64,000 nucleotides of DNA from Oscillospiraceae bacterium. Its GTDB lineage: Bacteria; Bacillota; Clostridia; Oscillospirales; Ruminococcaceae. Location: NCBI GenBank assembly GCA_017415165.1, contig JAFQIY010000041.1:226051-290050 (forward strand). The letters run 5' to 3'. Positions 1 to 64,000 of this stretch are shown piece by piece. Below the pieces are notes generated by a model. It had not been told where the DNA came from, searched no databases, and saw only the letters and a program-made list of their open reading frames with translations. A program made the position numbers and the translations under genes. Each line of letters starts with the position of its first letter. Within the stretch, counting starts at the first letter, position 1.

Positions 1-3
1 ATT

Positions 4-2643
4 ATGGCAAAGGAAAAGAAAGCTCCCGTTGCAGAAGAAACAAAGGTTGACGCTGCTGCTATGATCAACACCCTCGTTGCTAACGCAAAAATCGCTCTTG
101 AAGAATATATGAAGCTCGATCAGGAACAGGTTGACAAGATTACTGAGGCTATGGCTCTTGCAGGTCTTTCCGCTCAGATGGAGCTTGCCAAGATGGCTGT
201 TGAAGAAACAGGCAGAGGTATTTTTGAAGATAAGGTTACTAAAAACATCTTCTCCACTGAATACATCTGGCACTCTATCAAGCACGAAAAGACTGTTGGC
301 ATTATTGAGGACAACGTTGATGAAAGCTATATGGAAATTGCTGAGCCTGTTGGTATTGTATGCGGTGTTACACCAACTACAAACCCGACTTCCACAACAA
401 TGTTCAAGTCCATAATTTGTGCTAAGACAAGAAATCCTATCATTTTCGGTTTCCACCCATCTGCACAGGAATGCTCCAAGAAGGCTGCTATGATTGTTCG
501 TGACGCTGCTGTAAAGGCAGGTGCTCCTGAACACTGTGTACAGTGGATTGAATATCCTTCCGTTGAAGCTACAGGTCTGCTTATGAACCACCCTGATGTT
601 GCTACAATCCTTGCAACAGGCGGTCCAGGTATGGTTAAGGCTGCTTACTCCGCAGGTAAGCCTGCTCTCGGTGTTGGTCCGGGTAACACACCTTGCTACA
701 TTGAAAAGTCCGCTAATCTCAAGCAGGCTGTTCACGACCTTATCCTTTCCAAGTCCTTCGACAATGGTATGATTTGTGCATCCGAACAGGCTGCAATCAT
801 TGATGATGAGGTTTACGATGAAGCCGTTGGCTTTATGAAATATCACGGCTGTTACTTTGCAAAGCCTGAAGAAATCCAGAAAATTCAGGACGTTGTAATT
901 GATGTAAAGAAGATGGCTGTTCAGCCTTGGGTTGTTGGTCAGTATCCTTGGCAGATTGCTGAAAAGGCCGGTATTACAATCCCTAAGGAAACTAAGGTAC
1001 TCTGTGTTGAAATTCCTGACACAGACGCTGAAAAGTATCCGCTTGCTCTTGAAAAGCTCTCCCCTGTTCTTGCAGTTGTAAAGGCTCAGGACAGCGAAGA
1101 AGCATTTGAAATGTGTGAAAGAATGCTCCTTCACGGTGCAGGTCACACTGCTGTTGTTCACTCTTCCGACAACGGTATTATTGAAAAGTACGGCGAGGTT
1201 ATGAAGGCAAGCCGTATCGTAGTTAACTCCCCTGCTTCCTTCGGTGCTATCGGTGATGTTTACAACTCTATGGCTCCGTCCCTTACACTCGGCTGTGGTT
1301 CTTACGGTAAGAACTCTGTTTCTGAAAACGTTACTGCAAAGAACCTTGTAAACAGAAAGAAGGTTGCAAAGAGGAGAGTTAATATGCAGTGGTTTAAGGT
1401 TCCCGAAAAGATTTATTTTGAAGCAGGCTCTGTTCAGTACCTTGCAAAGATGCCTGAAATTCACAGAGCTATGATTGTTGCTGACCCAGGTATGGTTCAG
1501 TTCGGCTACGTTGACAGAGTTATTTACCAGCTCAACAAGAACGCTAATATGCCTGTTATTGAAATTTTCAGCGACGTTGAGCCTGACCCTGACCTTACAA
1601 CTGTAAGAAAGGGCGCTGCTCTTATGAACTCCTTCCAGCCTGACGTTGTAATCGCTCTCGGCGGCGGTTCTGCAATGGATGCTGCAAAGGCAATGTGGCT
1701 GTTCTACGAAAATCCTGATGCTGACTTCGTTGGTATGTCCCAGAAGTTTATGGACATCCGTAAGAGAGTTTACAAGTTCCCTAAGCTTGGCAAGAAGGCT
1801 AAGATGGTTGCTATTCCTACAACATCGGGTACAGGCTCTGAGGTTACTTCTTTTGCAGTAATTTCCGACCGTACAAAGAATATGAAGTACCCACTCGCTG
1901 ACTACGAGCTTACACCTGACGTAGCTATCGTTGACCCAGAGTTCGTTTACACTGTCCCAAAAGCTTCCACAGCTTTCACAGGTCTTGACGTTCTCACTCA
2001 CGCTATCGAAGCTTACGTTTCTATCCTTGCCAACGACTTTACAGACGCACTTGCACTTCAGGCAATCAAGCTTGTCTTCAAGTATCTCCCTGACTCCTAC
2101 AAGACTGCTGACCCGACTGCAAGAGAGAAAATGCACAACGCTTCCTGTATCGCAGGTATGGCATTCACAAATGCATTCCTCGGCATCAACCACTCCCTTG
2201 CTCACAAGCTTGGCGGTGAGTTCCACATTCCGCACGGTCTTGCTAACGCTTACCTGCTCCCACACGTTATTGAGTACAACGGTGTAACAACACCTACAAA
2301 GTTTGCTGCTTGGCCTAAGTATGACCACTACGTTGCACCTGAGCGTTATGCTGAAATTGCTAAGATGATGGGCTTTGCTCCACAGACTGCAACTAACGAA
2401 GAAGGCGTAAAGGCACTTGCTGACGCTGTAAGAAAGCTTATGACAGAGGTTGGTATTCCGCTCTCCATCAAGGAAGCTGGCGAAAAGGATGCTCGCTCCT
2501 ACATTGACCCTGCTAAGTATGAGGGTGTACTTGAAACACTTGCTTACAGAGCATTTGATGACCAGTGCACAACTGCTAACCCAAGACTTCCAAGAATTGA
2601 AGAGCTTAAGGCGCTTTATATGAAGGCTTACTACGGTGAGTAA
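4..2643 (+). CDS. adhE: Bifunctional acetaldehyde-CoA / alcohol dehydrogenase AdhE
   Basis: Two-step reduction of acetyl-CoA to acetaldehyde and then ethanol, regenerating two NAD+ in fermentation; cytoplasmic, normally assembled into spirosome filaments. Residues about 20-440 form the CoA-acylating aldehyde dehydrogenase with the catalytic cysteine C258 in NGMICASEQ. Residues about 460-870 form the iron alcohol dehydrogenase with GGGSAMD near 553-559 and iron ligands D662, H666, H730 and H744, spaced as in E. coli AdhE. At 879 aa it is full length. The start ATG lies three bases inside the window, so its Shine-Dalgarno and promoter cannot be seen. A strong terminator follows, so it is probably transcribed alone. 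Confidence 0.98.
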   Translation: MAKEKKAPVAEETKVDAAAMINTLVANAKIALEEYMKLDQEQVDKITEAMALAGLSAQMELAKMAVEETGRGIFEDKVTKNIFSTEYIWHSIKHEKTVGIIEDNVDESYMEIAEPVGIVCGVTPTTNPTSTTMFKSIICAKTRNPIIFGFHPSAQECSKKAAMIVRDAAVKAGAPEHCVQWIEYPSVEATGLLMNHPDVATILATGGPGMVKAAYSAGKPALGVGPGNTPCYIEKSANLKQAVHDLILSKSFDNGMICASEQAAIIDDEVYDEAVGFMKYHGCYFAKPEEIQKIQDVVIDVKKMAVQPWVVGQYPWQIAEKAGITIPKETKVLCVEIPDTDAEKYPLALEKLSPVLAVVKAQDSEEAFEMCERMLLHGAGHTAVVHSSDNGIIEKYGEVMKASRIVVNSPASFGAIGDVYNSMAPSLTLGCGSYGKNSVSENVTAKNLVNRKKVAKRRVNMQWFKVPEKIYFEAGSVQYLAKMPEIHRAMIVADPGMVQFGYVDRVIYQLNKNANMPVIEIFSDVEPDPDLTTVRKGAALMNSFQPDVVIALGGGSAMDAAKAMWLFYENPDADFVGMSQKFMDIRKRVYKFPKLGKKAKMVAIPTTSGTGSEVTSFAVISDRTKNMKYPLADYELTPDVAIVDPEFVYTVPKASTAFTGLDVLTHAIEAYVSILANDFTDALALQAIKLVFKYLPDSYKTADPTAREKMHNASCIAGMAFTNAFLGINHSLAHKLGGEFHIPHGLANAYLLPHVIEYNGVTTPTKFAAWPKYDHYVAPERYAEIAKMMGFAPQTATNEEGVKALADAVRKLMTEVGIPLSIKEAGEKDARSYIDPAKYEGVLETLAYRAFDDQCTTANPRLPRIEELKALYMKAYYGE

Positions 2644-2663
2644 TTTATTGTAATAATTGAAAT

Positions 2664-2697
2664 GTCCGCTATCGATTGGGATAGCGGACGTTTTTTA
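2664..2697 (+). terminator. Rho-independent terminator of adhE
   Basis: GTCCGCTATC (2664-2673) pairs perfectly with GATAGCGGAC (2680-2689) across a 6-nt loop and is followed by a T6 run. It lies 20 bases after the adhE stop. Confidence 0.93.
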
Positions 2698-2705
2698 TTC
2701 TATAA

Positions 2706-3227
2706 TTATTTGTTATTACAAAGCTGACAACCAAAACGGCTAAGAAAGGTATTATGCTTGTTACAGCGTGGAAAGCCGCATTTAACAGGTTCATCGTCTT
2801 GCTTATAACTTATCCATTCTGTTAGTTTTTCACTAATAACATCGTCCTCAGTCATTCGTTTTATTAAAATCTTATAATCATTCAATGCTTCAAAAAGCCA
2901 TTCCTCGTTAGGTTCATAGTCAAGCTTATCCCAATCGGTTTTGTTTTTGGCTGCCTCAATAACATTTATGATAAACTGCTTGTCTTTATCAAATCTTTCC
3001 TTATGCCAAGGCATATCCACTATATCAAAATCCACTGAATTTCCAACCATTCGCTGGTCATTTTCCGCAAGCCATACTATAAGCTGTTTTTCTTCTTCAG
3101 CTTCGGCAAGCTTTGACCCTGCCAGAACAAGAACATTTATAAAAACATCGGTTAAACCGTTGGACATTGAAATAAATTTCTCATCCTGATTGTGATTTTT
3201 ATTATCAAAAAAAATGAAATTACTCAT
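2706..3227 (-). CDS. Hypothetical protein with C-terminal zinc-binding-like cysteines
   Basis: Family not recognised. About 173 aa, acidic and mostly helical, no signal peptide or membrane segment. The last 25 residues hold four cysteines as C-x4-C then C-x2-C plus a histidine, a likely small zinc knuckle. I chose the ATG at 3227 because AAGGAGA sits seven bases upstream; an in-frame ATG nine codons earlier has no such site. It stands alone, convergent with adhE and divergent from the phosphatase operon. Without a homologue no function can be given. Confidence 0.7.
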   Translation of the reverse strand: MSNFIFFDNKNHNQDEKFISMSNGLTDVFINVLVLAGSKLAEAEEEKQLIVWLAENDQRMVGNSVDFDIVDMPWHKERFDKDKQFIINVIEAAKNKTDWDKLDYEPNEEWLFEALNDYKILIKRMTEDDVISEKLTEWISYKQDDEPVKCGFPRCNKHNTFLSRFGCQLCNNK

Positions 3228-3344
3228 TATATTTCTCCTTACATATAAATCCAAGAATATCTGCTACACAAGTGGTATTTTCTGCTAAAATTATAACAAC
3301 AAATCCTGTATATTTCAAGTGATTAAGATAAATTTGTGAAATTG

Positions 3345-3374
3345 TTGACCTGTGTCAATATTGTGTGGTATAAT
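3345..3374 (+). promoter_or_regulatory. SigA-type promoter of the phosphatase-TrmO operon
   Basis: TTGACC (3345-3350), 18-nt spacer, TATAAT (3369-3374) with an extended TGG just upstream of the -10. It lies 28 bases before the first gene. No other promoter or terminator is evident up to 8271, so it probably drives all five genes. Confidence 0.85.
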
Positions 3375-3402
3375 TTTTATATATTACTTACGGAGGTACG
3401 CT

Positions 3403-3978
3403 ATGACCACGATTTATTTTGTACGGCACGCAAAGCCTGATAAAACTATACACGATGACCGCACGCGTCCTCTTACTGCGGAGGGGCTTGCTGACTCGGA
3501 AAGGGTTACGGAATTGCTGAAGGACAGGGGCATTGACCTGCTTATGTCCAGTCCGTACAAGCGGAGTATGGACACAATCGGCGGACTTGCTGAGGTGCTT
3601 GGAATGGAGATTGTTACGGACTATGATTTCCGTGAGCGTGAGGCTGGCGGCTGGCACGGTGACAATTTTCTGCAATACATTGAGGCACAATGGGCGGACT
3701 TCAACTATCATATTATGGACGGTGAATGTCTTGCTTCAGTGCAGGAGAGAAATATCCGTGCGCTGAAAAAGGTGCTTGCCAAGCACGAGGGCAAGACGGT
3801 TGTTATCGGCACACATGGCACGGCTTTAAGCACGATTATCAATTTTTACAAGCCTGAATATAATTTTAACAGCTTTATGCGGATACTGAATTTTATGCCG
3901 TATGTGGTGAAGATGGAATTTGAGGGTGAAAGGTTTATTGGTATGAGCGAGGAGCTTATTGTAGAAAAGATTTGGTAA
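3403..3978 (+). CDS. Histidine phosphatase family protein (phosphoglycerate mutase superfamily)
   Basis: A 191-aa cytoplasmic phosphatase of the RHG/RHA branch. The phosphorylated histidine is H9 in VRHAKPD (R8-H9-A10); the family's second arginine is in SSPYKRSMDT, the acid residue in the REREAGG stretch, and the second catalytic histidine in IGTHGTAL. Substrate is not predictable; relatives act on phosphosugars, phosphoserine or nucleotides. The start at 3403 is fixed by CGGAGG seven bases upstream. First gene of the operon that continues with an unknown protein, a NUDIX hydrolase, the GTPase-nuclease fusion and TrmO. Confidence 0.9.
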   Translation: MTTIYFVRHAKPDKTIHDDRTRPLTAEGLADSERVTELLKDRGIDLLMSSPYKRSMDTIGGLAEVLGMEIVTDYDFREREAGGWHGDNFLQYIEAQWADFNYHIMDGECLASVQERNIRALKKVLAKHEGKTVVIGTHGTALSTIINFYKPEYNFNSFMRILNFMPYVVKMEFEGERFIGMSEELIVEKIW

Positions 3979-3990
3979 GTGAGGGATACA

Positions 3991-4545
3991 ATGGACAGAA
4001 ACACATTAATTAACACTTTAAACAAAATAGCAATATCAAAAAGCTGTGCAGGCTTTTATTTCAGCTTTGATAATTACTCTTACAATCTTATTCCGCTGAA
4101 AGTCAGCAACAAACTTCTGCTTGCTGCACACGATTATGATTTTCTCATCAACGGATATAAAATTGCTCGTCTTAAACACATTGAAAAGGTTGATGACAAA
4201 AGTGGGAAATACAACGAAATTCTTGAACTTGAAGGAATTAACAAAGGTATCGATGTACCTGAAATAAGCATTGAAAATATGCGGTCGGTATGCAAACATT
4301 TTCTTGATAAACAACAATATATTTCACTTGAATTTGAGAGCAAAAACTACGAATGGAATTTTGCAATCGGTAAGATTGTAAAGCTTACTGACAAGCACAT
4401 TTATTTTACACATTTTGACAGTATGGGCAATTGGAAAAAGAAATTGCTGAAAATAAAATATTCTGATATTTTCATTATTCATTTCTGTGACAGGTACACA
4501 GAAACTTTTTCAAAGCACGTTACACCACTTGAAGCAAAGGAGTAA
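3991..4545 (+). CDS. Hypothetical beta-rich protein
   Basis: 184 aa, no signal or membrane segment, not recognised as a named family. The pattern of alternating hydrophobic residues suggests two similar small beta-barrel units: one around INGYKIARLKHIEKVD, the other around IGKIVKLTDKHIYFTHFD, joined by a helix. The ATG at 3991 is preferred because GAGGG lies five bases upstream; a GTG at 3979 directly after the previous stop is the alternative. Spacing is 12 bases to the phosphatase and 4 to the NUDIX gene, so it is co-translated with housekeeping hydrolases. Confidence 0.8.
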   Translation: MDRNTLINTLNKIAISKSCAGFYFSFDNYSYNLIPLKVSNKLLLAAHDYDFLINGYKIARLKHIEKVDDKSGKYNEILELEGINKGIDVPEISIENMRSVCKHFLDKQQYISLEFESKNYEWNFAIGKIVKLTDKHIYFTHFDSMGNWKKKLLKIKYSDIFIIHFCDRYTETFSKHVTPLEAKE

Positions 4546-4549
4546 TTCT

Positions 4550-5041
4550 ATGCCTGAAATATGGGATTTATATGATAGCAATAAGCAGAAAACAGGTGAA
4601 GTTATTGAACGTGAACGGGTACACGAAATTCCAGAGGGGCTTTATCATCTTGCGGTTGATATATGGGTCAAGACATCTGACGGGCGGTATCTTATCACAC
4701 AGAGAAGTGAAAAGAAGCCGAGTTACCCTCTTTACTGGGAATGCACAGGCGGTGCGGTTGTAAGCGGTGAGGAAAGTATTGATGGTGCTGTTCGTGAACT
4801 TGCTGAGGAAACAGGACTTCGTGCTGAAAAGGCTGATTTGAAGCTTGTGAACACAGTTGTTTACTCCAATTACATTATGGACGTTTATCTTTACGAGCGT
4901 GATGTGGATATGTCGGAAGTGGTTTTGCAGGAGGACGAGGTTTGCGGTGCAAAGCTTGCAACGGAGGCTGAAATTCTTGCTATGATTGAAAATGATGAGT
5001 TTGTGGAGCGTGTATGGAAACGCTTTGCAGAGGTAAAATAA
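4550..5041 (+). CDS. NUDIX hydrolase
   Basis: 163-aa hydrolase of nucleoside diphosphates linked to another moiety. The complete Nudix box Gx5Ex7REUxEExGU is visible: G68, E74, R82-E83-L84, E86-E87, G89-L90; the glutamates coordinate the divalent metal. The N-terminus (WDLYDSNKQKTG, then ERERVHEIPEGLYH) resembles the YfcD / isopentenyl-diphosphate-isomerase-like Nudix branch. Start chosen at 4550 with AAAGGAG overlapping the previous stop region; starting earlier would overlap the upstream gene by more than 50 bases. Substrate unknown. Confidence 0.92.
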   Translation: MPEIWDLYDSNKQKTGEVIERERVHEIPEGLYHLAVDIWVKTSDGRYLITQRSEKKPSYPLYWECTGGAVVSGEESIDGAVRELAEETGLRAEKADLKLVNTVVYSNYIMDVYLYERDVDMSEVVLQEDEVCGAKLATEAEILAMIENDEFVERVWKRFAEVK

Positions 5042-5060
5042 ACAGGATTGGAACGATAAA

Positions 5061-7598
5061 ATGAAACGATTGGTAATCGGTATGATAGCCCACGTTGACT
5101 CGGGCAAGACGACTCTTTCGGAGGCTATGCTTTACTCGGCGGGGGAAATCCGCAAGCTTGGCAGGGTTGACCACGGTGACGCGTTTCTTGACACTCATTC
5201 GATTGAGCGAAGCCGTGGTATTACTGTTTTTTCAAAGCAGGCTGTTATGCGGTACGGTGACTGCGACATTACCTTGCTTGACACGCCGGGACACGCTGAT
5301 TTTTCTGCGGAAACTGAACGTGCTTTGCAGGCACTTGATTATGCGGTGCTTGTTATCAGCGGCACGGACGGCGTACAGAGTCACACGGAAACGCTGTGGC
5401 GATTGCTGACGAGATACAGGATACCTGCGTTTATTTTTGTGAACAAGATGGATATTTCCTCATATGAGCCGTCTGTGCTTATGGGTGGATTGTGCAATCG
5501 GTTGGACAGCGGTTGTATTGACTTTTCGGCAAGCCGTGACCGTGACGCATTTTACGAAGAAGCGGCGATGTGTGATGAAAGGCTTATGGAGGAGTTTCTT
5601 GAAAGCGGTGAGATTTCTCCCGAAAGCTTACGCAGGGCGATTGATGAACGAAAGATATTCCCCTGCTTTTTCGGTTCGGCACTGAAAATGAGCGGCATTG
5701 AGGAATTTCTCAAAGGCTTGGATTTTTACGCTGTACAGAAAGAATATCCTGCTGAATTTGGTGCAAGGGTGTTCAAGATTACCGAGGAACAGAATGTGCG
5801 TCTTACTCATATAAAGATTACGGGCGGAAGTCTGAAGGTACGCTCGGTTATCGGCGAGGAAAAGATAAATCAGATACGAATTTACTCGGGCACGAAATTT
5901 CAAGCTGTTGACGAGGTATTTGCAGGTGCGGTATGTGCGATTACGGGACTTGCTCACAGCTATTCGGGACAGGGTCTGGGTGCGGAAAGCAATGCTGACA
6001 CTCCCCTGCTTGAGCCTGTGCTGACCTACAAGTTAATTCTTCCGCCGAAAACGGATTTGCACACGGCGCTCACGCAGATGCGCAAGCTTGAAGAAGAAGA
6101 CCCGCAGCTTCACGTTGTATGGAATGAGCAGGCTCAGAAAATTCACGTTCAGCTTATGGGGGAAATTCAGCTGGAAATTCTGAAAACGGTTATTGCTGAG
6201 CGTTTCGGATATGAAGCGGAATTCGGCACGGGAAGCATTGTTTACAAGGAAACTATTTCCGACACGGTTGAAGGTGTGGGGCACTATGAGCCTTTGCGCC
6301 ATTATGCGGAGGTGCACCTTTTACTTGAACCTGCTGAAAGGGGCAGCGGCTTGCATTTTGCAAGTGATTGTCACGTTGATGACCTTGACCGCAACTGGCA
6401 GAGGTTAATTCTTACGCATCTTGAAGAAAAAACACACGTTGGCGTGCTGACGGGCTCGCCTATTACGGATATGAAAATCACGCTTATTGCAGGACGTGCA
6501 CACCTTAAACACACGGAGGGCGGCGACTTCCGTCAGGCGACTTACCGTGCTGTACGTCAGGGGTTACGCTCGGCAAAAAGCGTGCTTTTAGAGCCTTGGT
6601 ACAACTTCACGCTGGAAGTTCCGTCAGAGTCGGTTGGACGTGCTTTGTCCGATATGCAGAGGTTATCTGCGGAATTTGAGCCGCCCGAAACGCTGGGCGA
6701 AACGGCTGTAATAACCGGAAGTGCACCCGTTTCGGAGATGCAGAATTACCGAAGCGAGGTTATAAGCTACACCCACGGCAAGGGACGCATAAGCCTTATT
6801 CTGAAAGGGTATTTCCCTTGTCACAATGCTGAAAAGGTTGTTGAAGAAATCGGATACGACTGCGATGGTGACCTTGAAAACACGGCGGACAGCGTGTTCT
6901 GCTCGCACGGTGCGGGATTTGTTGTAAAGTGGGACGAAGTACCGTCACACGCTCACATAAGCGGACGGAAGGAGCGTACCGAAAGTGCTGACGAGGAAAT
7001 TACTGTTCAGCAGGTAAGCAGTTACCGTGCGAGAATTGCCGAGGACAAGGAGCTTATGGAAATTTTCGAGCGTACCTACGGCAAGATAAAACGTGATGAG
7101 CGGCACGCTATGCACACGGAAAAGCATATTCCCCAAGCAAAGCCGCACAAGGCTAAGCCTTTGCCGACGGGTCCCGAATATCTGCTTGTTGACGGGTACA
7201 ATATTATTTTTGCGTGGGAGGACTTGAACAAGCTGGCAAAGGAAAACCTTGACCTTGCGAGAACCACGCTGATAAACCGTTTGTGCAACTATCAGGGCTT
7301 CAAACAGAATAATGTTATCGTTGTTTTTGATGCGTACAGGGTTTCGGGGCATCATCGTGAGGTTGAACAGCATCACAACGTAAGCGTTGTTTACACGAAG
7401 GAGTCGGAGACGGCTGACTCTTACATTGAAAAGGTTACGCACGAACTCAGCAAGTCCCATCGTGTTCGTGTTGCCACTTCTGACGGCACGGAGCAGATTA
7501 TCATTCTCGGCAATGGTGCGTTCCGTGTTTCGGCGGCAGAATTTGAGGACGAAGTCAAGCGTGTTGAGGCGGCTATAAGGGAGATTATAAGCCAATGA
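5061..7598 (+). CDS. TetM-like translation GTPase fused to a YacP/Rae1-like NYN ribonuclease domain
   Basis: 845 aa. Residues 1 to about 650 match the EF-G-like ribosomal-protection family (TetM/TetO): P-loop AHVDSGKTT (10-18), switch I RGIT (52-55), DTPGH (74-78), NKMD (128-131), followed by the beta-barrel and EF-G III-V-like domains. After a basic, proline-containing linker (about 660-705) comes a YacP-type NYN/PIN-like domain (706-845): VDGYN with D711 and N714, VVFDAYR with D757, ETADSYIE with D786, TSDGTEQ with D808, the acidic set expected of the nuclease fold. Bacillus subtilis YacP (Rae1) cuts mRNA in the ribosomal A site; TetM proteins bind that site. The tetracycline-displacing SPVS loop of TetM is replaced by AHLKHTEGGDF, so resistance is doubtful. 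TrmO follows with an ATGA overlap. Confidence 0.93.
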   Translation: MKRLVIGMIAHVDSGKTTLSEAMLYSAGEIRKLGRVDHGDAFLDTHSIERSRGITVFSKQAVMRYGDCDITLLDTPGHADFSAETERALQALDYAVLVISGTDGVQSHTETLWRLLTRYRIPAFIFVNKMDISSYEPSVLMGGLCNRLDSGCIDFSASRDRDAFYEEAAMCDERLMEEFLESGEISPESLRRAIDERKIFPCFFGSALKMSGIEEFLKGLDFYAVQKEYPAEFGARVFKITEEQNVRLTHIKITGGSLKVRSVIGEEKINQIRIYSGTKFQAVDEVFAGAVCAITGLAHSYSGQGLGAESNADTPLLEPVLTYKLILPPKTDLHTALTQMRKLEEEDPQLHVVWNEQAQKIHVQLMGEIQLEILKTVIAERFGYEAEFGTGSIVYKETISDTVEGVGHYEPLRHYAEVHLLLEPAERGSGLHFASDCHVDDLDRNWQRLILTHLEEKTHVGVLTGSPITDMKITLIAGRAHLKHTEGGDFRQATYRAVRQGLRSAKSVLLEPWYNFTLEVPSESVGRALSDMQRLSAEFEPPETLGETAVITGSAPVSEMQNYRSEVISYTHGKGRISLILKGYFPCHNAEKVVEEIGYDCDGDLENTADSVFCSHGAGFVVKWDEVPSHAHISGRKERTESADEEITVQQVSSYRARIAEDKELMEIFERTYGKIKRDERHAMHTEKHIPQAKPHKAKPLPTGPEYLLVDGYNIIFAWEDLNKLAKENLDLARTTLINRLCNYQGFKQNNVIVVFDAYRVSGHHREVEQHHNVSVVYTKESETADSYIEKVTHELSKSHRVRVATSDGTEQIIILGNGAFRVSAAEFEDEVKRVEAAIREIISQ

Positions 7599-8272
7599 GA
7601 GAGATGAAAACTATTGCACACATAAGAAGTCCGTTTACGGAGAAATTCGGTATCCCACGTCAGAGCGGATTGACGTCGCTTTGCTCGGAGATTGTTTTTG
7701 AGCCTGAGTATCGGGTTGTTGAGGCTTTCCGTGGGCTGGAGGGTTACTCTCACTTATGGATTTTATGGGAATTTTCTGAGGCTGTGCAGGATGGCTGGTC
7801 TCCGACAGTACGTCCTCCCCGTCTTGGGGGCAACACTCGTATGGGTGTTTTTGCCACACGCTCACCTTATCGTCCCAATCCCATTGGTATGTCCTCGGTC
7901 AAGCTGGAGAGGATTGATTTGCACACGGCGGAAGGTCCCGTGCTGTATGTAAGCGGTGCGGATATTCTTGATGGCACGCCGATTTACGACATCAAGCCGT
8001 ATCTTGCTTACACAGACTCTCACCCTGAGGCGACGGGCGGTTTTGCATTACAGCAGAAAGAGGGCGTGCTGAAGGTGGACTTCCCTGCAGAGTTGCTGGG
8101 ACAAGTTCCTGCTAAGCTTCGGCAGGGACTGATTGAGATTTTGGCACAAGACCCTCGTCCGCAGTATCAGAACTCCCCTGAGCGTATTTATATGATGGCT
8201 TTCGGGGGATTTGATGTGCAGTTTCGGGTTGAGGGAGATTTGCTGACGGTTTGCGGAATTATAAAAAAATAA
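7595..8272 (+). CDS. trmO: tRNA (N6-threonylcarbamoyladenosine(37)-N6)-methyltransferase TrmO
   Basis: 225-aa SAM-dependent enzyme (UPF0066/TsaA family) that adds a methyl group to t6A37 in threonine tRNAs and improves decoding of ACY codons. Family signatures visible are RPNPIGMSSVKLE, GADILDGTPIYDIKPY and YTDSHPEA, in the expected order; length is typical of the form with a C-terminal extension. Its ATG overlaps the stop of the GTPase-nuclease gene (ATGA at 7595), with AAGGGAG 11 bases upstream, so translation is coupled to it. A second in-frame ATG at 7604 is possible. Ends in a shared terminator. Confidence 0.95.
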   Translation: MREMKTIAHIRSPFTEKFGIPRQSGLTSLCSEIVFEPEYRVVEAFRGLEGYSHLWILWEFSEAVQDGWSPTVRPPRLGGNTRMGVFATRSPYRPNPIGMSSVKLERIDLHTAEGPVLYVSGADILDGTPIYDIKPYLAYTDSHPEATGGFALQQKEGVLKVDFPAELLGQVPAKLRQGLIEILAQDPRPQYQNSPERIYMMAFGGFDVQFRVEGDLLTVCGIIKK

Positions 8273-8297
8273 GGGTATCCAAGTCGGATACCCTTTT
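8270..8297. terminator. Bidirectional terminator between trmO and pduL
   Basis: GGGTATCC and GGATACCC (8273-8292) pair around AAGTC. On the plus strand a T4 run follows; on the minus strand the stem is followed by TTATTTTTTTAT. It can end both convergent operons. Confidence 0.9.
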
Positions 8298-8312
8298 GCT
8301 ATGTAAATCAAA

Positions 8313-8891
8313 TTACATTCTGAAGATTTCGCCTTCGAGAGTTGGTGTAGCGGAGATAGCGTTTGCTTCGTCTGTATCAATGTGCATTGCACGAGCGAAG
8401 GATGGGGATACACGACATACTACGTCGCCGAGGATTGCCTTTCTTCCGTCTGTATCAACCTTTACATATACAACTTCCTTATCCTGAACGCCGAGTTCTT
8501 CTGCGTCAGCAGGTGTAAGGTGGATGTGTCTCTTAGCTACGATAACGCCTTCGCTGATTTCAACTTCGCCGCAAGGACCAACAAGCTTACAGCCTGCAGA
8601 ACCTGCTACGTCGCCGCTTTCACGGATTGGTGCGGAAAGACCGATGGAACGAGCGTCTGTTGCGGAAAGCTCAACCTGTGTTGCAGGACGAACAGGTCCG
8701 AGAATAGAAACGCCAGGGAGGGACTTCTTAGGACCAACAACTTCTACTCTTTCTTCGCAAGCATACTGACCGGGCTGGGAAAGGTCCTTCTTCTTTGTGA
8801 GAACAGCGTCCTTACCGAAGAGGATTTCGAGGTCAGCCTGTGAAACGTGAACGTGACGTGCGGAAGTTTCAACGATGAATGTTTTTGACAT
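8313..8891 (-). CDS. pduL: PduL-type phosphate acyltransferase
   Basis: 192-aa enzyme exchanging acyl-CoA and acyl phosphate (propanoyl or acetyl). Both halves of the PduL fold are visible: an N-terminal H13-x-H15 (ARHVHVS), the RHIHLTP motif with H122 and H124, and the HIDTDEAN signature near 170; these histidines bind zinc. There are no microcompartment genes nearby and the N-terminus is not extended like an encapsulation peptide, so it more likely serves as the housekeeping phosphotransacetylase for acetate formation, complementing AdhE. Acetate kinase is not in the window. Single gene with its own promoter; SD AAGGTAGG. Confidence 0.93.
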   Translation of the reverse strand: MSKTFIVETSARHVHVSQADLEILFGKDAVLTKKKDLSQPGQYACEERVEVVGPKKSLPGVSILGPVRPATQVELSATDARSIGLSAPIRESGDVAGSAGCKLVGPCGEVEISEGVIVAKRHIHLTPADAEELGVQDKEVVYVKVDTDGRKAILGDVVCRVSPSFARAMHIDTDEANAISATPTLEGEIFRM

Positions 8892-8932
8892 AGTTATTAC
8901 CTACCTTAAAAATATAATATTTGACATATTAT

Positions 8933-8961
8933 AGTATACTACTTTCGGGGGAAAAGGTCAA
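8933..8961 (-). promoter_or_regulatory. SigA-type promoter of pduL
   Basis: Read on the minus strand: TTGACC (8961-8956), 17-nt spacer, TATACT (8938-8933), 42 bases before the pduL start. Confidence 0.8.
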
Positions 8962-8995
8962 GGGCTGAATTGGAATTTATTTTGAGTGGGTAATT

Positions 8996-9288
8996 TCACT
9001 CATTTTCTGTACCTCCATTAAGTGATATTTTTAAGATATTAATTGTTAAAGTATCATCTTTTAAACCGAAAGACACTTCACCTTTTTCATATTCATAAAT
9101 CAAAAGCAATGTACCTTGAATAGATGGTGTGCCAAGAATACTTACTATTTTATCGTAGTTATCATCGAAAGATAAATTATACAATTTTATATCATTTTTT
9201 TCAATGAATTCGATGGAAATGACATAGAAATAACGTTGTTATCATTATCAAAATCTTCAAACTAATTTTTAATATCTTTTACTGTCAT
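8996..9288 (-). pseudogene. Decayed gene related to the upstream lipoprotein
   Basis: An ATG at 9288 follows GGAGG, which lies inside the last codons of the lipoprotein gene, so a second gene once started here. Reading gives MTVKDIKN and then an in-frame TAG at 9264-9262; the frame continues for about 25 codons and then closes, while the sense continues in another frame from about 9184 as LSFDDNYDKIVSILGTPS down to GGTENE at 8996. IVSILGTPS and the following beta strands echo IVDILGEPN of the lipoprotein. One stop plus one frameshift are needed to restore a protein of about 98 aa. The 62-codon remnant might still be translated, but no SD precedes it. Confidence 0.6.
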
Positions 9289-9289
9289 T

Positions 9290-9961
9290 TTATTTTACCT
9301 CCGTATCGTAAATTATGAAAAAGAGATCAATTTCACCATTATTCTCATCATCAAATGATATGATAATACGTTCATTTTCAGAAAATGCATATTGATAAAT
9401 CGTTCCGTCTTCAGAATTAATTGTATTCGGTTCTCCCAAAATATCAACAATTTCTTCTTGGGAACTTTGATTTGTAATCCCCATTATATTGAACTGCGGT
9501 AACCCTCGGATATTATCCATAAAAAATGCCACTAACGTACTGTTTTCAATTTCATTTTCAGTCAAATTTCCATTAAAACTGATTTGTGCAATGTATTTAT
9601 CGCCAATATATAAATTAACAGTAGTATAATCATAATCAGAAACATATCCTAAATATTCTGTCATAAATGATGTACCTAATTCCGATAAGGTGCATGGAAG
9701 AGTAAAAGTATTATTTTCAATTGATATATTTGATAATAATTCTTCCATTGTCCAATCTGTAATTTCAAATTTAATAGGGTTGTAAGAGTTTTCAGTTTCT
9801 GTCGTCTCAAACGTTTGAGTTTCAGCCTTAACATTCGCTGTCGTTTCACTAACCACCGCCTCACTCAACGGTGCGGTTTGTTCTGTATTGCCATTCTGAC
9901 AAGCCGACAGCGACAGGGTTACTGCGATTGCGGCAAAAATGCTTAAAATTCTGTTTTTCAT
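9290..9961 (-). CDS. Putative lipoprotein
   Basis: 223 aa. Signal peptide with a lipobox LSAC and lipidated C21, then a Thr/Glu-rich spacer (about 22-60) and a globular exported domain. The last third, IVDILGEPN to ISFDDENNGEIDLFF, resembles the short alpha-beta modules of small surface lipoproteins (SmpA/OmlA- or BLIP-like pattern), but I do not recognise a named family. SD AAGGAGG lies six bases before the ATG. It is followed at once by a decayed gene of similar type, so this was a two-gene lipoprotein unit. Confidence 0.82.
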   Translation of the reverse strand: MKNRILSIFAAIAVTLSLSACQNGNTEQTAPLSEAVVSETTANVKAETQTFETTETENSYNPIKFEITDWTMEELLSNISIENNTFTLPCTLSELGTSFMTEYLGYVSDYDYTTVNLYIGDKYIAQISFNGNLTENEIENSTLVAFFMDNIRGLPQFNIMGITNQSSQEEIVDILGEPNTINSEDGTIYQYAFSENERIIISFDDENNGEIDLFFIIYDTEVK

Positions 9962-9996
9962 TTTGTTCCTCCTTGATGTGAAAATTTTCTACATAA

Positions 9997-10025
9997 ATAT
10001 TATCACATTACCGCAATAAAATCAA
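9997..10025 (-). promoter_or_regulatory. Probable SigA-type promoter of the lipoprotein gene
   Basis: Minus strand: TTGATT (10025-10020), 17-nt spacer, TAATAT (10002-9997), 36 bases before the ATG. Confidence 0.6.
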
Positions 10026-10089
10026 TACTTTTTTGAATTTGCGTCTGTTCGTGCCTAAAATGCCTAAAATAAAAATTAACAAAAAAGTA

Positions 10090-10118
10090 TTGGCAAATCT
10101 TTTTCATTGTGCTATACT
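10090..10118 (+). promoter_or_regulatory. SigA-type promoter of fhs
   Basis: TTGGCA (10090-10095), 17-nt spacer, TATACT (10113-10118), 35 bases before the start codon. Confidence 0.85.
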
Positions 10119-10153
10119 TATATTACGAATTTATTTGCAAGGGGGAACCTACA

Positions 10154-11824
10154 ATGCTGACAGACATCGAAATTGCTCAGCAGGCGAAGATGCTGAAAAT
10201 CGGCAGAATCGCTGAAAATCTCGGTATTTCCGAGGACGACATTGAGCCTTATGGTCACTACAAGGCTAAGCTTTCCGAGGAGCTTTTCTCCAAAACTTCC
10301 AGCAATCCCGACGGAAAGTTAATTCTCGTTACTGCTATCAACCCTACTCCTGCAGGCGAGGGCAAGACTACTATTTCCGTTGGTCTTGCTGAATCTATGG
10401 CTAAAATCGGCAAGAATGCTGTACTTGCTCTCCGTGAGCCTTCTCTTGGTCCTGTGTTTGGTATCAAGGGCGGTGCGGCTGGCGGCGGTTACGCTCAGGT
10501 TGTTCCTATGGAGGACATCAACCTGCACTTCACTGGCGATATGCACGCTATCACAGCTGCAAACAACCTTCTCTGCGCACTTCTTGACAACCATATGCAG
10601 CAGGGCAACGCTCTCGGCATTGACCAGCGCCGCATTATGATTGACCGTTGTCTTGATATGAATGACCGTGCGCTCAGAAACATTGTTGTTGGTATGGGCG
10701 GCAAGGTTAACGGTGTTCCTCGTCAGGACAGCTTCCGTATCACAGTTGCTTCCGAGGTTATGGCTATTCTTTGTCTTGCTTCTGACCTGACTGACCTGAA
10801 GGAACGTCTTGGACGTATTCTTGTTGCGTACACCTATGACAATCAGCCTGTTTATGCTCGTGACCTTGGTGCTCACGGTGCTATGACAGCGCTCCTCAAG
10901 GACGCGCTCAAGCCTAACCTTGTTCAGACTCTTGAAAACACACCTGCTATTATGCACGGCGGTCCATTCGCTAACATTGCTCACGGCTGTAACTCTGTAC
11001 GTGCTACAAAGCTTGCTCTCAAGCTTGGCGATTACTGCATTACAGAGGCTGGCTTCGGTGCTGACCTTGGTGCTGAAAAATTCTTTGATATCAAGTGCCG
11101 TTTTGCAGGTCTGAAACCGTCCTGTACAGTTCTTGTTGCAACAATCCGTGCGCTGAAATACAATGGCGGTGTACCAAAGGCTGAGCTTACAACTGAAAAT
11201 GTTGAGGCACTGAAAAAGGGTATCGTAAACCTTAAAACTCACATTGAAAACATCCGCAAGTTCGGTGTTCCTGTTGTGGTTGCAATCAACCGTTTCCACA
11301 CTGACAGCGAGGCTGAAATTGCTTACATCAAGGAATTCTGCGCTGAAATGGGCGTTGAGGTTTCACTTGCTGAAATCTTCGCTAAGGGCGGCGAAGGCGG
11401 TACTGACCTTGCTCAGAAGGTTTGCGATGTTATTGCAAAGGGCGAGGCTGATTTCAAGCCGCTTTACGATGAAAAGCTGCCTATCAAGGAAAAGCTTACA
11501 ACGATTGCAAAGGAAATTTACCGTGCAGACGGTGTAAACTTCACTGCACAGGCTGAAAAGGCAATCAAGGAAATTGAGGCTCTCGGCTTCGAAGAAATTC
11601 CTGTTTGTGTCGCAAAGACACAGTATTCCCTTTCCGATGACGCTACAAAACTCGGCAAGCCTGAGAACTTCGTGATTACCGTTCGTGACGTCAAGCTTTC
11701 CGCTGGTGCAGGCTTTGTTGTTGCTCTCACAGGCGACATTATGGTAATGCCCGGACTTCCTAAGGCTCCTGCCGCACTCAAGATTGACTGCGACAACAAT
11801 GGTAATATTTCGGGACTTTTCTAA
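10154..11824 (+). CDS. fhs: Formate--tetrahydrofolate ligase
   Basis: 556-aa cytoplasmic enzyme making 10-formyl-THF from formate, THF and ATP; entry of formate into one-carbon metabolism, and substrate supply for the MetF/MetH pathway encoded at 21.5-25.5 kb. The nucleotide-binding TPAGEGKTT is at 65-73 and the N-terminus [19 protein letters not shown] is typical; length is that of the family. The start at 10154 is set by AAGGGGGA eight bases upstream; an earlier ATG at 10109 falls inside the promoter. Single gene with own promoter and terminator. Confidence 0.97.
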
Positions 11825-11836
11825 GAGATATGAATT

Positions 11837-11868
11837 CAGGGTACTCCGATTGGAGTACCCTGTTTTTA
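11837..11868 (+). terminator. Terminator of fhs
   Basis: CAGGGTACTCC pairs with GGAGTACCCTG around GATT (11837-11862), followed by T5. Confidence 0.92.
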
Positions 11869-11944
11869 TTGATATCTGAAACTTACAACCTGCACCATTC
11901 CAGACGCATTTTCATTTTCTTCAAAACTTACAGCCTGCTTGTCA

Positions 11945-11979
11945 ATAAAAAACGGAACTCACCCAAAGGCAAGTTCCGC
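11945..11979 (-). terminator. Terminator of the zinc-ribbon gene
   Basis: Minus strand: CGGAACT and AGTTCCG (11978-11953) flank a 12-nt loop and are followed by T6. The 76 bases between this and the fhs terminator hold only a short repeated phrase (AAACTTACA-CCTGC twice). Confidence 0.85.
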
Positions 11980-11988
11980 AAAAATCAA

Positions 11989-12267
11989 TTAGTTTTCTTC
12001 CTTCATCTTAGCGAAGCAGTCGCTGCAGTATACAGGACGGTCTTCTCTTGGTCTGAATGGAACCTTAGCTGTGCCGCCGCAGGAAGCACATGTTGCTTCG
12101 AACATTTCTCTTTCAGCCTTAACGCTGTTCTTTCTTGCATCACGGCAAGCCTTACATCTCTGTGGCTCGTTTACAAAGCCCTTTTCTGCATAAAACTCCT
12201 GTTCGCCTGCTGTAAAGGTAAACTCGTTGCCACATTCTTTGCATACTAATGTCTTGTCTTCGTACAT
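11989..12267 (-). CDS. Zinc-ribbon protein
   Basis: 92 aa with eight cysteines arranged as four CxxC pairs (CKEC, CKAC, CASC, CSDC), giving room for two zinc sites, and the C-terminal phrase RPREDRPVYCSDCF common to this clostridial family. It is probably a small nucleic-acid- or protein-binding factor; the precise role is not known. I chose the ATG at 12267 because GAGGGA lies seven bases upstream. It lies downstream of the SigH-like gene with a degenerate tRNA-like sequence between them. Confidence 0.85.
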   Translation of the reverse strand: MYEDKTLVCKECGNEFTFTAGEQEFYAEKGFVNEPQRCKACRDARKNSVKAEREMFEATCASCGGTAKVPFRPREDRPVYCSDCFAKMKEEN

Positions 12268-12289
12268 TTTGATTTCCCTCACTTAAATT

Positions 12290-12362
12290 ATTTTTTAGAC
12301 CTGAGGACGGACTCACACCGACACCTTTGCCTTTACAAACAACGCTCTGGAGTTAAGCTACT
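12290..12362 (-). pseudogene. Degenerate tRNA-like sequence (closest to tRNA-Thr TGT)
   Basis: On the minus strand the cloverleaf order is recognisable: TA-GCTT...GAGC for the D arm, TTGTT/GGCAA around TGTAAA for the anticodon arm, GTCGG-TGTGAGT-CCGTC for the T arm. The pattern G-stem-TGTAA-stem-AGGT fits tRNA-Thr(TGT). But the D loop (AACTCCA) lacks the GG pair, the anticodon loop has six bases, the T loop lacks TTC, one T-stem pair is mismatched, and only about four acceptor pairs form (GGCC with GGTC). No CCA is encoded. Most likely a tRNA relic. Confidence 0.45.
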
Positions 12363-12372
12363 TGGCCATATA

Positions 12373-12996
12373 TTAGTTAATGAGCTTATCCTGCGAGAAC
12401 AGCGTTTTCAGCTTTTTCCTCACACGAAAAACCGCATTATCTACCGTTTTAATCGGAATATTCAGTATCTCAGAAATTTCCTTATAGGAAAGTCCTGCGA
12501 GATACAATCTGAAAATGCTCCACTCCTTTTCAGAAAGAAGCGATGCGATTTCGTTGTATATTCCCTCAATTTTATCCTTTTCAACGCAAATACTTTCGGG
12601 CGTTGAAAGGTCTTCTGCGTCATCCTCAATTATTTCGGAGCAGGCTTCACCAAAATTCTTTTTCATCTTGATAACAGCAGATTTAATTCCGTTTGTCACG
12701 CAGACATCAGCAAAGCTGGAAAACTTTGCGCCGTGCTCTGTATCAAAAGAATTGACAGCATTAATAAATGCAAGAAAGCCTTCCTGTGTCAAATCCTCAG
12801 CATCTGCATACTCGGAGGAAAAAAAGCAGGCTCTTTTTCTCACCAGCCGCAGGTAACGTGAAATCAGCACGGAAACCGCATTTCTGCCGAGTTTATTGTC
12901 ACGCTCATCGCGGTACACCTTCACAAGTTCGTTATCGCTCAATGGGTTAAGCACATTAAAATCGGAGTTATTCATTTCTGAACCCACAAGGCTCAT
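12373..12996 (-). CDS. sigH: Sigma-70 family sigma factor, SigH (Spo0H)-like
   Basis: 207 aa, the size of SigH. Region 2 is seen as EDLTQEGFLAFINAV, and the C-terminal region 4 helix-turn-helix as SYKEISEILNIPIKTVDNA followed by RVRKKL, very close to the SigH region 4 of Bacillus. Region 3 is absent, as in SigH. In spore formers SigH drives transition-phase genes including spo0A and spoIIA; the window also carries spoIIA and spoIIR. The ATG at 12996 has GGTGGGAAG upstream; a second ATG at codon 8 (MNNSDF) is possible. The SigH assignment is by similarity of region 4 and length. Confidence 0.82.
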   Translation of the reverse strand: MSLVGSEMNNSDFNVLNPLSDNELVKVYRDERDNKLGRNAVSVLISRYLRLVRKRACFFSSEYADAEDLTQEGFLAFINAVNSFDTEHGAKFSSFADVCVTNGIKSAVIKMKKNFGEACSEIIEDDAEDLSTPESICVEKDKIEGIYNEIASLLSEKEWSIFRLYLAGLSYKEISEILNIPIKTVDNAVFRVRKKLKTLFSQDKLIN

Positions 12997-13057
12997 TTAC
13001 TTCCCACCAATCTTAACGGACTTAAAAAAGAACGCAATTCCGCACATCATCACTTAC

Positions 13058-13086
13058 ATTGTAACCATATTTCCGAGATTTGTCAA
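13058..13086 (-). promoter_or_regulatory. SigA-type promoter of the SigH-like gene
   Basis: Minus strand: consensus TTGACA (13086-13081), 17-nt spacer, TACAAT (13063-13058), 61 bases before the ATG. The rest of the 243-base gap to the fumarase gene is AT-rich with nothing recognisable. Confidence 0.85.
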
Positions 13087-13239
13087 GGAAATTAAAAAAA
13101 TTATCATTTGTTTTTTTATTTTTTGTGAATAAAATCAATAATTCATCTTAATTTTTAGTGAGTTTAACAACCTTGATAATTACAATAACGTTCAAAATAT
13201 ACATAATGACAAAAAGGACACTTTTCAGTGCCCTTGAAT

Positions 13240-13797
13240 TTATATTTCGCAGTATTCTGCCCTGCCCTCGCTGAAAATATCTCCGCCGCTGCAATCGTTG
13301 CACACGGTTACAGGGAAATTCTCCACATAAAGCTTCTTGACCGACTCACAGCCTAAATCTTCGAAAGCGACTACCTCACAGCTTTTGATACAGCTTGCTG
13401 CAAGCGCCCCTGCACCGCCTATTGCGCAGAAATACACGGCGTTATTGCGTACAACTGCGTCACGGACAGCCTGATTTCTTTCGCCCTTGCCTATCATACC
13501 ACAAAGTCCCTCGTCAAGGAGTCTTGGAGCAAACTTATCCATTCTTCCTGAGGTTGTCGGTCCGCAGGAACCGATTGGCTTTCCTTCAGGCGCAGGAGTT
13601 GGTCCTGCATAATAAATCACGGCATTATTTATATCAATCGGAAGCGGTTTGCCTTCATTCATAAGTGCATCAAAGCGCTTGTGGGCTGCATCACGGGAGG
13701 TATAGACCGTACCTGTCAGAAGAACCTTATCACCTATTTTGAGTTTCGGACAATAATCTCTTAATTCCGAAACGTTGATTTCATAGACCTGTGCCAT
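13240..13797 (-). CDS. Class I fumarate hydratase, beta subunit (Fe-S hydro-lyase)
   Basis: 185 aa, the length of the stand-alone beta subunit of two-subunit class I fumarase or L(+)-tartrate dehydratase. Signatures are YYAGPTPAPEGKPIGSCGPT, SGRMDKFAP and GMIGKGER, then IGGAGALAA. It converts fumarate and malate (or tartrate and oxaloacetate) together with an alpha subunit that carries the 4Fe-4S cluster ligands. No alpha subunit gene lies next to it or anywhere in the window, which is unusual. SD GAAGGAAG precedes the ATG. A long UUCG hairpin lies just upstream. Confidence 0.9.
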   Translation of the reverse strand: MAQVYEINVSELRDYCPKLKIGDKVLLTGTVYTSRDAAHKRFDALMNEGKPLPIDINNAVIYYAGPTPAPEGKPIGSCGPTTSGRMDKFAPRLLDEGLCGMIGKGERNQAVRDAVVRNNAVYFCAIGGAGALAASCIKSCEVVAFEDLGCESVKKLYVENFPVTVCNDCSGGDIFSEGRAEYCEI

Positions 13798-13819
13798 AAA
13801 ATGACTTCCTTCTTCAATA

Positions 13820-13857
13820 TTTTATGCTTAACCGACCGAAGCCGATTAAGCATAAAA
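13820..13857 (-). promoter_or_regulatory. Long UUCG-tetraloop RNA hairpin upstream of the fumarase gene
   Basis: Read as minus-strand RNA, ATGCTTAATCGGC and GTCGGTTAAGCAT pair fully around UUCG, extended by four T-A pairs. Two of the pairs are G-U only on this strand and would be A-C mismatches on the plus strand, so the minus RNA is the structured one. No T run follows the 3' arm, so it is not a standard terminator; it may protect or process the transcript between the DivIVA-like and fumarase genes. Confidence 0.6.
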
Positions 13858-13869
13858 ATACATTTTAAA

Positions 13870-14829
13870 TTACACCTCAGGATTTGCTTCAGCAGCAGCA
13901 GCGAGGTTTTCAAGTTCGCTCATATCGAAACCTGCAAATGCCGGCTTAGCAGCAGGCTTTTCTTCAGCCTTAGGAGCCTCATTAACAACCGGTGTTGGTG
14001 CAGGAGCAGGAGCTGGAGCAGGTGCCGGCTTAGCAGCAGGTGCTGCAGATGCAGGAGCACTGCCCTTCTTCATAGCATTCTGAGCACTGTCAAGCTGGGC
14101 CTTAGCTTCATCGAGTCTGGAAAGGCTCTCGCTGGAGAACATTTCAAGAACTTCCTTGAGCTTGATAACATTTTCATCAATCTCAGCAATTTCATCTTCA
14201 ACCTGCTTTTTAATCTTATCAGCAGCAGCACGCATTTCGGAGCTCTTATCCTCGGCTTCAGAAAGAATCTTGGAAGCCTTTTCGTCCGCATTTTTAACGA
14301 TTGTGGAAGCCTTACCGTTAGCGTCATCAACAACCTGATTAGCAAGCTTCTTAGCATCTTCGTCCATCTTACGGGCATTTTCCTTAGCCTGTGTAACGAT
14401 GGTATTAGCTGTCTTCTGAGCCTCAAGGAATACGTTACTGAGGTCCATAGCACTGCTTTCGCCAGCGCTTGAAGCAGCCTTGTTCTTAGCTTCCTGAAGC
14501 TGTTCTTCAAGTTCAGCATTCTGAGCCTTGAGAGCTTCGATTTCCTTATCCTTGTTAGCAAGGTCATCTTCCATAGTCTTCATCTGAAGCTTGAGGGAAT
14601 CGTTGCTTGTCTGGAGCTCTGTAATCTTAGCCTTATCAGCAGCAAGAAGTTCTTCATACTTTTCACTGTTATCGCCTGCACCGCCTGCACTTTCAAGCAG
14701 AGCCTTCTTTTCATCGAGTTCAGCCTCGAGTGTATAAATCTTGGTATTTAATTCGTCAACATAAGCAAGAACGTCCTTCTTATCAAATCCGCCGAAGCTT
14801 ACCGTTTTGAGGAAACCTGTACCATCCAT
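13870..14829 (-). CDS. DivIVA-like coiled-coil protein
   Basis: 320 aa. The N-terminus (FLKTVSFGGFDKKDVLAYVDEL) has the form of a DivIVA membrane-curvature domain. A long charged coiled coil follows (about 35-240) with an A/Q/E-rich stretch, then a low-complexity Pro-Ala linker of repeated AP units and a short conserved tail (AFAGFDMSELENLA). Such proteins mark poles or septa and recruit division or envelope proteins. The start ATG at 14829 is set by TGGAGGT seven bases upstream; the earlier in-frame ATG has no SD. It has its own promoter. Specific partner unknown. Confidence 0.82.
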   Translation of the reverse strand: MDGTGFLKTVSFGGFDKKDVLAYVDELNTKIYTLEAELDEKKALLESAGGAGDNSEKYEELLAADKAKITELQTSNDSLKLQMKTMEDDLANKDKEIEALKAQNAELEEQLQEAKNKAASSAGESSAMDLSNVFLEAQKTANTIVTQAKENARKMDEDAKKLANQVVDDANGKASTIVKNADEKASKILSEAEDKSSEMRAAADKIKKQVEDEIAEIDENVIKLKEVLEMFSSESLSRLDEAKAQLDSAQNAMKKGSAPASAAPAAKPAPAPAPAPAPTPVVNEAPKAEEKPAAKPAFAGFDMSELENLAAAAEANPEV

Positions 14830-14899
14830 TGTGAATACCTCCAAAAACCAGATAATTTTTTCAGGTGTATTTATCAAAATTACACTTGAACATAGTAGA

Positions 14900-14928
14900 A
14901 TTATATCATATATTCAGAAAATTCACAA
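14900..14928 (-). promoter_or_regulatory. SigA-type promoter of the DivIVA-like gene
   Basis: Minus strand: TTGTGA (14928-14923), 17-nt spacer, TATAAT (14905-14900), 70 bases before the start. Confidence 0.8.
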
Positions 14929-15019
14929 GTAGATTTTAAAAAATTAGTACACAAAAAATAGTTTAATTTTTTAGTGATTTATAATAATTTTATTAACTGG
15001 ATTAACAATTCGATTTAAC

Positions 15020-15655
15020 TTAAAGGTTTTCGTTTTCTGATGTGTACTGCTGTGCTTTAATATAATCTTCAAGTTTTCCGATAAGCTCCAGGATATAAAA
15101 TCTATATTCGTATTTTTCAGGATTGTTAAGCATTTCCATTTCTTCCGCAGAAAACACATCGCTGTAATCTTCAATTTCTCCCGAGGCAACAGGTACGCAA
15201 AGCGGCGGGAACATCACACACCACCAGTTTTTCCCCTGTGCTTCTCCGATTGTTATTCTGAGGGCAGAATACTCTCCCGCTGGCATTGTTACAGAATTGT
15301 ACACACGTTCAGTGAAATACATTTCGGTAACCTCACACTCGACCTGATAATTGCGGTTATTTTCGGCAATAACCTTTTCGGCGGTTGCTTTTATAAAGTC
15401 TATGTTTTCTTCGGCGGCAGCTGCTGATTGCTCTGCATTTTCACAATTCTCAAAAAGATAGGAGCACTCTTCAAGAACAGCGTCACGGACTTTCAGCTTC
15501 AATGACTGGTCCGCTTCACTGTCGGAATTTGCAAGGATATGCAGTCTGAATACGGTATCGGTTATATTTCCGTAATCCTCCGCAAAGCTGCAGAAGCCTG
15601 CACTGAACACAGCTATTATCATTCCAAGAAGCATTGCAAGTTCAAATTTTTTCAT
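15020..15655 (-). CDS. spoIIR: Stage II sporulation protein R
   Basis: 211 aa. In Bacillus SpoIIR is secreted from the forespore under SigF and triggers processing of pro-SigE in the mother cell. The N-terminal hydrophobic segment (about 5-25) is an export signal; the family signature VFRLHILANSDSE followed by LKLKVRDAVL is clear, as is the WWCVMFPPLC motif of the central domain. AGGGA precedes the ATG. It is the direct functional partner of the SigF encoded at 30.4 kb. No SigF promoter could be confidently read upstream. Confidence 0.95.
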   Translation of the reverse strand: MKKFELAMLLGMIIAVFSAGFCSFAEDYGNITDTVFRLHILANSDSEADQSLKLKVRDAVLEECSYLFENCENAEQSAAAAEENIDFIKATAEKVIAENNRNYQVECEVTEMYFTERVYNSVTMPAGEYSALRITIGEAQGKNWWCVMFPPLCVPVASGEIEDYSDVFSAEEMEMLNNPEKYEYRFYILELIGKLEDYIKAQQYTSENENL

Positions 15656-15739
15656 TTATTTTCCCTCTCTTTCAGTAAATGAATTATTGAACAAAAGAGG
15701 AAAAATTATACACCGACAGATAAAAAATGCAAAAAACTC

Positions 15740-15768
15740 TTGACAAACAGCATAAAACGAGATATAAT
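15740..15768 (+). promoter_or_regulatory. Consensus SigA promoter of tRNA-Thr
   Basis: TTGACA (15740-15745), 17-nt spacer, TATAAT (15763-15768): a perfect match to consensus, 21 bases before the tRNA. Confidence 0.93.
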
Positions 15769-15789
15769 AATTAAGCACTTGTGAAGTGT

Positions 15790-15865
15790 GCTATCTTAGC
15801 TCAGTTGGTAGAGCACATCCTTGGTAAGGATGAGGTCGTCGGTTCAAATCCGATAGATAGCTCCA
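15790..15865 (+). tRNA. tRNA-Thr (anticodon GGT)
   Basis: Full cloverleaf: acceptor GCTATCT with AGATAGC, D arm AGCTCAGTTGGTAGAGC, anticodon stem CATCC/GGATG around TTGGTAA (anticodon GGT), T loop TTCAAAT, discriminator T and encoded CCA. It reads ACC and ACU, the codons whose tRNA is the substrate of TrmO encoded at 7.6 kb. Confidence 0.97.
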
Positions 15866-15871
15866 TTTAGA

Positions 15872-15906
15872 AAGCCGTCCCCGAGTCTGCATAGGGGGCG
15901 GTTCTT
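15872..15906 (+). terminator. Terminator-like hairpin after tRNA-Thr
   Basis: GCCGTCCCC pairs with GGGGGCGGT allowing wobble pairs across an 11-nt loop, followed by TCTTCT. Confidence 0.6.
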
Positions 15907-15925
15907 CTATCGGTAATGTTTGTCG

Positions 15926-15947
15926 GACGGGTTTCCCGTCTTTTTTT
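15926..15947 (+). terminator. Strong terminator downstream of tRNA-Thr
   Basis: GACGGG-TTT-CCCGTC (15926-15940) followed by T7. It ends tRNA transcription before the convergent ATPase gene. Confidence 0.88.
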
Positions 15948-15956
15948 ATTTTCACA

Positions 15957-17021
15957 CTAATGTATTACAGCTTTCAATTCGTTTTCAAGGTTTTGAACAA
16001 TGTCATTTACTTTATCAAAGTCAACGTTTTTTATATAGTATGCTTCAAGTCTGTCGTGCTCTGATTTTGCGCTTACAAGTGATAAAACGGCTTCGTCGCA
16101 CAGTTCTCTGACGGCAGTTTCGTTGAACCTGACCCTCATTTTGCGCTGACGTACAATATTCTTATCGTAAAATCGTCTGAAATTCACAGGCTGTTTTTCG
16201 GAAACGTCAAGATTATTAATCGGAGTTGCTGTCAGAAATGCTGTTTTAAGCTCAGGAATAAAAATGTGCTCAAACCTGCTGCCGCTCAGGATTGTAATAA
16301 GGCTTACGCACACATCGTACCCCTTTGAAACGGCGATATCGGTGAAGCTTCGCAGAAACTTTTCTGAGCCGTAATAAAGATTGTCATTAAGCAGATAAAC
16401 CGTATAATCCTCAGGTATATTGGTAAGATATCCTTTCGGAGTCAGCGCTGACAGCTGACGATACATTATTATACCTTCCTCGCACTCCTGTTTTTTCGGG
16501 AGTGTTTTTTTGGCAAGTCTTTCAGTAAATTTCTCCAGTTTTTCTTCATTGAGAGCCAATTTGCCAAGCTGCATCGTATCCTCTGCAACGGCAGAAAGGG
16601 CGGTTACATAGCGGCGGCATATTCCGTGATGATGAAGATAATCGGCGGTTGCAGAAATTATTTCAGGTTTATTTTTTTGCAGGAGCTTTGAATTCCAGCA
16701 TACTCCAAGGTCTACAATCTGCTGGACTGCCCCTGGGAATTCGGGGTCAAAGGTATGGGGGGCGGTACCGTCCACAAGGGCAATTCTGCTTTTTGTGAAA
16801 ACCACTGCATCGACAGAGTCGGGGTCGCTTGAGCAGTAATAAAACTCTTTCTCCGCATCAGGAAAAGCCTTTGCAAGTTTTTTCATAAGCGATGATTTCC
16901 CTGTTCCGGGTCCGCCTTTGATTATGTAGGTATGATAATCCGTATCAAAAACCGTATCTCCGAAACGGGTTTTGAAACCTGTTGGTGATGTTCCTCCAAG
17001 AAAATAACGATGATTTTTCAT
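15957..17021 (-). CDS. P-loop ATPase of the PRK06851 type
   Basis: 354 aa. Walker A is IKGGPGTGKSSLMKKLA (about 34-50). The protein appears to hold two related halves, and the family is found mainly in spore-forming Firmicutes, but its biochemical role is not established. Features include a histidine cluster DYLHHHG and no membrane segment. The ATG at 17021 has GGAG upstream. It stands alone between the tRNA terminator and the divergent LUD gene. The family call rests on recall of the pattern and should be treated as fairly likely. Confidence 0.78.
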   Translation of the reverse strand: MKNHRYFLGGTSPTGFKTRFGDTVFDTDYHTYIIKGGPGTGKSSLMKKLAKAFPDAEKEFYYCSSDPDSVDAVVFTKSRIALVDGTAPHTFDPEFPGAVQQIVDLGVCWNSKLLQKNKPEIISATADYLHHHGICRRYVTALSAVAEDTMQLGKLALNEEKLEKFTERLAKKTLPKKQECEEGIIMYRQLSALTPKGYLTNIPEDYTVYLLNDNLYYGSEKFLRSFTDIAVSKGYDVCVSLITILSGSRFEHIFIPELKTAFLTATPINNLDVSEKQPVNFRRFYDKNIVRQRKMRVRFNETAVRELCDEAVLSLVSAKSEHDRLEAYYIKNVDFDKVNDIVQNLENELKAVIH

Positions 17022-17173
17022 TTAATCAACTCCATTCTTATACTGATTTATAATATGTGTTTCATCTCTTTTTGGTGAAAATAACAAGTTTGTAAAGTTG
17101 GTCACAAAATTTAACAATTTATTTGGATAAAGTGACAAAATTTCATTTTTCTCTTTATTTTTAGAAAATTGTA

Positions 17174-17182
17174 TGATATAAT
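17174..17182 (+). promoter_or_regulatory. Extended -10 promoter of the LUD gene
   Basis: TGA-TATAAT (17174-17182), 41 bases before the start; the -35 region is weak (TTTATT at 17154). Confidence 0.6.
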
Positions 17183-17222
17183 GATGAATAATATTTAAAC
17201 AAGGTAACGGAAGGAAGATTAT

Positions 17223-17891
17223 ATGACCGCATACAGCCACGAACTATGGAAATCAATTATGGAACGTACTGCAAAAAATCTTGAAGCCAACAATATGAAA
17301 TGCTATATTGCTGACACTAAGGATGATGTTGTTCCGCTTGTAAAGCAAATTATGCAGGAGGGTGACACTGTTGCCTGCGGAGGTTCAATGACTCTTGCTG
17401 AATGTGGTGTTACGGAGCTTCTTAAATCAGGTGCATACAACTTCCTTGACAGGGACGGCAAGACAGGTGATGAGCTTCAGGCTGTTTTCAGAGGTGCATT
17501 CTCTGCTGACTGCTATCTTTCAAGTGCAAATGCAATTACTGAGAATGGCGAATTATACAATGTTGACGGAAACAGCAACCGTGTTGCGGCTATCTGCTTC
17601 GGTCCGAAATCGGTTATTATTGTTGCGGGAAGAAACAAGATTGTCCGCTCCCTTGACGATGCAATCGTGCGTGTAAAGAGAATTGCTGCTCCGATGAATA
17701 CTGCACGTCTTGGATGTGAAACCTACTGCAACAGCAAGGGCGAATGTATGTCACTTGCTTCGGGCGGAAGCTGTATGACAGACGGCTGCAAGAGTGCTTC
17801 AAGAATCTGCTGTTCGTATGTTGTTACTGCTCAGCAGCGTATCAAGGACAGAATAAAGGTTATTCTTGTCAATGAGGAGCTTGGTTTTTAA
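17223..17891 (+). CDS. LUD-domain protein (LutC/YkgG family)
   Basis: 222 aa. LUD proteins take part in lactate oxidation (LutABC) or bind related oxidoreductases. The core shows GDTVACGGSMTLAECG, FLDRDGKTGDE and the glycine-rich VAAICFGPKSVIIVAGRNKIV. The C-terminal cysteine block is longer than in LutC: seven or more cysteines from GCETYC to RICC with an insertion (SLASGGSCMTDGCK) between the usual GEC and SRIC parts, suggesting a metal or Fe-S site. No LutA or LutB neighbours, so a role in lactate use is not supported by context. SD GGAAGGA. Confidence 0.87.
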   Translation: MTAYSHELWKSIMERTAKNLEANNMKCYIADTKDDVVPLVKQIMQEGDTVACGGSMTLAECGVTELLKSGAYNFLDRDGKTGDELQAVFRGAFSADCYLSSANAITENGELYNVDGNSNRVAAICFGPKSVIIVAGRNKIVRSLDDAIVRVKRIAAPMNTARLGCETYCNSKGECMSLASGGSCMTDGCKSASRICCSYVVTAQQRIKDRIKVILVNEELGF

Positions 17892-17983
17892 AAATTCACT
17901 TTATATTACTCAAGGGCTGCAATAATTAAATCAGCAGTAAATTCAACTCTAATTTTTGTATGAATTTATCTGTAATAAATTAA

Positions 17984-18012
17984 TTGCAAAAACTCCTGTG
18001 ATGATTTATAAT
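17984..18012 (+). promoter_or_regulatory. Intergenic promoter before a terminator
   Basis: TTGCAA (17984-17989), 17-nt spacer, TATAAT (18007-18012). No gene begins before the terminator at 18071, so it may drive a short RNA. Confidence 0.55.
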
Positions 18013-18018
18013 ATAATC

Positions 18019-18107
18019 AACACAAGGAAATAAAACCCTTGACTCTCTCTTAAAATATTTTTTATTAAGAAAAACGGACATTTGCTCGATGTCCGTTTTT
18101 TATTTTT
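18019..18107 (+). ncRNA. Possible short RNA ending at a terminator
   Basis: A promoter at 17984-18012 and a terminator at 18071-18107 delimit a transcript of about 85-90 nt with no convincing reading frame (AAGGA is followed by no ATG). It may equally be the 3' end of the LUD transcript with a fortuitous AT-rich promoter. Confidence 0.3.
18071..18107 (+). terminator. Terminator downstream of the LUD gene
   Basis: ACGGACAT and ATGTCCGT (18074-18096) flank a 7-nt loop and are followed by a T-rich tract (TTTTTATTTTT). Confidence 0.92.
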
Positions 18108-18173
18108 AATTTTTCTAAAGTTTTATTTTTTCCTGCCGATAAATATTTTGTAAAGATTTTTTGAAAAAAACTG

Positions 18174-18202
18174 TTGAAATTTAAAAAGCATTGTGCTATA
18201 AT
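18174..18202 (+). promoter_or_regulatory. SigA-type promoter of the dehydratase-like gene
   Basis: TTGAAA (18174-18179), 17-nt spacer, TATAAT (18197-18202), 42 bases before the start. Confidence 0.85.
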
Positions 18203-18244
18203 GATTATGAAGGATTATAGTTTTTTAAGGAGCTTCACGTTATT

Positions 18245-19495
18245 ATGGCCGAACTTATTTACAATGAGCAGGGTCGCTTGCTTTTTACCGAGGAAATGCG
18301 CAAGGAATATACTATACTTATTCCGCAGATGCTTCCTATTCACTTTACTCTGCTTGAAAAGATTTTCAATAATCACGGCTACAAGGTCAAGCTGCTTACT
18401 TCAACAGGAAGAAAAATTATTGATGAGGGTCTGAGAAATGTTCACAATGACACCTGTTACCCTGCTCTGCTGGTTATCGGTCAGATGATGGACGCTCTCA
18501 AGTCGGGCGAATACGATCTGAACAAGACTGCTCTTATGATTACTCAGACAGGCGGCGGCTGCCGTGCTTCCAACTACATAAATCTCTTGAGAAAGGCACT
18601 GAAAAACAATGGAATGGCTCACGTTCCCGTTGTTTCACTGAACCTTTCAAATATGGAGAAAAATCCCGGATTCAGTCTTTCAGCAAGTCTGCTGTTTGAC
18701 CTTATTATTGCTATCTGCTATGCCGATACGCTGATGTGGGTCGGCAATCAGGTTCGCCCTTACGAAAACAACAAGGGTGATGTTGACAAGCTTATTGACA
18801 AGTGGGTTGATGAGCTGATGATCAGAGGTTTTTCTCTCCCCGCTTTCAGTAAGACTATCCGCGAAATTCTTGTTGATTTCGAAAAAATCCCTTACACAAA
18901 ATCCGAAAAGGTCAAAGTTGGTATTGTCGGAGAGATTTACATCAAATACGCACCTCTCGGCAACAACTGTCTGGAGGAATTTCTCCGTGGTGAGGACGTT
19001 GAGGTTGTTGTTCCGGGTCTGCTGGACTTCATTCTCTTTATGTGTGACCACCATATCGTTGACACACAGCTTTACCACGTCAGATACAAGAAATACATCG
19101 GCTCGGGGGCACTTAAACTGTTCCTGAAAAAGATGCAGAACACAATTATCAGCGCTGTTGAAAAAACCCGTTTCAATCCCCCTGCGCATTTTGAGGAGAC
19201 AAAGAAAAATGTTCTCCCCTATGTTTCACCTGCTAACAAGATGGGTGAAGGATGGCTGCTTACGGCGGAAATGGTTGAGCTTGTACACAGCGGCGTAAAT
19301 AATATTGTTTGTGCACAGCCCTTCGGCTGTCTGCCAAATCACATTGTCGGCAAGGGTATGATAAGAAAAATCCGTGCCGTTCACCCCGATGCAAATATTG
19401 TGGCAATCGACTATGACCCCGGTGCTACAAAGGTAAATCAGGAAAATCGTATCAAGCTTATGCTTTCTACTGCTAAGGCAAAGCTTGAAAAATAA
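18245..19495 (+). CDS. 2-hydroxyacyl-CoA dehydratase-like protein (activase-related, COG3580 type)
   Basis: 416 aa. It resembles the C-terminal part of the large clostridial protein of about 1400 aa that fuses two HgdC-type activase domains with a dehydratase-like unit; here only that unit is present. Visible landmarks are NDTCYPALLVIGQMMDAL, TQTGGGCRASNY (conserved cysteines for an Fe-S cluster), GEIYIKYAPLGNN and QPFGCLPNHIVGKGM. No activase gene is adjacent. The true substrate is unknown, and the family is widespread in anaerobes without a proven reaction. AAGGAG lies 12 bases upstream, a long spacing. The FliD-like gene follows after 20 bases. Confidence 0.85.
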   Translation: MAELIYNEQGRLLFTEEMRKEYTILIPQMLPIHFTLLEKIFNNHGYKVKLLTSTGRKIIDEGLRNVHNDTCYPALLVIGQMMDALKSGEYDLNKTALMITQTGGGCRASNYINLLRKALKNNGMAHVPVVSLNLSNMEKNPGFSLSASLLFDLIIAICYADTLMWVGNQVRPYENNKGDVDKLIDKWVDELMIRGFSLPAFSKTIREILVDFEKIPYTKSEKVKVGIVGEIYIKYAPLGNNCLEEFLRGEDVEVVVPGLLDFILFMCDHHIVDTQLYHVRYKKYIGSGALKLFLKKMQNTIISAVEKTRFNPPAHFEETKKNVLPYVSPANKMGEGWLLTAEMVELVHSGVNNIVCAQPFGCLPNHIVGKGMIRKIRAVHPDANIVAIDYDPGATKVNQENRIKLMLSTAKAKLEK

Positions 19496-19515
19496 CACAG
19501 AAAGGATGCGGTGCT

Positions 19516-20274
19516 ATGTCTTTGTACGGAATTAACGCTTATACCTCAAATTCATATTACAGCTCTCTTCTTGCAGGAAAAAATCAGTCACTTGCCGACT
19601 CTCTTTCTTCATTTAATAAGAATGCCTCCAACAGCAATCTTTCCAATATGCTCAATGCTGTTAAGGTTGACGGAAACACTGATTTGCGTACACTTGCAAG
19701 AACGGTTGACCTTGTTCGTTCAAAAAATTATCAGAAAAATCTTACTGAGGAATTCAGAAAGCAGTTTGCAGGTGAAAATGAATCTGCTGAAGATGTTGAA
19801 ATCAAGCTTGCTGAAAGCTCCAAGCTTTTAAGCGGTTATGCAGGTGCACTTGCTTACAACGGCAACACTATAAAAGAGCCTGAGCAGATGCTTGCGGCTG
19901 TCAAGGATTTTGCTGAAAGCTACAATGATACTCTTGACGGACTCCAGAAAACTGACAGTCTGAAGGCGCTTGAAAAGGGCGTTTCACTCGTAAACACAAC
20001 AAAGGCTTATGCTCGTACACTTTCAAGAATAGGTCTTAAGGTAGGAAGCGACAACCGTCTTACTGTTGATGAGGAAAAGCTCAAGGCTGCACAGCCCGAA
20101 ACCTTCCGTTCCCTTTTCTCAGGCAATTATTCCTACGCAAGCAAGGTTGCTGACAAGGCTTCCGACATCAGCCGTGCTGCTGACCTCAAGGCACAGGTTA
20201 CATACAACGTTAAGGGTAATCTCGATTACTACAACAAGATGGCTGTAAGTATGTTCTTGGATGATAAAATTTGA
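19516..20274 (+). CDS. Hypothetical protein with a FliD-like C-terminal pattern
   Basis: 252 aa, Ser/Asn/Ala-rich, helical, no signal or membrane segment. The stretch KAYARTLSRIGLKV-GSDNRLTVDEEKLKAA then FRSLFSGNYSYA matches the layout of the C-terminal half of flagellar cap protein FliD (GI-DGKL-DE-L-AA-FF-G). No flagellar genes are in the window and FliD is usually over 400 aa. It may be a surface or secreted filament-like protein in a non-motile lineage. Co-transcribed with the dehydratase-like gene (SD GAAAGGA) and closed by a terminator. Confidence 0.8.
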   Translation: MSLYGINAYTSNSYYSSLLAGKNQSLADSLSSFNKNASNSNLSNMLNAVKVDGNTDLRTLARTVDLVRSKNYQKNLTEEFRKQFAGENESAEDVEIKLAESSKLLSGYAGALAYNGNTIKEPEQMLAAVKDFAESYNDTLDGLQKTDSLKALEKGVSLVNTTKAYARTLSRIGLKVGSDNRLTVDEEKLKAAQPETFRSLFSGNYSYASKVADKASDISRAADLKAQVTYNVKGNLDYYNKMAVSMFLDDKI

Positions 20275-20278
20275 TTGC

Positions 20279-20311
20279 AATCCCCGTGTCTGTGATACGG
20301 GGATTTTTGTT
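20279..20311 (+). terminator. Terminator of the FliD-like gene
   Basis: AATCCCCGT and ACGGGGATT (20279-20303) followed by TTTTGTT. Its T tract contains the -35 box of the next promoter. Confidence 0.92.
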
Positions 20312-20338
20312 GCATTGTTACGAATAATATGGTATAAT
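20310..20338 (+). promoter_or_regulatory. SigA-type promoter of the membrane protein gene
   Basis: TTGCAT (20310-20315), 17-nt spacer, TATAAT (20333-20338), directly abutting the upstream terminator. Confidence 0.8.
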
Positions 20339-20367
20339 AACAGTAACCAAATTTTTCGGAGGTTATT

Positions 20368-21201
20368 ATGGACAACGAGGAAATTATTTTTAATCCCGAA
20401 ATGCCCCTTGCACATTACGAAAAGGGACACAAAAGATTTCTGAATTACAGGTTTTCTGTTTCGTTCGGTACAGCTATTATAATCGCTGCGTTTATTCTGG
20501 GCTTTCTCAGCGTAATGTATTCACCTGCGGCTATGGCTGTTTTCTTTGCAACGGGAATTCCGTTTTCGCTGCTTTCGCTTATCGGCTGCTATGCAAGGCG
20601 TCCGAAGTTTTGTCTGTTTTCTGTTCCGTTGGCGCTTGTTGCAGGCGTTACGGCTATAACGGGAGGAGAAGCAATTTCCATCTTTGCTTTGCTTGCTTAT
20701 GTTGTTTCTGCACTTACCGTTTTCAGAGCTGCACACGATATTTCGGCTCTTGTTGAAATCAAGGACTTACCAGGATATCCTATGTTCGATGCTTCACTTG
20801 ATGATGCAAGCTTTGCGGCAATGGATGAAATGGGTGCGGATGAAATACTTGCCGATGAGCCTGTTGTTTATGAGGAAGTACGCGGTAAACGTTTCATTGC
20901 ACCGTTAGAACCGTCGGAGGATATGGATGAAATTTTCACGGAGGGTATGGCGGTTACTGAGGAAGAAAAACAGCTTACTGCGTATGAACGTGAAACTGTC
21001 AAGGAGGTAAGCGATGTTCCTGAGGATTTGCGTGACGAGGTTGCGCAGAGTCTTGGGCATCTTGCTCCTAATCTTGCGGAATATGAAGAAGCGGCGGCTA
21101 ATGAGCGTGGGGAAAATTCCTACCGTGCTTATGAGAAAATGATGAAGGTTCAAGAAGGCAAGAATAACAGTAATATTTCCGATGTGGATTTGTTCGGATA
21201 A
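20368..21201 (+). CDS. Membrane protein with acidic cytoplasmic tail
   Basis: 277 aa, not a named family. Four hydrophobic segments lie at about 30-52, 53-75, 80-98 and 100-120; a basic loop (CYARRPKFC) separates the second and third. The remaining 150 residues are strongly acidic (repeated D/E with EEV, DEI and DEL pieces), without cysteines, probably cytoplasmic. CGGAGG precedes the ATG by six bases. It has its own promoter and terminator. No function can be inferred. Confidence 0.85.
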   Translation: MDNEEIIFNPEMPLAHYEKGHKRFLNYRFSVSFGTAIIIAAFILGFLSVMYSPAAMAVFFATGIPFSLLSLIGCYARRPKFCLFSVPLALVAGVTAITGGEAISIFALLAYVVSALTVFRAAHDISALVEIKDLPGYPMFDASLDDASFAAMDEMGADEILADEPVVYEEVRGKRFIAPLEPSEDMDEIFTEGMAVTEEEKQLTAYERETVKEVSDVPEDLRDEVAQSLGHLAPNLAEYEEAAANERGENSYRAYEKMMKVQEGKNNSNISDVDLFG

Positions 21202-21206
21202 AATTT

Positions 21207-21238
21207 ATGGGTACTCTGAAAAGAGTACCCATTTTTTA
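21207..21238 (+). terminator. Terminator of the membrane protein gene
   Basis: GGGTACTC and GAGTACCC (21209-21230) around TGAAAA, followed by AT6. Confidence 0.92.
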
Positions 21239-21241
21239 ATG

Positions 21242-21529
21242 TTATCCAGGTCCAAAAACGCCTGTCCAAAAGAAACTCAAATAAATAATTAACCAAAGTA
21301 TATACAAAATAACATATCCAACTAATTGAGCAATAACAAGCAATACCTTTTTGACCTTTGATTTGTTCAAGATTGCCATAGCCTTTATTGTAAAAACAAT
21401 TATAGCTACACCGCCTATTAAATATAATCCCCTAAACAGCATTAATAAGCCGTCAGCAAAAACGGCAGTACAGGAGATAAGGAAAAGCACAAAGGATATA
21501 AGTTCGTATTTCTTAAAATATTCATTCAT
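21242..21529 (-). CDS. Small membrane protein
   Basis: 95 aa with three hydrophobic helices (about 10-28, 32-50 and 62-90) and a basic loop KSKVKK between the second and third. Family not recognised. AAGGAG lies nine bases before the ATG. It starts 24 bases after the metH stop on the same strand, so it is probably the last gene of the methionine operon, though no functional link is evident. Confidence 0.75.
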   Translation of the reverse strand: MNEYFKKYELISFVLFLISCTAVFADGLLMLFRGLYLIGGVAIIVFTIKAMAILNKSKVKKVLLVIAQLVGYVILYILWLIIYLSFFWTGVFGPG

Positions 21530-21553
21530 ATTATTTGACTCCTTGATGCTGAC

Positions 21554-23944
21554 TTACTCCGCATAAATCTTCTTGGCAATATCAACTGTTTCCTTTGCGT
21601 CCTTTGCATAGTAGTCGGCGCCGATTTTTTCGGCATATTCGGGGGTAAGAACTGCTCCGCCTACTACGATTTTGCAGGGGACGTTCTTTTCGTGGAGAAG
21701 CTTGATTGTGTCCTCCATTGCGCCGAGGGTTGTGGTCATAAGTGCGGACAGGCCAACAAGCTTTACGCTGTGGGAAACAGCCGCTTCAACAACTGTTTCG
21801 GGTGGGACATCCTTGCCGAGGTCGATTACGTCAAAGCCGTAATTTTCAAGGAGCACCTTGACGATATTTTTGCCGATATCGTGGATATCGCCCTTTACGG
21901 TTGCAAGTACAACCTTGCCCTTGCTGACAGTTTCGCCGCCTGCTGACATATGGGATTTGATTACCTCAAATGCGGCTTGTGCAACGTTTGCCGCCATAAT
22001 AAGCTGTGGCAGGAAGATTTTGCCTTGTTCAAACTCTGCACCTGCTTTGTCAAGTGCGGGGATAAGCATATTGTCAACGATGTCCATTGTATCGTGGGTT
22101 TTAAGCAGTTCCTCGGTAATTTTTGCGCCCTCGGATTTAAGTCCGTTTGCGATTGCCGTTGGCAGGTCGGTTACTCCGCTTTTCTGCTGGACAGGTGCGG
22201 ATGAGGTACTACTCATTGAGGTTGTCATACTGCTTTCGGCATAAGCGGCGATAAACTCGCTTGCGTTTTCGTCGATGTTTGTCAGCAGCTTATATGCACG
22301 GACTGCACCTGTCATAAGTGCGGCGTTAGGGTTGATAATCGGCAGGTCAAGTCCGTTCGTGAGCGCCATTTGCAGGAAGTTGCAATTCACAAGCTCACGG
22401 TTTGGCAGACCGAATGAGATATTAGAAACACCGAGGACGGTTTTCAGTCCGAGGTCAGTTTTTACTCTATGGAGGGCGTTGATTGTTTCCATAACGGCTT
22501 TCTGCTCGGCAGATGCGGTCAGGGTCAGGCAGTCGATGAAAACGTCACGCTTAGGGATACCGATTTTCTGTGCACGGTCAAGGATTTTCTCTGCAATTGC
22601 GAAACGTCCGTCGGCTGTTTTCGGGATACCGCCTTCGTCAAGGGTGAGTCCCACAACTGCGGCGCCGTACTTCTTAACGAGAGGGAGGATTGCTTCGAGT
22701 GAGCCTTCTTCTCCGTTTACAGAGTTAACGATTGGCTTACCGTTATAGATACGGAGTGCTGCTTCGAGGACGTCAGGACGTGTTGAGTCAAGCTGCAAAG
22801 GCAAATCTGTTACGGACTGGATTGCCTTGACAACCTTGACCATCATTTCCTTTTCGTCGATATCGGGCAAACCGACATTAACGTCGAGAATATCTGCGCC
22901 TGCTTCAATCTGCTGGATAGCCTGATTGAGAATATAGTCGATATCTCCCCTTTTCAGTGCTTCCTTAAACAGCTTTTTACCTGTTGGGTTGATACGCTCG
23001 CCGATAATTCTCGGCTGGTTGATTTCAACAGTTTTTGCAGGTGTACAAACTGCGGCTTCAAGCTGCACTTCTGGTCTGGTGTACTTCATACCGTCAAGCT
23101 TTTTCACAACTGCACGGATAAAATCGGGGTTTGTTCCGCAGCAGCCTCCAACAAGCTTTACGCCGTATTTTACGAGGTTCACATAGCTTTCGGCAAATTC
23201 TTCGGGGGTTATATCGTATGTATTTGTTACAGGGTCGGGCAGACCTGCGTTTGCTTTTACAACGATTGGCAGGGTTGTCCACTTGGAAAGCTCGGCAACA
23301 ACAGGCTCAAGCTCTCTTGGTCCGAGGGAGCAGTTTACGCCGATTGCGTCAACACCGAGACCTTCGAGGGTGATTGCCATTGAGGAGATTGCACAGCCTG
23401 TAAAGGTACGCATATTCTGCTCAAATGTCATTGTACAGATTATGGGCAGGTCGCAGTTTTCCTTTGCGGCAAGGACTGCGGCTTTAAGTTCATAGAGGTC
23501 GGTCATTGTTTCGAAAACAACAACGTCGGCTTCCTTGCCTGCTTTAATCTGCTCACGGAAAATGTCGTAGGCATCCTCAAAAGAGAGTGTTCCTGTGGGT
23601 TCAAGAAGCTGTCCGATTGGTCCGATATCGAGGGCAACGAGAGCCTTGTCCCCTACTGCATTTTTGGCGTTTGCAATTGCGGCGGGGATAATTTCGGCTA
23701 CGGATTTGCCTGTTTCAGCAAGCTTATAGCGGTTTGCTCCGAATGTATTTGCGTAGACAAGCTGTGAGCCTGCGGAAACGTATGCACTGTGAATTTCGGT
23801 AAGCCATTCGGGCTTTGTAAGGTTAAGAAGTTCGGGTACTCCGCCTGTTTCGAGTCCCTTTGACTGGAGCATTGTGCCCATTGCGCCGTCAAGGAAAACA
23901 AACTCGTTTTCCGACAGCAATTTATAGAATTTTTCCTTTTTCAT
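21554..23944 (-). CDS. metH: Cobalamin-dependent methionine synthase (no activation domain)
   Basis: 796 aa; transfers a methyl group from 5-methyl-THF through cobalamin to homocysteine. Order: homocysteine-binding zinc module (GVNCSLGP and GGCCGTNP supply the cysteines), pterin-binding module (ERINPTGKKLFKEAL, then DVNVGLPDIDE), a Ser/Thr linker near 575-590, the four-helix cap, and the B12-binding module with GDIHDIGKNIV (DxHxxG). The SAM-dependent reactivation domain of E. coli MetH is missing and is supplied by the preceding gene, whose stop overlaps this start (ATGA). AGGAGGAA is upstream. Confidence 0.96.
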   Translation of the reverse strand: MKKEKFYKLLSENEFVFLDGAMGTMLQSKGLETGGVPELLNLTKPEWLTEIHSAYVSAGSQLVYANTFGANRYKLAETGKSVAEIIPAAIANAKNAVGDKALVALDIGPIGQLLEPTGTLSFEDAYDIFREQIKAGKEADVVVFETMTDLYELKAAVLAAKENCDLPIICTMTFEQNMRTFTGCAISSMAITLEGLGVDAIGVNCSLGPRELEPVVAELSKWTTLPIVVKANAGLPDPVTNTYDITPEEFAESYVNLVKYGVKLVGGCCGTNPDFIRAVVKKLDGMKYTRPEVQLEAAVCTPAKTVEINQPRIIGERINPTGKKLFKEALKRGDIDYILNQAIQQIEAGADILDVNVGLPDIDEKEMMVKVVKAIQSVTDLPLQLDSTRPDVLEAALRIYNGKPIVNSVNGEEGSLEAILPLVKKYGAAVVGLTLDEGGIPKTADGRFAIAEKILDRAQKIGIPKRDVFIDCLTLTASAEQKAVMETINALHRVKTDLGLKTVLGVSNISFGLPNRELVNCNFLQMALTNGLDLPIINPNAALMTGAVRAYKLLTNIDENASEFIAAYAESSMTTSMSSTSSAPVQQKSGVTDLPTAIANGLKSEGAKITEELLKTHDTMDIVDNMLIPALDKAGAEFEQGKIFLPQLIMAANVAQAAFEVIKSHMSAGGETVSKGKVVLATVKGDIHDIGKNIVKVLLENYGFDVIDLGKDVPPETVVEAAVSHSVKLVGLSALMTTTLGAMEDTIKLLHEKNVPCKIVVGGAVLTPEYAEKIGADYYAKDAKETVDIAKKIYAE

Positions 23945-24609
23945 TGACAGGTTCCTCCTGTTTTTCGATAGTTACAGCGGTCACGCATATTACAGCTTTC
24001 GCAGCTGTGCTTTTTATTTTGCACTGACTTTTTGTGCACGCCGATTACTGCGGTTACAGATTTTGTAGGAGTAAGAATTCCGCTTGAATTTGCACACAAG
24101 CCAATGACTTTTTGTGCATTGAGTGCCGAAAGAAAATCCTTTTGCACTTCAATTGGGAAATCACCGTACCCCGGAGAAAATCTCCATATTAAATGCTTGT
24201 TTTCAAGCCGTGCGGAAATTTTTTTTTCAGCTTCATCGCAGACCTGTTCGATTGCGGTGGAAGCCATTGCGTCGAGAATTACGGCTTTTGCCATATCCTG
24301 AGTCTGCGTTTTTCTCAGCAGCATATCGACGTTATTTCCGAGAGTAGCACACATAAGCACAACTCCGATACAGCCGTCAAGGTGCGCAGATATGTCATTT
24401 CCGTCAAGCGAAAGTGTGTATCCTGACAGCTTGACAGAGGTGTCAGAATGCTTGAAAATTTCTGCGTAAGACCAGCAGAATTTCGGTGCCATTTCCGCAA
24501 GAAGAATTTTTTCGCACTCATCTGCAAGCTGCAAGGTAGCGTTGTCGGGTGTGCTTTTTATTCCGAGATATCGGAATGCTTCGGTGCGATTTATTGATGT
24601 GATAATCAC
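23941..24609 (-). CDS. Separate MetH activation-domain protein
   Basis: 222 aa matching the SAM-binding reactivation domain of MetH: RFSPGYGDFPI followed by LTPTKSVTAVIGV in the usual places. It would allow reductive methylation of inactive cob(II)alamin on the domain-less MetH. It ends with a cysteine tail not found in E. coli MetH (CESCNMRDRCNYRKTGGTC), five cysteines that could hold an Fe-S cluster for electron delivery. Overlaps by four bases (ATGA) with both metF upstream and metH downstream, so the three proteins are translationally coupled. Confidence 0.92.
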   Translation of the reverse strand: MIITSINRTEAFRYLGIKSTPDNATLQLADECEKILLAEMAPKFCWSYAEIFKHSDTSVKLSGYTLSLDGNDISAHLDGCIGVVLMCATLGNNVDMLLRKTQTQDMAKAVILDAMASTAIEQVCDEAEKKISARLENKHLIWRFSPGYGDFPIEVQKDFLSALNAQKVIGLCANSSGILTPTKSVTAVIGVHKKSVQNKKHSCESCNMRDRCNYRKTGGTCQ

Positions 24610-25466
24610 AGGAGTGACCTCACTGCTTCACTGATTTTTCGTGCAACGTATGGGTTATTCATTGTATAGAGGTGGATACCGTCAACGCCGTTGGAGATAA
24701 GGTCAACAATCTGGTCAACTGCGTATGCGATACCTGCGTCGCGGAGTGCTTCGGGGTTATGCTCATATCTCTGCATCATTTTGGCAAACTTCGACGGCAG
24801 ACTTGCTCCGCACATTGACACCATTCGTTCAATCTGCTTTTTATTCACAACAGGCATAATTCCTGCTTCGATTGGCACGTTGATTCCTGCGATATCCGCC
24901 ATTTCACGGAAGCGGTGGAATGTATTGTTATCAAAGAAAAGCTGTGACATAAGGTGCTCTGCGCCCGCTTCGACCTTGATTTTGAGGTGCTTGATATCTT
25001 CTGCGAGAGAAGATGCTTCAAGGTGGCACTCAGGATAGCACGCACCCGAAACGTGAAAGTCACCGTTTTCCTTGATGAATTTTGTCAGGTCACTTGCGTA
25101 CTCAAACTCGTGCAGACGTGGGATTTCGGGGTTTACGTCACCACGGAGTGCAAGAATGTTTTCCACGCCTCTTTCCTTGAACTGCTGGAGCTGTGTAAGC
25201 ACGCCTTCCTTTGTACTGTAAACGCAGGTAAGATGTGCTGCTGAGGGAATTCCAAGCTCACGCTGGATATATGCGGCGATATCGCAGGTTGTTGTATCTG
25301 CGGCATTGCCCCCTGCGCCGTAGGTTACGCTGATAAAGGCAGGGTTAAGCTCTTTCAGCTCGGCAAGGGTACTATACACGGTTTCTATGGGGCTTGTCTT
25401 TTTTGGCGGAAACACCTCAAAGGACAGGATTGTTTTATCGCTGTTAAAAAGTGATGAAAGCTTCAT
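24606..25466 (-). CDS. metF: 5,10-methylenetetrahydrofolate reductase
   Basis: 286-aa FAD enzyme making 5-methyl-THF for MetH. Visible: LSFEVFPPKK at the N-terminus, ISVTYGAGGNA, HLTCVYSTKEG, ILALRGDVNPE and the C-terminal GVDGIHLYTMN. Length is typical of bacterial MetF. SD GAAAGGAAG. Together with fhs at 10 kb it connects formate to methionine. No S-box or other riboswitch was seen before it; it follows the esterase gene after only 17 bases. Confidence 0.96.
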   Translation of the reverse strand: MKLSSLFNSDKTILSFEVFPPKKTSPIETVYSTLAELKELNPAFISVTYGAGGNAADTTTCDIAAYIQRELGIPSAAHLTCVYSTKEGVLTQLQQFKERGVENILALRGDVNPEIPRLHEFEYASDLTKFIKENGDFHVSGACYPECHLEASSLAEDIKHLKIKVEAGAEHLMSQLFFDNNTFHRFREMADIAGINVPIEAGIMPVVNKKQIERMVSMCGASLPSKFAKMMQRYEHNPEALRDAGIAYAVDQIVDLISNGVDGIHLYTMNNPYVARKISEAVRSLL

Positions 25467-25483
25467 TATGTTACTTCCTTTCT

Positions 25484-27007
25484 TTATTCGTCATTTCTGC
25501 TTGTTCTGAATGGTGCAACGGGAATTCCGTTTCTGCCGAAAAGCGTCACGTCGCCGTAGTTTGTCCAGTTGTAGCGGAGGTAAACAGGATTTGCAACCTT
25601 ATCAGACTTGACGAAAATCTTATCACCACGGATTTCAGCTTCTGCTTCGGTATATATTTTATCTGCACCTGCAATTTCAAAGCCTATTGGCTTTTCGCCG
25701 CAAAGCTCGATACCGTCCCAAGCGTAGTCAAAGGAAACAAGCATACCGCCTTCAACATAGTCACAGGATTTGTATAACGGTCCGTAAGCTTCGTTTGCGG
25801 GGATTGTTCCGTAGGTGTGGTAGAGCGCCTGCAAAGCCAGTCTTTCGCCGACTGGTTGTTTATCAACGGGGTGGATGTTACCGTACTCGCCCTTATCGAG
25901 AATTACTGCGATACCTGTATTCTTTGTTGTTTCGTGGACACGCATCTGCGCTTCACGGATATAGCACCAACGCTTGTGGTCCTCCTCACCTCGGTTGAGG
26001 AACATAGGCAGCTGGACAAGCATAAATGCGAGGCTGTCGTCCCCCCAATCGCTGCGCCACTGCTCAATAAGAAGCTTGAGGAGCTTATAGTAGGTTTTAG
26101 GCTTATGGTCATCGCTTTCGCCCTGATAGTAGATGAAGCCTGAAATTGTATATGGGCAAACACGTTTCAGCATTGTTTCGTAAACACCAGACGGACGGAA
26201 TGGGGATTTGGGTCCCATTGGTTCAGGCCAGCGGGATGGTCCTGCGTAAGCCTGTGCTTCGTCCCAAGTACCTTCGGGATTTTTTGCGTAAAACTCACCG
26301 ATTTTAGGCTGCCATTCCTTTTCCCATTCAAAGAATTCCTTGCGTTCCTTGCAATACTGCTCAAAGGTTTTGCCGTCCATAGCGGCATCGTACTCATCAA
26401 CGTATGTTTTTGTGTCGATATCCTTTTCCAGAAGCTCTCTGCTCATCCAGGCAGAAGCGGATGTACCGCCCCAGTTACAGCCGATTACTCCGACGGTTAC
26501 ACCAAGCTTTTCTGATAGCATTTTTGCGTAATAATAGCCAACTGCTGAATAGCAGGCTGCTGTATCGGGAGATGCAATTGTCCAGCTGCCATTACGCTCG
26601 ACAAAGTGGAAATAGTCATCTATGTAAGGAATTTTCTGAGTATAATAGAAGCGGACGTTAACGTCCTTGATATCAGCAAGGACTTCCTTGCCGTTGAGGG
26701 AATTCTGCAGCTCAAGTTCCATATTGGACTGACCGCCTGCAAGCCATACCTCGCCTATCATTACGTCGTGAAGGACAATTTCCATACCGCTGTTGTCTGT
26801 CACCTTCAGTTCATAGGGTCCTCCTGCTTCCATAGGAGGAAGTACGGCTTTCCAGCTGCCCTCGTCGGTTACTGCTGTAACCTTGCTGCCGTTAAGTTCA
26901 ACAGTGATGATTATATCATTATAGGCATTGCCCCAGACATTTATACTTTTATTTCTCTGCAAGACCATATGGTCTGTGAAAATTGCTGCAAGATTAAAAT
27001 TTGCCAT
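25484..27007 (-). CDS. Sialate O-acetylesterase-like SGNH hydrolase
   Basis: 507 aa with no signal peptide, so intracellular. N-terminal jelly-roll with the family opening LAAIFTDHMVLQR; the SGNH domain shows VWLAGGQSNM (nucleophile serine), GCNWGGTSASAW (block II glycine), YYQGESDD (block III) and GNIHPVDK (the catalytic Asp/His pair region). It removes O-acetyl groups from sialic acid or from plant glycans such as acetylated xylan; the substrate cannot be decided. GGAGGT precedes the ATG. It shares a transcript with metF by spacing, an odd pairing. Confidence 0.9.
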   Translation of the reverse strand: MANFNLAAIFTDHMVLQRNKSINVWGNAYNDIIITVELNGSKVTAVTDEGSWKAVLPPMEAGGPYELKVTDNSGMEIVLHDVMIGEVWLAGGQSNMELELQNSLNGKEVLADIKDVNVRFYYTQKIPYIDDYFHFVERNGSWTIASPDTAACYSAVGYYYAKMLSEKLGVTVGVIGCNWGGTSASAWMSRELLEKDIDTKTYVDEYDAAMDGKTFEQYCKERKEFFEWEKEWQPKIGEFYAKNPEGTWDEAQAYAGPSRWPEPMGPKSPFRPSGVYETMLKRVCPYTISGFIYYQGESDDHKPKTYYKLLKLLIEQWRSDWGDDSLAFMLVQLPMFLNRGEEDHKRWCYIREAQMRVHETTKNTGIAVILDKGEYGNIHPVDKQPVGERLALQALYHTYGTIPANEAYGPLYKSCDYVEGGMLVSFDYAWDGIELCGEKPIGFEIAGADKIYTEAEAEIRGDKIFVKSDKVANPVYLRYNWTNYGDVTLFGRNGIPVAPFRTSRNDE

Positions 27008-27043
27008 AAATTACCTCCAAAACAAAATACTTATACATATTAT

Positions 27044-27072
27044 ATTTTACCGCAAAACAGTGCTAAAATCAA
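27044..27072 (-). promoter_or_regulatory. Probable promoter of the esterase-metF-metH operon
   Basis: Minus strand: TTGATT (27072-27067), 17-nt spacer, TAAAAT (27049-27044), 37 bases before the esterase start. Confidence 0.6.
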
Positions 27073-27138
27073 GTGGAACAAGGAATTTTTTTGCAGTGTG
27101 GTGAATATTCTTTTACAAACGCTATATGGAGGGATTTT

Positions 27139-28086
27139 ATGCAGAATCAAAACAAGCTTGATAATATGGCAGAGAAATACAAGGAAGAAATGATGCGGCT
27201 TTACAAAAGCAACCAAAAGACGGCAGCTGTTTCTGCTCCAAAGGTTGTTCCTGTCGTTTCGGAAGATACAGAAAAGAAATTGCCTGCGGTTGATATCAAG
27301 GCAAATACTGAGGAAAGGAAAGCTGCCCGCGAACCATCCAAGGCTACTGAACAGCTTATGAGACCGCCTATGCCTGACATTCCGAAAAATTACGGAAAGG
27401 GTGCGGCAGAGGTTGTTAAGACTCCTGCACAAAAGAGCAAGTTTCCATCTGCTGAGGAAATTATGCAGGCGGAAACTGCCGTACAAACAATTGCAACAAT
27501 AACATCTGACCCGAGATTTGAACCTGCAGGAGATTTGCCGCACAATCAGGGCAACTACAATTATGATGCACCTGAGCCGCTGGAGGATTTGGAGGACTAT
27601 ATCGAGGACATTATTCCTGACATTGATTACCCTGACAATGACACGGATTTTGAAGATTTATTTGATGATGATGACGATGATGACAACTACAATGCGCCTG
27701 ATATGAAAGGTACGGGGTACTTACAGGTTGAGGTTACGACGGGTAACGGTGCTGTACCTGTCCCTAAGGCGGCGGTTATTGTTACGCAGGAATTGGGCGG
27801 ACAAAGCTATCTTGTGACAATGAAGCTTACCGACAGGAGCGGTGCAACGGATGTTATTCCCCTGCCTGCGCCGTCTGCAAGCTTTTCGGAGTCGCCTGAC
27901 CCGACAGAAAGACCGTTCAGCGAATACAATGTGACGGTGTACAAGAAGGGTTTTTACACGGTGCCTGAGGTAACTGTGCCGATTTTTGACACGGTTAAAT
28001 CCATTCAGCCTGTTGCGCTTATTCCGCTTGCGGAAAATGAACTGCAAGGCACGCAGAGACCTGACGGAGGTGCAATGAATGGCTAA
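27139..28086 (+). CDS. Acidic protein with a carboxypeptidase-regulatory-like domain
   Basis: 315 aa. Residues 1-130 are polar and probably disordered; about 150-195 is an Asp-rich run (seven consecutive Asp within DLFDDDDDDDN). The C-terminal 110 residues form a predicted beta-sandwich of the CarboxypepD_reg type: TGYLQVEVTTGNGAVPV, then AAVIVTQE and YNVTVYKKGFYTV. No signal peptide. GGAGGG sits six bases upstream of the ATG. It overlaps the next gene by eight bases, so it works with the SpoIID-like and peptidoglycan-binding proteins; it resembles a spore-coat or spore-cortex scaffold more than an enzyme. Function unproven. Confidence 0.8.
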   Translation: MQNQNKLDNMAEKYKEEMMRLYKSNQKTAAVSAPKVVPVVSEDTEKKLPAVDIKANTEERKAAREPSKATEQLMRPPMPDIPKNYGKGAAEVVKTPAQKSKFPSAEEIMQAETAVQTIATITSDPRFEPAGDLPHNQGNYNYDAPEPLEDLEDYIEDIIPDIDYPDNDTDFEDLFDDDDDDDNYNAPDMKGTGYLQVEVTTGNGAVPVPKAAVIVTQELGGQSYLVTMKLTDRSGATDVIPLPAPSASFSESPDPTERPFSEYNVTVYKKGFYTVPEVTVPIFDTVKSIQPVALIPLAENELQGTQRPDGGAMNG

Positions 28087-29479
28087 TGGAACACCTTACA
28101 TTCCTGAGACGGTTACCGTACATTTAGGCAGACCCAACAACACAAGTGCGAGAAATGTTACGGTCAGCTTTCCCGATTACATCAAGAATGTTGCTTCAAG
28201 CGAGCTTTATCCGACGTGGCCTGAGAGTGCACTCCGTGCCAATATTTACGCCATTATTTCCTACACTCTCAACAGGATTTACACGGAATGGTATCCGTCA
28301 CAGGGGTACAATTTTGACATTACCAACTCAATTCAGTACGACCATTCCTTTGTGGAAAACCGTGATATTTTTGAGCCGATAAGCCGCATTGTTGATGATA
28401 TTTTCAACGATTATCTTGTCCGTCAGGGAAATATTGAGCCGTTTTATGCAACCTACTGTGACGGCATTGAGGTTACCTGTGACGGACTTTACCAATGGGG
28501 CAGCGTTGACCTTGCAAAGCAGGGATTTGTACCGTACAACATTCTGACCTATTATTACGGGGATGACATAAATATTGTGGAAAATGCTCCCGTCCGCACC
28601 AATGTTCCCAGCTACCCGGGAGAACCCCTTACTATCGGGTCGGGCGGCACGGACGTTAATCGACTTGAAATTCAGCTGAACAGGATTGCGGCGAATTACC
28701 CTGCTATTCCGAAGATTTATCCTACGGATTTTACTTATGATGTAAAGACGGCTGACGCTGTAAGACAGTTTCAGAGAATTTTCAACCTGCCGCAGACGGG
28801 TGTTGTTGACAAGGCAACGTGGTACAGGATAAATTACATTTACACCAGCGTAAAAAAGCTTGCTCAGCTTAATTCTGAGGGGTTAACTCTCGGTGAACTG
28901 CCAAAGCAGTTTGATTTGCCAATCGGGATTGGTGCAACGGGGCTGCCGACGGAGTACATTCAGTATTACTTACAGGTTATCGGTGCGTACTACAAAGACG
29001 TAACACCTGTTGAGCAGACAGGGACTTATGATGAAGCGACGGCGGCTTCGGTACGGTCTTTTCAGCAGGTATTCGGCTTGCCAATGACGGGAGAGGTTGA
29101 CGAGAGGACGTGGGACGATTTATACCGTGCATATGCGGGAATTGTGGAGAACGTACCCATTGACATTGAGGGAGAAAATGCGGTGCTGTTCCCGGGAACG
29201 GTACTGACGGAGGGCATTACAAGCGAATATGTGCGTGTTTTGCAGGAATATCTTTCCTACATTGCGCAGAGTTATCCGTCAATTCCGACGGTTACGGCGA
29301 CGGGGTATTTCGGTCCTGTTACAAGAAATGCGGTTTCGGCTTTTCAACGGCAGTTTGGTTATCCTGTTACGGGGTCAGTCAGTGCGGGAGTATGGGACGC
29401 TATTTCCGATGTTTACTCGGATTTGCGTTTTGGTTATCAGAAACAGCCGGGGCAGTATCCAGGATATGTTATTGAATGA
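28079..29479 (+). CDS. SpoIID-like protein with three peptidoglycan-binding domains
   Basis: 466 aa, no signal peptide. Residues about 10-175 follow the SpoIID amidase/lytic transglycosylase pattern: VASSELYPTWPESALRANIY corresponds to the SpoIID core and E42 falls where the catalytic glutamate of SpoIID lies; later YCDG and CDGLYQWGSVDLAKQG-YNILTYYYG. Three PG_binding_1 repeats follow (about 183-262, 278-352, 370-447), each ending in a FQR/FQQ-x-FG-LP-TG-VD-TW phrase. It probably remodels or binds cortex peptidoglycan. GGAGG at 28066-28070 inside the previous gene drives it. Lack of an export signal is puzzling for a wall enzyme unless it acts on the engulfed spore. Confidence 0.88.
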   Translation: MANGTPYIPETVTVHLGRPNNTSARNVTVSFPDYIKNVASSELYPTWPESALRANIYAIISYTLNRIYTEWYPSQGYNFDITNSIQYDHSFVENRDIFEPISRIVDDIFNDYLVRQGNIEPFYATYCDGIEVTCDGLYQWGSVDLAKQGFVPYNILTYYYGDDINIVENAPVRTNVPSYPGEPLTIGSGGTDVNRLEIQLNRIAANYPAIPKIYPTDFTYDVKTADAVRQFQRIFNLPQTGVVDKATWYRINYIYTSVKKLAQLNSEGLTLGELPKQFDLPIGIGATGLPTEYIQYYLQVIGAYYKDVTPVEQTGTYDEATAASVRSFQQVFGLPMTGEVDERTWDDLYRAYAGIVENVPIDIEGENAVLFPGTVLTEGITSEYVRVLQEYLSYIAQSYPSIPTVTATGYFGPVTRNAVSAFQRQFGYPVTGSVSAGVWDAISDVYSDLRFGYQKQPGQYPGYVIE

Positions 29480-29488
29480 GGTGAGATT

Positions 29489-30010
29489 ATGGCTTACACA
29501 GATGAAGATAAGAAGGGGCACATTTTCGAGCTGCAGGACTATCTGCGGAGAGTTGCCCGTGATAATGAGAATATTCCGCTGGTTGTTCCGAGTGGGGTTT
29601 ATGATGAACGTACAGAGGACGCTATCCGAAAATTTCAGCGTGAATACGGCTTGACTGTGACGGGAAAGGTTGACCGTGAAACGTGGGAGAAGCTTTACGA
29701 GGTTTACTTGCAGACGGAGGAATATTATGCGGAGTTGATTTCAATTCTGCCGATTATCAATGCTGACGAAAATCTGAAGCAGGGCGAAACGGGGTTTGAC
29801 ATTTACATTTTGCAGGCTATGCTGAACACGGTTTTTTCGAGGTATGCAAACATTCCCCTGCTTGATATGGACGGAATTTACGGTGAAAAAACTTCTGACG
29901 CTGTAAGGCATTTGCAGGAAATTGCAGGTGAGGAACAGACAGGTGATGTTGATTACAGGACGTGGAACAGGCTTGCACAGCTTTATAATTTGCACAAGAC
30001 AAATCCTTAA
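29489..30010 (+). CDS. Protein of two peptidoglycan-binding domains
   Basis: 173 aa made almost entirely of two PG_binding_1 units: HIFELQDYLRRVAR to KVDRETWEKLYEVY (about 10-72) and DIYILQAMLNTVF to DVDYRTWNRLAQLY (about 103-167). No signal peptide and no catalytic domain. GAGGTGAG precedes the ATG, nine bases after the previous stop, making this the third gene of a wall-related unit. The second unit exists again as a broken copy at 36.9 kb, with about 85 percent nucleotide identity by eye. Confidence 0.88.
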   Translation: MAYTDEDKKGHIFELQDYLRRVARDNENIPLVVPSGVYDERTEDAIRKFQREYGLTVTGKVDRETWEKLYEVYLQTEEYYAELISILPIINADENLKQGETGFDIYILQAMLNTVFSRYANIPLLDMDGIYGEKTSDAVRHLQEIAGEEQTGDVDYRTWNRLAQLYNLHKTNP

Positions 30011-30018
30011 ATGGCAAA

Positions 30019-30044
30019 AGCAGTCCGAGAAAATTCGGACTGCT
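30019..30044. repeat. First copy of duplicated terminator hairpin (left flank of repeat)
   Basis: AGCAGTCCGA-GAAAAT-TCGGACTGCT, identical to 30220-30245. Here it is followed directly by the repeat element, not by a T run. Confidence 0.9.
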
Positions 30045-30219
30045 CAGTTTGTCGAAAAAATCTTTTCGACAATGAATAGTGAATAATGAAGAATGAATAA
30101 TTAAGGAATTGCCTTCGGCAATATTATTAAAAATGTCCGCAAAGCGGACACCTTAACTATTCACTATTCATTATTCTTTTTTCATTTTTCATTAGCCTGT
30201 CGAGTTTATCGACAGGCTA
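30045..30219 (+). repeat. Hairpin-rich MITE-like repeat, copy 1
   Basis: 175 bp without coding capacity. Order: hairpin A (TTTGTCGAAAAA with TTTTCGACAA), imperfect inverted repeat of about 26 bp built from GAATAATGAATA-type words ending in AATTAAGG, hairpin B (ATTGCCTTCGGCAAT), hairpin C (TGTCCGC-AAA-GCGGACA), the right inverted repeat (CCTTAACTATTCACTATTC), and hairpin D (AGCCTGTCGA with TCGACAGGCT). The same element lies at 57637-57818 in the opposite orientation. It sits between two identical copies of the local terminator hairpin. Confidence 0.88.
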
Positions 30220-30403
30220 AGCAGTCCGAGAAAATTCGGACTGCTTTTCTGTTTTCATTTATTTTTCCTGTAACTCCATTCAAGTATATTTCACTTTCGT
30301 CAGTGAAATGATATTTTTCACAGTAAACAACCTCTCCCGAATTGTCACAAAAGAAGCTTTTACATTTTTCAGATTTTAAATTTATGTCTGCTTTTTTAAG
30401 CAT
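30206..30403 (-). CDS. Small hypothetical protein, 3' end altered by the repeat
   Basis: 65 codons beginning at an ATG 28 bases after the sigF stop; no convincing SD. The first 52 residues (for example CDNSGEVVYCEKYHF and IYLNGVTGKI) look protein-like, while the last 13 are encoded by the terminator hairpin and the edge of the repeat and end at a stop inside hairpin D. Either a small gene whose C-terminus was changed by the insertion, or a chance frame. Function unknown. Confidence 0.4.
   Translation of the reverse strand: MLKKADINLKSEKCKSFFCDNSGEVVYCEKYHFTDESEIYLNGVTGKINENRKAVRIFSDCLACR
30220..30251 (+). terminator. Second copy of the terminator hairpin, with T tail
   Basis: The same 26-bp hairpin as at 30019-30044, here followed by TTTTCT. 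This distal copy can still terminate the peptidoglycan-binding operon; it also faces the convergent spoIIA side. Confidence 0.8.
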
Positions 30404-30430
30404 ATTTAAATCTGCTATGTGGATTATTTT

Positions 30431-31096
30431 TTACCCCATCAAATCACCACGCAACAGCATCAGCAGCTTCTTTTCACGCCTTGAAACCTGCACCTGCGTC
30501 ATACCAAGCTTTTGCGCCGTTACAGTCTGGGTCATATCCTTGAAATAGCGGAAATAAATCAGCTTCCTGTCCTTTTCGTCAAGGGCGGAAAGCGATTGCC
30601 TGAGGGAAATCAAATCCACAAGCTCGTGGTCAGGGGATGGTGACGCTATGTCAAGCTGTCCCTCATCACCATCATCCGAGTTGTCCGTCAGCGATATCAG
30701 CGGCAGATTTACAGCAAGTGCTTCAGCAACATCCTCAGGAGATGAACAAGTCATATCCGCAAGCTCCGAAATCGTGGGTTCACGTCCCTGCATAAGAATA
30801 AAATGCTCTTTAGCACGGCTCACCTTCAAACCCAGTTCACGAACGGAGCGGCTTACCTTAATTGTACCGCCGTCACGGAAAAGCCGTCTGATTTCGCCTA
30901 AAATTACAGGTACAGCATAAGTAGAAAACTTGACGCCTCGTTCACGGTCAAATGCGGAAGCAGCTTTCACAAGCCCCACACAGCCTGCACCGTAAAGGTC
31001 ATCGTATTCTATCCCCTTGCCGCGGAAACGGTTTGCACAAAGGTGAACAAGTCCGAGGTTATCTTCAACAAAGCTATCATTTTTTAATGCATTCAC
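30431..31096 (-). CDS. sigF: Forespore sigma factor SigF (SpoIIAC)
   Basis: About 221 aa; directs early forespore transcription. Regions 2, 3 and 4 are clear: EYDDLYGAGCVGLVKAA, FSTYAVPVILGEIRRLFRD, KVSRSVRELG, and TAQKLGMTQVQVSRREKKLL at the end. Placement after spoIIAA-spoIIAB identifies it as SigF rather than SigG. The start is uncertain: a GTG at 31096 parallels the spoIIAA start context, another GTG at 31111 is in frame; GAGGAGG lies at 31132-31138 with a hairpin between. The N-terminus is about 30 residues shorter than in Bacillus. A 139-nt hairpin-filled gap separates it from spoIIAB. Confidence 0.93.
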   Translation of the reverse strand: MNALKNDSFVEDNLGLVHLCANRFRGKGIEYDDLYGAGCVGLVKAASAFDRERGVKFSTYAVPVILGEIRRLFRDGGTIKVSRSVRELGLKVSRAKEHFILMQGREPTISELADMTCSSPEDVAEALAVNLPLISLTDNSDDGDEGQLDIASPSPDHELVDLISLRQSLSALDEKDRKLIYFRYFKDMTQTVTAQKLGMTQVQVSRREKKLLMLLRGDLMG

Positions 31097-31109
31097 AATT
31101 ATTATGACC

Positions 31110-31138
31110 ACGCTTCGTGAGAAGCGTGTGTCCTCCTC
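31110..31138 (-). promoter_or_regulatory. SD with intervening hairpin before sigF
   Basis: Minus strand: GAGGAGG (31138-31132), ACAC, then ACGCTT-CTCACG-AAGCGT (31127-31110), then 13 bases to GTG at 31096. The stem lies between SD and start, as at spoIIAA. Confidence 0.55.
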
Positions 31139-31168
31139 TCTCGATGTTTTGTGATTTTCGTTAGAAAA

Positions 31169-31219
31169 TTTCGGACTTTAGTCCGAAAAACAAAACTCGG
31201 GTCTGAAATTTTTTCAGAC
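31169..31219 (-). promoter_or_regulatory. Two hairpins in the spoIIAB-sigF gap
   Basis: Minus strand: GTCTGAAA with TTTCAGAC (31219-31201) and TTTCGGACT with AGTCCGAAA (31188-31169). The second is followed by TTTTCT and could attenuate read-through into sigF. Confidence 0.5.
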
Positions 31220-31235
31220 TTTTCCTTTCGTAAGT

Positions 31236-31679
31236 TTATGTATCAGACTGCTTCGAAAGGATTTTTCTTTTCATAATAACCGTCGTGCCTTTGTTTTCAG
31301 TGCTCCGTACAGTAACCTTGTCCATAAAGCTTTCCATAACAGCAAAGCCAAGTCCTGCACGTTCTTCCTCAGGCGCAGAAGTGTAAAGCGGCTCCATTGC
31401 CTGTTTGATATCCGATATTCCGCAGCCGTTGTCACGGATTTTTATGTACAGCACATTTCCTTCAAGGTGACGTGCCACAATTTCGATTTTACCGTGAGTG
31501 CCGCGGTAAGCGTGAACAATACAATTCGTAACCGCTTCTGAAACAGCGGTTTTTATTTCGCCTATTTCCGACACGGACGGGTCAAGCTGTGCTGTAAAGG
31601 CCGAAATAACCGACCTTGCAAGACCCTCGTTGCAGCTGTTGCTTGGAAAGGATATTTTTATTTCATTCAGAATTTTCAT
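31236..31679 (-). CDS. spoIIAB: Anti-sigma F factor / serine kinase SpoIIAB
   Basis: 147 aa. Holds SigF inactive and phosphorylates SpoIIAA. GHKL ATPase motifs are visible: AVSEAVTNCIVHAYRG (N box), KIRDNGCGISD (G1) and EEERAGLGFAVMESF (G2, ATP lid). Length and order match the Bacillus protein. GGAAGTG lies seven bases before the ATG. Sits 15 bases after spoIIAA. Confidence 0.96.
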   Translation of the reverse strand: MKILNEIKISFPSNSCNEGLARSVISAFTAQLDPSVSEIGEIKTAVSEAVTNCIVHAYRGTHGKIEIVARHLEGNVLYIKIRDNGCGISDIKQAMEPLYTSAPEEERAGLGFAVMESFMDKVTVRSTENKGTTVIMKRKILSKQSDT

Positions 31680-31694
31680 TTTTTCACTTCCTTA

Positions 31695-32000
31695 TTATTT
31701 TATAACAGCAAGCCTGTCCAGACCTGCAAGACGCATAACCTTTTTAATCTGAGTACCCGTGTTTTCAATAACAATCGTCCCTCCGTAAGGCTTTATGCTG
31801 TTGTAACGTCCTATAACAAGCCCTATTCCCGAGCTGTCCATAAAGGTTACCCCGTCAAAGTCAAGTATAAGGCGGTCAGGATGATGACGGTCAATGGCAA
31901 GGTCAATATCATCACGGATTGATTTTGCGTTGTGATGGTCAACCTCACCGTTTATTCGTGCAATAACTGTGTTTTCGTCAGTGTCAATAATAACATTCAT
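31695..32000 (-). CDS. spoIIAA: Anti-anti-sigma factor SpoIIAA
   Basis: STAS-domain antagonist; its unphosphorylated form frees SigF from SpoIIAB. The phosphorylated serine lies in FMDSSGIGLVIGRY; GEVDHHNAKSIR opens the domain as in Bacillus. I favour the ATG at 32000 (MNVIID, 101 aa). Another ATG at 32027 is only two bases from the GGAGG and lies inside a perfect hairpin. First gene of the operon; the spoIIA promoter, expected to be SigH-dependent, could not be read with confidence in 32041-32120. Confidence 0.94.
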   Translation of the reverse strand: MNVIIDTDENTVIARINGEVDHHNAKSIRDDIDLAIDRHHPDRLILDFDGVTFMDSSGIGLVIGRYNSIKPYGGTIVIENTGTQIKKVMRLAGLDRLAVIK

Positions 32001-32010
32001 ATCATTAATT

Positions 32011-32034
32011 ATGCTTTTGAAAAGCATATCCTCC
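32011..32034 (-). promoter_or_regulatory. SD with intervening hairpin before spoIIAA
   Basis: Minus strand: GGAGG (32034-32030), AT, then the palindrome ATGCTTTTCAAAAGCAT (32027-32011), then ten bases to the ATG at 32000. The hairpin removes 17 nt between SD and start, leaving 12 nt. Confidence 0.6.
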
Positions 32035-32121
32035 TCTCTGACAGTATTTTGCTGAAAACTATTTTACAGCAGTTTATATGCAGAATATGTCGGAACGTGG
32101 GTTAATCCGATAAATATAACG

Positions 32122-32150
32122 TTGAAAAAAATGTCATTTTGTGGTATAAT
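32122..32150 (+). promoter_or_regulatory. SigA-type promoter of the ECF sigma operon
   Basis: TTGAAA (32122-32127), 17-nt spacer, TATAAT (32145-32150) with TGG upstream of the -10. The leader is about 113 nt. Confidence 0.85.
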
Positions 32151-32175
32151 AAAATTTATAGTACGTAAAAGACAA

Positions 32176-32209
32176 GTTGCACAAAATATCATTCGCAAAT
32201 TTGTACAAC
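32176..32209 (+). promoter_or_regulatory. Inverted repeat in the ECF sigma leader
   Basis: GTTGCACAAA (32176-32185) and TTTGTACAAC (32200-32209) pair at 9 of 10 positions around a 14-nt loop. It lies in the 5' leader and could be an operator or RNA structure. Confidence 0.5.
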
Positions 32210-32269
32210 AATTACCCATAAAAACAACCTTACCAAACAGTATATAAATTAGCAAGGGGTGATAACGGT

Positions 32270-32824
32270 ATGACTGACAGACAGTTTGAACGCCGTATAC
32301 TGCTTATTCAGCAGGGCGACAAACAGGGTCTGAAGGAAATCTACGACGAATACGGTAAGACCATTTATCAGAGCGTGTACCTGATTTTGCGCAATCAGCA
32401 GGACGCCGAGGATATAACGTCGGAATTCTTTTTAAAGCTGTGGAAAATAGCCGATACATACTGCTTCGGAGGCAAGCATAAGCGCTGGCTTGTTACGATA
32501 GCAAGAAATATGGCTCTCGACCTGCTGAAAAAGCAGAAGCGTGAACAGCTGACCCTTGATGAGGACAACGAAAATTCTGCTGCAAATGAAATAGCAGATA
32601 CAACGTCTACAGAAGATACCGTTACCGGGAAGCTTGCGGTTGCAGAAGCACTTGAATACCTTGATGAAAGCGAGCGGGAAATCGTCAATATGAAAATTCT
32701 CGCCGATATGACCTTCAAGGATATTGCCGCCGTTCTCGGAAAGCCGCTTGGAACAGTAACCTGGAAATACAGGAACGCAATCTCCAAGCTGAGAAAATAT
32801 GTCGGGGAGGTGCAGTCCGTATGA
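32270..32824 (+). CDS. ECF-type RNA polymerase sigma factor
   Basis: 184 aa with sigma regions 2 (DAEDITSEFFLKLWK, then WLVTIARNMALDLLKKQKR) and 4 (LDESEREIVNMKILADMTFKDIAAVLGKPLGTVTWKYRN, shown here in parts by DIAAVLGKPLGTVTW), no region 3. AAGGGGTGA precedes the ATG. Its stop overlaps the start of the membrane anti-sigma-like gene (ATGA), the standard arrangement of ECF sigma and anti-sigma. Likely regulates this operon itself, although the visible promoter is of SigA type. Confidence 0.94.
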   Translation: MTDRQFERRILLIQQGDKQGLKEIYDEYGKTIYQSVYLILRNQQDAEDITSEFFLKLWKIADTYCFGGKHKRWLVTIARNMALDLLKKQKREQLTLDEDNENSAANEIADTTSTEDTVTGKLAVAEALEYLDESEREIVNMKILADMTFKDIAAVLGKPLGTVTWKYRNAISKLRKYVGEVQSV

Positions 32825-33762
32825 ATAACAGGAAAATAGAACAGCTTTACAAATCTCACGCGGAGAACACTGCGCCTGATATGGACGCTCTCTGGGAGAG
32901 AATTGAAAGCAATCTCGAAGAAAAAACAGACGAGGCAGTAACCTCAAAACCAATTCGCAGAAACATTTCATTCACTAAGAAAACAGCCCTCGCAGCAGCT
33001 TGTGTTGCGGCACTTATCATCATTCCCGCTGCTATGAGAAATATGGATATCTCCAACAGCGAAATGGCTGCCGAAGGTGCAGCGCCGATGGCTGAGCAGA
33101 CAATGACAGAAGCACCTGCAATGGATGGTGCAGCAGACTTTGCACCTGAGGAAAATTATTTTGACAACAGCTTCGAACAGAATGATGCAATAGCAGATGA
33201 GGAACTTGTTGAAGCACCTGCCGAAGAAGATACAGACGCAGGCACGGGACAGCAAGCTATCCGTTATGAGGATTTACAGCTCGGTTATGCAAATGCACCG
33301 CCCACCCCTTACGGTGCAGCAACAGGCGACGATTTCTTCGTTGAGGAAAATGTGCTTATCGAAACGGATATAATAGTCAACGCTTATATCGACCGTGTAT
33401 ACGGCGGAGGTGACGGTGAAATCTGCTACGAAATTACCGCTGACAACGTGGAAACAGGCGAAACGGAAAGCATTTACCTCACAAGCCGCACCCCTTATGT
33501 AATGCTTGAAAACCGTTGCTATGTTCTTCCTCTGAAAGCAGACGAAACAGGCTACAGCCTTGTTTTTGAGAACGCACCGCAGATTGAGTGCACCCTCGAC
33601 GGCGGCTACATCTTCCACAACGGCTGGGAAAGCCTTGATGAAAATGCACTCGATGTTATTTATCCTCAGAGCAACGTTGACGATTTCTTCTATGACAGAA
33701 TGAAATTTTCCTATGGTACTCTCGACAACCTTATCGAAAAGTGGCACGATATTAAAGACTAA
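32821..33762 (+). CDS. Probable membrane anti-sigma factor
   Basis: 313 aa. A cytoplasmic N-terminal part of about 55 residues (NRKIEQLYKSHAEN, LWERIESNLEE) suits sigma binding; one transmembrane helix (about 58-76, TALAAACVAALIIIPAAM); then an outside region that is acidic and Ala/Glu-rich (about 80-150) and a folded C-terminal domain (about 175-313, with YIDRVYGGGDGEICYEI and SLVFENAPQIECTLDGGY). No zinc-binding HxxxCxxC anti-sigma motif is present. Role inferred from translational coupling with the ECF sigma gene and topology. Confidence 0.82.
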   Translation: MNNRKIEQLYKSHAENTAPDMDALWERIESNLEEKTDEAVTSKPIRRNISFTKKTALAAACVAALIIIPAAMRNMDISNSEMAAEGAAPMAEQTMTEAPAMDGAADFAPEENYFDNSFEQNDAIADEELVEAPAEEDTDAGTGQQAIRYEDLQLGYANAPPTPYGAATGDDFFVEENVLIETDIIVNAYIDRVYGGGDGEICYEITADNVETGETESIYLTSRTPYVMLENRCYVLPLKADETGYSLVFENAPQIECTLDGGYIFHNGWESLDENALDVIYPQSNVDDFFYDRMKFSYGTLDNLIEKWHDIKD

Positions 33763-33777
33763 AGAAAAGGTGATACT

Positions 33778-35055
33778 ATGAAAAAAGTTCTTGCAATGCT
33801 TTTGAGCACGTCAATGCTGACAGGCTGCGGCTTGTTCACAGGTAAAATTCCAGAGGAAAAGCTTGAAACAATCGAAAGTGAGGTAAATACGCAGATGGAA
33901 ATTCCCGAAGTGACCGAGTTTACCCCGATTGAAGCAGTGTACACATCCGAAGAAATCTCAGGCAACTTCAATGCCGCATTCATCAAGGAAGCATTGAAAA
34001 ACGAGGACAACGTCATAGTATCGCCCCTCAGCGCAAAAATGGTTGTCAATATCGCTGCAATGGGAGCAGACGAAAACTCCGTTACACAGCAGGAATTGCT
34101 CAGCCTTTTCGGCTACGGAAGCGTAAATGAAATGAAGGACGAAAGCAAGAACCTTATGGATAAACTCAACCGTGAGAATGGCACTCTTACCACAAATAAT
34201 TCATACTGGAAGTCAGATAAGCTTGCCGAAATCAATAAGGATTACGCCGAACAGCTTGAATCCATGTTCAGAGCCGAAAGCTACAACGCTGACCTCACTT
34301 CCGCAGATTTTGTCAATGACATTAACAGCTGGGTTGACAAAAACACTAACGGCTTAATTCCGAAGCTTCTCAGCGAACCGCTTGACAGTGAAGCACGTCT
34401 TGTACTTGTCAATACCCTTTATTTTAACAACAAGTGGATGTACAAGTTTAAAAGCTACGCAACCCGTGACAATGAATTCTACGGCAATAATGGTATAGAA
34501 ACCGTCCCTACAATGCACCAGTATGAAATTTACCTCGATTACGGTGAGGGAAGCAAGCTTAAATCCGTGACGATGCCTTATACAGACGGCTCGGTAATGA
34601 ACATCTACCTCCCGAAGGACGAGGACGCAAATATTGCCGACATCATCTTGGAAATGAGCCTTGATAAGCTTACCGAGGAGCTTGTAACAAAGCGTACCGA
34701 GAAAATGGTCAATATCGCAATGCCGAAGTTTGAGTGTGACTACAGCGGCTCGCTGAAAGAAATGCTTCAGCTTTTGGGTGTAAACAAAGCCTTTGACCCA
34801 TTGGGTGCAGAGTTCAACGCAACCGCCGAGGGCGAACAGCTTTACATATCCAAAATCATTCAGGCGGCAAAAATCAGATGTGACGAAGAGGGAACAGAAG
34901 CCGCCGCCGTAACAATGGCAGAAGATGGCGTAGGTGCAATGCTTGTAGAAGAACCGCCCATAGAATTTATCGTAGACCGCCCCTTTATGTACGAAATCAA
35001 ATCCCCATCAGGCGAAACCCTGTTTATGGGAGTAATACAGAACTTCAACGATTGA
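33778..35055 (+). CDS. Serpin-family lipoprotein
   Basis: 425 aa; lipobox LTGC with C17, so anchored on the outside of the membrane. Serpin landmarks: NTLYFNNKWMYKF, IYLPKDEDA, the hinge EEGTEAAAVTMA and the C-terminal FIVDRPFMYEI-GETLFMGVI. The small-residue hinge predicts an inhibitory serpin able to insert its loop. The reactive bond falls within EDGVGAMLVEEPP; counting from the hinge or from the C-terminus gives different P1 residues because the loop is longer than in antitrypsin. Serpins are known from related gut bacteria as inhibitors of host and microbial serine proteases. Third gene of the ECF sigma operon, 15 bases after the anti-sigma gene. Confidence 0.95.
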   Translation: MKKVLAMLLSTSMLTGCGLFTGKIPEEKLETIESEVNTQMEIPEVTEFTPIEAVYTSEEISGNFNAAFIKEALKNEDNVIVSPLSAKMVVNIAAMGADENSVTQQELLSLFGYGSVNEMKDESKNLMDKLNRENGTLTTNNSYWKSDKLAEINKDYAEQLESMFRAESYNADLTSADFVNDINSWVDKNTNGLIPKLLSEPLDSEARLVLVNTLYFNNKWMYKFKSYATRDNEFYGNNGIETVPTMHQYEIYLDYGEGSKLKSVTMPYTDGSVMNIYLPKDEDANIADIILEMSLDKLTEELVTKRTEKMVNIAMPKFECDYSGSLKEMLQLLGVNKAFDPLGAEFNATAEGEQLYISKIIQAAKIRCDEEGTEAAAVTMAEDGVGAMLVEEPPIEFIVDRPFMYEIKSPSGETLFMGVIQNFND

Positions 35056-35071
35056 CGAAAGGATTGATATT

Positions 35072-36847
35072 ATGAAAAAGACAAGAAGAATACTTAATAC
35101 AGCAATCGCTCTTACATTATGCGCAGGTATGCTTACAGCTTGCAGCAGTGCACCTAAGGAAGAAACAAATGCCGCAATGGACGGTGCGGCAGGTGATTAT
35201 TATGCAACAACAGCAGTAACTGTCGAAGTAAACTCAGCTGCCGATAATTATTACTATGAAGCAGGTGACGCAGCAGTTAATGAAGCACCTGCTGCCGAGG
35301 AAGTAGTCGAAGAAGAAGCACCCCTCTGGGATAAGCCAAGCGGTGTTCTTCAGCATGGCGAGGTAAAAGTTGAAGCCGAGGAAGTAATTGGTGCTCCGAT
35401 AGACGGCACAACAGCAGGTAAAGGTTATTTTACCTATGAAGACTATTTCAACACCGAAGAATACAACGAAATCATCGAAAGCGGTTATAAGTCCGTTGCC
35501 GCAAATCCACTCTCCACATTCTCCGTTGACGTTGATACAGCGTCCTATGCAAACGTCCGCAGAATGATTGAGTACGGCGAATATATCAATCCCGACGCAG
35601 TCCGTATCGAAGAATTCATCAACTATTTCGACTACGATTACTCCGAGCCAACAACCAACGACCCGTTCTCAGTAAACGTGGAAATGTCCGATTGCCCGTG
35701 GAACAGAGAAACCAAGCTTATGCTTGTAGGCTTAAAAGCAGAGGATATCAAGAAGTCCGAGCGCGAGCCACTCAACCTTGTTTTCCTTATCGACGTCAGC
35801 GGCTCAATGTTCTCCGAGGATAAGCTTCCTCTCGTGCAGAAGGCTTTCACAATGCTTACTGAAACCCTCACAGAAGACGACAGAATTTCCATCGTAACCT
35901 ACGCAGGCGATGAAAAGGTTGTCCTCAAGGGTACAAGCGGTGAGGACAAGGATAAGATTATTGACGCAATCAACAGCCTCGAAGCAGGCGGCTCAACCTA
36001 CGGCGAAGCAGGTATCAACCGTGCTTATGACCTTGCTGAAAAATACTTCATCGACGGCGGCAACAACCGTGTTATCCTCGCAACAGACGGCGACCTCAAC
36101 GTTGGTCTTTCCTCCGAGGAAGAACTTACCGAGCTTATCGAGGAAAAGCGTGAGTCAGGCGTGTTCCTCTCCGTACTCGGTTTCGGTACAGGCAACGTAA
36201 AGGACGACCGTATGGAAGCACTTGCTGACCACGGCAACGGCAACTACTCCTACATCGACAGCGAAATGGAAGCAAAGAAGGTTCTCGTTGAAGAAATGGC
36301 AGGAACACTCTACACCGTTGCAAAGGACGTGAAAATTCAGGTTGAGTTCAACCCTGTAAACGTAAGCGGCTACCGCCTTATAGGTTACGAAAACAGAGCA
36401 CTTGCAGACAAGGATTTCCACGACGATACCAAGGATGCAGGCGAAATCGGAGCAGGTCATACAGTTACAGCACTCTACGAAATCGTGCTCAACGAAAACG
36501 GTACATCAATCCCCGAAGCTGAACTGAAATATCAGCAGAACACTACAACAGGCAATAAAAACGAGCTTCTCACAGTGTCCCTCCGCTACAAGCAGCCTGA
36601 CGAGGACGAAAGCAAGCTTCTTGCTGTACCTGTTACAGACGAGGTCTACACAAAGAAAATGCCTGAAAACCTGACCTTTGCCGCAGCCGTAGCAGAGTTC
36701 GGAATGGTACTCAGAAACAGCGAATTCAGAGGAACTGCAAGCTGTGAGCAAATCCTCGAACTTCTCGAAGATTACGACTACAGAAGCGACGATTACAAAA
36801 CTGAATTTGTATACCTCGTAAGAACAATGGATAAGCGTGGTTATTAA
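35072..36847 (+). CDS. VWA-domain lipoprotein (YfbK-like)
   Basis: 591 aa, lipobox LTAC with C24. After an acidic spacer with short repeats, the YfbK architecture is seen: the N-terminal VWA-associated region (STFSVDVDTASYANVRRMI, EEFINYFDYDY), the von Willebrand A domain with MIDAS motif D241-V-S-G-S245 and ATDGDLNVG, and the C-terminal DUF3520-type region (MPENLTFAAAVAEFGMVLR). Binds a divalent cation and probably a surface partner. Last gene of the ECF operon, 16 bases after the serpin gene; terminator follows. Confidence 0.94.
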   Translation: MKKTRRILNTAIALTLCAGMLTACSSAPKEETNAAMDGAAGDYYATTAVTVEVNSAADNYYYEAGDAAVNEAPAAEEVVEEEAPLWDKPSGVLQHGEVKVEAEEVIGAPIDGTTAGKGYFTYEDYFNTEEYNEIIESGYKSVAANPLSTFSVDVDTASYANVRRMIEYGEYINPDAVRIEEFINYFDYDYSEPTTNDPFSVNVEMSDCPWNRETKLMLVGLKAEDIKKSEREPLNLVFLIDVSGSMFSEDKLPLVQKAFTMLTETLTEDDRISIVTYAGDEKVVLKGTSGEDKDKIIDAINSLEAGGSTYGEAGINRAYDLAEKYFIDGGNNRVILATDGDLNVGLSSEEELTELIEEKRESGVFLSVLGFGTGNVKDDRMEALADHGNGNYSYIDSEMEAKKVLVEEMAGTLYTVAKDVKIQVEFNPVNVSGYRLIGYENRALADKDFHDDTKDAGEIGAGHTVTALYEIVLNENGTSIPEAELKYQQNTTTGNKNELLTVSLRYKQPDEDESKLLAVPVTDEVYTKKMPENLTFAAAVAEFGMVLRNSEFRGTASCEQILELLEDYDYRSDDYKTEFVYLVRTMDKRGY

Positions 36848-36850
36848 TAG

Positions 36851-36884
36851 AAAAAAGGGTTCGTAAAGAACCCTTTTTTATTTT
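36851..36884 (+). terminator. Terminator of the ECF sigma-serpin-VWA operon
   Basis: AAAAAAGGGTTC and GAACCCTTTTTT (36851-36879) around GTAAA, then ATTTT. Confidence 0.93.
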
Positions 36885-37096
36885 GTCTTGTGCAAATTAT
36901 AAAGCTGTGCAAGCCTGTTCCACGTCCTGTAATTAACATCACCCGTCTGTTCTTCGCCTGAAATTTCCTGCAAACACCTTACAGCGTCGGCGATTTTCTC
37001 ACCGTAAATCCCGTCCATATCAAGCTGAGGAAGGTTCGCATAAGTTCGTTTTCCATTTCAAGTAATTCTTCTTCGTGTTGTTTTATACGTTTGCAT
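36878..37096 (-). pseudogene. Broken copy of the peptidoglycan-binding protein C-terminus
   Basis: Minus strand, from an ATG at 37096: twelve codons (MQTYKTTRRRIT), an in-frame TGA at 37060-37058, then a continuous reading TYANLPQLDMDGIYGEK... to ...TWNRLAQLYNLHKTK and TAA at 36878. The second part matches residues about 118-171 of the protein at 29489-30010, with roughly 85 percent identical nucleotides by eye, and similarity stops at the stop codon. The first twelve codons have no match there. A 17-bp inverted repeat covers its SD. This fills most of the 350-base gap after the VWA gene. Confidence 0.75.
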
Positions 37097-37099
37097 AGC

Positions 37100-37147
37100 A
37101 ACGCCCTCCTTTGGTATTTTTATTATACCAAAGGAGGGCGTTTTTTT
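37100..37147 (+). terminator. 17-bp perfect inverted repeat with T run
   Basis: AACGCCCTCCTTTGGTA (37100-37116) and its exact complement (37126-37142) around TTTTTATTA, then T5. On the plus strand it is a very strong terminator; on the minus strand the 3' arm contains AAAGGAGGG, the SD of the broken gene at 37096, which it would sequester. Confidence 0.85.
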
Positions 37148-37203
37148 GTCCGTTTTTACTGGACTTGTGCTTTTTTTTTGCGTGGATTTTATTTGTGCTG
37201 ACA

Positions 37204-37899
37204 TTATTGATTTTTCCAAGCTTGTATTAATTCAAAGCTATCAAAGCAATTGTCCCTGTCCCATTTTCCGAAGCATTTATCGTGAAGGTCGCCACAAGTC
37301 GGAACATGAATGTTAAGGCTGTCAAAAACTTTCCATATATCCCGTATCAACGGCATACGGTCGCCATCAAAATATTCATCTGCTATTGAGTATTTTATTG
37401 AAAACGTATCCTGAATAACACGAAGCAGATTTATATCGGTACACATATATAAGTCGTAATATTTTCTGTAAATTCCCTCCGAATATTGATTTTTATCGGG
37501 ACGGGTATAGCGGTAATGATTTTTTACATATTCGCAATCCTTGAAATTCAGACAGAACCAATCCTCTGCACCGTATTCCCCAAAAAGCCAGCGGCTTTTT
37601 CCACAGCTTTCACAAGGATAGAAATTCTTTTTCCCTTGATATGGCATAATTATCGGCTGAAGAATATCGACAGGGTCATAAAAATTCTTGTTATCCCAAT
37701 CTGTTATGTCTGAACAAATTCTGCCCTTACTGCCATTCGGAGTTACAACATAATCAATTATGGTAAGGTCGGACATAAACATCAGCATTTCGTCCCACTC
37801 ACTGAAATCATATCCATAATAATTGATTAATTTTACTATGCACTTTAATCCATAGCAGAACATACCTTTTAAATTAAGCGCTTCAAAGGACTTTGGCAT
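37204..37899 (-). CDS. Hypothetical protein with zinc-ribbon-like cysteines
   Basis: 231 aa, aromatic-rich, no signal or membrane segment, family not recognised. A mid-protein CESCGKSRW followed by DWFCLNFKDCEYV gives four cysteines that could bind zinc. GGAGG lies five bases before the ATG at 37899; this GGAGG overlaps an earlier ATG at 37911 which is therefore unlikely to be the start. Base composition is lower in GC than the neighbours, which may point to later acquisition. Its neighbour on the 5' side is the coaD cluster, on the same strand but running into it without operon spacing evidence. Confidence 0.78.
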   Translation of the reverse strand: MPKSFEALNLKGMFCYGLKCIVKLINYYGYDFSEWDEMLMFMSDLTIIDYVVTPNGSKGRICSDITDWDNKNFYDPVDILQPIIMPYQGKKNFYPCESCGKSRWLFGEYGAEDWFCLNFKDCEYVKNHYRYTRPDKNQYSEGIYRKYYDLYMCTDINLLRVIQDTFSIKYSIADEYFDGDRMPLIRDIWKVFDSLNIHVPTCGDLHDKCFGKWDRDNCFDSFELIQAWKNQ

Positions 37900-37957
37900 T
37901 GCATCCTCCATATATTAAACAGCTGTTTCTGACATACACGTCAAAAACAGCTTAATT

Positions 37958-38443
37958 TTACTTATTTGGTTTCTGAGGCTGAGCATTGCTTGGAATTGAC
38001 TTTACAGCCTGTCTTGTCTTTCTTATATCGGCAAGGTTAGCCTGCAAACATTCCTCTGCTTGAACAAGAACATCGTCGATATATTTGTTTGCGGCATTCT
38101 TGATTTCCTTGGACTTAGCCTGTGCCTGATTAATCATTTCAACGGCTCTTGCCTTTGCTGCCTTTGTGATTTCATCGTTTGAAACGATAACCTTTGCTCT
38201 GTCCTCTGCACGGCGGACAATGCTGTCTGCTTCCTTATTAGCGTCGTTGATAATTGACTGTCTGTCGCGTACAATCAGCTTAGCCTGCTTGATTTCCTGC
38301 GGAAGATTAAGGCGGATTTCATTTATGTAATCACGCATCTGGTCGCAGTCGATGATGGATTTCTTCACTGAAAACGGAACAGAAGAAGCGTTGTCGAGCA
38401 TATCGTCCATCATATCAAGAATATCGTCAATAATTGTAACCAT
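37958..38443 (-). CDS. Coiled-coil protein resembling ATPase stalk subunits
   Basis: 161 aa, highly charged and helical, no membrane segment. Repeated A-x3-A/R heptads (ANKEADSIVRRAEDRAKVIV, then AKARAVEMINQAQAKSKEI) resemble V-/F-type ATP synthase stalk subunits and DivIVA tails. This gene is regularly found beside coaD and rsmD in clostridia and annotated loosely as an ATPase; it has no Walker motif, so that name is misleading. GGAAAGGA precedes the ATG. Ends the rsmD-coaD operon. Confidence 0.85.
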   Translation of the reverse strand: MVTIIDDILDMMDDMLDNASSVPFSVKKSIIDCDQMRDYINEIRLNLPQEIKQAKLIVRDRQSIINDANKEADSIVRRAEDRAKVIVSNDEITKAAKARAVEMINQAQAKSKEIKNAANKYIDDVLVQAEECLQANLADIRKTRQAVKSIPSNAQPQKPNK

Positions 38444-38468
38444 ATTTTCAAATCCTTTCCTGAATCAT

Positions 38469-38972
38469 TTATTTTATTTCCTCAGGCTCTTTCCAGAGTC
38501 TTGCTTTGATATCCTCAAGAATACACTCAGGCACAAAATGGGTAATGTCACCGCCGAATGAAGCAATCTGCTTCACGACGCTTGATGACAGGTACATATT
38601 CTCTGCGCTTGTTGTCAGGAACACGGTTTCTGCGCCGTCGTAGAGAATTTTATTAGCCAGTGCCATCTGGAATTCATATTCAAAGTCAGAAACCGCACGC
38701 AGACCCTTGATGATTGCGCACGCACCGACTTTTTTTACATAATCAGCCAGCAGACCGTCGTTGATATCAATAACGACATTGTCGAGGTCAGCTGTAACCT
38801 TTTCAATCAGCTTCACACGCTCAACGGCTGTAAAGCTTGGATTTTTCATTGCATTTACAGAAACGAGCACGATTACCTTATCAAACAGCTTTGAGGCTCT
38901 CTGAATGATATCCCTATGACCTAATGTTACGGGGTCAAAGCTTCCGGGACAGACTGCTATTCTTTTACTCAT
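38469..38972 (-). CDS. coaD: Phosphopantetheine adenylyltransferase
   Basis: 168-aa penultimate enzyme of CoA synthesis. Nucleotidyltransferase motif T16-L-G-H19 in GSFDPVTLGHRDI, and ENMYLSSSVVKQIA for the ISSTxIR region. The ATG at 38972 overlaps the end of rsmD by eight bases, with GAGGAAG as SD; a longer frame upstream lies wholly inside rsmD and is rejected. Confidence 0.97.
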   Translation of the reverse strand: MSKRIAVCPGSFDPVTLGHRDIIQRASKLFDKVIVLVSVNAMKNPSFTAVERVKLIEKVTADLDNVVIDINDGLLADYVKKVGACAIIKGLRAVSDFEYEFQMALANKILYDGAETVFLTTSAENMYLSSSVVKQIASFGGDITHFVPECILEDIKARLWKEPEEIK

Positions 38973-39522
38973 CTTCCTCGTCCCCATTTCCTGAGCGGTA
39001 CACTGTAACTTCGATTTTACCGTACTTATAGACCTTGTGCTTTTTAAGGTTTCCGTATTCTTCCGGAAGCACAAGTCCCTTTTCGTGCTCACAAACAACA
39101 ATGCCCCTGTCAGACATCTTTGAAGCCAGCAACGGCATTGAAGCCTCAATTATCCCCTTCTCATACGGAGGGTCAAGGAATGCTATATCAAATGTATCAA
39201 CGCTCATTTTCAGAAAATTTGCGCTTTCTATGTTGGAAATTCTTGACTGTTTCTGGAAGCCTGCTGCGGCAACATTTTCCTTGACCACTTCGATTGAAGT
39301 ACGGCTGTTGTCCACAAATACACAGGACTTTGCGCCTCTTGAAAGAGCCTCTATACCCATCTGTCCCGAGCCTGCAAACAGGTCGAGAATTACTGAGCCT
39401 TCTATATCAAACTGAATAATGGAAAAAATAGCCTCTTTAACCTTATCGGTAGTAGGGCGTACATCGTTGCCCTCAAGTGTTCTTAATTTTCTGCCTCTTG
39501 CGGTACCTGTAATAACTCGCAT
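38965..39522 (-). CDS. rsmD: 16S rRNA (guanine(966)-N2)-methyltransferase
   Basis: 185 aa. Methylates G966 of 16S rRNA. Signatures: RVITGTARGRKL at the N-terminus, VILDLFAGSGQMGIEALSRG for SAM binding, FLDPPYEKG (catalytic NPPY-like motif). AAGGAGA lies seven bases before the ATG. First gene of a three-gene operon with coaD and the coiled-coil protein. Confidence 0.96.
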   Translation of the reverse strand: MRVITGTARGRKLRTLEGNDVRPTTDKVKEAIFSIIQFDIEGSVILDLFAGSGQMGIEALSRGAKSCVFVDNSRTSIEVVKENVAAAGFQKQSRISNIESANFLKMSVDTFDIAFLDPPYEKGIIEASMPLLASKMSDRGIVVCEHEKGLVLPEEYGNLKKHKVYKYGKIEVTVYRSGNGDEEDE

Positions 39523-39561
39523 TTAGGTTCTCCTTAACATAAAACTATTCTGTAATATATT

Positions 39562-39590
39562 ATTATACATTATTTTATCCGTTTTGTAAA
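39562..39590 (-). promoter_or_regulatory. SigA-type promoter of rsmD-coaD
   Basis: Minus strand: TTTACA (39590-39585), 17-nt spacer, TATAAT (39567-39562), 39 bases before rsmD. Confidence 0.85.
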
Positions 39591-39623
39591 CACCTACAGC
39601 AAATTTATTCTGTTAATTTTTTA

Positions 39624-39665
39624 CTAATAAGAAACAGCACTCGCGGCAAAACCACGGGTGCTGTT
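39624..39665 (-). terminator. Terminator of the 508-aa protein gene
   Basis: Minus strand: AACAGCAC and GTGCTGTT (39665-39633) with partial inner pairing, followed by TCTTATTAG. The T tract is weak. Confidence 0.65.
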
Positions 39666-39676
39666 ATGCTTATTGA

Positions 39677-41203
39677 TTAACCAATTTTATTAAGCTCGTC
39701 AAGAAGTGTCTTCTTTGTTTCGAGGTCCTTCATACCCTTAGAGAAGATGCAGTCCATACGGTAACGGATATAATCGTCATAAAGCTTTGTACCGAATACA
39801 TTTTCGTTGAGAAGCTTCTGGTAAGAAACTGCGTCCATATTGCCGGAGATTACGTAAAGGAGCTTTTCGAGAGCCTTCATCTTCTTGTCCACATCGGAAA
39901 GGTTCTTTGTACCGTTGAGTGCGTTGATTTCAACAAGAACATCACGCTTATCGGAACGGATAGAGTAGCTTTCAGACTCAATGCTGCCGAATACACGGAT
40001 AATATTCGTTTTGAGTGCAGGACCTGCAAATGGGAACATTGCAAGTGGAAGGTCAGCTTCATTAACGTCAACATAGATTGCCTTATCGCAGGCAGGTGCG
40101 ATGATAACCTTATAGATATCTGTGAACCAGTATTCATTGCCATCCTTATATGTAAGAGGATACTGGTAGCCCTTCATATCCTTGCCGAGACCGAATTCGA
40201 GGATTGGCTCACGGTCAGAAACGTAGTAAGCGTCGTGGTTTGCTGCACACTTGTCAGAAACAATCTGAGTAACCTTCGCAACATCAAACTCGCCCATATC
40301 GTTCTTGTCGGTGTCAAGGAATGTACGAACACCGTCAAATGTGCTCTTCTGGAGGTCTTCAGCAAAGCTTGAAGCACAGATATATTCCTTATTGAACTTA
40401 CTCATAACGTTAACCATTACGTCATCGTTAATGAGATTATCTGCTTCATTATAAGCGTAAGCGTCCATAATGCAGGCTTCGAGAGTGCTCTTGATATCAG
40501 CTTCTTCTTCCTCTGTAAGACCTGTAAAGCAGAAACGGTCATAAACCTGTTCCATCATTACATCGAGAGGAATTTCACCGCCGATATACTTGAAACGGTC
40601 ATTATTGAGAAGAATAGCCATCTTAGGAAGGATTTTCTGCTTTGCTGTTTCACTTGTTGTAATCTTATTGGACATAATGCCGAGACAAACGATAAACTCA
40701 GCATAATCCCTCATAACTTCCTGTTCTGTAAGGTAGTTGAAGAAATAGCCGTAAATGTAGCCTGCAAAAAATTCCTTCAGGCTGTTGAACAATTCGGCAT
40801 TCTTGCCGATTTCTTCGATATACTTTTCCTTAAAAGCAGCTACTTCACTTGAAGCAATAGTTTTCTTGCCGCCATTAAGGGCAACAAGGTGCTTTTCCTG
40901 TGCCTTGAAGAAAAGCTTGAGATATGTTTCGTACTTTGTTTCTTCAGCGTTGTTAGTCTTATCCTCATTAAATGTCCAGATAAGGAATGCTCTGTGCATA
41001 TTCTTAACGGCTTCGGAAGAAGATTCCACGAGATTTTTCACGTCAATCTCCATATTCTGTCCGAACTTTGAGTTCTTATTGAAGTCAGCAAGAATTTTTT
41101 CGATTTCTTCCTTGAATGCTGCATATGCAGGAGATTTCTCCATAAAAATTACAGTATCAAGTATTTCGGGACCTGCAACAGTCAGATCAAAAATGACGCT
41201 CAT
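39677..41203 (-). CDS. Large hypothetical protein
   Basis: 508 aa, not recognised. Acidic, helical in the first 330 residues with several Leu/Phe-rich helices (FNSLKEFFAGYIYGYFFNYL could be a buried helix rather than a membrane span), mixed alpha-beta after that (APACDKAIYVDVNEADLPLAMFPF). No signal peptide, no obvious nucleotide-binding motif. Codon choice follows the strongly biased pattern of well-expressed genes such as adhE. GGAG precedes the ATG. It follows pyrE after 87 bases and may be read from its promoter; no pyrimidine role is implied. Confidence 0.8.
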   Translation of the reverse strand: MSVIFDLTVAGPEILDTVIFMEKSPAYAAFKEEIEKILADFNKNSKFGQNMEIDVKNLVESSSEAVKNMHRAFLIWTFNEDKTNNAEETKYETYLKLFFKAQEKHLVALNGGKKTIASSEVAAFKEKYIEEIGKNAELFNSLKEFFAGYIYGYFFNYLTEQEVMRDYAEFIVCLGIMSNKITTSETAKQKILPKMAILLNNDRFKYIGGEIPLDVMMEQVYDRFCFTGLTEEEEADIKSTLEACIMDAYAYNEADNLINDDVMVNVMSKFNKEYICASSFAEDLQKSTFDGVRTFLDTDKNDMGEFDVAKVTQIVSDKCAANHDAYYVSDREPILEFGLGKDMKGYQYPLTYKDGNEYWFTDIYKVIIAPACDKAIYVDVNEADLPLAMFPFAGPALKTNIIRVFGSIESESYSIRSDKRDVLVEINALNGTKNLSDVDKKMKALEKLLYVISGNMDAVSYQKLLNENVFGTKLYDDYIRYRMDCIFSKGMKDLETKKTLLDELNKIG

Positions 41204-41290
41204 TGTATGCTCCGTTTCTCAGCGGCGTGAAATGTTTTATTTTGGACGCCCAATCCCGTCTGCCGCTGTAAACGGGATTTTTATTACTGA

Positions 41291-41938
41291 TTAAACACCG
41301 TATACGTTGCGGTATTCAATCATTTTTTCCAGGTATTCCTTACCCGGAACAACATCGTTCTCAATTGCTTCAATGATGTCAGCGATTGTAACGATGGAAT
41401 ATACGTCAATTCCGAAGTCACGCTTTACTTCCTGTACAGCGGACATATCGCCCTGTCCCTTTTCCATTCTGTCAACAGTGATAACCATACCTGTAACGTT
41501 TACATCAGCAGCTGACTTGAGCTTTGGCATTGACTCACGCAGAGCCTTGCCCGATGTCATAACGTCGTCGATGATAACAACCTTTTCGCCGTCTGCAAGC
41601 TGCTTGCCGATGAACATACCGCCTTCACCGTGGTCCTTTACTTCCTTACGGTCGAAGCAGTAAGCAACGTCAACGCCCTTTCTGCTGAGGGCTGTTACAG
41701 CGGAAACTGCGAGAGGTATACCCTTATAGGCAGGTCCGAAAAGTGTTTCAACGGGAATATTGTTGTCGATGATACATTCTGCATAGAATTCGCCGAGCTT
41801 GTTAAGCTGAGCGCCTGTCTTATAGTTGCCGCAGTTAATGAAATAAGGTGCTTTTCTGCCGCTCTTGAGTGTGAAGTCGCCGAAAGTAAGCACTCCGCAG
41901 TCAACCATAAACTTAATAAAATCCTGTTTGTAACCCAT
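41291..41938 (-). CDS. pyrE: Orotate phosphoribosyltransferase
   Basis: 215 aa; makes OMP from orotate and PRPP in pyrimidine synthesis. The PRPP loop is KVVIIDDVMTSGKALRE, and LKSGRKAPYFINCGNY marks the N-terminal orotate site. The ATG at 41938 has AAGGAG ten bases upstream; an in-frame upstream ATG lacks one. It has its own promoter, divergent from trmB; no PyrR site or attenuator was recognised. Confidence 0.96.
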   Translation of the reverse strand: MGYKQDFIKFMVDCGVLTFGDFTLKSGRKAPYFINCGNYKTGAQLNKLGEFYAECIIDNNIPVETLFGPAYKGIPLAVSAVTALSRKGVDVAYCFDRKEVKDHGEGGMFIGKQLADGEKVVIIDDVMTSGKALRESMPKLKSAADVNVTGMVITVDRMEKGQGDMSAVQEVKRDFGIDVYSIVTIADIIEAIENDVVPGKEYLEKMIEYRNVYGV

Positions 41939-41980
41939 CTTCGAATATCTCCTTAACATAATTTTCATAGATACAATTAA

Positions 41981-42009
41981 ATTATATCACATTCTATTAT
42001 CAAAATCAA
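41981..42009 (-). promoter_or_regulatory. SigA-type promoter of pyrE
   Basis: Minus strand: TTGATT (42009-42004), 17-nt spacer, TATAAT (41986-41981) with TGA just upstream; 42 bases before the ATG. Confidence 0.82.
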
Positions 42010-42031
42010 CACTATAATTCACATAAAAAAT

Positions 42032-42060
42032 TTGCTTTTTTTGTTGCAATATGCTACAAT
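42032..42060 (+). promoter_or_regulatory. SigA-type promoter of trmB
   Basis: TTGCTT (42032-42037), 17-nt spacer, TACAAT (42055-42060), 42 bases before the ATG. Back to back with the pyrE promoter. Confidence 0.75.
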
Positions 42061-42102
42061 AGGAAATGTAATTTACATTTTTTTGCACAGGAGAGGAAAT
42101 TT

Positions 42103-42759
42103 ATGAGAATAAGAAGAAAAAAGTGGGCACGTCCTGAGCTGGCTGTCTGCCCATATTATATTGAGCACGCAGAGGAATACAAGGGTAAGTGGAACAGCGT
42201 TTTTCCTAACGACAAGCCCCTTTACGCTGAGCTTGGCTGCGGCAAGGGTGGATTTGCTGCACAGGCGGCACTGAAATACCCTGACGTGAACTGGCTTGCT
42301 ATGGACATCAAGAGCGATATGCTTGGTGTGGCAAGAAGAACGGTTGCAAAGGCATTTGAGGAGGCTGGCAGAGAGGTTGACAACCTGAAGCTTGTTTCGC
42401 AGAACATTGAGAAGATTCTCACTTCCTTTGATGAGAATGACAGGATTGACCGTCTTTACATCAATTTCTGCAATCCGTGGCCTAAGGACAAGCACAACAA
42501 GCGTCGACTTACCCACACACGTCAGCTTAATCAGTACCGTGTATTCCTGAAGGACGGCTGTGAAATCCACTTCAAGACGGACGATGACGAGCTTTTTGAG
42601 GAGTCGCTGGACTACTTCAAGGAGGCAAATTTTGAGGTTACATACCTTACCCGTGACCTGCACGCAAGCGATTATCAGTACAATCTTGTTACCGAGCACG
42701 AGAGAATGTTCTCGGAGGAAGGCAAGAAGATTAAGTTTTTGATTGCTGTCAAGAAATAA
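42103..42759 (+). CDS. trmB: tRNA (guanine(46)-N7)-methyltransferase
   Basis: 218 aa; methylates G46 in the tRNA variable loop. SAM site [11 protein letters not shown], then AMDIKSDML, and the family motif [19 protein letters not shown], with [11 protein letters not shown] near the end. GGAGAGGA is seven bases before the ATG. Single gene with promoter and terminator. Confidence 0.97.
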
Positions 42760-42763
42760 CAAA

Positions 42764-42797
42764 TTGAGCCTGAGAAAATTCTCAGGCTCTTAATTTT
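42764..42797 (+). terminator. Terminator of trmB
   Basis: GAGCCTGAG and CTCAGGCTC (42766-42789) around AAAATT, followed by TTAATTTT. It touches the stop of the convergent gene. Confidence 0.85.
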
Positions 42798-43110
42798 AAT
42801 CAATTACAAAATAGTCATCAAGGAATTCGCCGTCAAGGTTATAAACACACCAATAATCACCGATACGGAATGAGTCACCCTCTAAAAAGATATCAATATA
42901 TACTTTTATACAATCGACATTCCATTCTTTTGTTACACAAAAGGAATAGCCGTGCAATTCAGGTTTAATCTGATTTTTGTTTATCAGACCGATTTCAGCA
43001 CACTCCTCGGGGTCTTCCTTGATATAATTATCAACGTTAATCCAAAAGCTTTCAAACGTCTGATTAATCAAGTTGTACTTTTCAATTATTGCTTCAAGTT
43101 GTTTTCTCAT
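42796..43110 (-). CDS. Hypothetical protein
   Basis: 104 aa, acidic, no membrane segment. Reads as a helix (RKQLEAIIEKYNLINQTFESF) followed by a small beta fold with aromatic residues (GDYWCVYNLDGEFLDDYF). Resembles in size and composition the small SMI1/Imm-type proteins but no family is claimed. The SD GGGAGGAG lies inside the end of queH and the genes overlap by 17 bases, so they are translated together. Confidence 0.78.
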   Translation of the reverse strand: MRKQLEAIIEKYNLINQTFESFWINVDNYIKEDPEECAEIGLINKNQIKPELHGYSFCVTKEWNVDCIKVYIDIFLEGDSFRIGDYWCVYNLDGEFLDDYFVID

Positions 43111-43735
43111 TCAGTGACTCCTCCCTCTCCTTTTTGGAGAAAACACATCCGCAGTAATCCTGACGGTACAGACCGTACTCTGCGGAAAGCTCCACACTTC
43201 GTTTGTAGCCGTTCTTTTTCTTGAAGTCGGAGGGCAGATGCTTTACGCCGTATTTTTCGGCAAGCTCCTCCCCTATTTCGTTAAGCTTGGGTGCGTTTTT
43301 ATAGGGGCTGATTGAGAGGGTTGTTGTAAAATAATCACAGCCTAATTCCGCCGCAAGCTTTGCGCTTTCTTCAAGACGCAGGCGGTAGCAGGCAAAACAG
43401 CGTTCCCCTCCCTCACGGATATGCTCCAGTCCCTTGATTGCATCATAGAAGCGGTCGGGATGCCAGCCGCGTTCTACAAAGCTGATTTTATTCTTCACGG
43501 GAAGCTGTTCGATAAGCCGTTTCTGCTCGTCGATACGGTGGAGAAACTCGGCTTCGGGGAAGATATTGGGGTTATAATAGAACACTGTTATGGATAGGTA
43601 CTGGGAGAGGTACTCCAGCACGGCGCTTGAACAGGGTGCACAACAGCTGTGAAGCAGAAGCTTGGGTGGATTGCTGTTGTCGGCTTGCTTTATTATTTTT
43701 TCCTGTTCAAGGAAGTAGTTGCGTTTGGGCTGCAT
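43094..43735 (-). CDS. queH: Epoxyqueuosine reductase QueH
   Basis: 213 aa. Reduces epoxyqueuosine to queuosine in tRNA, the non-cobalamin alternative to QueG. Cysteine/iron motifs: LLHSCCAPCSSAVLEYL, ERCFACYRLRLEE and RQDYCGCVFSKKE; also FYYNPNIFPEAEF. AAGGAGAA precedes the ATG. It is third in a run of four same-strand genes beginning with the two DUF3592 proteins. Confidence 0.95.
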   Translation of the reverse strand: MQPKRNYFLEQEKIIKQADNSNPPKLLLHSCCAPCSSAVLEYLSQYLSITVFYYNPNIFPEAEFLHRIDEQKRLIEQLPVKNKISFVERGWHPDRFYDAIKGLEHIREGGERCFACYRLRLEESAKLAAELGCDYFTTTLSISPYKNAPKLNEIGEELAEKYGVKHLPSDFKKKNGYKRSVELSAEYGLYRQDYCGCVFSKKEREESLNEKTT

Positions 43736-43751
43736 AAGAGTTCTCCTTATC

Positions 43752-44519
43752 TTATTTAAACGGCTGATTTATTACACTATCAACGTCAACATAATATTTG
43801 CTGTAATCATTCGGGTCAACATAGACTTTAATACTTTTTCCAACGTAAGCACGAATAGCATTATCCATAGCCAGTGAGCTGAATTTATGCACCTGACCGT
43901 TTACGGGGTTGCACCACTCGCAAATAAGCTTTCCGCCTTTTCCGTAATTTACTCCGGGTGACATTCCGTGAGAAAAAAGCTTATCAATTACATAAGAAAA
44001 GATATTTTTATTGTCAGAATACGCATCTGTAACCGCTGTAACGGTTGCATCGAGAATTATTCCGTTTCGGATAATTTTGTCATAACGCTGATTTCTTCTG
44101 TGCAGGATAAAGCTTAACAGCAACGATATTACACCTGCTCCGATAAGGCACATACTCTTATTGTAAGGAGTTTCAGTAGTTCTTGACTCGGCAGGGTGTT
44201 CTTTATCGTACATCACTTCTATGCTTCTGCCCTCATAAATTCCTCGACGAACTTTCCTGCCCTTTTCATATTTTGAAATGTAAAGATGATACTCCTTATC
44301 TCCTACTTTATATGCTACAATCACATCACAATGATTATACCTTTCAGAGTCCCAGTCCTCATAAACGTAAGCCTTTTTTATCCAGCCTGTTGTTACAACC
44401 GCATTTGAACGGAAGTGCTCATAAGCAATTGTAAGAAACAATCCGATTGCGATAAGGATTACTGCCAGAGGAATAAGTGCAAGTACAAAATACTTATTTG
44501 AAAACGGCGTATGTCGCAT
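43752..44519 (-). CDS. DUF3592-like membrane protein
   Basis: 255 aa with two transmembrane helices (about 10-32 and 122-140). The domain between them (VIVAYKVGDKEYHLY to YEGRSIEVMYDKEHPAE) is the DUF3592 beta fold, with the typical VxYDPxNPxxxR phrase. A second similar fold follows the second helix and ends IKVYVDPNDYSKYYVDVDS. Paralogue of the next gene upstream, sharing that ending almost word for word. AAGGAG precedes the ATG. Function of the family is unknown. Confidence 0.85.
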   Translation of the reverse strand: MRHTPFSNKYFVLALIPLAVILIAIGLFLTIAYEHFRSNAVVTTGWIKKAYVYEDWDSERYNHCDVIVAYKVGDKEYHLYISKYEKGRKVRRGIYEGRSIEVMYDKEHPAESRTTETPYNKSMCLIGAGVISLLLSFILHRRNQRYDKIIRNGIILDATVTAVTDAYSDNKNIFSYVIDKLFSHGMSPGVNYGKGGKLICEWCNPVNGQVHKFSSLAMDNAIRAYVGKSIKVYVDPNDYSKYYVDVDSVINQPFK

Positions 44520-44528
44520 ATATACTCC

Positions 44529-45254
44529 TTATCTGTAATCGTGCACCTTTTCGGCAGGATAATCACTGTTGACAGCGCTGTCAAGGTCAACGTAATACTT
44601 GCTCTTGTCGTTACGGTCAACGTAGACATCTACGCTTGAGCCGACCAAATAATATATATCGTCCATTACCTGCGCGGAGCTGTAAAGGTATTTTTCGCCT
44701 GTCATATAATCATCAACCTCAACCACGGCTTTATAAGGGTGGCAGCCGTTTATTTCGATAGTTGTGACAACATCTATATTGGTAATTGTTCCTGTGACAC
44801 GCTCTCCGGTTTCAAGCAGCTGCTTGTGCTTGGCAATTTTTCTTGCATTGCCGACAACAAATGCTCCGCCTATTATGCCAAAAACCAATCCGAAAAGCAC
44901 AAGGAAAACCGGTGCAAAAAATGATTCTGCCCGCACATCTCCGGGTGCTTCCGGGTGATAAAAGACTTCAATTTCCTGTCCCACAAACATTGAGGAATCA
45001 TAGTAATTCAGCAACGTTTCGTATGTTTTTCCGTCAACCTCATATTCAACATAGACATCGTGGTCTGTATGGGTTTCGCCGTTTCTTCTGTAACGGTCAA
45101 CCTCTATATCGGTAATTACAGCCATTGTTGACTCTGCACCTTCACGGAATTTTGCATCGGAAATCGATATAAAAACCGACACCAGAATAACTATAACTCC
45201 CACAAGCAGAAAAACAATACCTATTATATTTGTTGCTGATGCTGCTTTTTTCAT
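44529..45254 (-). CDS. DUF3592-like membrane protein
   Basis: 241 aa, two transmembrane helices (about 10-30 and 112-135) around a DUF3592 domain (VYVEYEVDGKTYETLL, GQEIEVFYHPEAPGD) and a second outside fold ending VDVYVDRNDKSKYYVDLDS. Paralogue of the downstream gene, 9 bases away, pointing to tandem duplication. AGGAGGAA lies seven bases before the ATG. First gene of the queH operon. Confidence 0.85.
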   Translation of the reverse strand: MKKAASATNIIGIVFLLVGVIVILVSVFISISDAKFREGAESTMAVITDIEVDRYRRNGETHTDHDVYVEYEVDGKTYETLLNYYDSSMFVGQEIEVFYHPEAPGDVRAESFFAPVFLVLFGLVFGIIGGAFVVGNARKIAKHKQLLETGERVTGTITNIDVVTTIEINGCHPYKAVVEVDDYMTGEKYLYSSAQVMDDIYYLVGSSVDVYVDRNDKSKYYVDLDSAVNSDYPAEKVHDYR

Positions 45255-45277
45255 TTTAAATTCCTCCTGTTAAAATT

Positions 45278-45320
45278 AAACCGCTATGGTAACAATTGTA
45301 CCACAGCGGTTTTGTTTTTT
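45278..45320 (-). terminator. Hairpin after the MATE gene
   Basis: AACCGCT and AGCGGTT with inner TGGTA/TACCA pairing (45279-45311). The stem is followed by T runs in both directions (TTTAATTTT on minus, TTTTGTTTTTT on plus). Confidence 0.75.
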
Positions 45321-46678
45321 CAAGTATTTTCTGCCTTTTTCCTTTTGGGAAAGGTTTTTGCCATAAGCTCCTTATCGGTTACATAACCGAGGACAAGCAG
45401 GATTGTCATTAGTATCCACACAGACGGCTCGGAAATCATTACTCCGAAGTAGCCGAGCATTGGTGCAAGGATAAATGCTACAACTGCCTTGCCTATCATT
45501 TCTATTACACTGCTTGCCACGGGGACTGTTTTTCTGCCGAGTCCCTGCAGGGAGCTTCGCATTACTATCAGCACGCCGAGGACAAAATAGAACGGAGTAT
45601 TTACATGGAGATATTTTGCTGCGGTTTCGATTATGTACGGCTCCTTTGTTCCTGCGATAAGTCCCACGATAAAGCCTGAGGCGGTATAACCGATTATTAT
45701 TGCTGCCACTGACCAAATCCACGAGATAAGGACTGCACTTCTTATTCCCGGGAAAACTCGGTGTGGTTTGTTTGCACCCAAATTCTGACTGCAATAAGTT
45801 GCACAGGCTGAACCGAGGGCGCTGTAAGGAAGCATAAGGATACCTGAAATTTTTCTTGCGGCGGTATGTGCGGCGATTGTATCCGTACCGAAGCCGTTGA
45901 TTGCACGCTGGAGCACGAGAGAGCCAATTTCAACGATACTGAACATAAGCGCAAAGGAAAGTCCCATTGACATAAGCTGTCCAACTTCCTGAAGCGTAAT
46001 TCGGAATTCCTCTTTTTTCGGGATAAGGTACGGAAAACGGATAAGGATATACACACAGCAGAGAATGAATGAAAAAGCCTGCGAGATAATTGTTGCATAT
46101 GCGGCGCCGTTGATGCCCATATTGAATTTTACGATAAACAGCAGGTCGAGTCCGATATTTACAAATGAAGATATAATGAGGAAAATCAGCGGAGTAAGGC
46201 TGTCCCCTACTGCACGGAGGACACCTGCCGCCATATTGTAGAGCATTGCGGTTGTCATAAACATAAGGATAATTCTTATGTAGCCGTAAGCCATATCAAA
46301 AATTTCGTCAGGTGTATCAAGCAGACGCAGGAAATATTTCAGCAGAAACATACTCAGCACGGTGAACACTGCTGAAACGGAAAGTCCGAGAATTATTGTT
46401 CCTGCAACTGAACGACGTACCTTTTCGTGGTCGCCTGCACCGAAATGACGTGCGGTTACTATTGAAAAGCCGTTTGTCAGACCTGACATAAATCCGATAA
46501 GCAGGTTGGAAACATAGCTTGTTGAGCCGAGAGAGGCAAATGCTTCAACGCCGATTGCACGTCCTACGATAATTGAGTCAACCATATTATACATCTGCTG
46601 AAAAAGATTGCCTGCGATAATGGGAAGTGCAAAGGCAAGTATTATTTTAAAGGGGTTGCCCCTTGTAAGTTCTTTCAT
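45320..46678 (-). CDS. MATE family efflux transporter
   Basis: 452 aa, about twelve transmembrane helices in two homologous halves. The MATE opening is typical (GNPFKIILAFALPIIAGN, QMYNMVDSIIVGR), and the second half begins near GLSFALMFSIVEIGSLVLQ. Na+ or H+ driven export of cationic drugs or metabolites; substrate unknown. The ATG at 46678 follows AAAGGAT; an upstream in-frame extension overlaps the promoter and is rejected. Divergent from the LDH-family gene. Confidence 0.94.
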   Translation of the reverse strand: MKELTRGNPFKIILAFALPIIAGNLFQQMYNMVDSIIVGRAIGVEAFASLGSTSYVSNLLIGFMSGLTNGFSIVTARHFGAGDHEKVRRSVAGTIILGLSVSAVFTVLSMFLLKYFLRLLDTPDEIFDMAYGYIRIILMFMTTAMLYNMAAGVLRAVGDSLTPLIFLIISSFVNIGLDLLFIVKFNMGINGAAYATIISQAFSFILCCVYILIRFPYLIPKKEEFRITLQEVGQLMSMGLSFALMFSIVEIGSLVLQRAINGFGTDTIAAHTAARKISGILMLPYSALGSACATYCSQNLGANKPHRVFPGIRSAVLISWIWSVAAIIIGYTASGFIVGLIAGTKEPYIIETAAKYLHVNTPFYFVLGVLIVMRSSLQGLGRKTVPVASSVIEMIGKAVVAFILAPMLGYFGVMISEPSVWILMTILLVLGYVTDKELMAKTFPKRKKAENT

Positions 46679-46709
46679 ATTAAAAATCCTTTCATTTTGT
46701 GCCTTAAAA

Positions 46710-46738
46710 AGATTACCCCAAATATACGATTTTGTCAA
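46710..46738 (-). promoter_or_regulatory. SigA-type promoter of the MATE gene
   Basis: Minus strand: TTGACA (46738-46733), 17-nt spacer, TAATCT (46715-46710). On the plus strand the same bases read TTGTCA (46732-46737) with a weak ATTTTA 17 bases on, a possible shared -35 for the divergent dehydrogenase gene. Confidence 0.65.
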
Positions 46739-46814
46739 TGGAAATTTTCACGGTATTTTATTAATATTTCTGCACAGAATATTGCAGAATACCGATAATG
46801 AAAGGATTGATTTT

Positions 46815-47765
46815 ATGGCGATAAACAGGGTCAAGACGGTTATTCTTGGTGCAGGAAATGTCGGTGCGGCGGTTGCGCACGGACTTGCTCTCGAAAGGCT
46901 TTGCGGAGAGCTTGTACTGATTGATATAAACCGTGAAAAGGCGTGGGCAGAGGCTGAGGATTTGAAGCACGCGCTTAGTGCGGAGCGGAGCAACATCCGT
47001 GTAAAAAGCGGCGGTTACGAGGAATGTGCTGACGCTGATATTGTTATTCTTACGGCGGCACCGAAATATATTCCGGGACAGAGCCGTCCCGATATGGCTG
47101 CAAAGGCGGCGAAAATCACGGAGGAAGTTATTCCCCACATTATGGCAAAGGGCTTCAAGGGATTTTTCATTGTTGTGACAAATCCTGTTGACGTAATTTC
47201 CAACCTTGTGCAGAAGCTTTCGGGGCTGCCGCCTTACAGGATTATCGGCACGGGCACTTCCCTTGACACGGCAAGGCTGAAAATTTACATTGCGGAAAAG
47301 CTGAATGTTGACCCGATGAGCGTCAATGCTTTCTGTATGGGTGAGCACGGTGACAGTCAGGTTATTCCCTGGAGTCTTGCGACGGTTGGCAGCAAGCCCT
47401 TTGCGGAGGTTGTCCGTGACAATCCTGACAGGCTGAAGCATTTTGACAGGCAGACGGCTTTACAGGAAATCAAGGATGTTGCTTTTGACATTGTAAACCG
47501 CAAGGGCAGCACCACTTTCGGAATTGCTTCGGCGGCTTGCAGCATTGTAAGTGCGATTGTTCACGACAGCAGGACGGTTATTCCTGTTTCTGCGTGGCTT
47601 AATGGTGAATATGGTGAGGGTAACATTTATGCAGGTGTACCTGCTGTAATCGGAATGGAGGGTGTCAAGGAGTTGGTTGAGTACAATCTTGCTTCGGATG
47701 AAAGTGCGGCTTTCAGGCACTCTGTTTCACTTATTCGTGAGTACGGGAGAAAAATCGGGTTATAA
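46815..47765 (+). CDS. LDH/MDH-family 2-hydroxyacid dehydrogenase
   Basis: 317 aa. NAD-binding GAGNVG at 12-17, acidic residue ending beta-2 (LVLIDINREKA), catalytic histidine H178 in GEHGDS, and VTNPVDVISNLV. Overall closest to L-lactate dehydrogenase or L-2-hydroxyisocaproate dehydrogenase. The specificity loop is T80-AAPKYIPGQSRPDM-94: R91 can match the catalytic arginine, but the position that is Gln in lactate and Arg in malate dehydrogenases appears to be Lys84 or Tyr85, with one extra residue. Substrate is therefore uncertain. AAAGGAT lies eight bases before the ATG. Confidence 0.9.
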   Translation: MAINRVKTVILGAGNVGAAVAHGLALERLCGELVLIDINREKAWAEAEDLKHALSAERSNIRVKSGGYEECADADIVILTAAPKYIPGQSRPDMAAKAAKITEEVIPHIMAKGFKGFFIVVTNPVDVISNLVQKLSGLPPYRIIGTGTSLDTARLKIYIAEKLNVDPMSVNAFCMGEHGDSQVIPWSLATVGSKPFAEVVRDNPDRLKHFDRQTALQEIKDVAFDIVNRKGSTTFGIASAACSIVSAIVHDSRTVIPVSAWLNGEYGEGNIYAGVPAVIGMEGVKELVEYNLASDESAAFRHSVSLIREYGRKIGL

Positions 47766-47768
47766 AAA

Positions 47769-47803
47769 GAAACGGAGAAGCCAAAACTTCTCCGTTTCTA
47801 TGT
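47769..47803. terminator. Convergent terminator
   Basis: GAAACGGAGAAG and CTTCTCCGTTTC (47769-47798) around CCAAAA. On the minus strand T5 follows, ending the PII-like gene; on the plus strand it ends the dehydrogenase gene. Confidence 0.88.
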
Positions 47804-48483
47804 TACTTAACCATATCTTCAATGCTGCCTGTTTTGCCTGCAAGACCAAGTGCGCTGTCGACAGGAAGTGAGAAGCATATGCCGCGGTTTTCGGTAAGGA
47901 TACCTGCCGCTTCCATAATATTATGCATAACCTGTTCTCTGTCGTCCTTGCCTACAACGATAAACACGACGTCCTTTTCAGGCTGGATGGAAATGCCGAG
48001 GAACTTTGCGGCTTCCTCACCGCCGAGTCCGAGTCCGTGAAGAAGTGTTCCGCCTCTTGCACCTGCGGCTTTTGCGGCTTCCTTTACGGCTTCAAAGCCG
48101 CCTCTGTTTACTATTGTAACGATAAGCTCGTATTTTGCTTCGGACATTTCTGTTTTTCCCTCCAGTTCAGGTTTTGTTTCGTTCAGTGCAAAGGTTGTTC
48201 CTGATGCACCTGTAATCGGTATTGTAAAGGCTATTCCCTTTCCTGCTTTGGTAAGAGAAAGCTTATTGTTGAACACCTCATAAAGGTGCATAACCTTATT
48301 ATCTGCAACAAATGAAAAAGCGGTAACTTTCTTATTTTCGCCAAGCCCCAGATATTCAAGCATTTCCGAATCGGCTGAACCGTTGCCGTGTGTAAGAAAG
48401 CGGCAAGCTACATTTTCCTGCTGCAGAATATTATGAACAAGCTGTCCACAGCTGTAATCGGCTATCAAAATCATTGCTTTCAT
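47803..48483 (-). CDS. PII-like regulator, probably tandem
   Basis: 226 aa. The second half (about 115-215: YELIVTIVNRGGFEAVKEAAKAAGARGGTLL, PEKDVVFIVVGKDD, VMHNIMEAAGI) has the ferredoxin-like pattern of PII-family proteins, including GARGGT at the nucleotide-binding turn. The first half (MKAMILIADYSCGQLVHNILQQE, then a short repeat of that layout) looks like a diverged second copy. It ends five bases after the gene of a large DUF1538 membrane protein; PII-like proteins commonly gate the transporter encoded beside them. GAAAGGAC precedes the ATG. Confidence 0.82.
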   Translation of the reverse strand: MKAMILIADYSCGQLVHNILQQENVACRFLTHGNGSADSEMLEYLGLGENKKVTAFSFVADNKVMHLYEVFNNKLSLTKAGKGIAFTIPITGASGTTFALNETKPELEGKTEMSEAKYELIVTIVNRGGFEAVKEAAKAAGARGGTLLHGLGLGGEEAAKFLGISIQPEKDVVFIVVGKDDREQVMHNIMEAAGILTENRGICFSLPVDSALGLAGKTGSIEDMVK

Positions 48484-48488
48484 ATATG

Positions 48489-50036
48489 TTACACGTCCTT
48501 TCTGTCAAGCAATACGACTGCATCGCAGCTTGCGTCCAGAGTAATCGGGAATACCTGTCCCTCTGCGGTCTGTACCTTTGGCGCAGCTTTGAACTTGCTG
48601 ACAAGTCCAAGAATCTGAATAGTAAGAAGCGGTGTCATTGCAACCATTGCCACGATACCGAATGCGTCCTCGGCAAGATTTCCGCCTGCGGCATAGCTTG
48701 CGCCCATTGCGAGAGGAAGCAGGAATGTTGCTGTCAGAGGACCTGAGGCAACTCCACCTGCATCGAACGCTACAGATGTAAAAATAGGCGGAACTACACA
48801 TGTGATAATAAGTGCAAAAGCATATCCGGGAATAAGGAACCAAAGTATGGAAATTCCTGTTATAACTCTTATCATTGCAATGCCTACAGAAGCGGCAACA
48901 CCGATTGCGAGACTAAGACCGAGCGCCTTTGCGGAAATACGTCCTTCTGTAATGGTTTCAACCTGCTGTTTGAGAACGTGCACGGCAGGTTCGGCTGAAA
49001 CGATAAAATAACCGATTATCATACCTATCGGAACAAGTATCCAGGAATAACCGCTGCCTGCGAGACTTTCGCCGAGGTACTGACCGATTGGCATAAAGCC
49101 TGTGTTTGCGCCCGTAAGGAACAGCACAAGTCCGATATATGTAAATGCAAGACCCACAAAAATCTTTATAAGAGTCTTTTTATCCAGCTTTAATGAAACT
49201 GCATTGAACAGCAGGAAGAATGCTACAATCGGAATGATTGCAGAGAATACGTCTTTCATATAGTGCGGAAAAGCGTACATAAATTCTCTGAAGACCTGAG
49301 CGACTGTTTCGTAGCTTCCGATTGGAGCGATAGTTTGCTCAATGTTATCCGTACTGTTTGCCGCACCTAAGATAAGCACGGTAAGGATTGGTCCGACTGA
49401 ACACATTGCAACGAGACCGAAGCTGTCTTCCTCGGAGGTTTTATCGCCACGGATTGAGGAAAGACCGAGACCCAGCGCCATAATAAACGGAACAGTGATT
49501 GGTCCTGTTGTTACGCCGCCTGAGTCAAATGCTGTCGGGATAAAGCTTGGCGAAATAAGCGGAGAACAGGCAAAGATAAACACGGCTGCATACAAAATTA
49601 TAAACAGCACGTTAATTCTGATTTGCAAAAAAATTCGCAGAAAAGCAAGTGCAAGAAAAAGTCCTACTCCAAGACCTACTGACCATATCATAACCTGCGT
49701 ATCAACAATTGGCGTCTGGTCAGCAAGAACCTTCAGGTCAGGTTCGGCAACTGTTACCAGCACACCGATTACAAAGCAAACGGGCAGGATTATCCATATC
49801 TTTTTCAGACGCACAAGCTTTGCTCCGATTTCCTCACCTATGATAATCATTGATGTATCTGCACCAAGAGTAAACAGACCTATGCCAACAACAAGCATAA
49901 CCGTGCCCACAAAGAACATAAAAAACAGCTCGCCGCTTACGGGAACAATTGATACCATCAGCAGAAAAACAATTGCTGCAACAGGAAGAACCGAACCAAG
50001 CGACTCCTTTATCTTTTCGATAAGATTTTTTTGCAC
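48489..50036 (-). CDS. DUF1538 integral membrane protein
   Basis: 515 aa with about twelve hydrophobic helices in two inverted halves. The signature occurs twice: PTAFDSGGVTTGPITVPFIMALG and SVAFDAGGVASGPLTATFLL, each followed by EDSFGLVAM or EDAFGIVAM (parts quoted). Duplicated re-entrant motifs with FDSGGVxxGP suggest a transporter or channel of unknown substrate. I prefer the GTG at 50036, six bases after AGGTG, over the GTG at 50045. Paired with the PII-like gene downstream; own promoter. Confidence 0.9.
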   Translation of the reverse strand: MQKNLIEKIKESLGSVLPVAAIVFLLMVSIVPVSGELFFMFFVGTVMLVVGIGLFTLGADTSMIIIGEEIGAKLVRLKKIWIILPVCFVIGVLVTVAEPDLKVLADQTPIVDTQVMIWSVGLGVGLFLALAFLRIFLQIRINVLFIILYAAVFIFACSPLISPSFIPTAFDSGGVTTGPITVPFIMALGLGLSSIRGDKTSEEDSFGLVAMCSVGPILTVLILGAANSTDNIEQTIAPIGSYETVAQVFREFMYAFPHYMKDVFSAIIPIVAFFLLFNAVSLKLDKKTLIKIFVGLAFTYIGLVLFLTGANTGFMPIGQYLGESLAGSGYSWILVPIGMIIGYFIVSAEPAVHVLKQQVETITEGRISAKALGLSLAIGVAASVGIAMIRVITGISILWFLIPGYAFALIITCVVPPIFTSVAFDAGGVASGPLTATFLLPLAMGASYAAGGNLAEDAFGIVAMVAMTPLLTIQILGLVSKFKAAPKVQTAEGQVFPITLDASCDAVVLLDRKDV

Positions 50037-50074
50037 TGCACGCACCTCACAAATAAATTCTTACAATTAATTTT

Positions 50075-50103
50075 ATTATAGCATAATTTCATACATTCAG
50101 CAA
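50075..50103 (-). promoter_or_regulatory. SigA-type promoter of the DUF1538-PII operon
   Basis: Minus strand: TTGCTG (50103-50098), 17-nt spacer, TATAAT (50080-50075), 38 bases before the start. Confidence 0.8.
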
Positions 50104-50124
50104 CAGCTTGCGGTTAAAAAACGG

Positions 50125-50158
50125 TAAAAAAACAACAGTCCCTCAGGACTGCTGTTTT
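50125..50158 (-). terminator. Terminator of the ComFB-like gene
   Basis: Minus strand: AACAGCAGTCC and GGACTGTTGTT (50157-50132) around TGAG, followed by T7. It lies just before the next promoter. Confidence 0.9.
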
Positions 50159-50164
50159 TATGCT

Positions 50165-50428
50165 TCAATGTATATGCGGAGATGCTGATACAGTTTCAAT
50201 AGCCTTTGTAATAGCCACGTCAATATCAATTGTATTCTGGTATTTTGTTGCGTCAATTCTGCTGAAAAGCTCACCCTTCATTGAATTTACATACTTGGGT
50301 TTCAAGGCATTCAGTGCCATTGCCATCATATCATCAATACACTTTTCACATTTACAGCAATCAAAATCCTCAAGGAGCTTTTCAAGCCTTTCCTCAACAA
50401 CATTTTCCATAACATTTACAACTGACAT
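50165..50428 (-). CDS. ComFB-like protein
   Basis: 87 aa matching the late-competence ComFB family: VMENVVEERLEKLLEDF, the cysteine cluster C24-C-x-C27-x2-C30, MALNALKPKYVNS and GELFSRI. Related ComFB-domain proteins have been reported to bind cyclic di-GMP, and a diguanylate cyclase is encoded at 59-61 kb, so a link is possible. The cysteines may bind zinc. AGGGG upstream of the ATG. It follows the cellobiose epimerase gene by 25 bases. Confidence 0.88.
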   Translation of the reverse strand: MSVVNVMENVVEERLEKLLEDFDCCKCEKCIDDMMAMALNALKPKYVNSMKGELFSRIDATKYQNTIDIDVAITKAIETVSASPHIH

Positions 50429-50453
50429 TCAGACATCCCCTTCTCACAAACCG

Positions 50454-51623
50454 TTATACATTTCTGTTTATAATTTCAATACACATTCTTCCATTATGGT
50501 AAGGACACTTCCACGGATTAACCATCTGCACCTCAGGCATAGGCTCTCCATCAAAGGTTACTTCGCCCCACCACTCGGAATTATCACGGCTGTCAACCTG
50601 CTTTGTAACAATCCAGTTGAACACGGTCTGAGCAGCATCGGCAAACTTTTTCTCGCCGCTGTGCTGATATGCGTTTGTAAAGCCCACAACGCTTTCAGCC
50701 TGCACCCACCATACACGCTTCTTATCGATTTTTTCATTTTCACGCTCGTTGTTTACAGCGCCGTTTTCAAAGGCAATATTGAGAATATTGTTAGAAATTC
50801 TCAGGTTGATTTTACTCCATTTTTCAATAAGAGCTTCATCCCCGATTACATCACAAGCACGGTCAAAAAGCCACGTTGCCTCGATATCGTGACCATAGGA
50901 ATGAATATCACCGATCTGGTCGAGATTCTTATCAAAGAAAACTCTGAGGCAGTTGTCATTGCTGTTAAAAATCTTCTTTTCGGAAATATCAAGCAGGAAA
51001 CGGAGTCTTTCTTCAACCTTATTCCTTCTGTCGTCTGTGCACGCTTCAAGAAGAACGGTGTACGCTTCGATAAGGTGAAGAACTGTGTTCATTGTCTTGT
51101 CAGCCATAAGTCCGTTTTCTGAAAGAGCGTCGTTAGGAACGAGCTTCCAGTCAATGGACTGAGCTTCAAGGTAAGCAATTTCATCTGTGCACTTTTCTTC
51201 AACTGTGTTGAACAGCTCAAAAGCAAGTTCAAGAGCTGTATTATCCTTTGAAGCAAGGAAATAAGCGGAAAGTGCATAGATTGCAAAAGCCTGATTATAT
51301 GTATGCTTCATTGTATCGGCAGGCTTGCCGTCGTATGTCATCATCCAGTAAACGCCGCCGTTTTCACGGTCAACGCACTTTTTCAGAAATTCATATGCGT
51401 GACGTGCATTGTCAAGCATATATTCCTCTTTGAGTGTTCTGTAGCAGGAAGCATAGAACCAAAGAATTCTGGAATTCAGGATTACACCCTTCTCAGCCTT
51501 CTTGTCAACAACGAGGTTGTTGTCCATAAAGCCGTAAAATCCGCCGTTTTCGTCATCGCGAAGCTTGTTCCAGAAAGGAAGAATTCGCTCTGTAAGTTCT
51601 TTTTTACATTCTTGTATCAGCAT
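50454..51623 (-). CDS. Cellobiose 2-epimerase
   Basis: 389-aa AGE-family (alpha/alpha)6 barrel. It closely tracks the Ruminococcus albus enzyme as I recall it: ELTERILPFWNKLRDDENGG, KGVILNSRILWFY, ADTMKHTYNQAFAIYAL, GDIHSYGHDIEATWL and CPYHNGRMC. The histidines in HSYGHD and in CPYHNG are catalytic in that family. It turns cellobiose into glucosyl-mannose for uptake into the mannosylglucose phosphorylase route during cellulose or mannan use; neither phosphorylase nor mannanase is in the window. AGAGGT precedes the ATG. Confidence 0.94.
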   Translation of the reverse strand: MLIQECKKELTERILPFWNKLRDDENGGFYGFMDNNLVVDKKAEKGVILNSRILWFYASCYRTLKEEYMLDNARHAYEFLKKCVDRENGGVYWMMTYDGKPADTMKHTYNQAFAIYALSAYFLASKDNTALELAFELFNTVEEKCTDEIAYLEAQSIDWKLVPNDALSENGLMADKTMNTVLHLIEAYTVLLEACTDDRRNKVEERLRFLLDISEKKIFNSNDNCLRVFFDKNLDQIGDIHSYGHDIEATWLFDRACDVIGDEALIEKWSKINLRISNNILNIAFENGAVNNERENEKIDKKRVWWVQAESVVGFTNAYQHSGEKKFADAAQTVFNWIVTKQVDSRDNSEWWGEVTFDGEPMPEVQMVNPWKCPYHNGRMCIEIINRNV

Positions 51624-51683
51624 AAAAATACCTCTGTTTAGTTTAGATTTGTAACATTTATTCTGTCCGCAACAAAGTAAATT

Positions 51684-52970
51684 TTATCTGTCCATAAACT
51701 TGTTCATAACAAGACCTGTGATAAGCTTTGGATAGAAGTATGTGGACTTCTGAGGCATCTTTTCGGATGCAAGCGCTACATCACGGATTTCCACAACCTT
51801 TGTGGGGTTGAGGATAAAGGAGCAGTCTGCACCGTCGATATCAACAGCTTCGAGTGCTTCCTGACGGGAACGTGTATAGGTAAGATTTTTCTGATTAGCC
51901 ATATTTTCCTTGTCAATGCCGAAAATTCTTTCAAGAACAAGGCTGTGGAGCACGGAAACATCGAGTCCGCAGTAAGCGTCGGACATATCAGGGAGAAGCT
52001 TCTTTACAGCGCCCTCATCCTTGAGAGTCATAACGTAGCACTTGCCTGCGCCTGAATACATAGCGAAAGCCTTTTTGCCGTTCTTGTATGCTTCATTCAA
52101 AGCAGCCTGCATACGTTCTTCGCCCGGTGCCTGTGCGATATCAAAGTATGCCTTACATTCCTCGATAATCTTGTCTGCATTGAACTCAGGCAGGTCACGC
52201 ACAATTCTGTGTGTCGGGAAAACAACAAGACCTGTATTTTCCATATTAACGAGCATCATAGCGATATATCCGCTCTGGTCGCCTGCTGTTGCCTTGCCTT
52301 CTGCGCAGAGGTGCTTATGGAAGTTGAGAGCTGTTTCGTAACGGTGGTGACCGTCAGCGATATAGAGCTTCTTATCAGCAAACGCAGCTGTAACCTTAGC
52401 GATTACGTCCTTATCGGAAACGCACCACATTCTGTGGATTGTTCCGTCAGGATCTTTTACCTCCATATCGGGAGTGCCCTGTGAACAGCTGTCGATAAGG
52501 CTGTATGTGGAGCCGTCCTCGTCCATATAGAGGGAGTAAATCTGGCTGAAATTGCAATATGTTTCGCTCATAAGGTTGAATCTGTCCTGCTTAGCCTTGG
52601 AGAGTGTTTCTTCGTGAGGAAGAACGATACCCTCTGAGAATTCCACAAGCTTAACAAGGGAGACAAAGCCCTTGAGGCTGTTATTTTCGCCGTTTGCTGT
52701 GAACTTCATCTCATAAACGTAGATGCTGTCCTCACCGTCGCAGGCAAGAACCTGCTTATTGAGCCAGTCCTGAAGTGTTTCACCTGCTTCAGCGTAACGC
52801 TCATCACCGCCCTTTGGCAGTTCAAGACGAATAATGTTGTAAGGATTTTCCTTTACATACTGTTCTCTCTGAGCGTCGGAAATAATATCGTAAGGAGGGC
52901 AAACCAGTGTATTGAGTTCGCCGCCCTCAGCGGTGTAGCGCATACCTTTAAAAGCTTTGATTTCTGCCAT
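51684..52970 (-). CDS. DUF1015 family protein
   Basis: 428 aa, cytoplasmic. The family opening VCPPYDIISDAQREQY, then NIIRLELPKG, and the core LYIADGHHRYETAL are clear. DUF1015 proteins carry a ParB/sulfiredoxin-like fold and in many clostridia are encoded with serine-synthesis genes, but none is present here and the reaction is not established for this branch. AAGGTTGGA precedes the ATG. It starts 26 bases after the secA stop, so the two are probably co-transcribed. Confidence 0.9.
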   Translation of the reverse strand: MAEIKAFKGMRYTAEGGELNTLVCPPYDIISDAQREQYVKENPYNIIRLELPKGGDERYAEAGETLQDWLNKQVLACDGEDSIYVYEMKFTANGENNSLKGFVSLVKLVEFSEGIVLPHEETLSKAKQDRFNLMSETYCNFSQIYSLYMDEDGSTYSLIDSCSQGTPDMEVKDPDGTIHRMWCVSDKDVIAKVTAAFADKKLYIADGHHRYETALNFHKHLCAEGKATAGDQSGYIAMMLVNMENTGLVVFPTHRIVRDLPEFNADKIIEECKAYFDIAQAPGEERMQAALNEAYKNGKKAFAMYSGAGKCYVMTLKDEGAVKKLLPDMSDAYCGLDVSVLHSLVLERIFGIDKENMANQKNLTYTRSRQEALEAVDIDGADCSFILNPTKVVEIRDVALASEKMPQKSTYFYPKLITGLVMNKFMDR

Positions 52971-52996
52971 TGCAATTCCAACCTTTCATTATTTTA

Positions 52997-55735
52997 TTAT
53001 TTCAAATCCATTCCGCAGCACTTCTTGTACTTCTTGCCGCTTCCGCATGGACACAGGTCGTTTCTGCCGACCTTATCCTTAACCTTACGCGGCTCAGCAG
53101 ATGCATCGCTGCCCGGTTCGGATGGTTTCATAACCTGCTCACGCTTAGGTGCTTCTGTATTAGGCTTAACCTGAATTGTGAACAGGAGACGGATTGTTTC
53201 TTCACGGATTGACTCAACCATTGCATCAAACATTTCAAAGCCTTCGAAACGGTATTCAACAACAGGATTCTTCTGACCGTAGGAACGAAGTGAAATACCG
53301 CGCTTGAGTTCTTCCATATCGTCGATGTGAGCCATCCACTTGACGTCAACAACTTTAAGGAGAATTACACGCTCAAGCTCACGGAGAACCTCGTCGCCCA
53401 CTTTTTCTTCCTTCTGTCTGTAGAAGGTCATAGCTCTTTCTGTAAGCTTGTCGATGATATCCTTCTTATATACCTCTTCAAGCTCTGCGTTTGTATAACG
53501 GAAATCCTCGTTCACTGTGAACAGACCCATAAATCTGTCACGGAGACCTGCAAGGTTCCAGTCGTCCTTGATGTTGTCGTCCATAAGGTACTGGTCAACG
53601 GTGTCGTTAATCATATCGTTAATCATCTTGAGGATATATTCGTGGATATCCTCGCCGTTGAGAACCTTAGCTCTCTGGTCGTAAATAATCTGACGCTGAG
53701 CAGACATAACGTCATCATAGTTAAGGACATTCTTACGGATTGCAAAGTTTCTGCCCTCGACCTTTTTCTGTGAGGACTCGATAACCTTGGAAAGCATCTT
53801 CGCTTCGATAGGCATATCTTCTTCAACCTTGAGCGCTTCCATCATACCATTAATTCTGTCGCCGCCGAAAAGACGCATAAGGTCGTCCTCAAGAGAGAGG
53901 AAGAAACGGCTTTCGCCCACGTCACCCTGACGACCTGCACGGCCGCGGAGCTGGTTATCAATACGGCGGGATTCGTGACGCTCTGTACCGAGAATGAACA
54001 GACCGCCTGCTTCCTTGACCTTTTCAGCCTTTTCCTTGATTTCGTTGTTGAACTTGTCATAAAGTTCACGGTAAATCTTTCTTGCGTCAAGGATTTCCTT
54101 ATTGTCTGTCTCGGCATAGCTGACTGCTTCGTTGATAAGGTAATCATCCATACCCTTCTTCTTCATTTCAGCCTTTGCCATAAACTCAGCGTTACCGCCG
54201 AGGATAATATCAGTACCACGTCCTGCCATATTTGTAGCAATTGTTACAGCACCGTACTTACCTGCCTGAGCAACAATTTCAGCTTCTCTTTCGTGCTGCT
54301 TTGCATTGAGGACGTTATGCTTGATACCCTTTTTGGAGAGCATCTTAGAAAGTGTTTCGGACTTTTCAACGGAAACAGTACCAACAAGAACAGGCTGACC
54401 CTTTGCGTGACACTCCTCAATCTGACGGATTGCAGCAAGGAATTTGCCGTGTTCTGTCTTGAAAACAACATCAGGGTGGTCAATACGTACTGTAGGACGG
54501 TTCGGCGGAATTTCGATAACGTCGAGCTTATAGATTTCCTTGAATTCCTCTTCCTCAGTCATAGCAGTACCTGTCATACCTGACAGCTTCTTATAAAGAC
54601 GGAAGTAGTTCTGGAAGGTAATGCTTGCGAGAGTCTTTGACTCGTGAGCAACCTTAACGCCTTCCTTAGCTTCGATAGCCTGATGGAGACCATCATTAAA
54701 ACGGCGTCCTTCCATAAGACGTCCTGTAAATTCGTCAACAATGACTACTTGTCCGTCCTTAACGATGTAGTCAGTGTCCGCCTTCATTACACCGTGAGCC
54801 TTGAGAGCCTGATTGATATGGTGGAGAAGTGTGGAGTTGTCAGCATCGTAGAGGTTGCCTACGTTGAAGTATTTTTCAGCCTTCTTTACGCCCTGACGTG
54901 TAATTGTAGCTGTCTTAGCCTTTTCGTCGATGATATAGTCACAGTTTTCGGTTGCTTCTTCCTGGTCAACCTTGTTATCCATTTCAACAACTATATAAGG
55001 TGTAAGGCTTCTTGCAAACTTATCAACCTGTGTATAGAGCTCAGTGGACTTATCGCCGCGTCCTGAGATAATAAGCGGAGTTCTTGCTTCGTCGATGAGG
55101 ATTGAGTCAACTTCATCGACAATTGCGAAATGATGCTCACGCTGAACCTTATCCTTCATATAGATAACCATATTATCACGGAGATAGTCGAAACCGAGCT
55201 CATTATTTGTAGCATATGTGATATCACAGTTATATGCTTCACGGCGCTCATCATTGTTCATATCGTGGAGGATACAGCCGATTGTGAGACCGAGATAGCG
55301 GTATACCTTACCCATTTCTTCGGACTGGAACTTAGCGAGGTAGTCGTTTACTGTTACAACGTGAACGCCCTTGCCTTCGAGTGCACAGAGGTAGGAAGCA
55401 CAACAGGCAACGAGAGTTTTACCTTCACCTGTCTTCATTTCTGCGATACGTCCCTGATTGAGGACAATTGCACCGATAATCTGTACAGGGAAAGGCTTCT
55501 TACCGAGAACACGCCACGCAGCCTCACGGACTGTTGCGAGTGCTTCGGGGAGGATATCTTCAAGAGTTTCTCCCTTTGCAAGACGCTCCTTGAGGACACC
55601 TGTCTGAGACTTCAATGTCTCCTCCGACATAGCGGTATACTCATCTTCAAGAGCAAGAACCTTATTTTTAATTGGTTCGATTTTAGCAAGCTCCCTTTTA
55701 CTGTAGCTGCCGAAAAGTCCGTCAAAAATACCCAT
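52997..55735 (-). CDS. secA: Protein translocase ATPase SecA
   Basis: 912 aa; motor of the Sec export pathway. Walker A is MKTGEGKT at 100-107, [16 protein letters not shown] holds Walker [10 protein letters not shown] is the helicase motif and the C-terminal zinc site [13 protein letters not shown] closes the protein. The ATG at 55735 (MGIFDGLFG) has AGGTGGA nine bases upstream; an ATG four codons earlier is less well placed. It serves the many lipoproteins and wall proteins of this window. Leader contains a hairpin (55777-55812). Confidence 0.98.
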
Positions 55736-55776
55736 TTGTAATTCCACCTTTATATTTAATAACTTTATTTAACGTA

Positions 55777-55812
55777 TTCAGTAATGCCCCTTACGCAAAA
55801 GCGTATTCTGAA
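55777..55812 (-). promoter_or_regulatory. Hairpin in the secA leader
   Basis: TACGC-TTTT-GCGTA (55805-55792, minus) with outer TTCAG/CTGAA pairing. In E. coli secA translation responds to secretion through a leader arrest peptide; here no such reading frame was found, only this stem. Confidence 0.45.
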
Positions 55813-55825
55813 CGCATTATATTCA

Positions 55826-55854
55826 ATTATACCCTATATATTAAGATTTGTCAA
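55826..55854 (-). promoter_or_regulatory. Consensus SigA promoter of secA
   Basis: Minus strand: TTGACA (55854-55849), 17-nt spacer, TATAAT (55831-55826), 90 bases before the start. Confidence 0.9.
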
Positions 55855-55897
55855 TGTTTTTTCACAATTGATTATTAAATACCGATTAAGATTTTTC

Positions 55898-55926
55898 TTG
55901 ACTTTTGGCGAATATTGGAGTAAACT
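55898..55926 (+). promoter_or_regulatory. SigA-type promoter of the zinc-ribbon/TPR gene
   Basis: TTGACT (55898-55903), 17-nt spacer, TAAACT (55921-55926), 39 bases before the GTG start. Confidence 0.75.
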
Positions 55927-55965
55927 TATTGTAATTTGGGAAACTATGCGGCGGAGGTGATGAGG

Positions 55966-57600
55966 GTGTATTGTTCAGATTGCGGCAAGGAAATCCGCGA
56001 CAGCGCCAAGTTCTGCCCGTACTGCGGAACGACTGTTGCGGCAAACGCTGAAACGGAAAAAACCGATTCAGCTGAAAACATTGTTCGGGAAGAGCCTGCT
56101 GAAAAGGCTGAAATTGCAGATGAGATTGTTCCTGATACAAATAATATGCAGGAAACAGCTATCGGCGAAACGCATACTGCTGAGGAAACGAATGATGACA
56201 ATTCTGCATTTGCGGAAAAATTCCACGAAAAAGACGGCTTGTTCATTGTAAAGGAACAGACATCCTCCGTTGAAGCTCCCGTTTTTGAGGTAAGTGAAAA
56301 GACGAAACTTCCCTGGGGCAGAATTTCAATTGCGGCGGTTTGTGTTGCTGTTATTGGTGCGGCGGTTTACTTTATTCCGACAGCTGTTGTCCCTGCGATA
56401 GAATATTCAGGTGCACAGAAGCTTTACGAAAGCGGTGATTTCAATTCCGCTTCAGCAGCTTTTGCTGAACTTGGCGAATATAAGGATAGTGCTGACTATA
56501 TTATGAAGTGCCGCTATGGGGAAGCTGAAAAGCTTTTTGCGGACGGAAAATACCCTGAGGCTGCTGACGCTTTCACGGCGCTGGACGGTTACTCGGATTC
56601 GGACACGCGTGCTATGGAATGTATGCTTGCGATTGCGGAAGGATACATAGCTTCGGGGGATTACGACTCGGCAATGTCTGTATATGCTGCGGCTGGAAAA
56701 TCCGACCTTGCGGAGCAGACAGCTTTACAGAAGATTGAAGCGCTTGCCGCTGAGGGTGAATACTTCAAGGCTGCGGAAATTGCTGAAAATTACTGCAGTG
56801 AGGACGTTGTCACGGAATATCTTTATCAGGGCGCTGTTTCGGCAAAAAACACAGGTGATTTCAAGACTGCTGCCGACACCTTCTACAGACTCGGCAAATA
56901 CAAGGACTCGGCAAATCTTGCTGTGGACTGCACCTACAGCTTTTATACGGACGAATATACTAAAAACGGTGCTTCAGAGGAAATCGTAAGAGGGTTCTAC
57001 TTTCTCGGAGATTACAGAAATGCACGGGATATGTTTATTGACACAAGCTACGAATACGGGCTAAAATGCGAAGAAAACGGCGATTTTTCTTCTGCTGTGG
57101 CGATGTTCAGGAACTGCGGAAATTTCAAGGCGTCTATGGGTGAGCTTTACAAATCACGCTACAACCTCGGAAAATCACTTCTTGACACTGACCCTGCTTC
57201 TGCACGCTCGATTTTTGCTTTGCTCAGCACATACTCTGACAGCGCGGCTCAGAAAAAAGCGGCGGCGGCAAAAATCCCCGACAATCACGAAGCCTGGTAC
57301 GCTGACGGATTTACTTCTGCTAACGGCTACTACACAACGGTTTTCAGAAGCACTGACACGCTGTTCATTTCCTGCACGGCAGGCACGGACACGATTTCTG
57401 CACCGATTACACTTACGCTTACGCTTCGTGACAGCGGCGGCAATGAGGTTTCCGCCGACTGTGAAAACGTGCGCAACAGCGGCTCATTCAATGGCAGCTT
57501 TTCTCTTGCGGAGACAGCAAGCGGCAATGCTGAAATTATTATTGCACGCAAGGATAATGGCGCTGTACTGAGGACTATTAACATTACAATTACTGAATAA
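55966..57600 (+). CDS. Zinc-ribbon membrane protein with TPR-like repeats
   Basis: 545 aa. Starts with a zinc ribbon (YCSDCGKEI, FCPYCGTTV), an acidic linker (about 25-115), one transmembrane helix (about 122-145), then an outside array of helix-turn-helix repeats, each near YESGDFNSAS-AF-ELGEYKDS, and a C-terminal beta domain (about 445-545). I chose the GTG at 55966 because GGAGG (55953-55957) is eight bases away and the protein then opens at the ribbon as in relatives; the ATG at 55960 is only two bases from GGAGG. Such proteins are thought to be envelope sensors or scaffolds; function unproven. Confidence 0.85.
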   Translation: MYCSDCGKEIRDSAKFCPYCGTTVAANAETEKTDSAENIVREEPAEKAEIADEIVPDTNNMQETAIGETHTAEETNDDNSAFAEKFHEKDGLFIVKEQTSSVEAPVFEVSEKTKLPWGRISIAAVCVAVIGAAVYFIPTAVVPAIEYSGAQKLYESGDFNSASAAFAELGEYKDSADYIMKCRYGEAEKLFADGKYPEAADAFTALDGYSDSDTRAMECMLAIAEGYIASGDYDSAMSVYAAAGKSDLAEQTALQKIEALAAEGEYFKAAEIAENYCSEDVVTEYLYQGAVSAKNTGDFKTAADTFYRLGKYKDSANLAVDCTYSFYTDEYTKNGASEEIVRGFYFLGDYRNARDMFIDTSYEYGLKCEENGDFSSAVAMFRNCGNFKASMGELYKSRYNLGKSLLDTDPASARSIFALLSTYSDSAAQKKAAAAKIPDNHEAWYADGFTSANGYYTTVFRSTDTLFISCTAGTDTISAPITLTLTLRDSGGNEVSADCENVRNSGSFNGSFSLAETASGNAEIIIARKDNGAVLRTINITITE

Positions 57601-57604
57601 TCAA

Positions 57605-57636
57605 AGGGTACTGAGGAGATATCCCATCAGTACCCT
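57605..57636. repeat. First copy of duplicated terminator hairpin (left flank of repeat)
   Basis: A 32-bp palindromic unit AGGGTACTGA...TCAGTACCCT. It matches 57819-57850 at 29 of 32 positions; the three changes lie in the loop. No T run follows here. Confidence 0.88.
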
Positions 57637-57818
57637 GAGCCTGTCGATAAACTCGACAGGCTAATGAAAAAAGAATAAAGAATAATGAATAGTGAATAGT
57701 TAAGGTGTCCGCTTTGCGGACATTTTTAATATTATTGCCGAAGGCAATTCCATAATTATTCATTCTTCATTATTCAATACTCACTATTCTTTGTCGAAAA
57801 GTCTTTTTCGACAAACTG
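57637..57818 (-). repeat. Hairpin-rich MITE-like repeat, copy 2
   Basis: 182 bp, the reverse complement of the element at 30045-30219 with scattered substitutions and a short insertion (ATTCTTTATTC region). Hairpins D, C, B and A appear in reverse order: AGCCTGTCGA/TCGACAGGCT, TGTCCGC-TTT-GCGGACA, ATTGCCGAAGGCAAT, TTGTCGAAAA/TTTTCGACAA. No reading frame. Lies between two convergent genes and between two copies of their terminator hairpin. Confidence 0.88.
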
Positions 57819-57860
57819 AGGGTACTGAGGGATTATCCCATCAGTACCCTTTCCTTATTT
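57819..57860. terminator. Second copy of the terminator hairpin, with T tail
   Basis: AGGGTACTGA and TCAGTACCCT (57819-57850), then TTCCTTATTTTT on the plus strand. Serves the convergent genes on both sides. Confidence 0.8.
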
Positions 57861-59078
57861 TTCTGTTTTGACTTTTGAAAGAAGCTTCATTCCGATAATC
57901 ATTATAAGCGGAAAAACTGCGGCAAAAAGCAGACCTGTCCTGAGTCCCGAAGAAGCTGCGTCAGCGGCAGGAATAAGTGTGACACCGTTTTCTGCCATAT
58001 TGACAAAAATCCCTACAAGTCCCGGACCTGAGCAGCAGCCGATATCCCCTGCCAGAGCAAGAATTGCAAACATTTTTGTTCCGCCTGATTTGTATTTTTC
58101 GGCTGAAAGGCTGAACACACCGGGCCACATTATTCCGACGGAAAGTCCGCACAATGCACAGCCTGCCAATGACAGCACGGGATAAGGCGAAAATACCATC
58201 AGGGCATAGCTTACGATACACAAGAAAGAACTTGCGGTTATTACGGGAATAAGCCTGATTTTACCGCCGAAAATACCGTACAGCAATCTTGCTGTACCCA
58301 TCAGCACGGCAAACATACACGGTCCGAGAAGGTCGCCCATTGTTTTGGTTACTCTGAGTCCTGCCTCAGCAAAAAGAGATGCCCACTGTGAAGCGGCAAG
58401 CTCTGAAGCACCTGCTGAAATCATAAGCAGGCACAAAAGCAAAAATAATTTGCTTCCGAAAAGCTTTCCGAGGGGGATTTCCTCCTCACCCTCCTCAACA
58501 AAAGGGCACAACGGCACTTTTGCAAAAAGGAACATATTAAAAAACGGAATAATTGCCCACAGTGCTGTCAGAAGCCGCCATTTTTCTATTCCTGCAAAGG
58601 TGAAAAATGCTGTTGAAAGCAGGACAACAGACACCTGTCCCCAGCAATAAAAGGAATGAAGCAGACTCATTGCAGAAGCTTTTTCGTCTCCGGGAAGTGA
58701 CTCCACTATCGGACTGATAAGCACCTCCGTCAGCCCTCCGCCAACAGAATTGAACGCTGCCGCAAGAAGCAGACCTGCAAACGGGTCAGGCAGAATAAAC
58801 GGAAAAACTCCCATACAGGAAAATCCGATTGCTGAACACAGGTGTGCTGCTATCATTGTTTTGCGCACTCCGATTTTTGCGGTGATTTTCGATGAAGCTA
58901 TATCAACGATAATCTGCATAATAAAATTCGCAGAGATAAGCACTGCGATTTTTTCAAGGGAGATGCCAAACTGATTATGAAATGTCAGAAAAAGCAGCGG
59001 CGGAAGATTATTGACAATCGCTTGAGTTATGTATCCTGCATAACAAGCAGTAAGGGTATGTTTATATGTAAATTTCAT
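57855..59078 (-). CDS. MFS transporter
   Basis: 407 aa with about twelve transmembrane helices. Typical elements: ITAKIGVRKTMIAA in the loop between helices 2 and 3, PIVESLPGDEKASAMSLLHSFYCWGQ near helix 5, and a central basic/acidic loop (about 190-210). The pattern resembles the fucose/glucose permease branch of the MFS. AGGAGGT precedes the ATG. It is divergent from the LacI-type sensor-GGDEF gene, which may sense its substrate. Substrate unknown. Confidence 0.9.
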   Translation of the reverse strand: MKFTYKHTLTACYAGYITQAIVNNLPPLLFLTFHNQFGISLEKIAVLISANFIMQIIVDIASSKITAKIGVRKTMIAAHLCSAIGFSCMGVFPFILPDPFAGLLLAAAFNSVGGGLTEVLISPIVESLPGDEKASAMSLLHSFYCWGQVSVVLLSTAFFTFAGIEKWRLLTALWAIIPFFNMFLFAKVPLCPFVEEGEEEIPLGKLFGSKLFLLLCLLMISAGASELAASQWASLFAEAGLRVTKTMGDLLGPCMFAVLMGTARLLYGIFGGKIRLIPVITASSFLCIVSYALMVFSPYPVLSLAGCALCGLSVGIMWPGVFSLSAEKYKSGGTKMFAILALAGDIGCCSGPGLVGIFVNMAENGVTLIPAADAASSGLRTGLLFAAVFPLIMIIGMKLLSKVKTEK

Positions 59079-59180
59079 TGCAGTACCTCCTCATATAAGG
59101 TAAAATTATACACTTTTGCTGTTATTTAAGATAGGGTGTTAAAGTAAAAAAATTGTGACTGTTTAATAATAATCTGCGTT

Positions 59181-59192
59181 TTGTTGCAACAA
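59181..59192. promoter_or_regulatory. 12-bp palindrome between MFS and GGDEF genes
   Basis: TTGTTGCAACAA is a perfect dyad, placed midway between the divergent genes, with GTGAC at 59155 and GTCAC at 59194 outside it. It looks like an operator half-site pair for a LacI- or MarR-like regulator not encoded here. Confidence 0.4.
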
Positions 59193-59242
59193 TGTCACCA
59201 AAAATATCGCAAAAAGTCTGTATAGTATTTTTTGTATATTTC

Positions 59243-59271
59243 GTGACAAAAAGAAATAAATGTGATAAAAT
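59243..59271 (+). promoter_or_regulatory. Promoter of the sensor-GGDEF gene
   Basis: GTGACA (59243-59248), 17-nt spacer, TAAAAT (59266-59271) with TGA just upstream, 58 bases before the start. Confidence 0.65.
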
Positions 59272-59329
59272 AAATATGTATAGAACCATTCAAATGGTTA
59301 TTTCTGTAATTCGAAGGGAGGACGCCGCT

Positions 59330-61276
59330 GTGAGAAAATTCCGAAAGCTGATTGGCATTATTATTGCTCAGGCTGACTCGCCAAACCAGTCAAAATTTCT
59401 TGAAGGCGTTTTCAAGCAGGCTTTCAAGCTCAACTACGATACTGCTGTATTCTCGATTTTTTCCACCCACAAGCTGTCCGACGAATGGCACAAGGGTGAA
59501 CTTAATATTTTTTCACTTATAAATTACAATGCTCTTGACGGTTTAATAATTCTTCCCGACACGCTGACTACGGATAATTTTCACCTTGACATTATCGGGG
59601 AGATAAAAAAGAAATTCCGCAAGCCCGTTATTGCGGTTGACCTTGAAACCGAGGGCTTTGAAAATATTCACACAGATGATATTCAGAGCATAAAACAGAT
59701 TGTTTCACATCTTATTGAAAAGCACAAGATGACGGACATTGCTTTTATGACAGGCACTAAGGGACATCCACACGCCACTAATCGTCTTACGGGATATTAT
59801 GAGGCTCTTATTGAACATAATCTCACAATTGACCAAAGCAGGGTTTTCTACGGCGATTTCTGGTACAACGAAGGTGAAAATGTTGTACGAAGCCTTGTTG
59901 AAAGCGACAGACCGCTTCCGCAGGCTATCGTATGTGCTTCCGACCCTATGGCTATAAGCGTCTGCGAGGCGCTCAAATCGCGTGGAATAAGAATTCCTGA
60001 GGATATTGCGGTTACAGGTTATGACTCTATTGATGCAGGTGTAAATTACGTGCCGAGCATTACCTCTGCAAACCTTCCTATTGAAAATACAGGTGTAAGA
60101 ACAATCAACAAGCTTCACAGCCTTATAACAGGTACTGAATACACAGACATAAAGTGCGATACAGAAATTGTTATTGCCAAAAGCTGCGGCTGCTCGGTAA
60201 ACGTTGCTGAAAAAATCCGTGATGAGCGTGCGTCGTGGCGTGATGACGGTGACCTTTTCAATGCGTTTGATTCGACATATAATTTTATGCTTGAAGCGCT
60301 GATTTCAAAAAAGGATTACTGCGAATATATGACAACGCTTTGCTGGTATGGTTACCTGCTCGGCGAATACGAAAATTATTATTTGTGTATGTGCGAAAAC
60401 TGGGATAATCTCGGCGGAAATGAGATGTCACAGGATTATCTTAAAAAAGGCTACACTAAGCGGATGAATTTGCTTATCCAAAAAAATCAGGAAACTGCTT
60501 TTGTTGAGCCAGGTATTCATTTTGATGTAAGCGAAATGCTACCTGCGATTTATGAACGCAGAGCTAAGCCTGCTGCATTCTTCTTTACGCCTATTCATTT
60601 CAACGACAGATGCTTCGGATATTCGGTTATTTCTTTCGGGGATAAGCCTGTCTCCTATTCCCATATATACCGCAAATGGACACGATATGTATGTGCTTCT
60701 CTGGAAAGCTTGCGCAGACAGCGCAACTTACAGTATATGTATACCAAAATGGAGGAAAATGCTGTTACCGACCTGCTGACAGGCATTTACAACAGAAACG
60801 GTTTTAATCTCTACGCAGGACAGATGTTAAATGAAGCAAAGGAAAACAATCAGAATTTCACGCTTATTCTCGGTGATATGAATAACCTGAAATATATCAA
60901 TGATACGTTTGGTCATATTGAGGGGGATTTTGCGATTAAAAGCGTTGCTGATGCATTTACAAATGTATGTTCACCTGATATGATGTGCTTCCGAATAGGC
61001 GGCGATGAATATGTTATTGCGTGCCGAACGATACTTTCCGAGAAGGAAATCACGGAAATCCGTGACTCCGTCAGAAGCTATCTGAAAAATATTGACGACA
61101 CTGCTGACAAGCCTTATTCTGTAAGCGTCAGTCTCGGCTGGTATTTCGACAAGGCTGTCAACTGTGAATCTATTGATTATGCGGTTTCTGTTGCCGATGA
61201 GAAAATGTTTGCGGCAAAGGAAAAATTCAAACGTGATGAGGGGTTCAATTACAAGCGTTCACGTTCTTCCAATTGA
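59330..61276 (+). CDS. LacI-type ligand sensor fused to a diguanylate cyclase (GGDEF) domain
   Basis: 648 aa, cytoplasmic. Residues 1-300 follow the periplasmic-binding-protein fold used by LacI regulators (GIIIAQADSPNQSKFLEGVF, TGYYEAL, AIVCASDPMAISVCEAL, AVTGYDSIDAG, ending TEIVIAKSCGC), but the DNA-binding helix-turn-helix is absent. A linker of about 180 residues leads to the GGDEF domain (about 480-648) with G557-G-D-E-Y561, an active-type signature. The RxxD inhibitory site is missing (SPDMMCFRIGG). It should make c-di-GMP in response to a small molecule, plausibly a sugar. I use the GTG at 59330, seven bases after GGGAGG; earlier starts lack an SD. Confidence 0.9.
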   Translation: MRKFRKLIGIIIAQADSPNQSKFLEGVFKQAFKLNYDTAVFSIFSTHKLSDEWHKGELNIFSLINYNALDGLIILPDTLTTDNFHLDIIGEIKKKFRKPVIAVDLETEGFENIHTDDIQSIKQIVSHLIEKHKMTDIAFMTGTKGHPHATNRLTGYYEALIEHNLTIDQSRVFYGDFWYNEGENVVRSLVESDRPLPQAIVCASDPMAISVCEALKSRGIRIPEDIAVTGYDSIDAGVNYVPSITSANLPIENTGVRTINKLHSLITGTEYTDIKCDTEIVIAKSCGCSVNVAEKIRDERASWRDDGDLFNAFDSTYNFMLEALISKKDYCEYMTTLCWYGYLLGEYENYYLCMCENWDNLGGNEMSQDYLKKGYTKRMNLLIQKNQETAFVEPGIHFDVSEMLPAIYERRAKPAAFFFTPIHFNDRCFGYSVISFGDKPVSYSHIYRKWTRYVCASLESLRRQRNLQYMYTKMEENAVTDLLTGIYNRNGFNLYAGQMLNEAKENNQNFTLILGDMNNLKYINDTFGHIEGDFAIKSVADAFTNVCSPDMMCFRIGGDEYVIACRTILSEKEITEIRDSVRSYLKNIDDTADKPYSVSVSLGWYFDKAVNCESIDYAVSVADEKMFAAKEKFKRDEGFNYKRSRSSN

Positions 61277-61326
61277 ATGTACTTGATTATATGTATGGTA
61301 CTCCCCTTTTACACATCTGCACATTG

Positions 61327-61366
61327 CACGGCTTCAATGGTTTATACCTTGGAGCCGTGTTATAAT
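61327..61366 (+). promoter_or_regulatory. Dyad overlapping an extended -10 promoter before the response regulator
   Basis: CACGGCT (61327-61333) and AGCCGTG (61353-61359), with inner CAA/TTG pairing, end directly at TGT-TATAAT (58-66). The dyad covers the -35 region of the response-regulator promoter; it may be an operator, or the terminator of the GGDEF gene, although no good T run follows. Confidence 0.5.
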
Positions 61367-61398
61367 TAACAAATCTTACTGCTGAAAGAAGGGCGGAT

Positions 61399-62079
61399 AT
61401 GAGCAGGATACTTATTGTTGAGGACGACAGCGAAATAAACAAGCTTCTTGCGGATTTTCTGCAAAAGAACAACTATGAAACCATTTCCGCTGAGGACGGA
61501 GGCAAGGCTTCACTGCTTCTGCGGAAACAGGATTTCGACCTTGTGCTTATGGATTTGATGCTGCCGTACAAAAGCGGTGAGCATCTGATTAAGGAATTCC
61601 GTGAGTATTCGCAGATACCTGTGATTGTTCTGTCTGCAAAATCAGTGATGGAAACACGTCTTGAGGTTCTGCGGCTGGGTGCTGATGATTACATTCTCAA
61701 GCCTTTTGACCTGAATGAGGTACTGGTAAGAATTGAGGTTGTGCTCAGAAGAAGCGGTGCTGCTTCTTCCTCAGCAGGGGAAACCTTCTCCTGCGGTGAC
61801 CTCTGTTTCAACGTTAACGAAAATTCTGTTACATATCAGGGCAAAGCTGTTGCTCTTACTGCAAAAGAGCTTATGCTGCTGAAGCTGTTTATGGAGTACC
61901 CGCAGAAGGTTTACACAAAGGCAAATCTTTACGAGTCAGTGTGGAATGACACCTACTACTACGAGGATAACACCATAAATGTTCACGTAAGCAACCTCCG
62001 CAGCAAGCTGAAAAAAGCCACGGGCAATGATTATATTGAAACGGTCTGGGGTATCGGCTACCGTCTGAAGGGTGAATGA
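61399..62079 (+). CDS. OmpR/PhoB-family response regulator
   Basis: 226 aa. Receiver domain with acidic pocket E8-D9-D10, phospho-acceptor D52 (VLMDLMLPYKSG) and the switch lysine in YILKPFD; C-terminal winged helix (about 135-226) with LTAKELMLLKLFMEYPQKVYT and NTINVHVSNLRSKLKKA. Forms a two-component system with the overlapping kinase gene. Signal and targets unknown. AAGAAGGG precedes the ATG. Confidence 0.96.
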   Translation: MSRILIVEDDSEINKLLADFLQKNNYETISAEDGGKASLLLRKQDFDLVLMDLMLPYKSGEHLIKEFREYSQIPVIVLSAKSVMETRLEVLRLGADDYILKPFDLNEVLVRIEVVLRRSGAASSSAGETFSCGDLCFNVNENSVTYQGKAVALTAKELMLLKLFMEYPQKVYTKANLYESVWNDTYYYEDNTINVHVSNLRSKLKKATGNDYIETVWGIGYRLKGE

Positions 62080-62080
62080 T

Positions 62081-62983
62081 ATGATACCTGTTATAATATG
62101 TGTACTGCTTGCTGTTGTTTGTACCGTTCTTGCGGTTCATCTCATTTCTCTGAAAGCTGAGATGCGCAAAATAAAAAAAGAACTGAGCCTGACACGTGAC
62201 AAGCAATATAACCGTCAGCTGACTGTGTCCCTTATTGATAAGGATTTTTCGGCACTTGCTACGGAAATGAACAAAAACCTTGACTATCAGAAGCGTCTGA
62301 AGTTAGAGTCAGAACGTGCGGAAAGAAATCTGAAGCAGTCTGTTTCCGATATTGCACACGATTTGCGTACTCCCCTTACGGTTATCAAGGGCAACCTGCA
62401 AATGCTGGAACGGGAGGAAAGGCTGTCCGAAAGAGGAATGGGTTATCTGCGTATATGCGGTGAAAAATCCGACGCTATGAAGCAGATGGCAGACGATTTT
62501 TTTGAGCTGTCTGTTCTTGAAAGCGATATCACCGAAATTACGCTGTATAAGGTCAACATTACTAACCTGCTTATGCAGTTCATTGCTGACAATGAAGCAG
62601 TAATCCGAAGCTGCAGGCTTACTCCTGAGATTATTTTCCCTGAAAAGACTGTCTTTGCAAAGGCTGACGAACAGCTTATGATGCGTATGTTCAGCAATCT
62701 GCTTAACAATATTGTCAAGTATGCCGAAAGCGAATTTGCAATTGCACTTGAAACAACTGAAAATAAGTGCAGAATAACTTTTTCCAATCCCGTGAACAAT
62801 GAAAATATTGACGTGGAGCACCTTTTTGACAGGTCTTACCGTGCTGATAAAGCCCGTCACGGAACAAGCGCAGGATTGGGACTTTATATTGTTAAACTCC
62901 TTGCTGAAAAGCAGGGTGCAGCGGTCAGTGCAGAGCTGAAAGACAACGTGTTGAAAATAAGCATCTCATTAAATATTTCCTAA
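62081..62983 (+). CDS. Membrane sensor histidine kinase
   Basis: 300 aa. One N-terminal transmembrane helix (about 2-22), short linker, HisKA with phospho-acceptor H93 in SDIAHDLRTPLTVIKG, and HATPase_c with NLLNNIVKYAESE (N box) and SAGLGLYIVKLLAEKQG (G2). There is no extracellular sensing domain, so it may sense the membrane or an accessory protein. ATG at 62081 is preceded by AAGGGTGA; a GTG at 62072 is an alternative. Starts one base after the regulator's stop. Confidence 0.94.
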   Translation: MIPVIICVLLAVVCTVLAVHLISLKAEMRKIKKELSLTRDKQYNRQLTVSLIDKDFSALATEMNKNLDYQKRLKLESERAERNLKQSVSDIAHDLRTPLTVIKGNLQMLEREERLSERGMGYLRICGEKSDAMKQMADDFFELSVLESDITEITLYKVNITNLLMQFIADNEAVIRSCRLTPEIIFPEKTVFAKADEQLMMRMFSNLLNNIVKYAESEFAIALETTENKCRITFSNPVNNENIDVEHLFDRSYRADKARHGTSAGLGLYIVKLLAEKQGAAVSAELKDNVLKISISLNIS

Positions 62984-63068
62984 TAGTTTCGTAGGGGCGG
63001 ATATTAGTTGGACAGCGATAAAGAAGTTTTAACAAATATCGTATAAAACTTAATACAGCGGATTATGG

Positions 63069-63111
63069 AAAAAGTGGTATCATTATTATAAATGATGATA
63101 CCACTTTTATG
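63069..63111 (+). terminator. Hairpin after the two-component genes
   Basis: AAAAGTGGTATCAT and ATGATACCACTTTT (63070-63108), a 14-bp perfect stem with an 11-nt loop and a T4 within the arm end. The 85 bases before it carry GTAGGGGCGGATATT, a phrase like an eroded intergenic repeat, and no gene. Confidence 0.75.
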
Positions 63112-63148
63112 TTAGATACTACACATTCTAAATATATTTTTTAGACAG

Positions 63149-63187
63149 AAAAGCTCCCTATCACCAAAATGATAGGGAGCAGTTTTT
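63149..63187. terminator. Bidirectional terminator
   Basis: GCTCCCTATCA and TGATAGGGAGC (63153-63180) around CCAAAA. T4 follows on the minus strand, ending the acidic protein gene, and AGT5 on the plus strand. Confidence 0.88.
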
Positions 63188-64000
63188 ATAATGCAACATC
63201 AATAAGCTTCTGATTAATTCTGGTTGTAACTTCGAGATAATATTTCATTTCAGCGTCATTCATTTCGCCGTCATCAAGTTTCTCCATCTTCTCCATTGTT
63301 TCAGAATACTGTGTTAAATATTCTGTATACTCGCCGAGTAAACTTAAATCATCGGGCGACTCATTAAATTTCTTCATAAAGTCGCAGTATTCATCAAAAA
63401 AATCCTCGTAGCTGTCAAGGGCTTCTTTAAACTCAGGTCTCATTCCGTCAACAAGATTTTCAGCAGGCTTATCTTCTTCAGGCGTTTCTGCTTCTGTTTC
63501 CGTTTCAGTAACAGCATCCTGTTTTTCTTCATTTGAAGCACCTGTGTCCTCAGCTTGGTTTACATCCTTATTGAGTTTTTCAATATCTTCACGGAAATCT
63601 TCAATCTTTTCCTGAGCCTTGTCAATATCATCGCTCCAAAGCTCGCCTCCTAAATCTGACTGGAATTCGTATATATCGGAACGCATATCAGACCAATCTT
63701 CATATACTTGGGAACGAGTATTACTCCACCATTCATATTCGTCTGAGCGAGCATCTGACCATTCACTGTATTCCGAATATTCTTCGTTGTCATAAGCGTC
63801 GTCCAGAAGCCCGTCATAGAAATCATCGTACATATCTTCGAGAATACCATCGTATATGCCGTCATAGATTTCGTTTCCTGCATCGTCATATATACTGTCA
63901 TACAATTCTTCAAGCTCATCATACTTTTCATCATTGGACATATCCGAATTGACAATGCTTTCAGCATAATCAAGGCTGTATTCATACATTCTCACGCACA
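63186..64000 (-). CDS. Acidic Tyr/Trp-Ser-Asp-rich protein, partial
   Basis: The frame is open to the window edge, so the N-terminus is missing or begins at GTG 63995 (269 aa). Family not recognised. The first part repeats short units of I/M-Y-D-D/G-G/F (NEIYDGIYDGILEDMYDDFY), then W-S-D-x-R-S-D/Q-x-Y (EWSDARSDEYEWWSNTRSQ, DWSDMRSDIY), a pattern with a spacing near ten residues. The rest is acidic helix with a Glu-rich linker (TETEAETPEEDKP) and a C-terminal helical bundle (about 175-269). No membrane segment is visible in the part seen. Confidence 0.75.
   Translation of the reverse strand, partial: CVRMYEYSLDYAESIVNSDMSNDEKYDELEELYDSIYDDAGNEIYDGIYDGILEDMYDDFYDGLLDDAYDNEEYSEYSEWSDARSDEYEWWSNTRSQVYEDWSDMRSDIYEFQSDLGGELWSDDIDKAQEKIEDFREDIEKLNKDVNQAEDTGASNEEKQDAVTETETEAETPEEDKPAENLVDGMRPEFKEALDSYEDFFDEYCDFMKKFNESPDDLSLLGEYTEYLTQYSETMEKMEKLDDGEMNDAEMKYYLEVTTRINQKLIDVAL

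Follow-up and report, generated by a model that had tools for sequence, protein, structure and literature searches.

A translation GTPase fused to a Rae1-type nuclease appears to take the place of standalone Rae1 in many clostridia

The window analysed here, a 64,000-nucleotide stretch of an Oscillospiraceae genome (assembly GCA_017415165.1, contig JAFQIY010000041.1, positions 226,051 to 290,050), encodes a translation GTPase joined in one chain to a nuclease domain of the Rae1/YacP type, and in the genomes that carry such a fusion it seems to replace the separate nuclease Rae1. The reading we favour, with a probability of roughly 55%, is that the protein serves this genome as its Rae1, mounted on a translation GTPase, and would cut mRNA in the ribosomal A site under the guidance of that GTPase. 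This reading leads because a predicted Rae1-type activity sits on a relative of A-site GTPases, because a free Rae1 was not seen in the window's genome and because a tmRNA gene is present there.

The fusion gene (positions 5061-7598, plus strand) starts with ATG and forms a single intact frame of 845 codons with no internal stop. All Pfam domains of the 845-residue protein scored above their own cut-offs: the G domain at residues 4-223 (GTP_EFTU, 161 bits; positions 5070-5729), EF-G domain III at residues 319-389 (EFG_III; 6015-6227), domain IV at residues 392-506 (EFG_IV; 6234-6578) and domain V at residues 508-589 (EFG_C; 6582-6827), all on the plus strand. Alignment further delimited a C-terminal extension typical of the subfamily (residues 590-632, SVFCSHGAGF..WDE; 6828-6956, plus strand) and a variable linker (residues 633-706; 6957-7178, plus strand), which leads into the NYN_YacP/Rae1 nuclease domain (residues 707-842; 7179-7586, plus strand) identified by both Pfam and a sequence search of the PDB. 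The Pfam match at residues 708-842 reached 171 bits against a cut-off of 24.6, which assigns the domain to the NYN_YacP family. In the PDB the first 590 residues retrieved EF-G, TetO (4v6v) and TetM (3j9y), and residues 707-840 retrieved B. subtilis YacP (5mq8/5mq9) with an E value of 1.3e-29. The G motifs AHVDSGKT (10-17), T55, DTPGH (74-78, including H78) and NKMD (128-131) are all present, as are the nuclease acids D711, D757, D786 and D808. The preliminary description of this DNA had proposed an intact EF-G/TetM-type GTPase and a Rae1-type nuclease with a complete acidic site, and both assignments were confirmed; no frameshift separates the two halves, as the frame runs unbroken across all 845 codons.

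The distribution of the two halves was surveyed in 293 genomes of the class by a search for the YacP NYN domain and by a search with a profile of the GTPase half (alignment A2, 32 rows; E values up to 1e-120). Frames bearing the NYN domain fell into two size groups of about 160-220 and 840-950 residues, the exceptions being contig-cut and split cases, one frame of 342 residues and one listed at 1190 residues that measured 865 residues in the fetched locus. The GTPase matches formed three tiers. Most fused proteins scored at least 865 bits, unfused proteins of 624-729 residues scored about 670-830 bits apart from a partial match at 510, and the Tet-like proteins stood at about 400-500 bits. The fusion was counted in 103 of the 293 genomes, the unfused GTPase in 19 and a standalone NYN domain in 88, which upholds the earlier supposition that the architecture is widespread in clostridia; in a sample of the phylum, 23 of 299 genomes matched one of the three GTPase tiers. 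Named carriers include Ruminococcus flavefaciens FD-1, Intestinimonas butyriciproducens, Anaerovorax odorimutans, Fusibacter sp. 3D3 and Monoglobus pectinilyticus, in whose record the product is called 'translation factor GTPase family protein'. The frame is whole in most relatives. Damaged copies among the 103 were split into two frames (G044, G235) or contained an in-frame stop (G190); four others were fragmented or cut by a contig end (G071, G172, G156, G062), and in G121 the first 158 positions of the profile are missing from the GTPase match.

Fused and standalone forms were found to exclude each other. After a contig-cut case (G185) and a 27-residue frame (G261) had been set aside, 291 genomes remained, in which co-occurrence would be expected in about 31 (103 x 88 / 291) and was seen in one, G284 of family f51 (Fisher odds ratio 0.011, p = 1.2e-19, with the kinship of the genomes ignored). 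Five families (f22, f23, f27, f28 and f47) comprise both fusion genomes and genomes with the standalone form only, and no co-carrier occurred among those sampled. Candidate second YacP proteins in three f27 genomes (G120, G174 and G208) were rejected as Rae1: at 21-22 bits they are NYN-like proteins below the cut-off. No second YacP NYN domain was seen in the window's own genome, which is 93% complete in 75 contigs.

In B. subtilis, rae1 adjoins yacO, a homologue of rlmB, as described in the study of rae1 (PMC6613710). In the class survey, rlmB lies directly upstream in 24 of the 29 distinct standalone loci examined from the 88 genomes; four lack it there, namely G209 and three genomes of f23, and a further f23 locus was too short to decide. 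Among the 23 fusion genomes in which rlmB was looked up, an NYN domain adjoins it only in the co-carrier G284, with three loci shortened by contig ends. In the window's genome the best rlmB match lies on contig C30 and the fusion on contig C39, and rlmB has no NYN domain beside it. The partnership of GTPase and nuclease is not obligatory, since either half occurs alone: of the 88 genomes with a standalone NYN domain, 74 have neither the fused nor the unfused GTPase, and of the 19 with the unfused GTPase, six have no NYN domain. The excess of NYN domains among unfused-GTPase genomes was not significant (p = 0.052).

To describe what the nuclease half has kept and lost, 63 fused NYN domains were compared column by column with 28 standalone domains drawn from the 88 genomes, mainly the strongest profile matches, with repeats removed. 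Of 22 columns invariant in the standalone set, 19 are retained in at least 59 of the 63 fused domains, and the four acids are retained in all 63. By alignment these acids correspond to positions 7, 53, 81 and 104 of the B. subtilis protein, which we take to be catalytic. The three columns not retained are R118 (30/63 fused domains) and a leucine and an arginine of the C-terminal tail (2/63 each). Two further columns have shifted when L071, L194 and L195 are additionally excluded: the K62 column is K in 85% of 27 standalone rows and E in 70% of 61 fused rows, and E123 falls from 100% to 64% in the same rows. The window's domain keeps R118 (as R822) and E123 (as E827) and has E767 in the K62 column.

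The window protein differs from B. subtilis Rae1 (5mq8, 5mq9), a standalone protein of about 170 residues of the same NYN family with the same four acids, in its C-terminus: Rae1 ends in a basic tail, and the window protein stops short of it. Some other fused proteins also stop before the tail, and most of the remainder retain its length without the basic end. The pattern [LIM][ED]x[ILWMF]R near the end was found in 30 of 31 standalone rows and in three of 63 fused rows, counts in which three proteins appear twice. In the alignment, the arginine that is invariant in this tail falls on B. subtilis R165, adjacent to R166; R166P is a rae1 allele selected as an efp suppressor, and the authors interpreted alleles of its class as having lost function (PMC6613710, Table 1). 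We read the loss of the tail as relaxed docking, in that a nuclease tethered to a ribosome-binding GTPase would need no anchor of its own. The loss of the tail and of R118 may also reflect an altered substrate rather than a handover of docking.

In the GTPase half, conservation was assessed in an alignment of the window protein with 37 relatives (A1, 38 rows). D13, G15-T18, T55, D74-H78, N128, K129 and D131 are invariant in 38/38 rows, and D711, D757, D786 and D808 of the nuclease half are likewise present in every row. Domain IV with its tips is the best-conserved stretch of the fused family in this alignment: the mean frequency of the top residue was 0.81 over domain IV and 0.96 and 0.89 in its tip loops (residues 405-419, GVGHYEPLRHYAEVH, and 478-491, GRAHLKHTEGGDFR), and 0.64-0.69 in the other folded regions. 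This conservation argues that whatever domain IV contacts, which in EF-G and TetM is the A site, is functionally important. The extension at residues 590-632 is common to the fused and unfused members displayed and missing from the displayed Tet, Tet-like and EF-G rows. Across the family, the stretch between the positions matching residues 632 and 707 measures 67-97 residues; within this linker E664 is found in 38/38 rows of A1 and I668 and T672 in 95% each, the remainder being variable.

The SPVSTPADFR motif of Tet(M/O/W/S) presumably has a role of its own in dislodging tetracycline. When the window protein was aligned with Tet proteins and EF-G, the position of the SPVS loop was occupied by AHLKHTEGGDFR, as the preliminary description had claimed; loop 1 differs too, and the domain IV loops of the fusion are unlike those of both TetM and EF-G. 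The absence of SPVS had been put forward as speaking against an antibiotic role. The loss itself stands; as an argument it is weak, because the loop was sought by alignment in the Tet-like proteins L196, L200, L203 and L097 and is missing there as well.

Phylogenetic placement of the GTPase half was examined in a tree of 98 rows calculated with a quick method and consisting of 59 fused, 20 unfused, 11 Tet-like, four Tet and four outgroup sequences, the four named Tet proteins being Tet(M/O/W/S), with Tet(Q), OtrA and others left out. The 59 fused GTPases formed one clade (SH-aLRT 96) with the 20 unfused rows as its sister group (86). Together they were split from the Tet and Tet-like rows (SH-aLRT 100), which grouped on the opposite side (95), and the branch from the subfamily to the Tet side measured 1.43 changes per column. 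In this tree the GTPase half belongs to a subfamily of its own that branches as sister to the Tet and Tet-like proteins sampled, and the label 'TetM type' given to it beforehand has to be replaced accordingly. Tet(M) and Tet(O) (3j9y, 4v6v) have the EF-G-like domains G, III, IV and V in common with the window protein and are about 26-28% identical to it over 584-586 residues (listed plasmid copies); the window protein differs in its domain IV loops, including the absence of SPVS, in the added extension and NYN domain, and in scoring below the tet_protect cut-off. The unfused sister GTPases are closer: L072 of Paenibacillus cellulosilyticus, for example, with 655 residues, shows 46.8% identity to the window protein, and these proteins share with the fusion the HxxHTxGGDFR type of domain IV loop and the extension, after which their chain ends without an NYN domain.

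The simplest reading of this tree would be a single fusion event. A tree in which two unfused GTPases from genomes of the window's order (G178 and G288, with no NYN match above the cut-off) are sister to the fused clade was not rejected (AU p = 0.557) and scored slightly above the unconstrained quick tree. The unfused rows thus do not necessarily form one clade, and G178 and G288 may represent loss of the NYN domain or a state before fusion. In the NYN tree, 60 of the 63 fused domains grouped with the standalone NYN domain of G209 (89/75), the fused L037, L194 and L195 being long or weakly placed; all 63 together with the G209 domain lay on one side of a branch (71/94), and the 63 fused domains alone as one clade were not rejected (AU p = 0.214). 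Fission was considered as the origin of the G209 domain, which lies inside the fused group, yet it has a LEKIR tail, and we provisionally read it as a true standalone nuclease. The trees took seven of the 80 loci from the relatives search, and unfused members of G290, G054, G277 and G146 were outside the sample. The GTPase tree omits loci before L032 (short flanks), the intact L060, the repeats L081, L085, L087, L089-L091, L243 and L244, the broken or contig-cut L070, L204 and L205, and the other proteins L209, L213, L245, L247 and L248; the NYN tree omits the same repeats and L001, L020, L022, L025, L026, L060, L204 and L206, and includes three proteins twice.

Around the fusion gene, a same-strand run comprises a histidine phosphatase, a 188-residue frame, a NUDIX-family gene, the fusion and TrmO. 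The ATG of the fusion lies 19 bases past the stop of the NUDIX-family gene, and the gene for TrmO (tRNA methyltransferase O; 7595-8272, plus strand) overlaps the fusion gene by 4 bases. Flanks were surveyed in 118 sets including the window (604 neighbouring ORFs, some species twice). TrmO was a neighbour in five of them: it adjoins the fusion in the window, L100 and L121 and takes the second place in L098 and L099. L098 to L100 rank as the three nearest relatives in the relatives search, and the TrmO neighbourhood is limited to the window, its close relatives and one further genome, so that it was set aside as a guide to function in the family at large. A conserved operon or a toxin-antitoxin pair was rejected, as the largest neighbour cluster covers just 11 of the 118 flank sets. 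Carriage by phages was rejected too: in MT835563.1 and MT835514.1 (Bacteriophage sp., UNVERIFIED) the encoded fusion matches 98-99% of the query length, and the ORFs around it look chromosomal. Judged by sequence starts, feoB-, fur-, gltX- and glpK-like ORFs surround L256, and L255 has a prolyl-tRNA-ligase-like frame. A promoter-like site (11/12) lies at 3345-3374 of the window, the scan having returned 16 such sites in total with 10.1 expected by chance.

The architecture as such has been in print since 2015, when 'Tet' proteins with a YacP-like NYN RNase domain were noted in ten Clostridiales and RNase-based antibiotic resistance was suggested (Atkinson, 2015, PMC4342817). By description these proteins have the same make-up as the fusion, a Tet-like GTPase followed by a YacP-like NYN domain in Clostridiales, and the domain IV loops of Tet proteins are described in that paper as dislodging tetracycline. 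Its EF2 section reports neither the exclusion of Rae1 nor a separate subfamily nor the loss of the tail. In the PMC literature searched, which did not extend to the Rae1 papers Leroy 2017 and Condon 2018, the fusion was mentioned in this paper only and experiments on it were not found; the preliminary description is to be supplemented in that the fusion is already in print. The same literature yielded no mention of three findings made here: that fused and standalone forms exclude each other, that the GTPases make up a subfamily of their own with unfused sisters, and that the fused nuclease has shed the tail of Rae1.

The role proposed in 2015, a protection protein against tetracycline or another ribosome-directed drug with the aid of an RNase (PMC4342817), draws on the GTPase being sister to the Tet and Tet-like rows and on tet_protect being its top NCBIfam profile. 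The score to that profile is only 383.4 bits, against a curated cut-off of 775; moreover, SPVS is missing and loop 1 is different, the branch from the Tet side is long, and a gene that occurs in 103 of 293 genomes of the class and lacks a recurrent neighbourhood is unlike a typical acquired resistance gene. We regard drug protection as very unlikely. Somewhat better placed, and still improbable, is a role in RNA processing or ribosome quality control, in which the GTPase would bring the NYN domain to rRNA or tRNA, on the ribosome or its subunits, for cleavage. The altered surface, with K62 mostly replaced by E and the tail gone, would fit a changed substrate, but the acidic positions are unaltered, and for B. 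subtilis Rae1, the nearest relative that has been studied, the literature describes endonucleolytic cutting of mRNA in the A site (PMC12320835, PMC6613710).

The fusion might also be passive, each half keeping an independent job (a translation factor of unspecified role, and a Rae1 that locates the ribosome unaided) and the tether providing only co-expression or a higher local concentration. That either half so often occurs without the other is in favour of this explanation, as is a linker of variable length and mostly unconserved sequence. Against it, the otherwise invariant Rae1 tail has been lost or replaced in nearly all fused domains sampled, which is unexpected of a nuclease that docks alone; the linker has its conserved spots at E664, I668 and T672, and the fusion has been maintained across many families. 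A passive fusion is unlikely in our estimate, and cleavage of A-site mRNA under guidance by the GTPase remains the preferred reading.

For guided A-site cleavage the following course can be imagined. In its GTP form the EF-G-like half would occupy the factor site of the ribosome, and domain IV would move into a vacant or stalled A site, a step to which the sequence conservation of domain IV points. GTP hydrolysis would then withdraw domain IV from the A site, the NYN domain on its tether of about 75 residues would cut the mRNA within the emptied site, and the cut message could be handled by tmRNA. The steps would be sequential, as domain IV and the NYN domain hardly fit into the decoding site together; that the two would compete for one site is also a point against guided cleavage. 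Binding to the ribosome, cutting within the A site, a link between GTP hydrolysis and that cut, and a part in rescue are what we infer from the sequence comparisons. A more specific and more speculative possibility is that the fusion is a single-chain no-go decay factor driven by GTP, in which domain IV would sense the unoccupied A site, GTP hydrolysis would license the tethered Rae1 nuclease, and a docking surface of the nuclease's own would be dispensable. In eukaryotic no-go decay, Hbs1/Dom34 and the nuclease Cue2 bring a GTPase and a nuclease to stalled ribosomes as separate proteins, and the comparison is one of analogy only. If the no-go decay reading were true, about a third of the sampled class would have swapped free Rae1 for one gated by a GTPase, and in other genomes the unfused sister protein would act as a loader for free Rae1.

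To our knowledge there is no clear account of how A-site nucleases such as Rae1 reach the right ribosomes. A natural fusion in which a ribosomal GTPase stands in place of free Rae1, with the active site kept and the tail shed, offers a direct test of how such a nuclease is recruited. A further suggestion of the analysis is that many proteins resembling tetracycline-resistance factors in sequence, a large group, are not resistance genes, which bears on the annotation of resistomes.

Near the same-strand run of genes around the fusion gene, the Pfam search found no family match for three frames of the window, at 2706-3254 on the minus strand, 3979-4545 on the plus strand and 9290-9961 on the minus strand.

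Irregular fusion genes were encountered at three other loci. The P-loop of the GTPase half reads DAGKTT in 25 and DSGKTT in 13 of the 38 rows of the alignment of the window protein and 37 relatives (A1); the DSGKMT of Ruminococcus flavefaciens FD-1 (L107) departs from both and is either a true change or an error of the draft sequence. Among the genomes of the class survey (n=293), the fusion gene of G190 (L070) is interrupted by an in-frame stop in the assembly and that of G044 (L205) is present as two separate frames, each being either a pseudogene or the product of sequence error.

Fusion genes were also found on records labelled as phage or plasmid. Two UNVERIFIED records titled Bacteriophage sp., MT835563.1 (L255) and MT835514.1 (L256), both encode the fusion, and the frames surrounding it look chromosomal; these records are likely bacterial DNA under a wrong label. 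The Monoglobus pectinilyticus copy (L073) lies on a 518-kb record named plasmid 12 (NZ_OY725736.1), a label which may be in doubt because this copy is nearly identical to that of G135 (L044) on a 2.76-Mb contig.

The GTPase and the nuclease were also observed as separate proteins. The locus L072, from Paenibacillus cellulosilyticus NZ_CP054613.1, encodes at its positions 3001-4968, where the plasmid table gives no gene, a 655-aa unfused sister to the GTPase half; it shares with the fusion protein both the type of domain IV loop and the C-terminal extension. In the genome G106 the unfused GTPase is present twice (L184, L185), together with a standalone Rae1 gene adjoining rlmB (L012). At the G286 locus (L206, 2133-3155), the rlmB-linked YacP NYN domain lies in a 341-aa frame, in which about 90 residues C-terminal to the NYN match gave no Pfam family match. 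In family f23, standalone Rae1 genes without upstream rlmB occur at L016, L017 and L021, and another genome of this family, G018, encodes the fusion.
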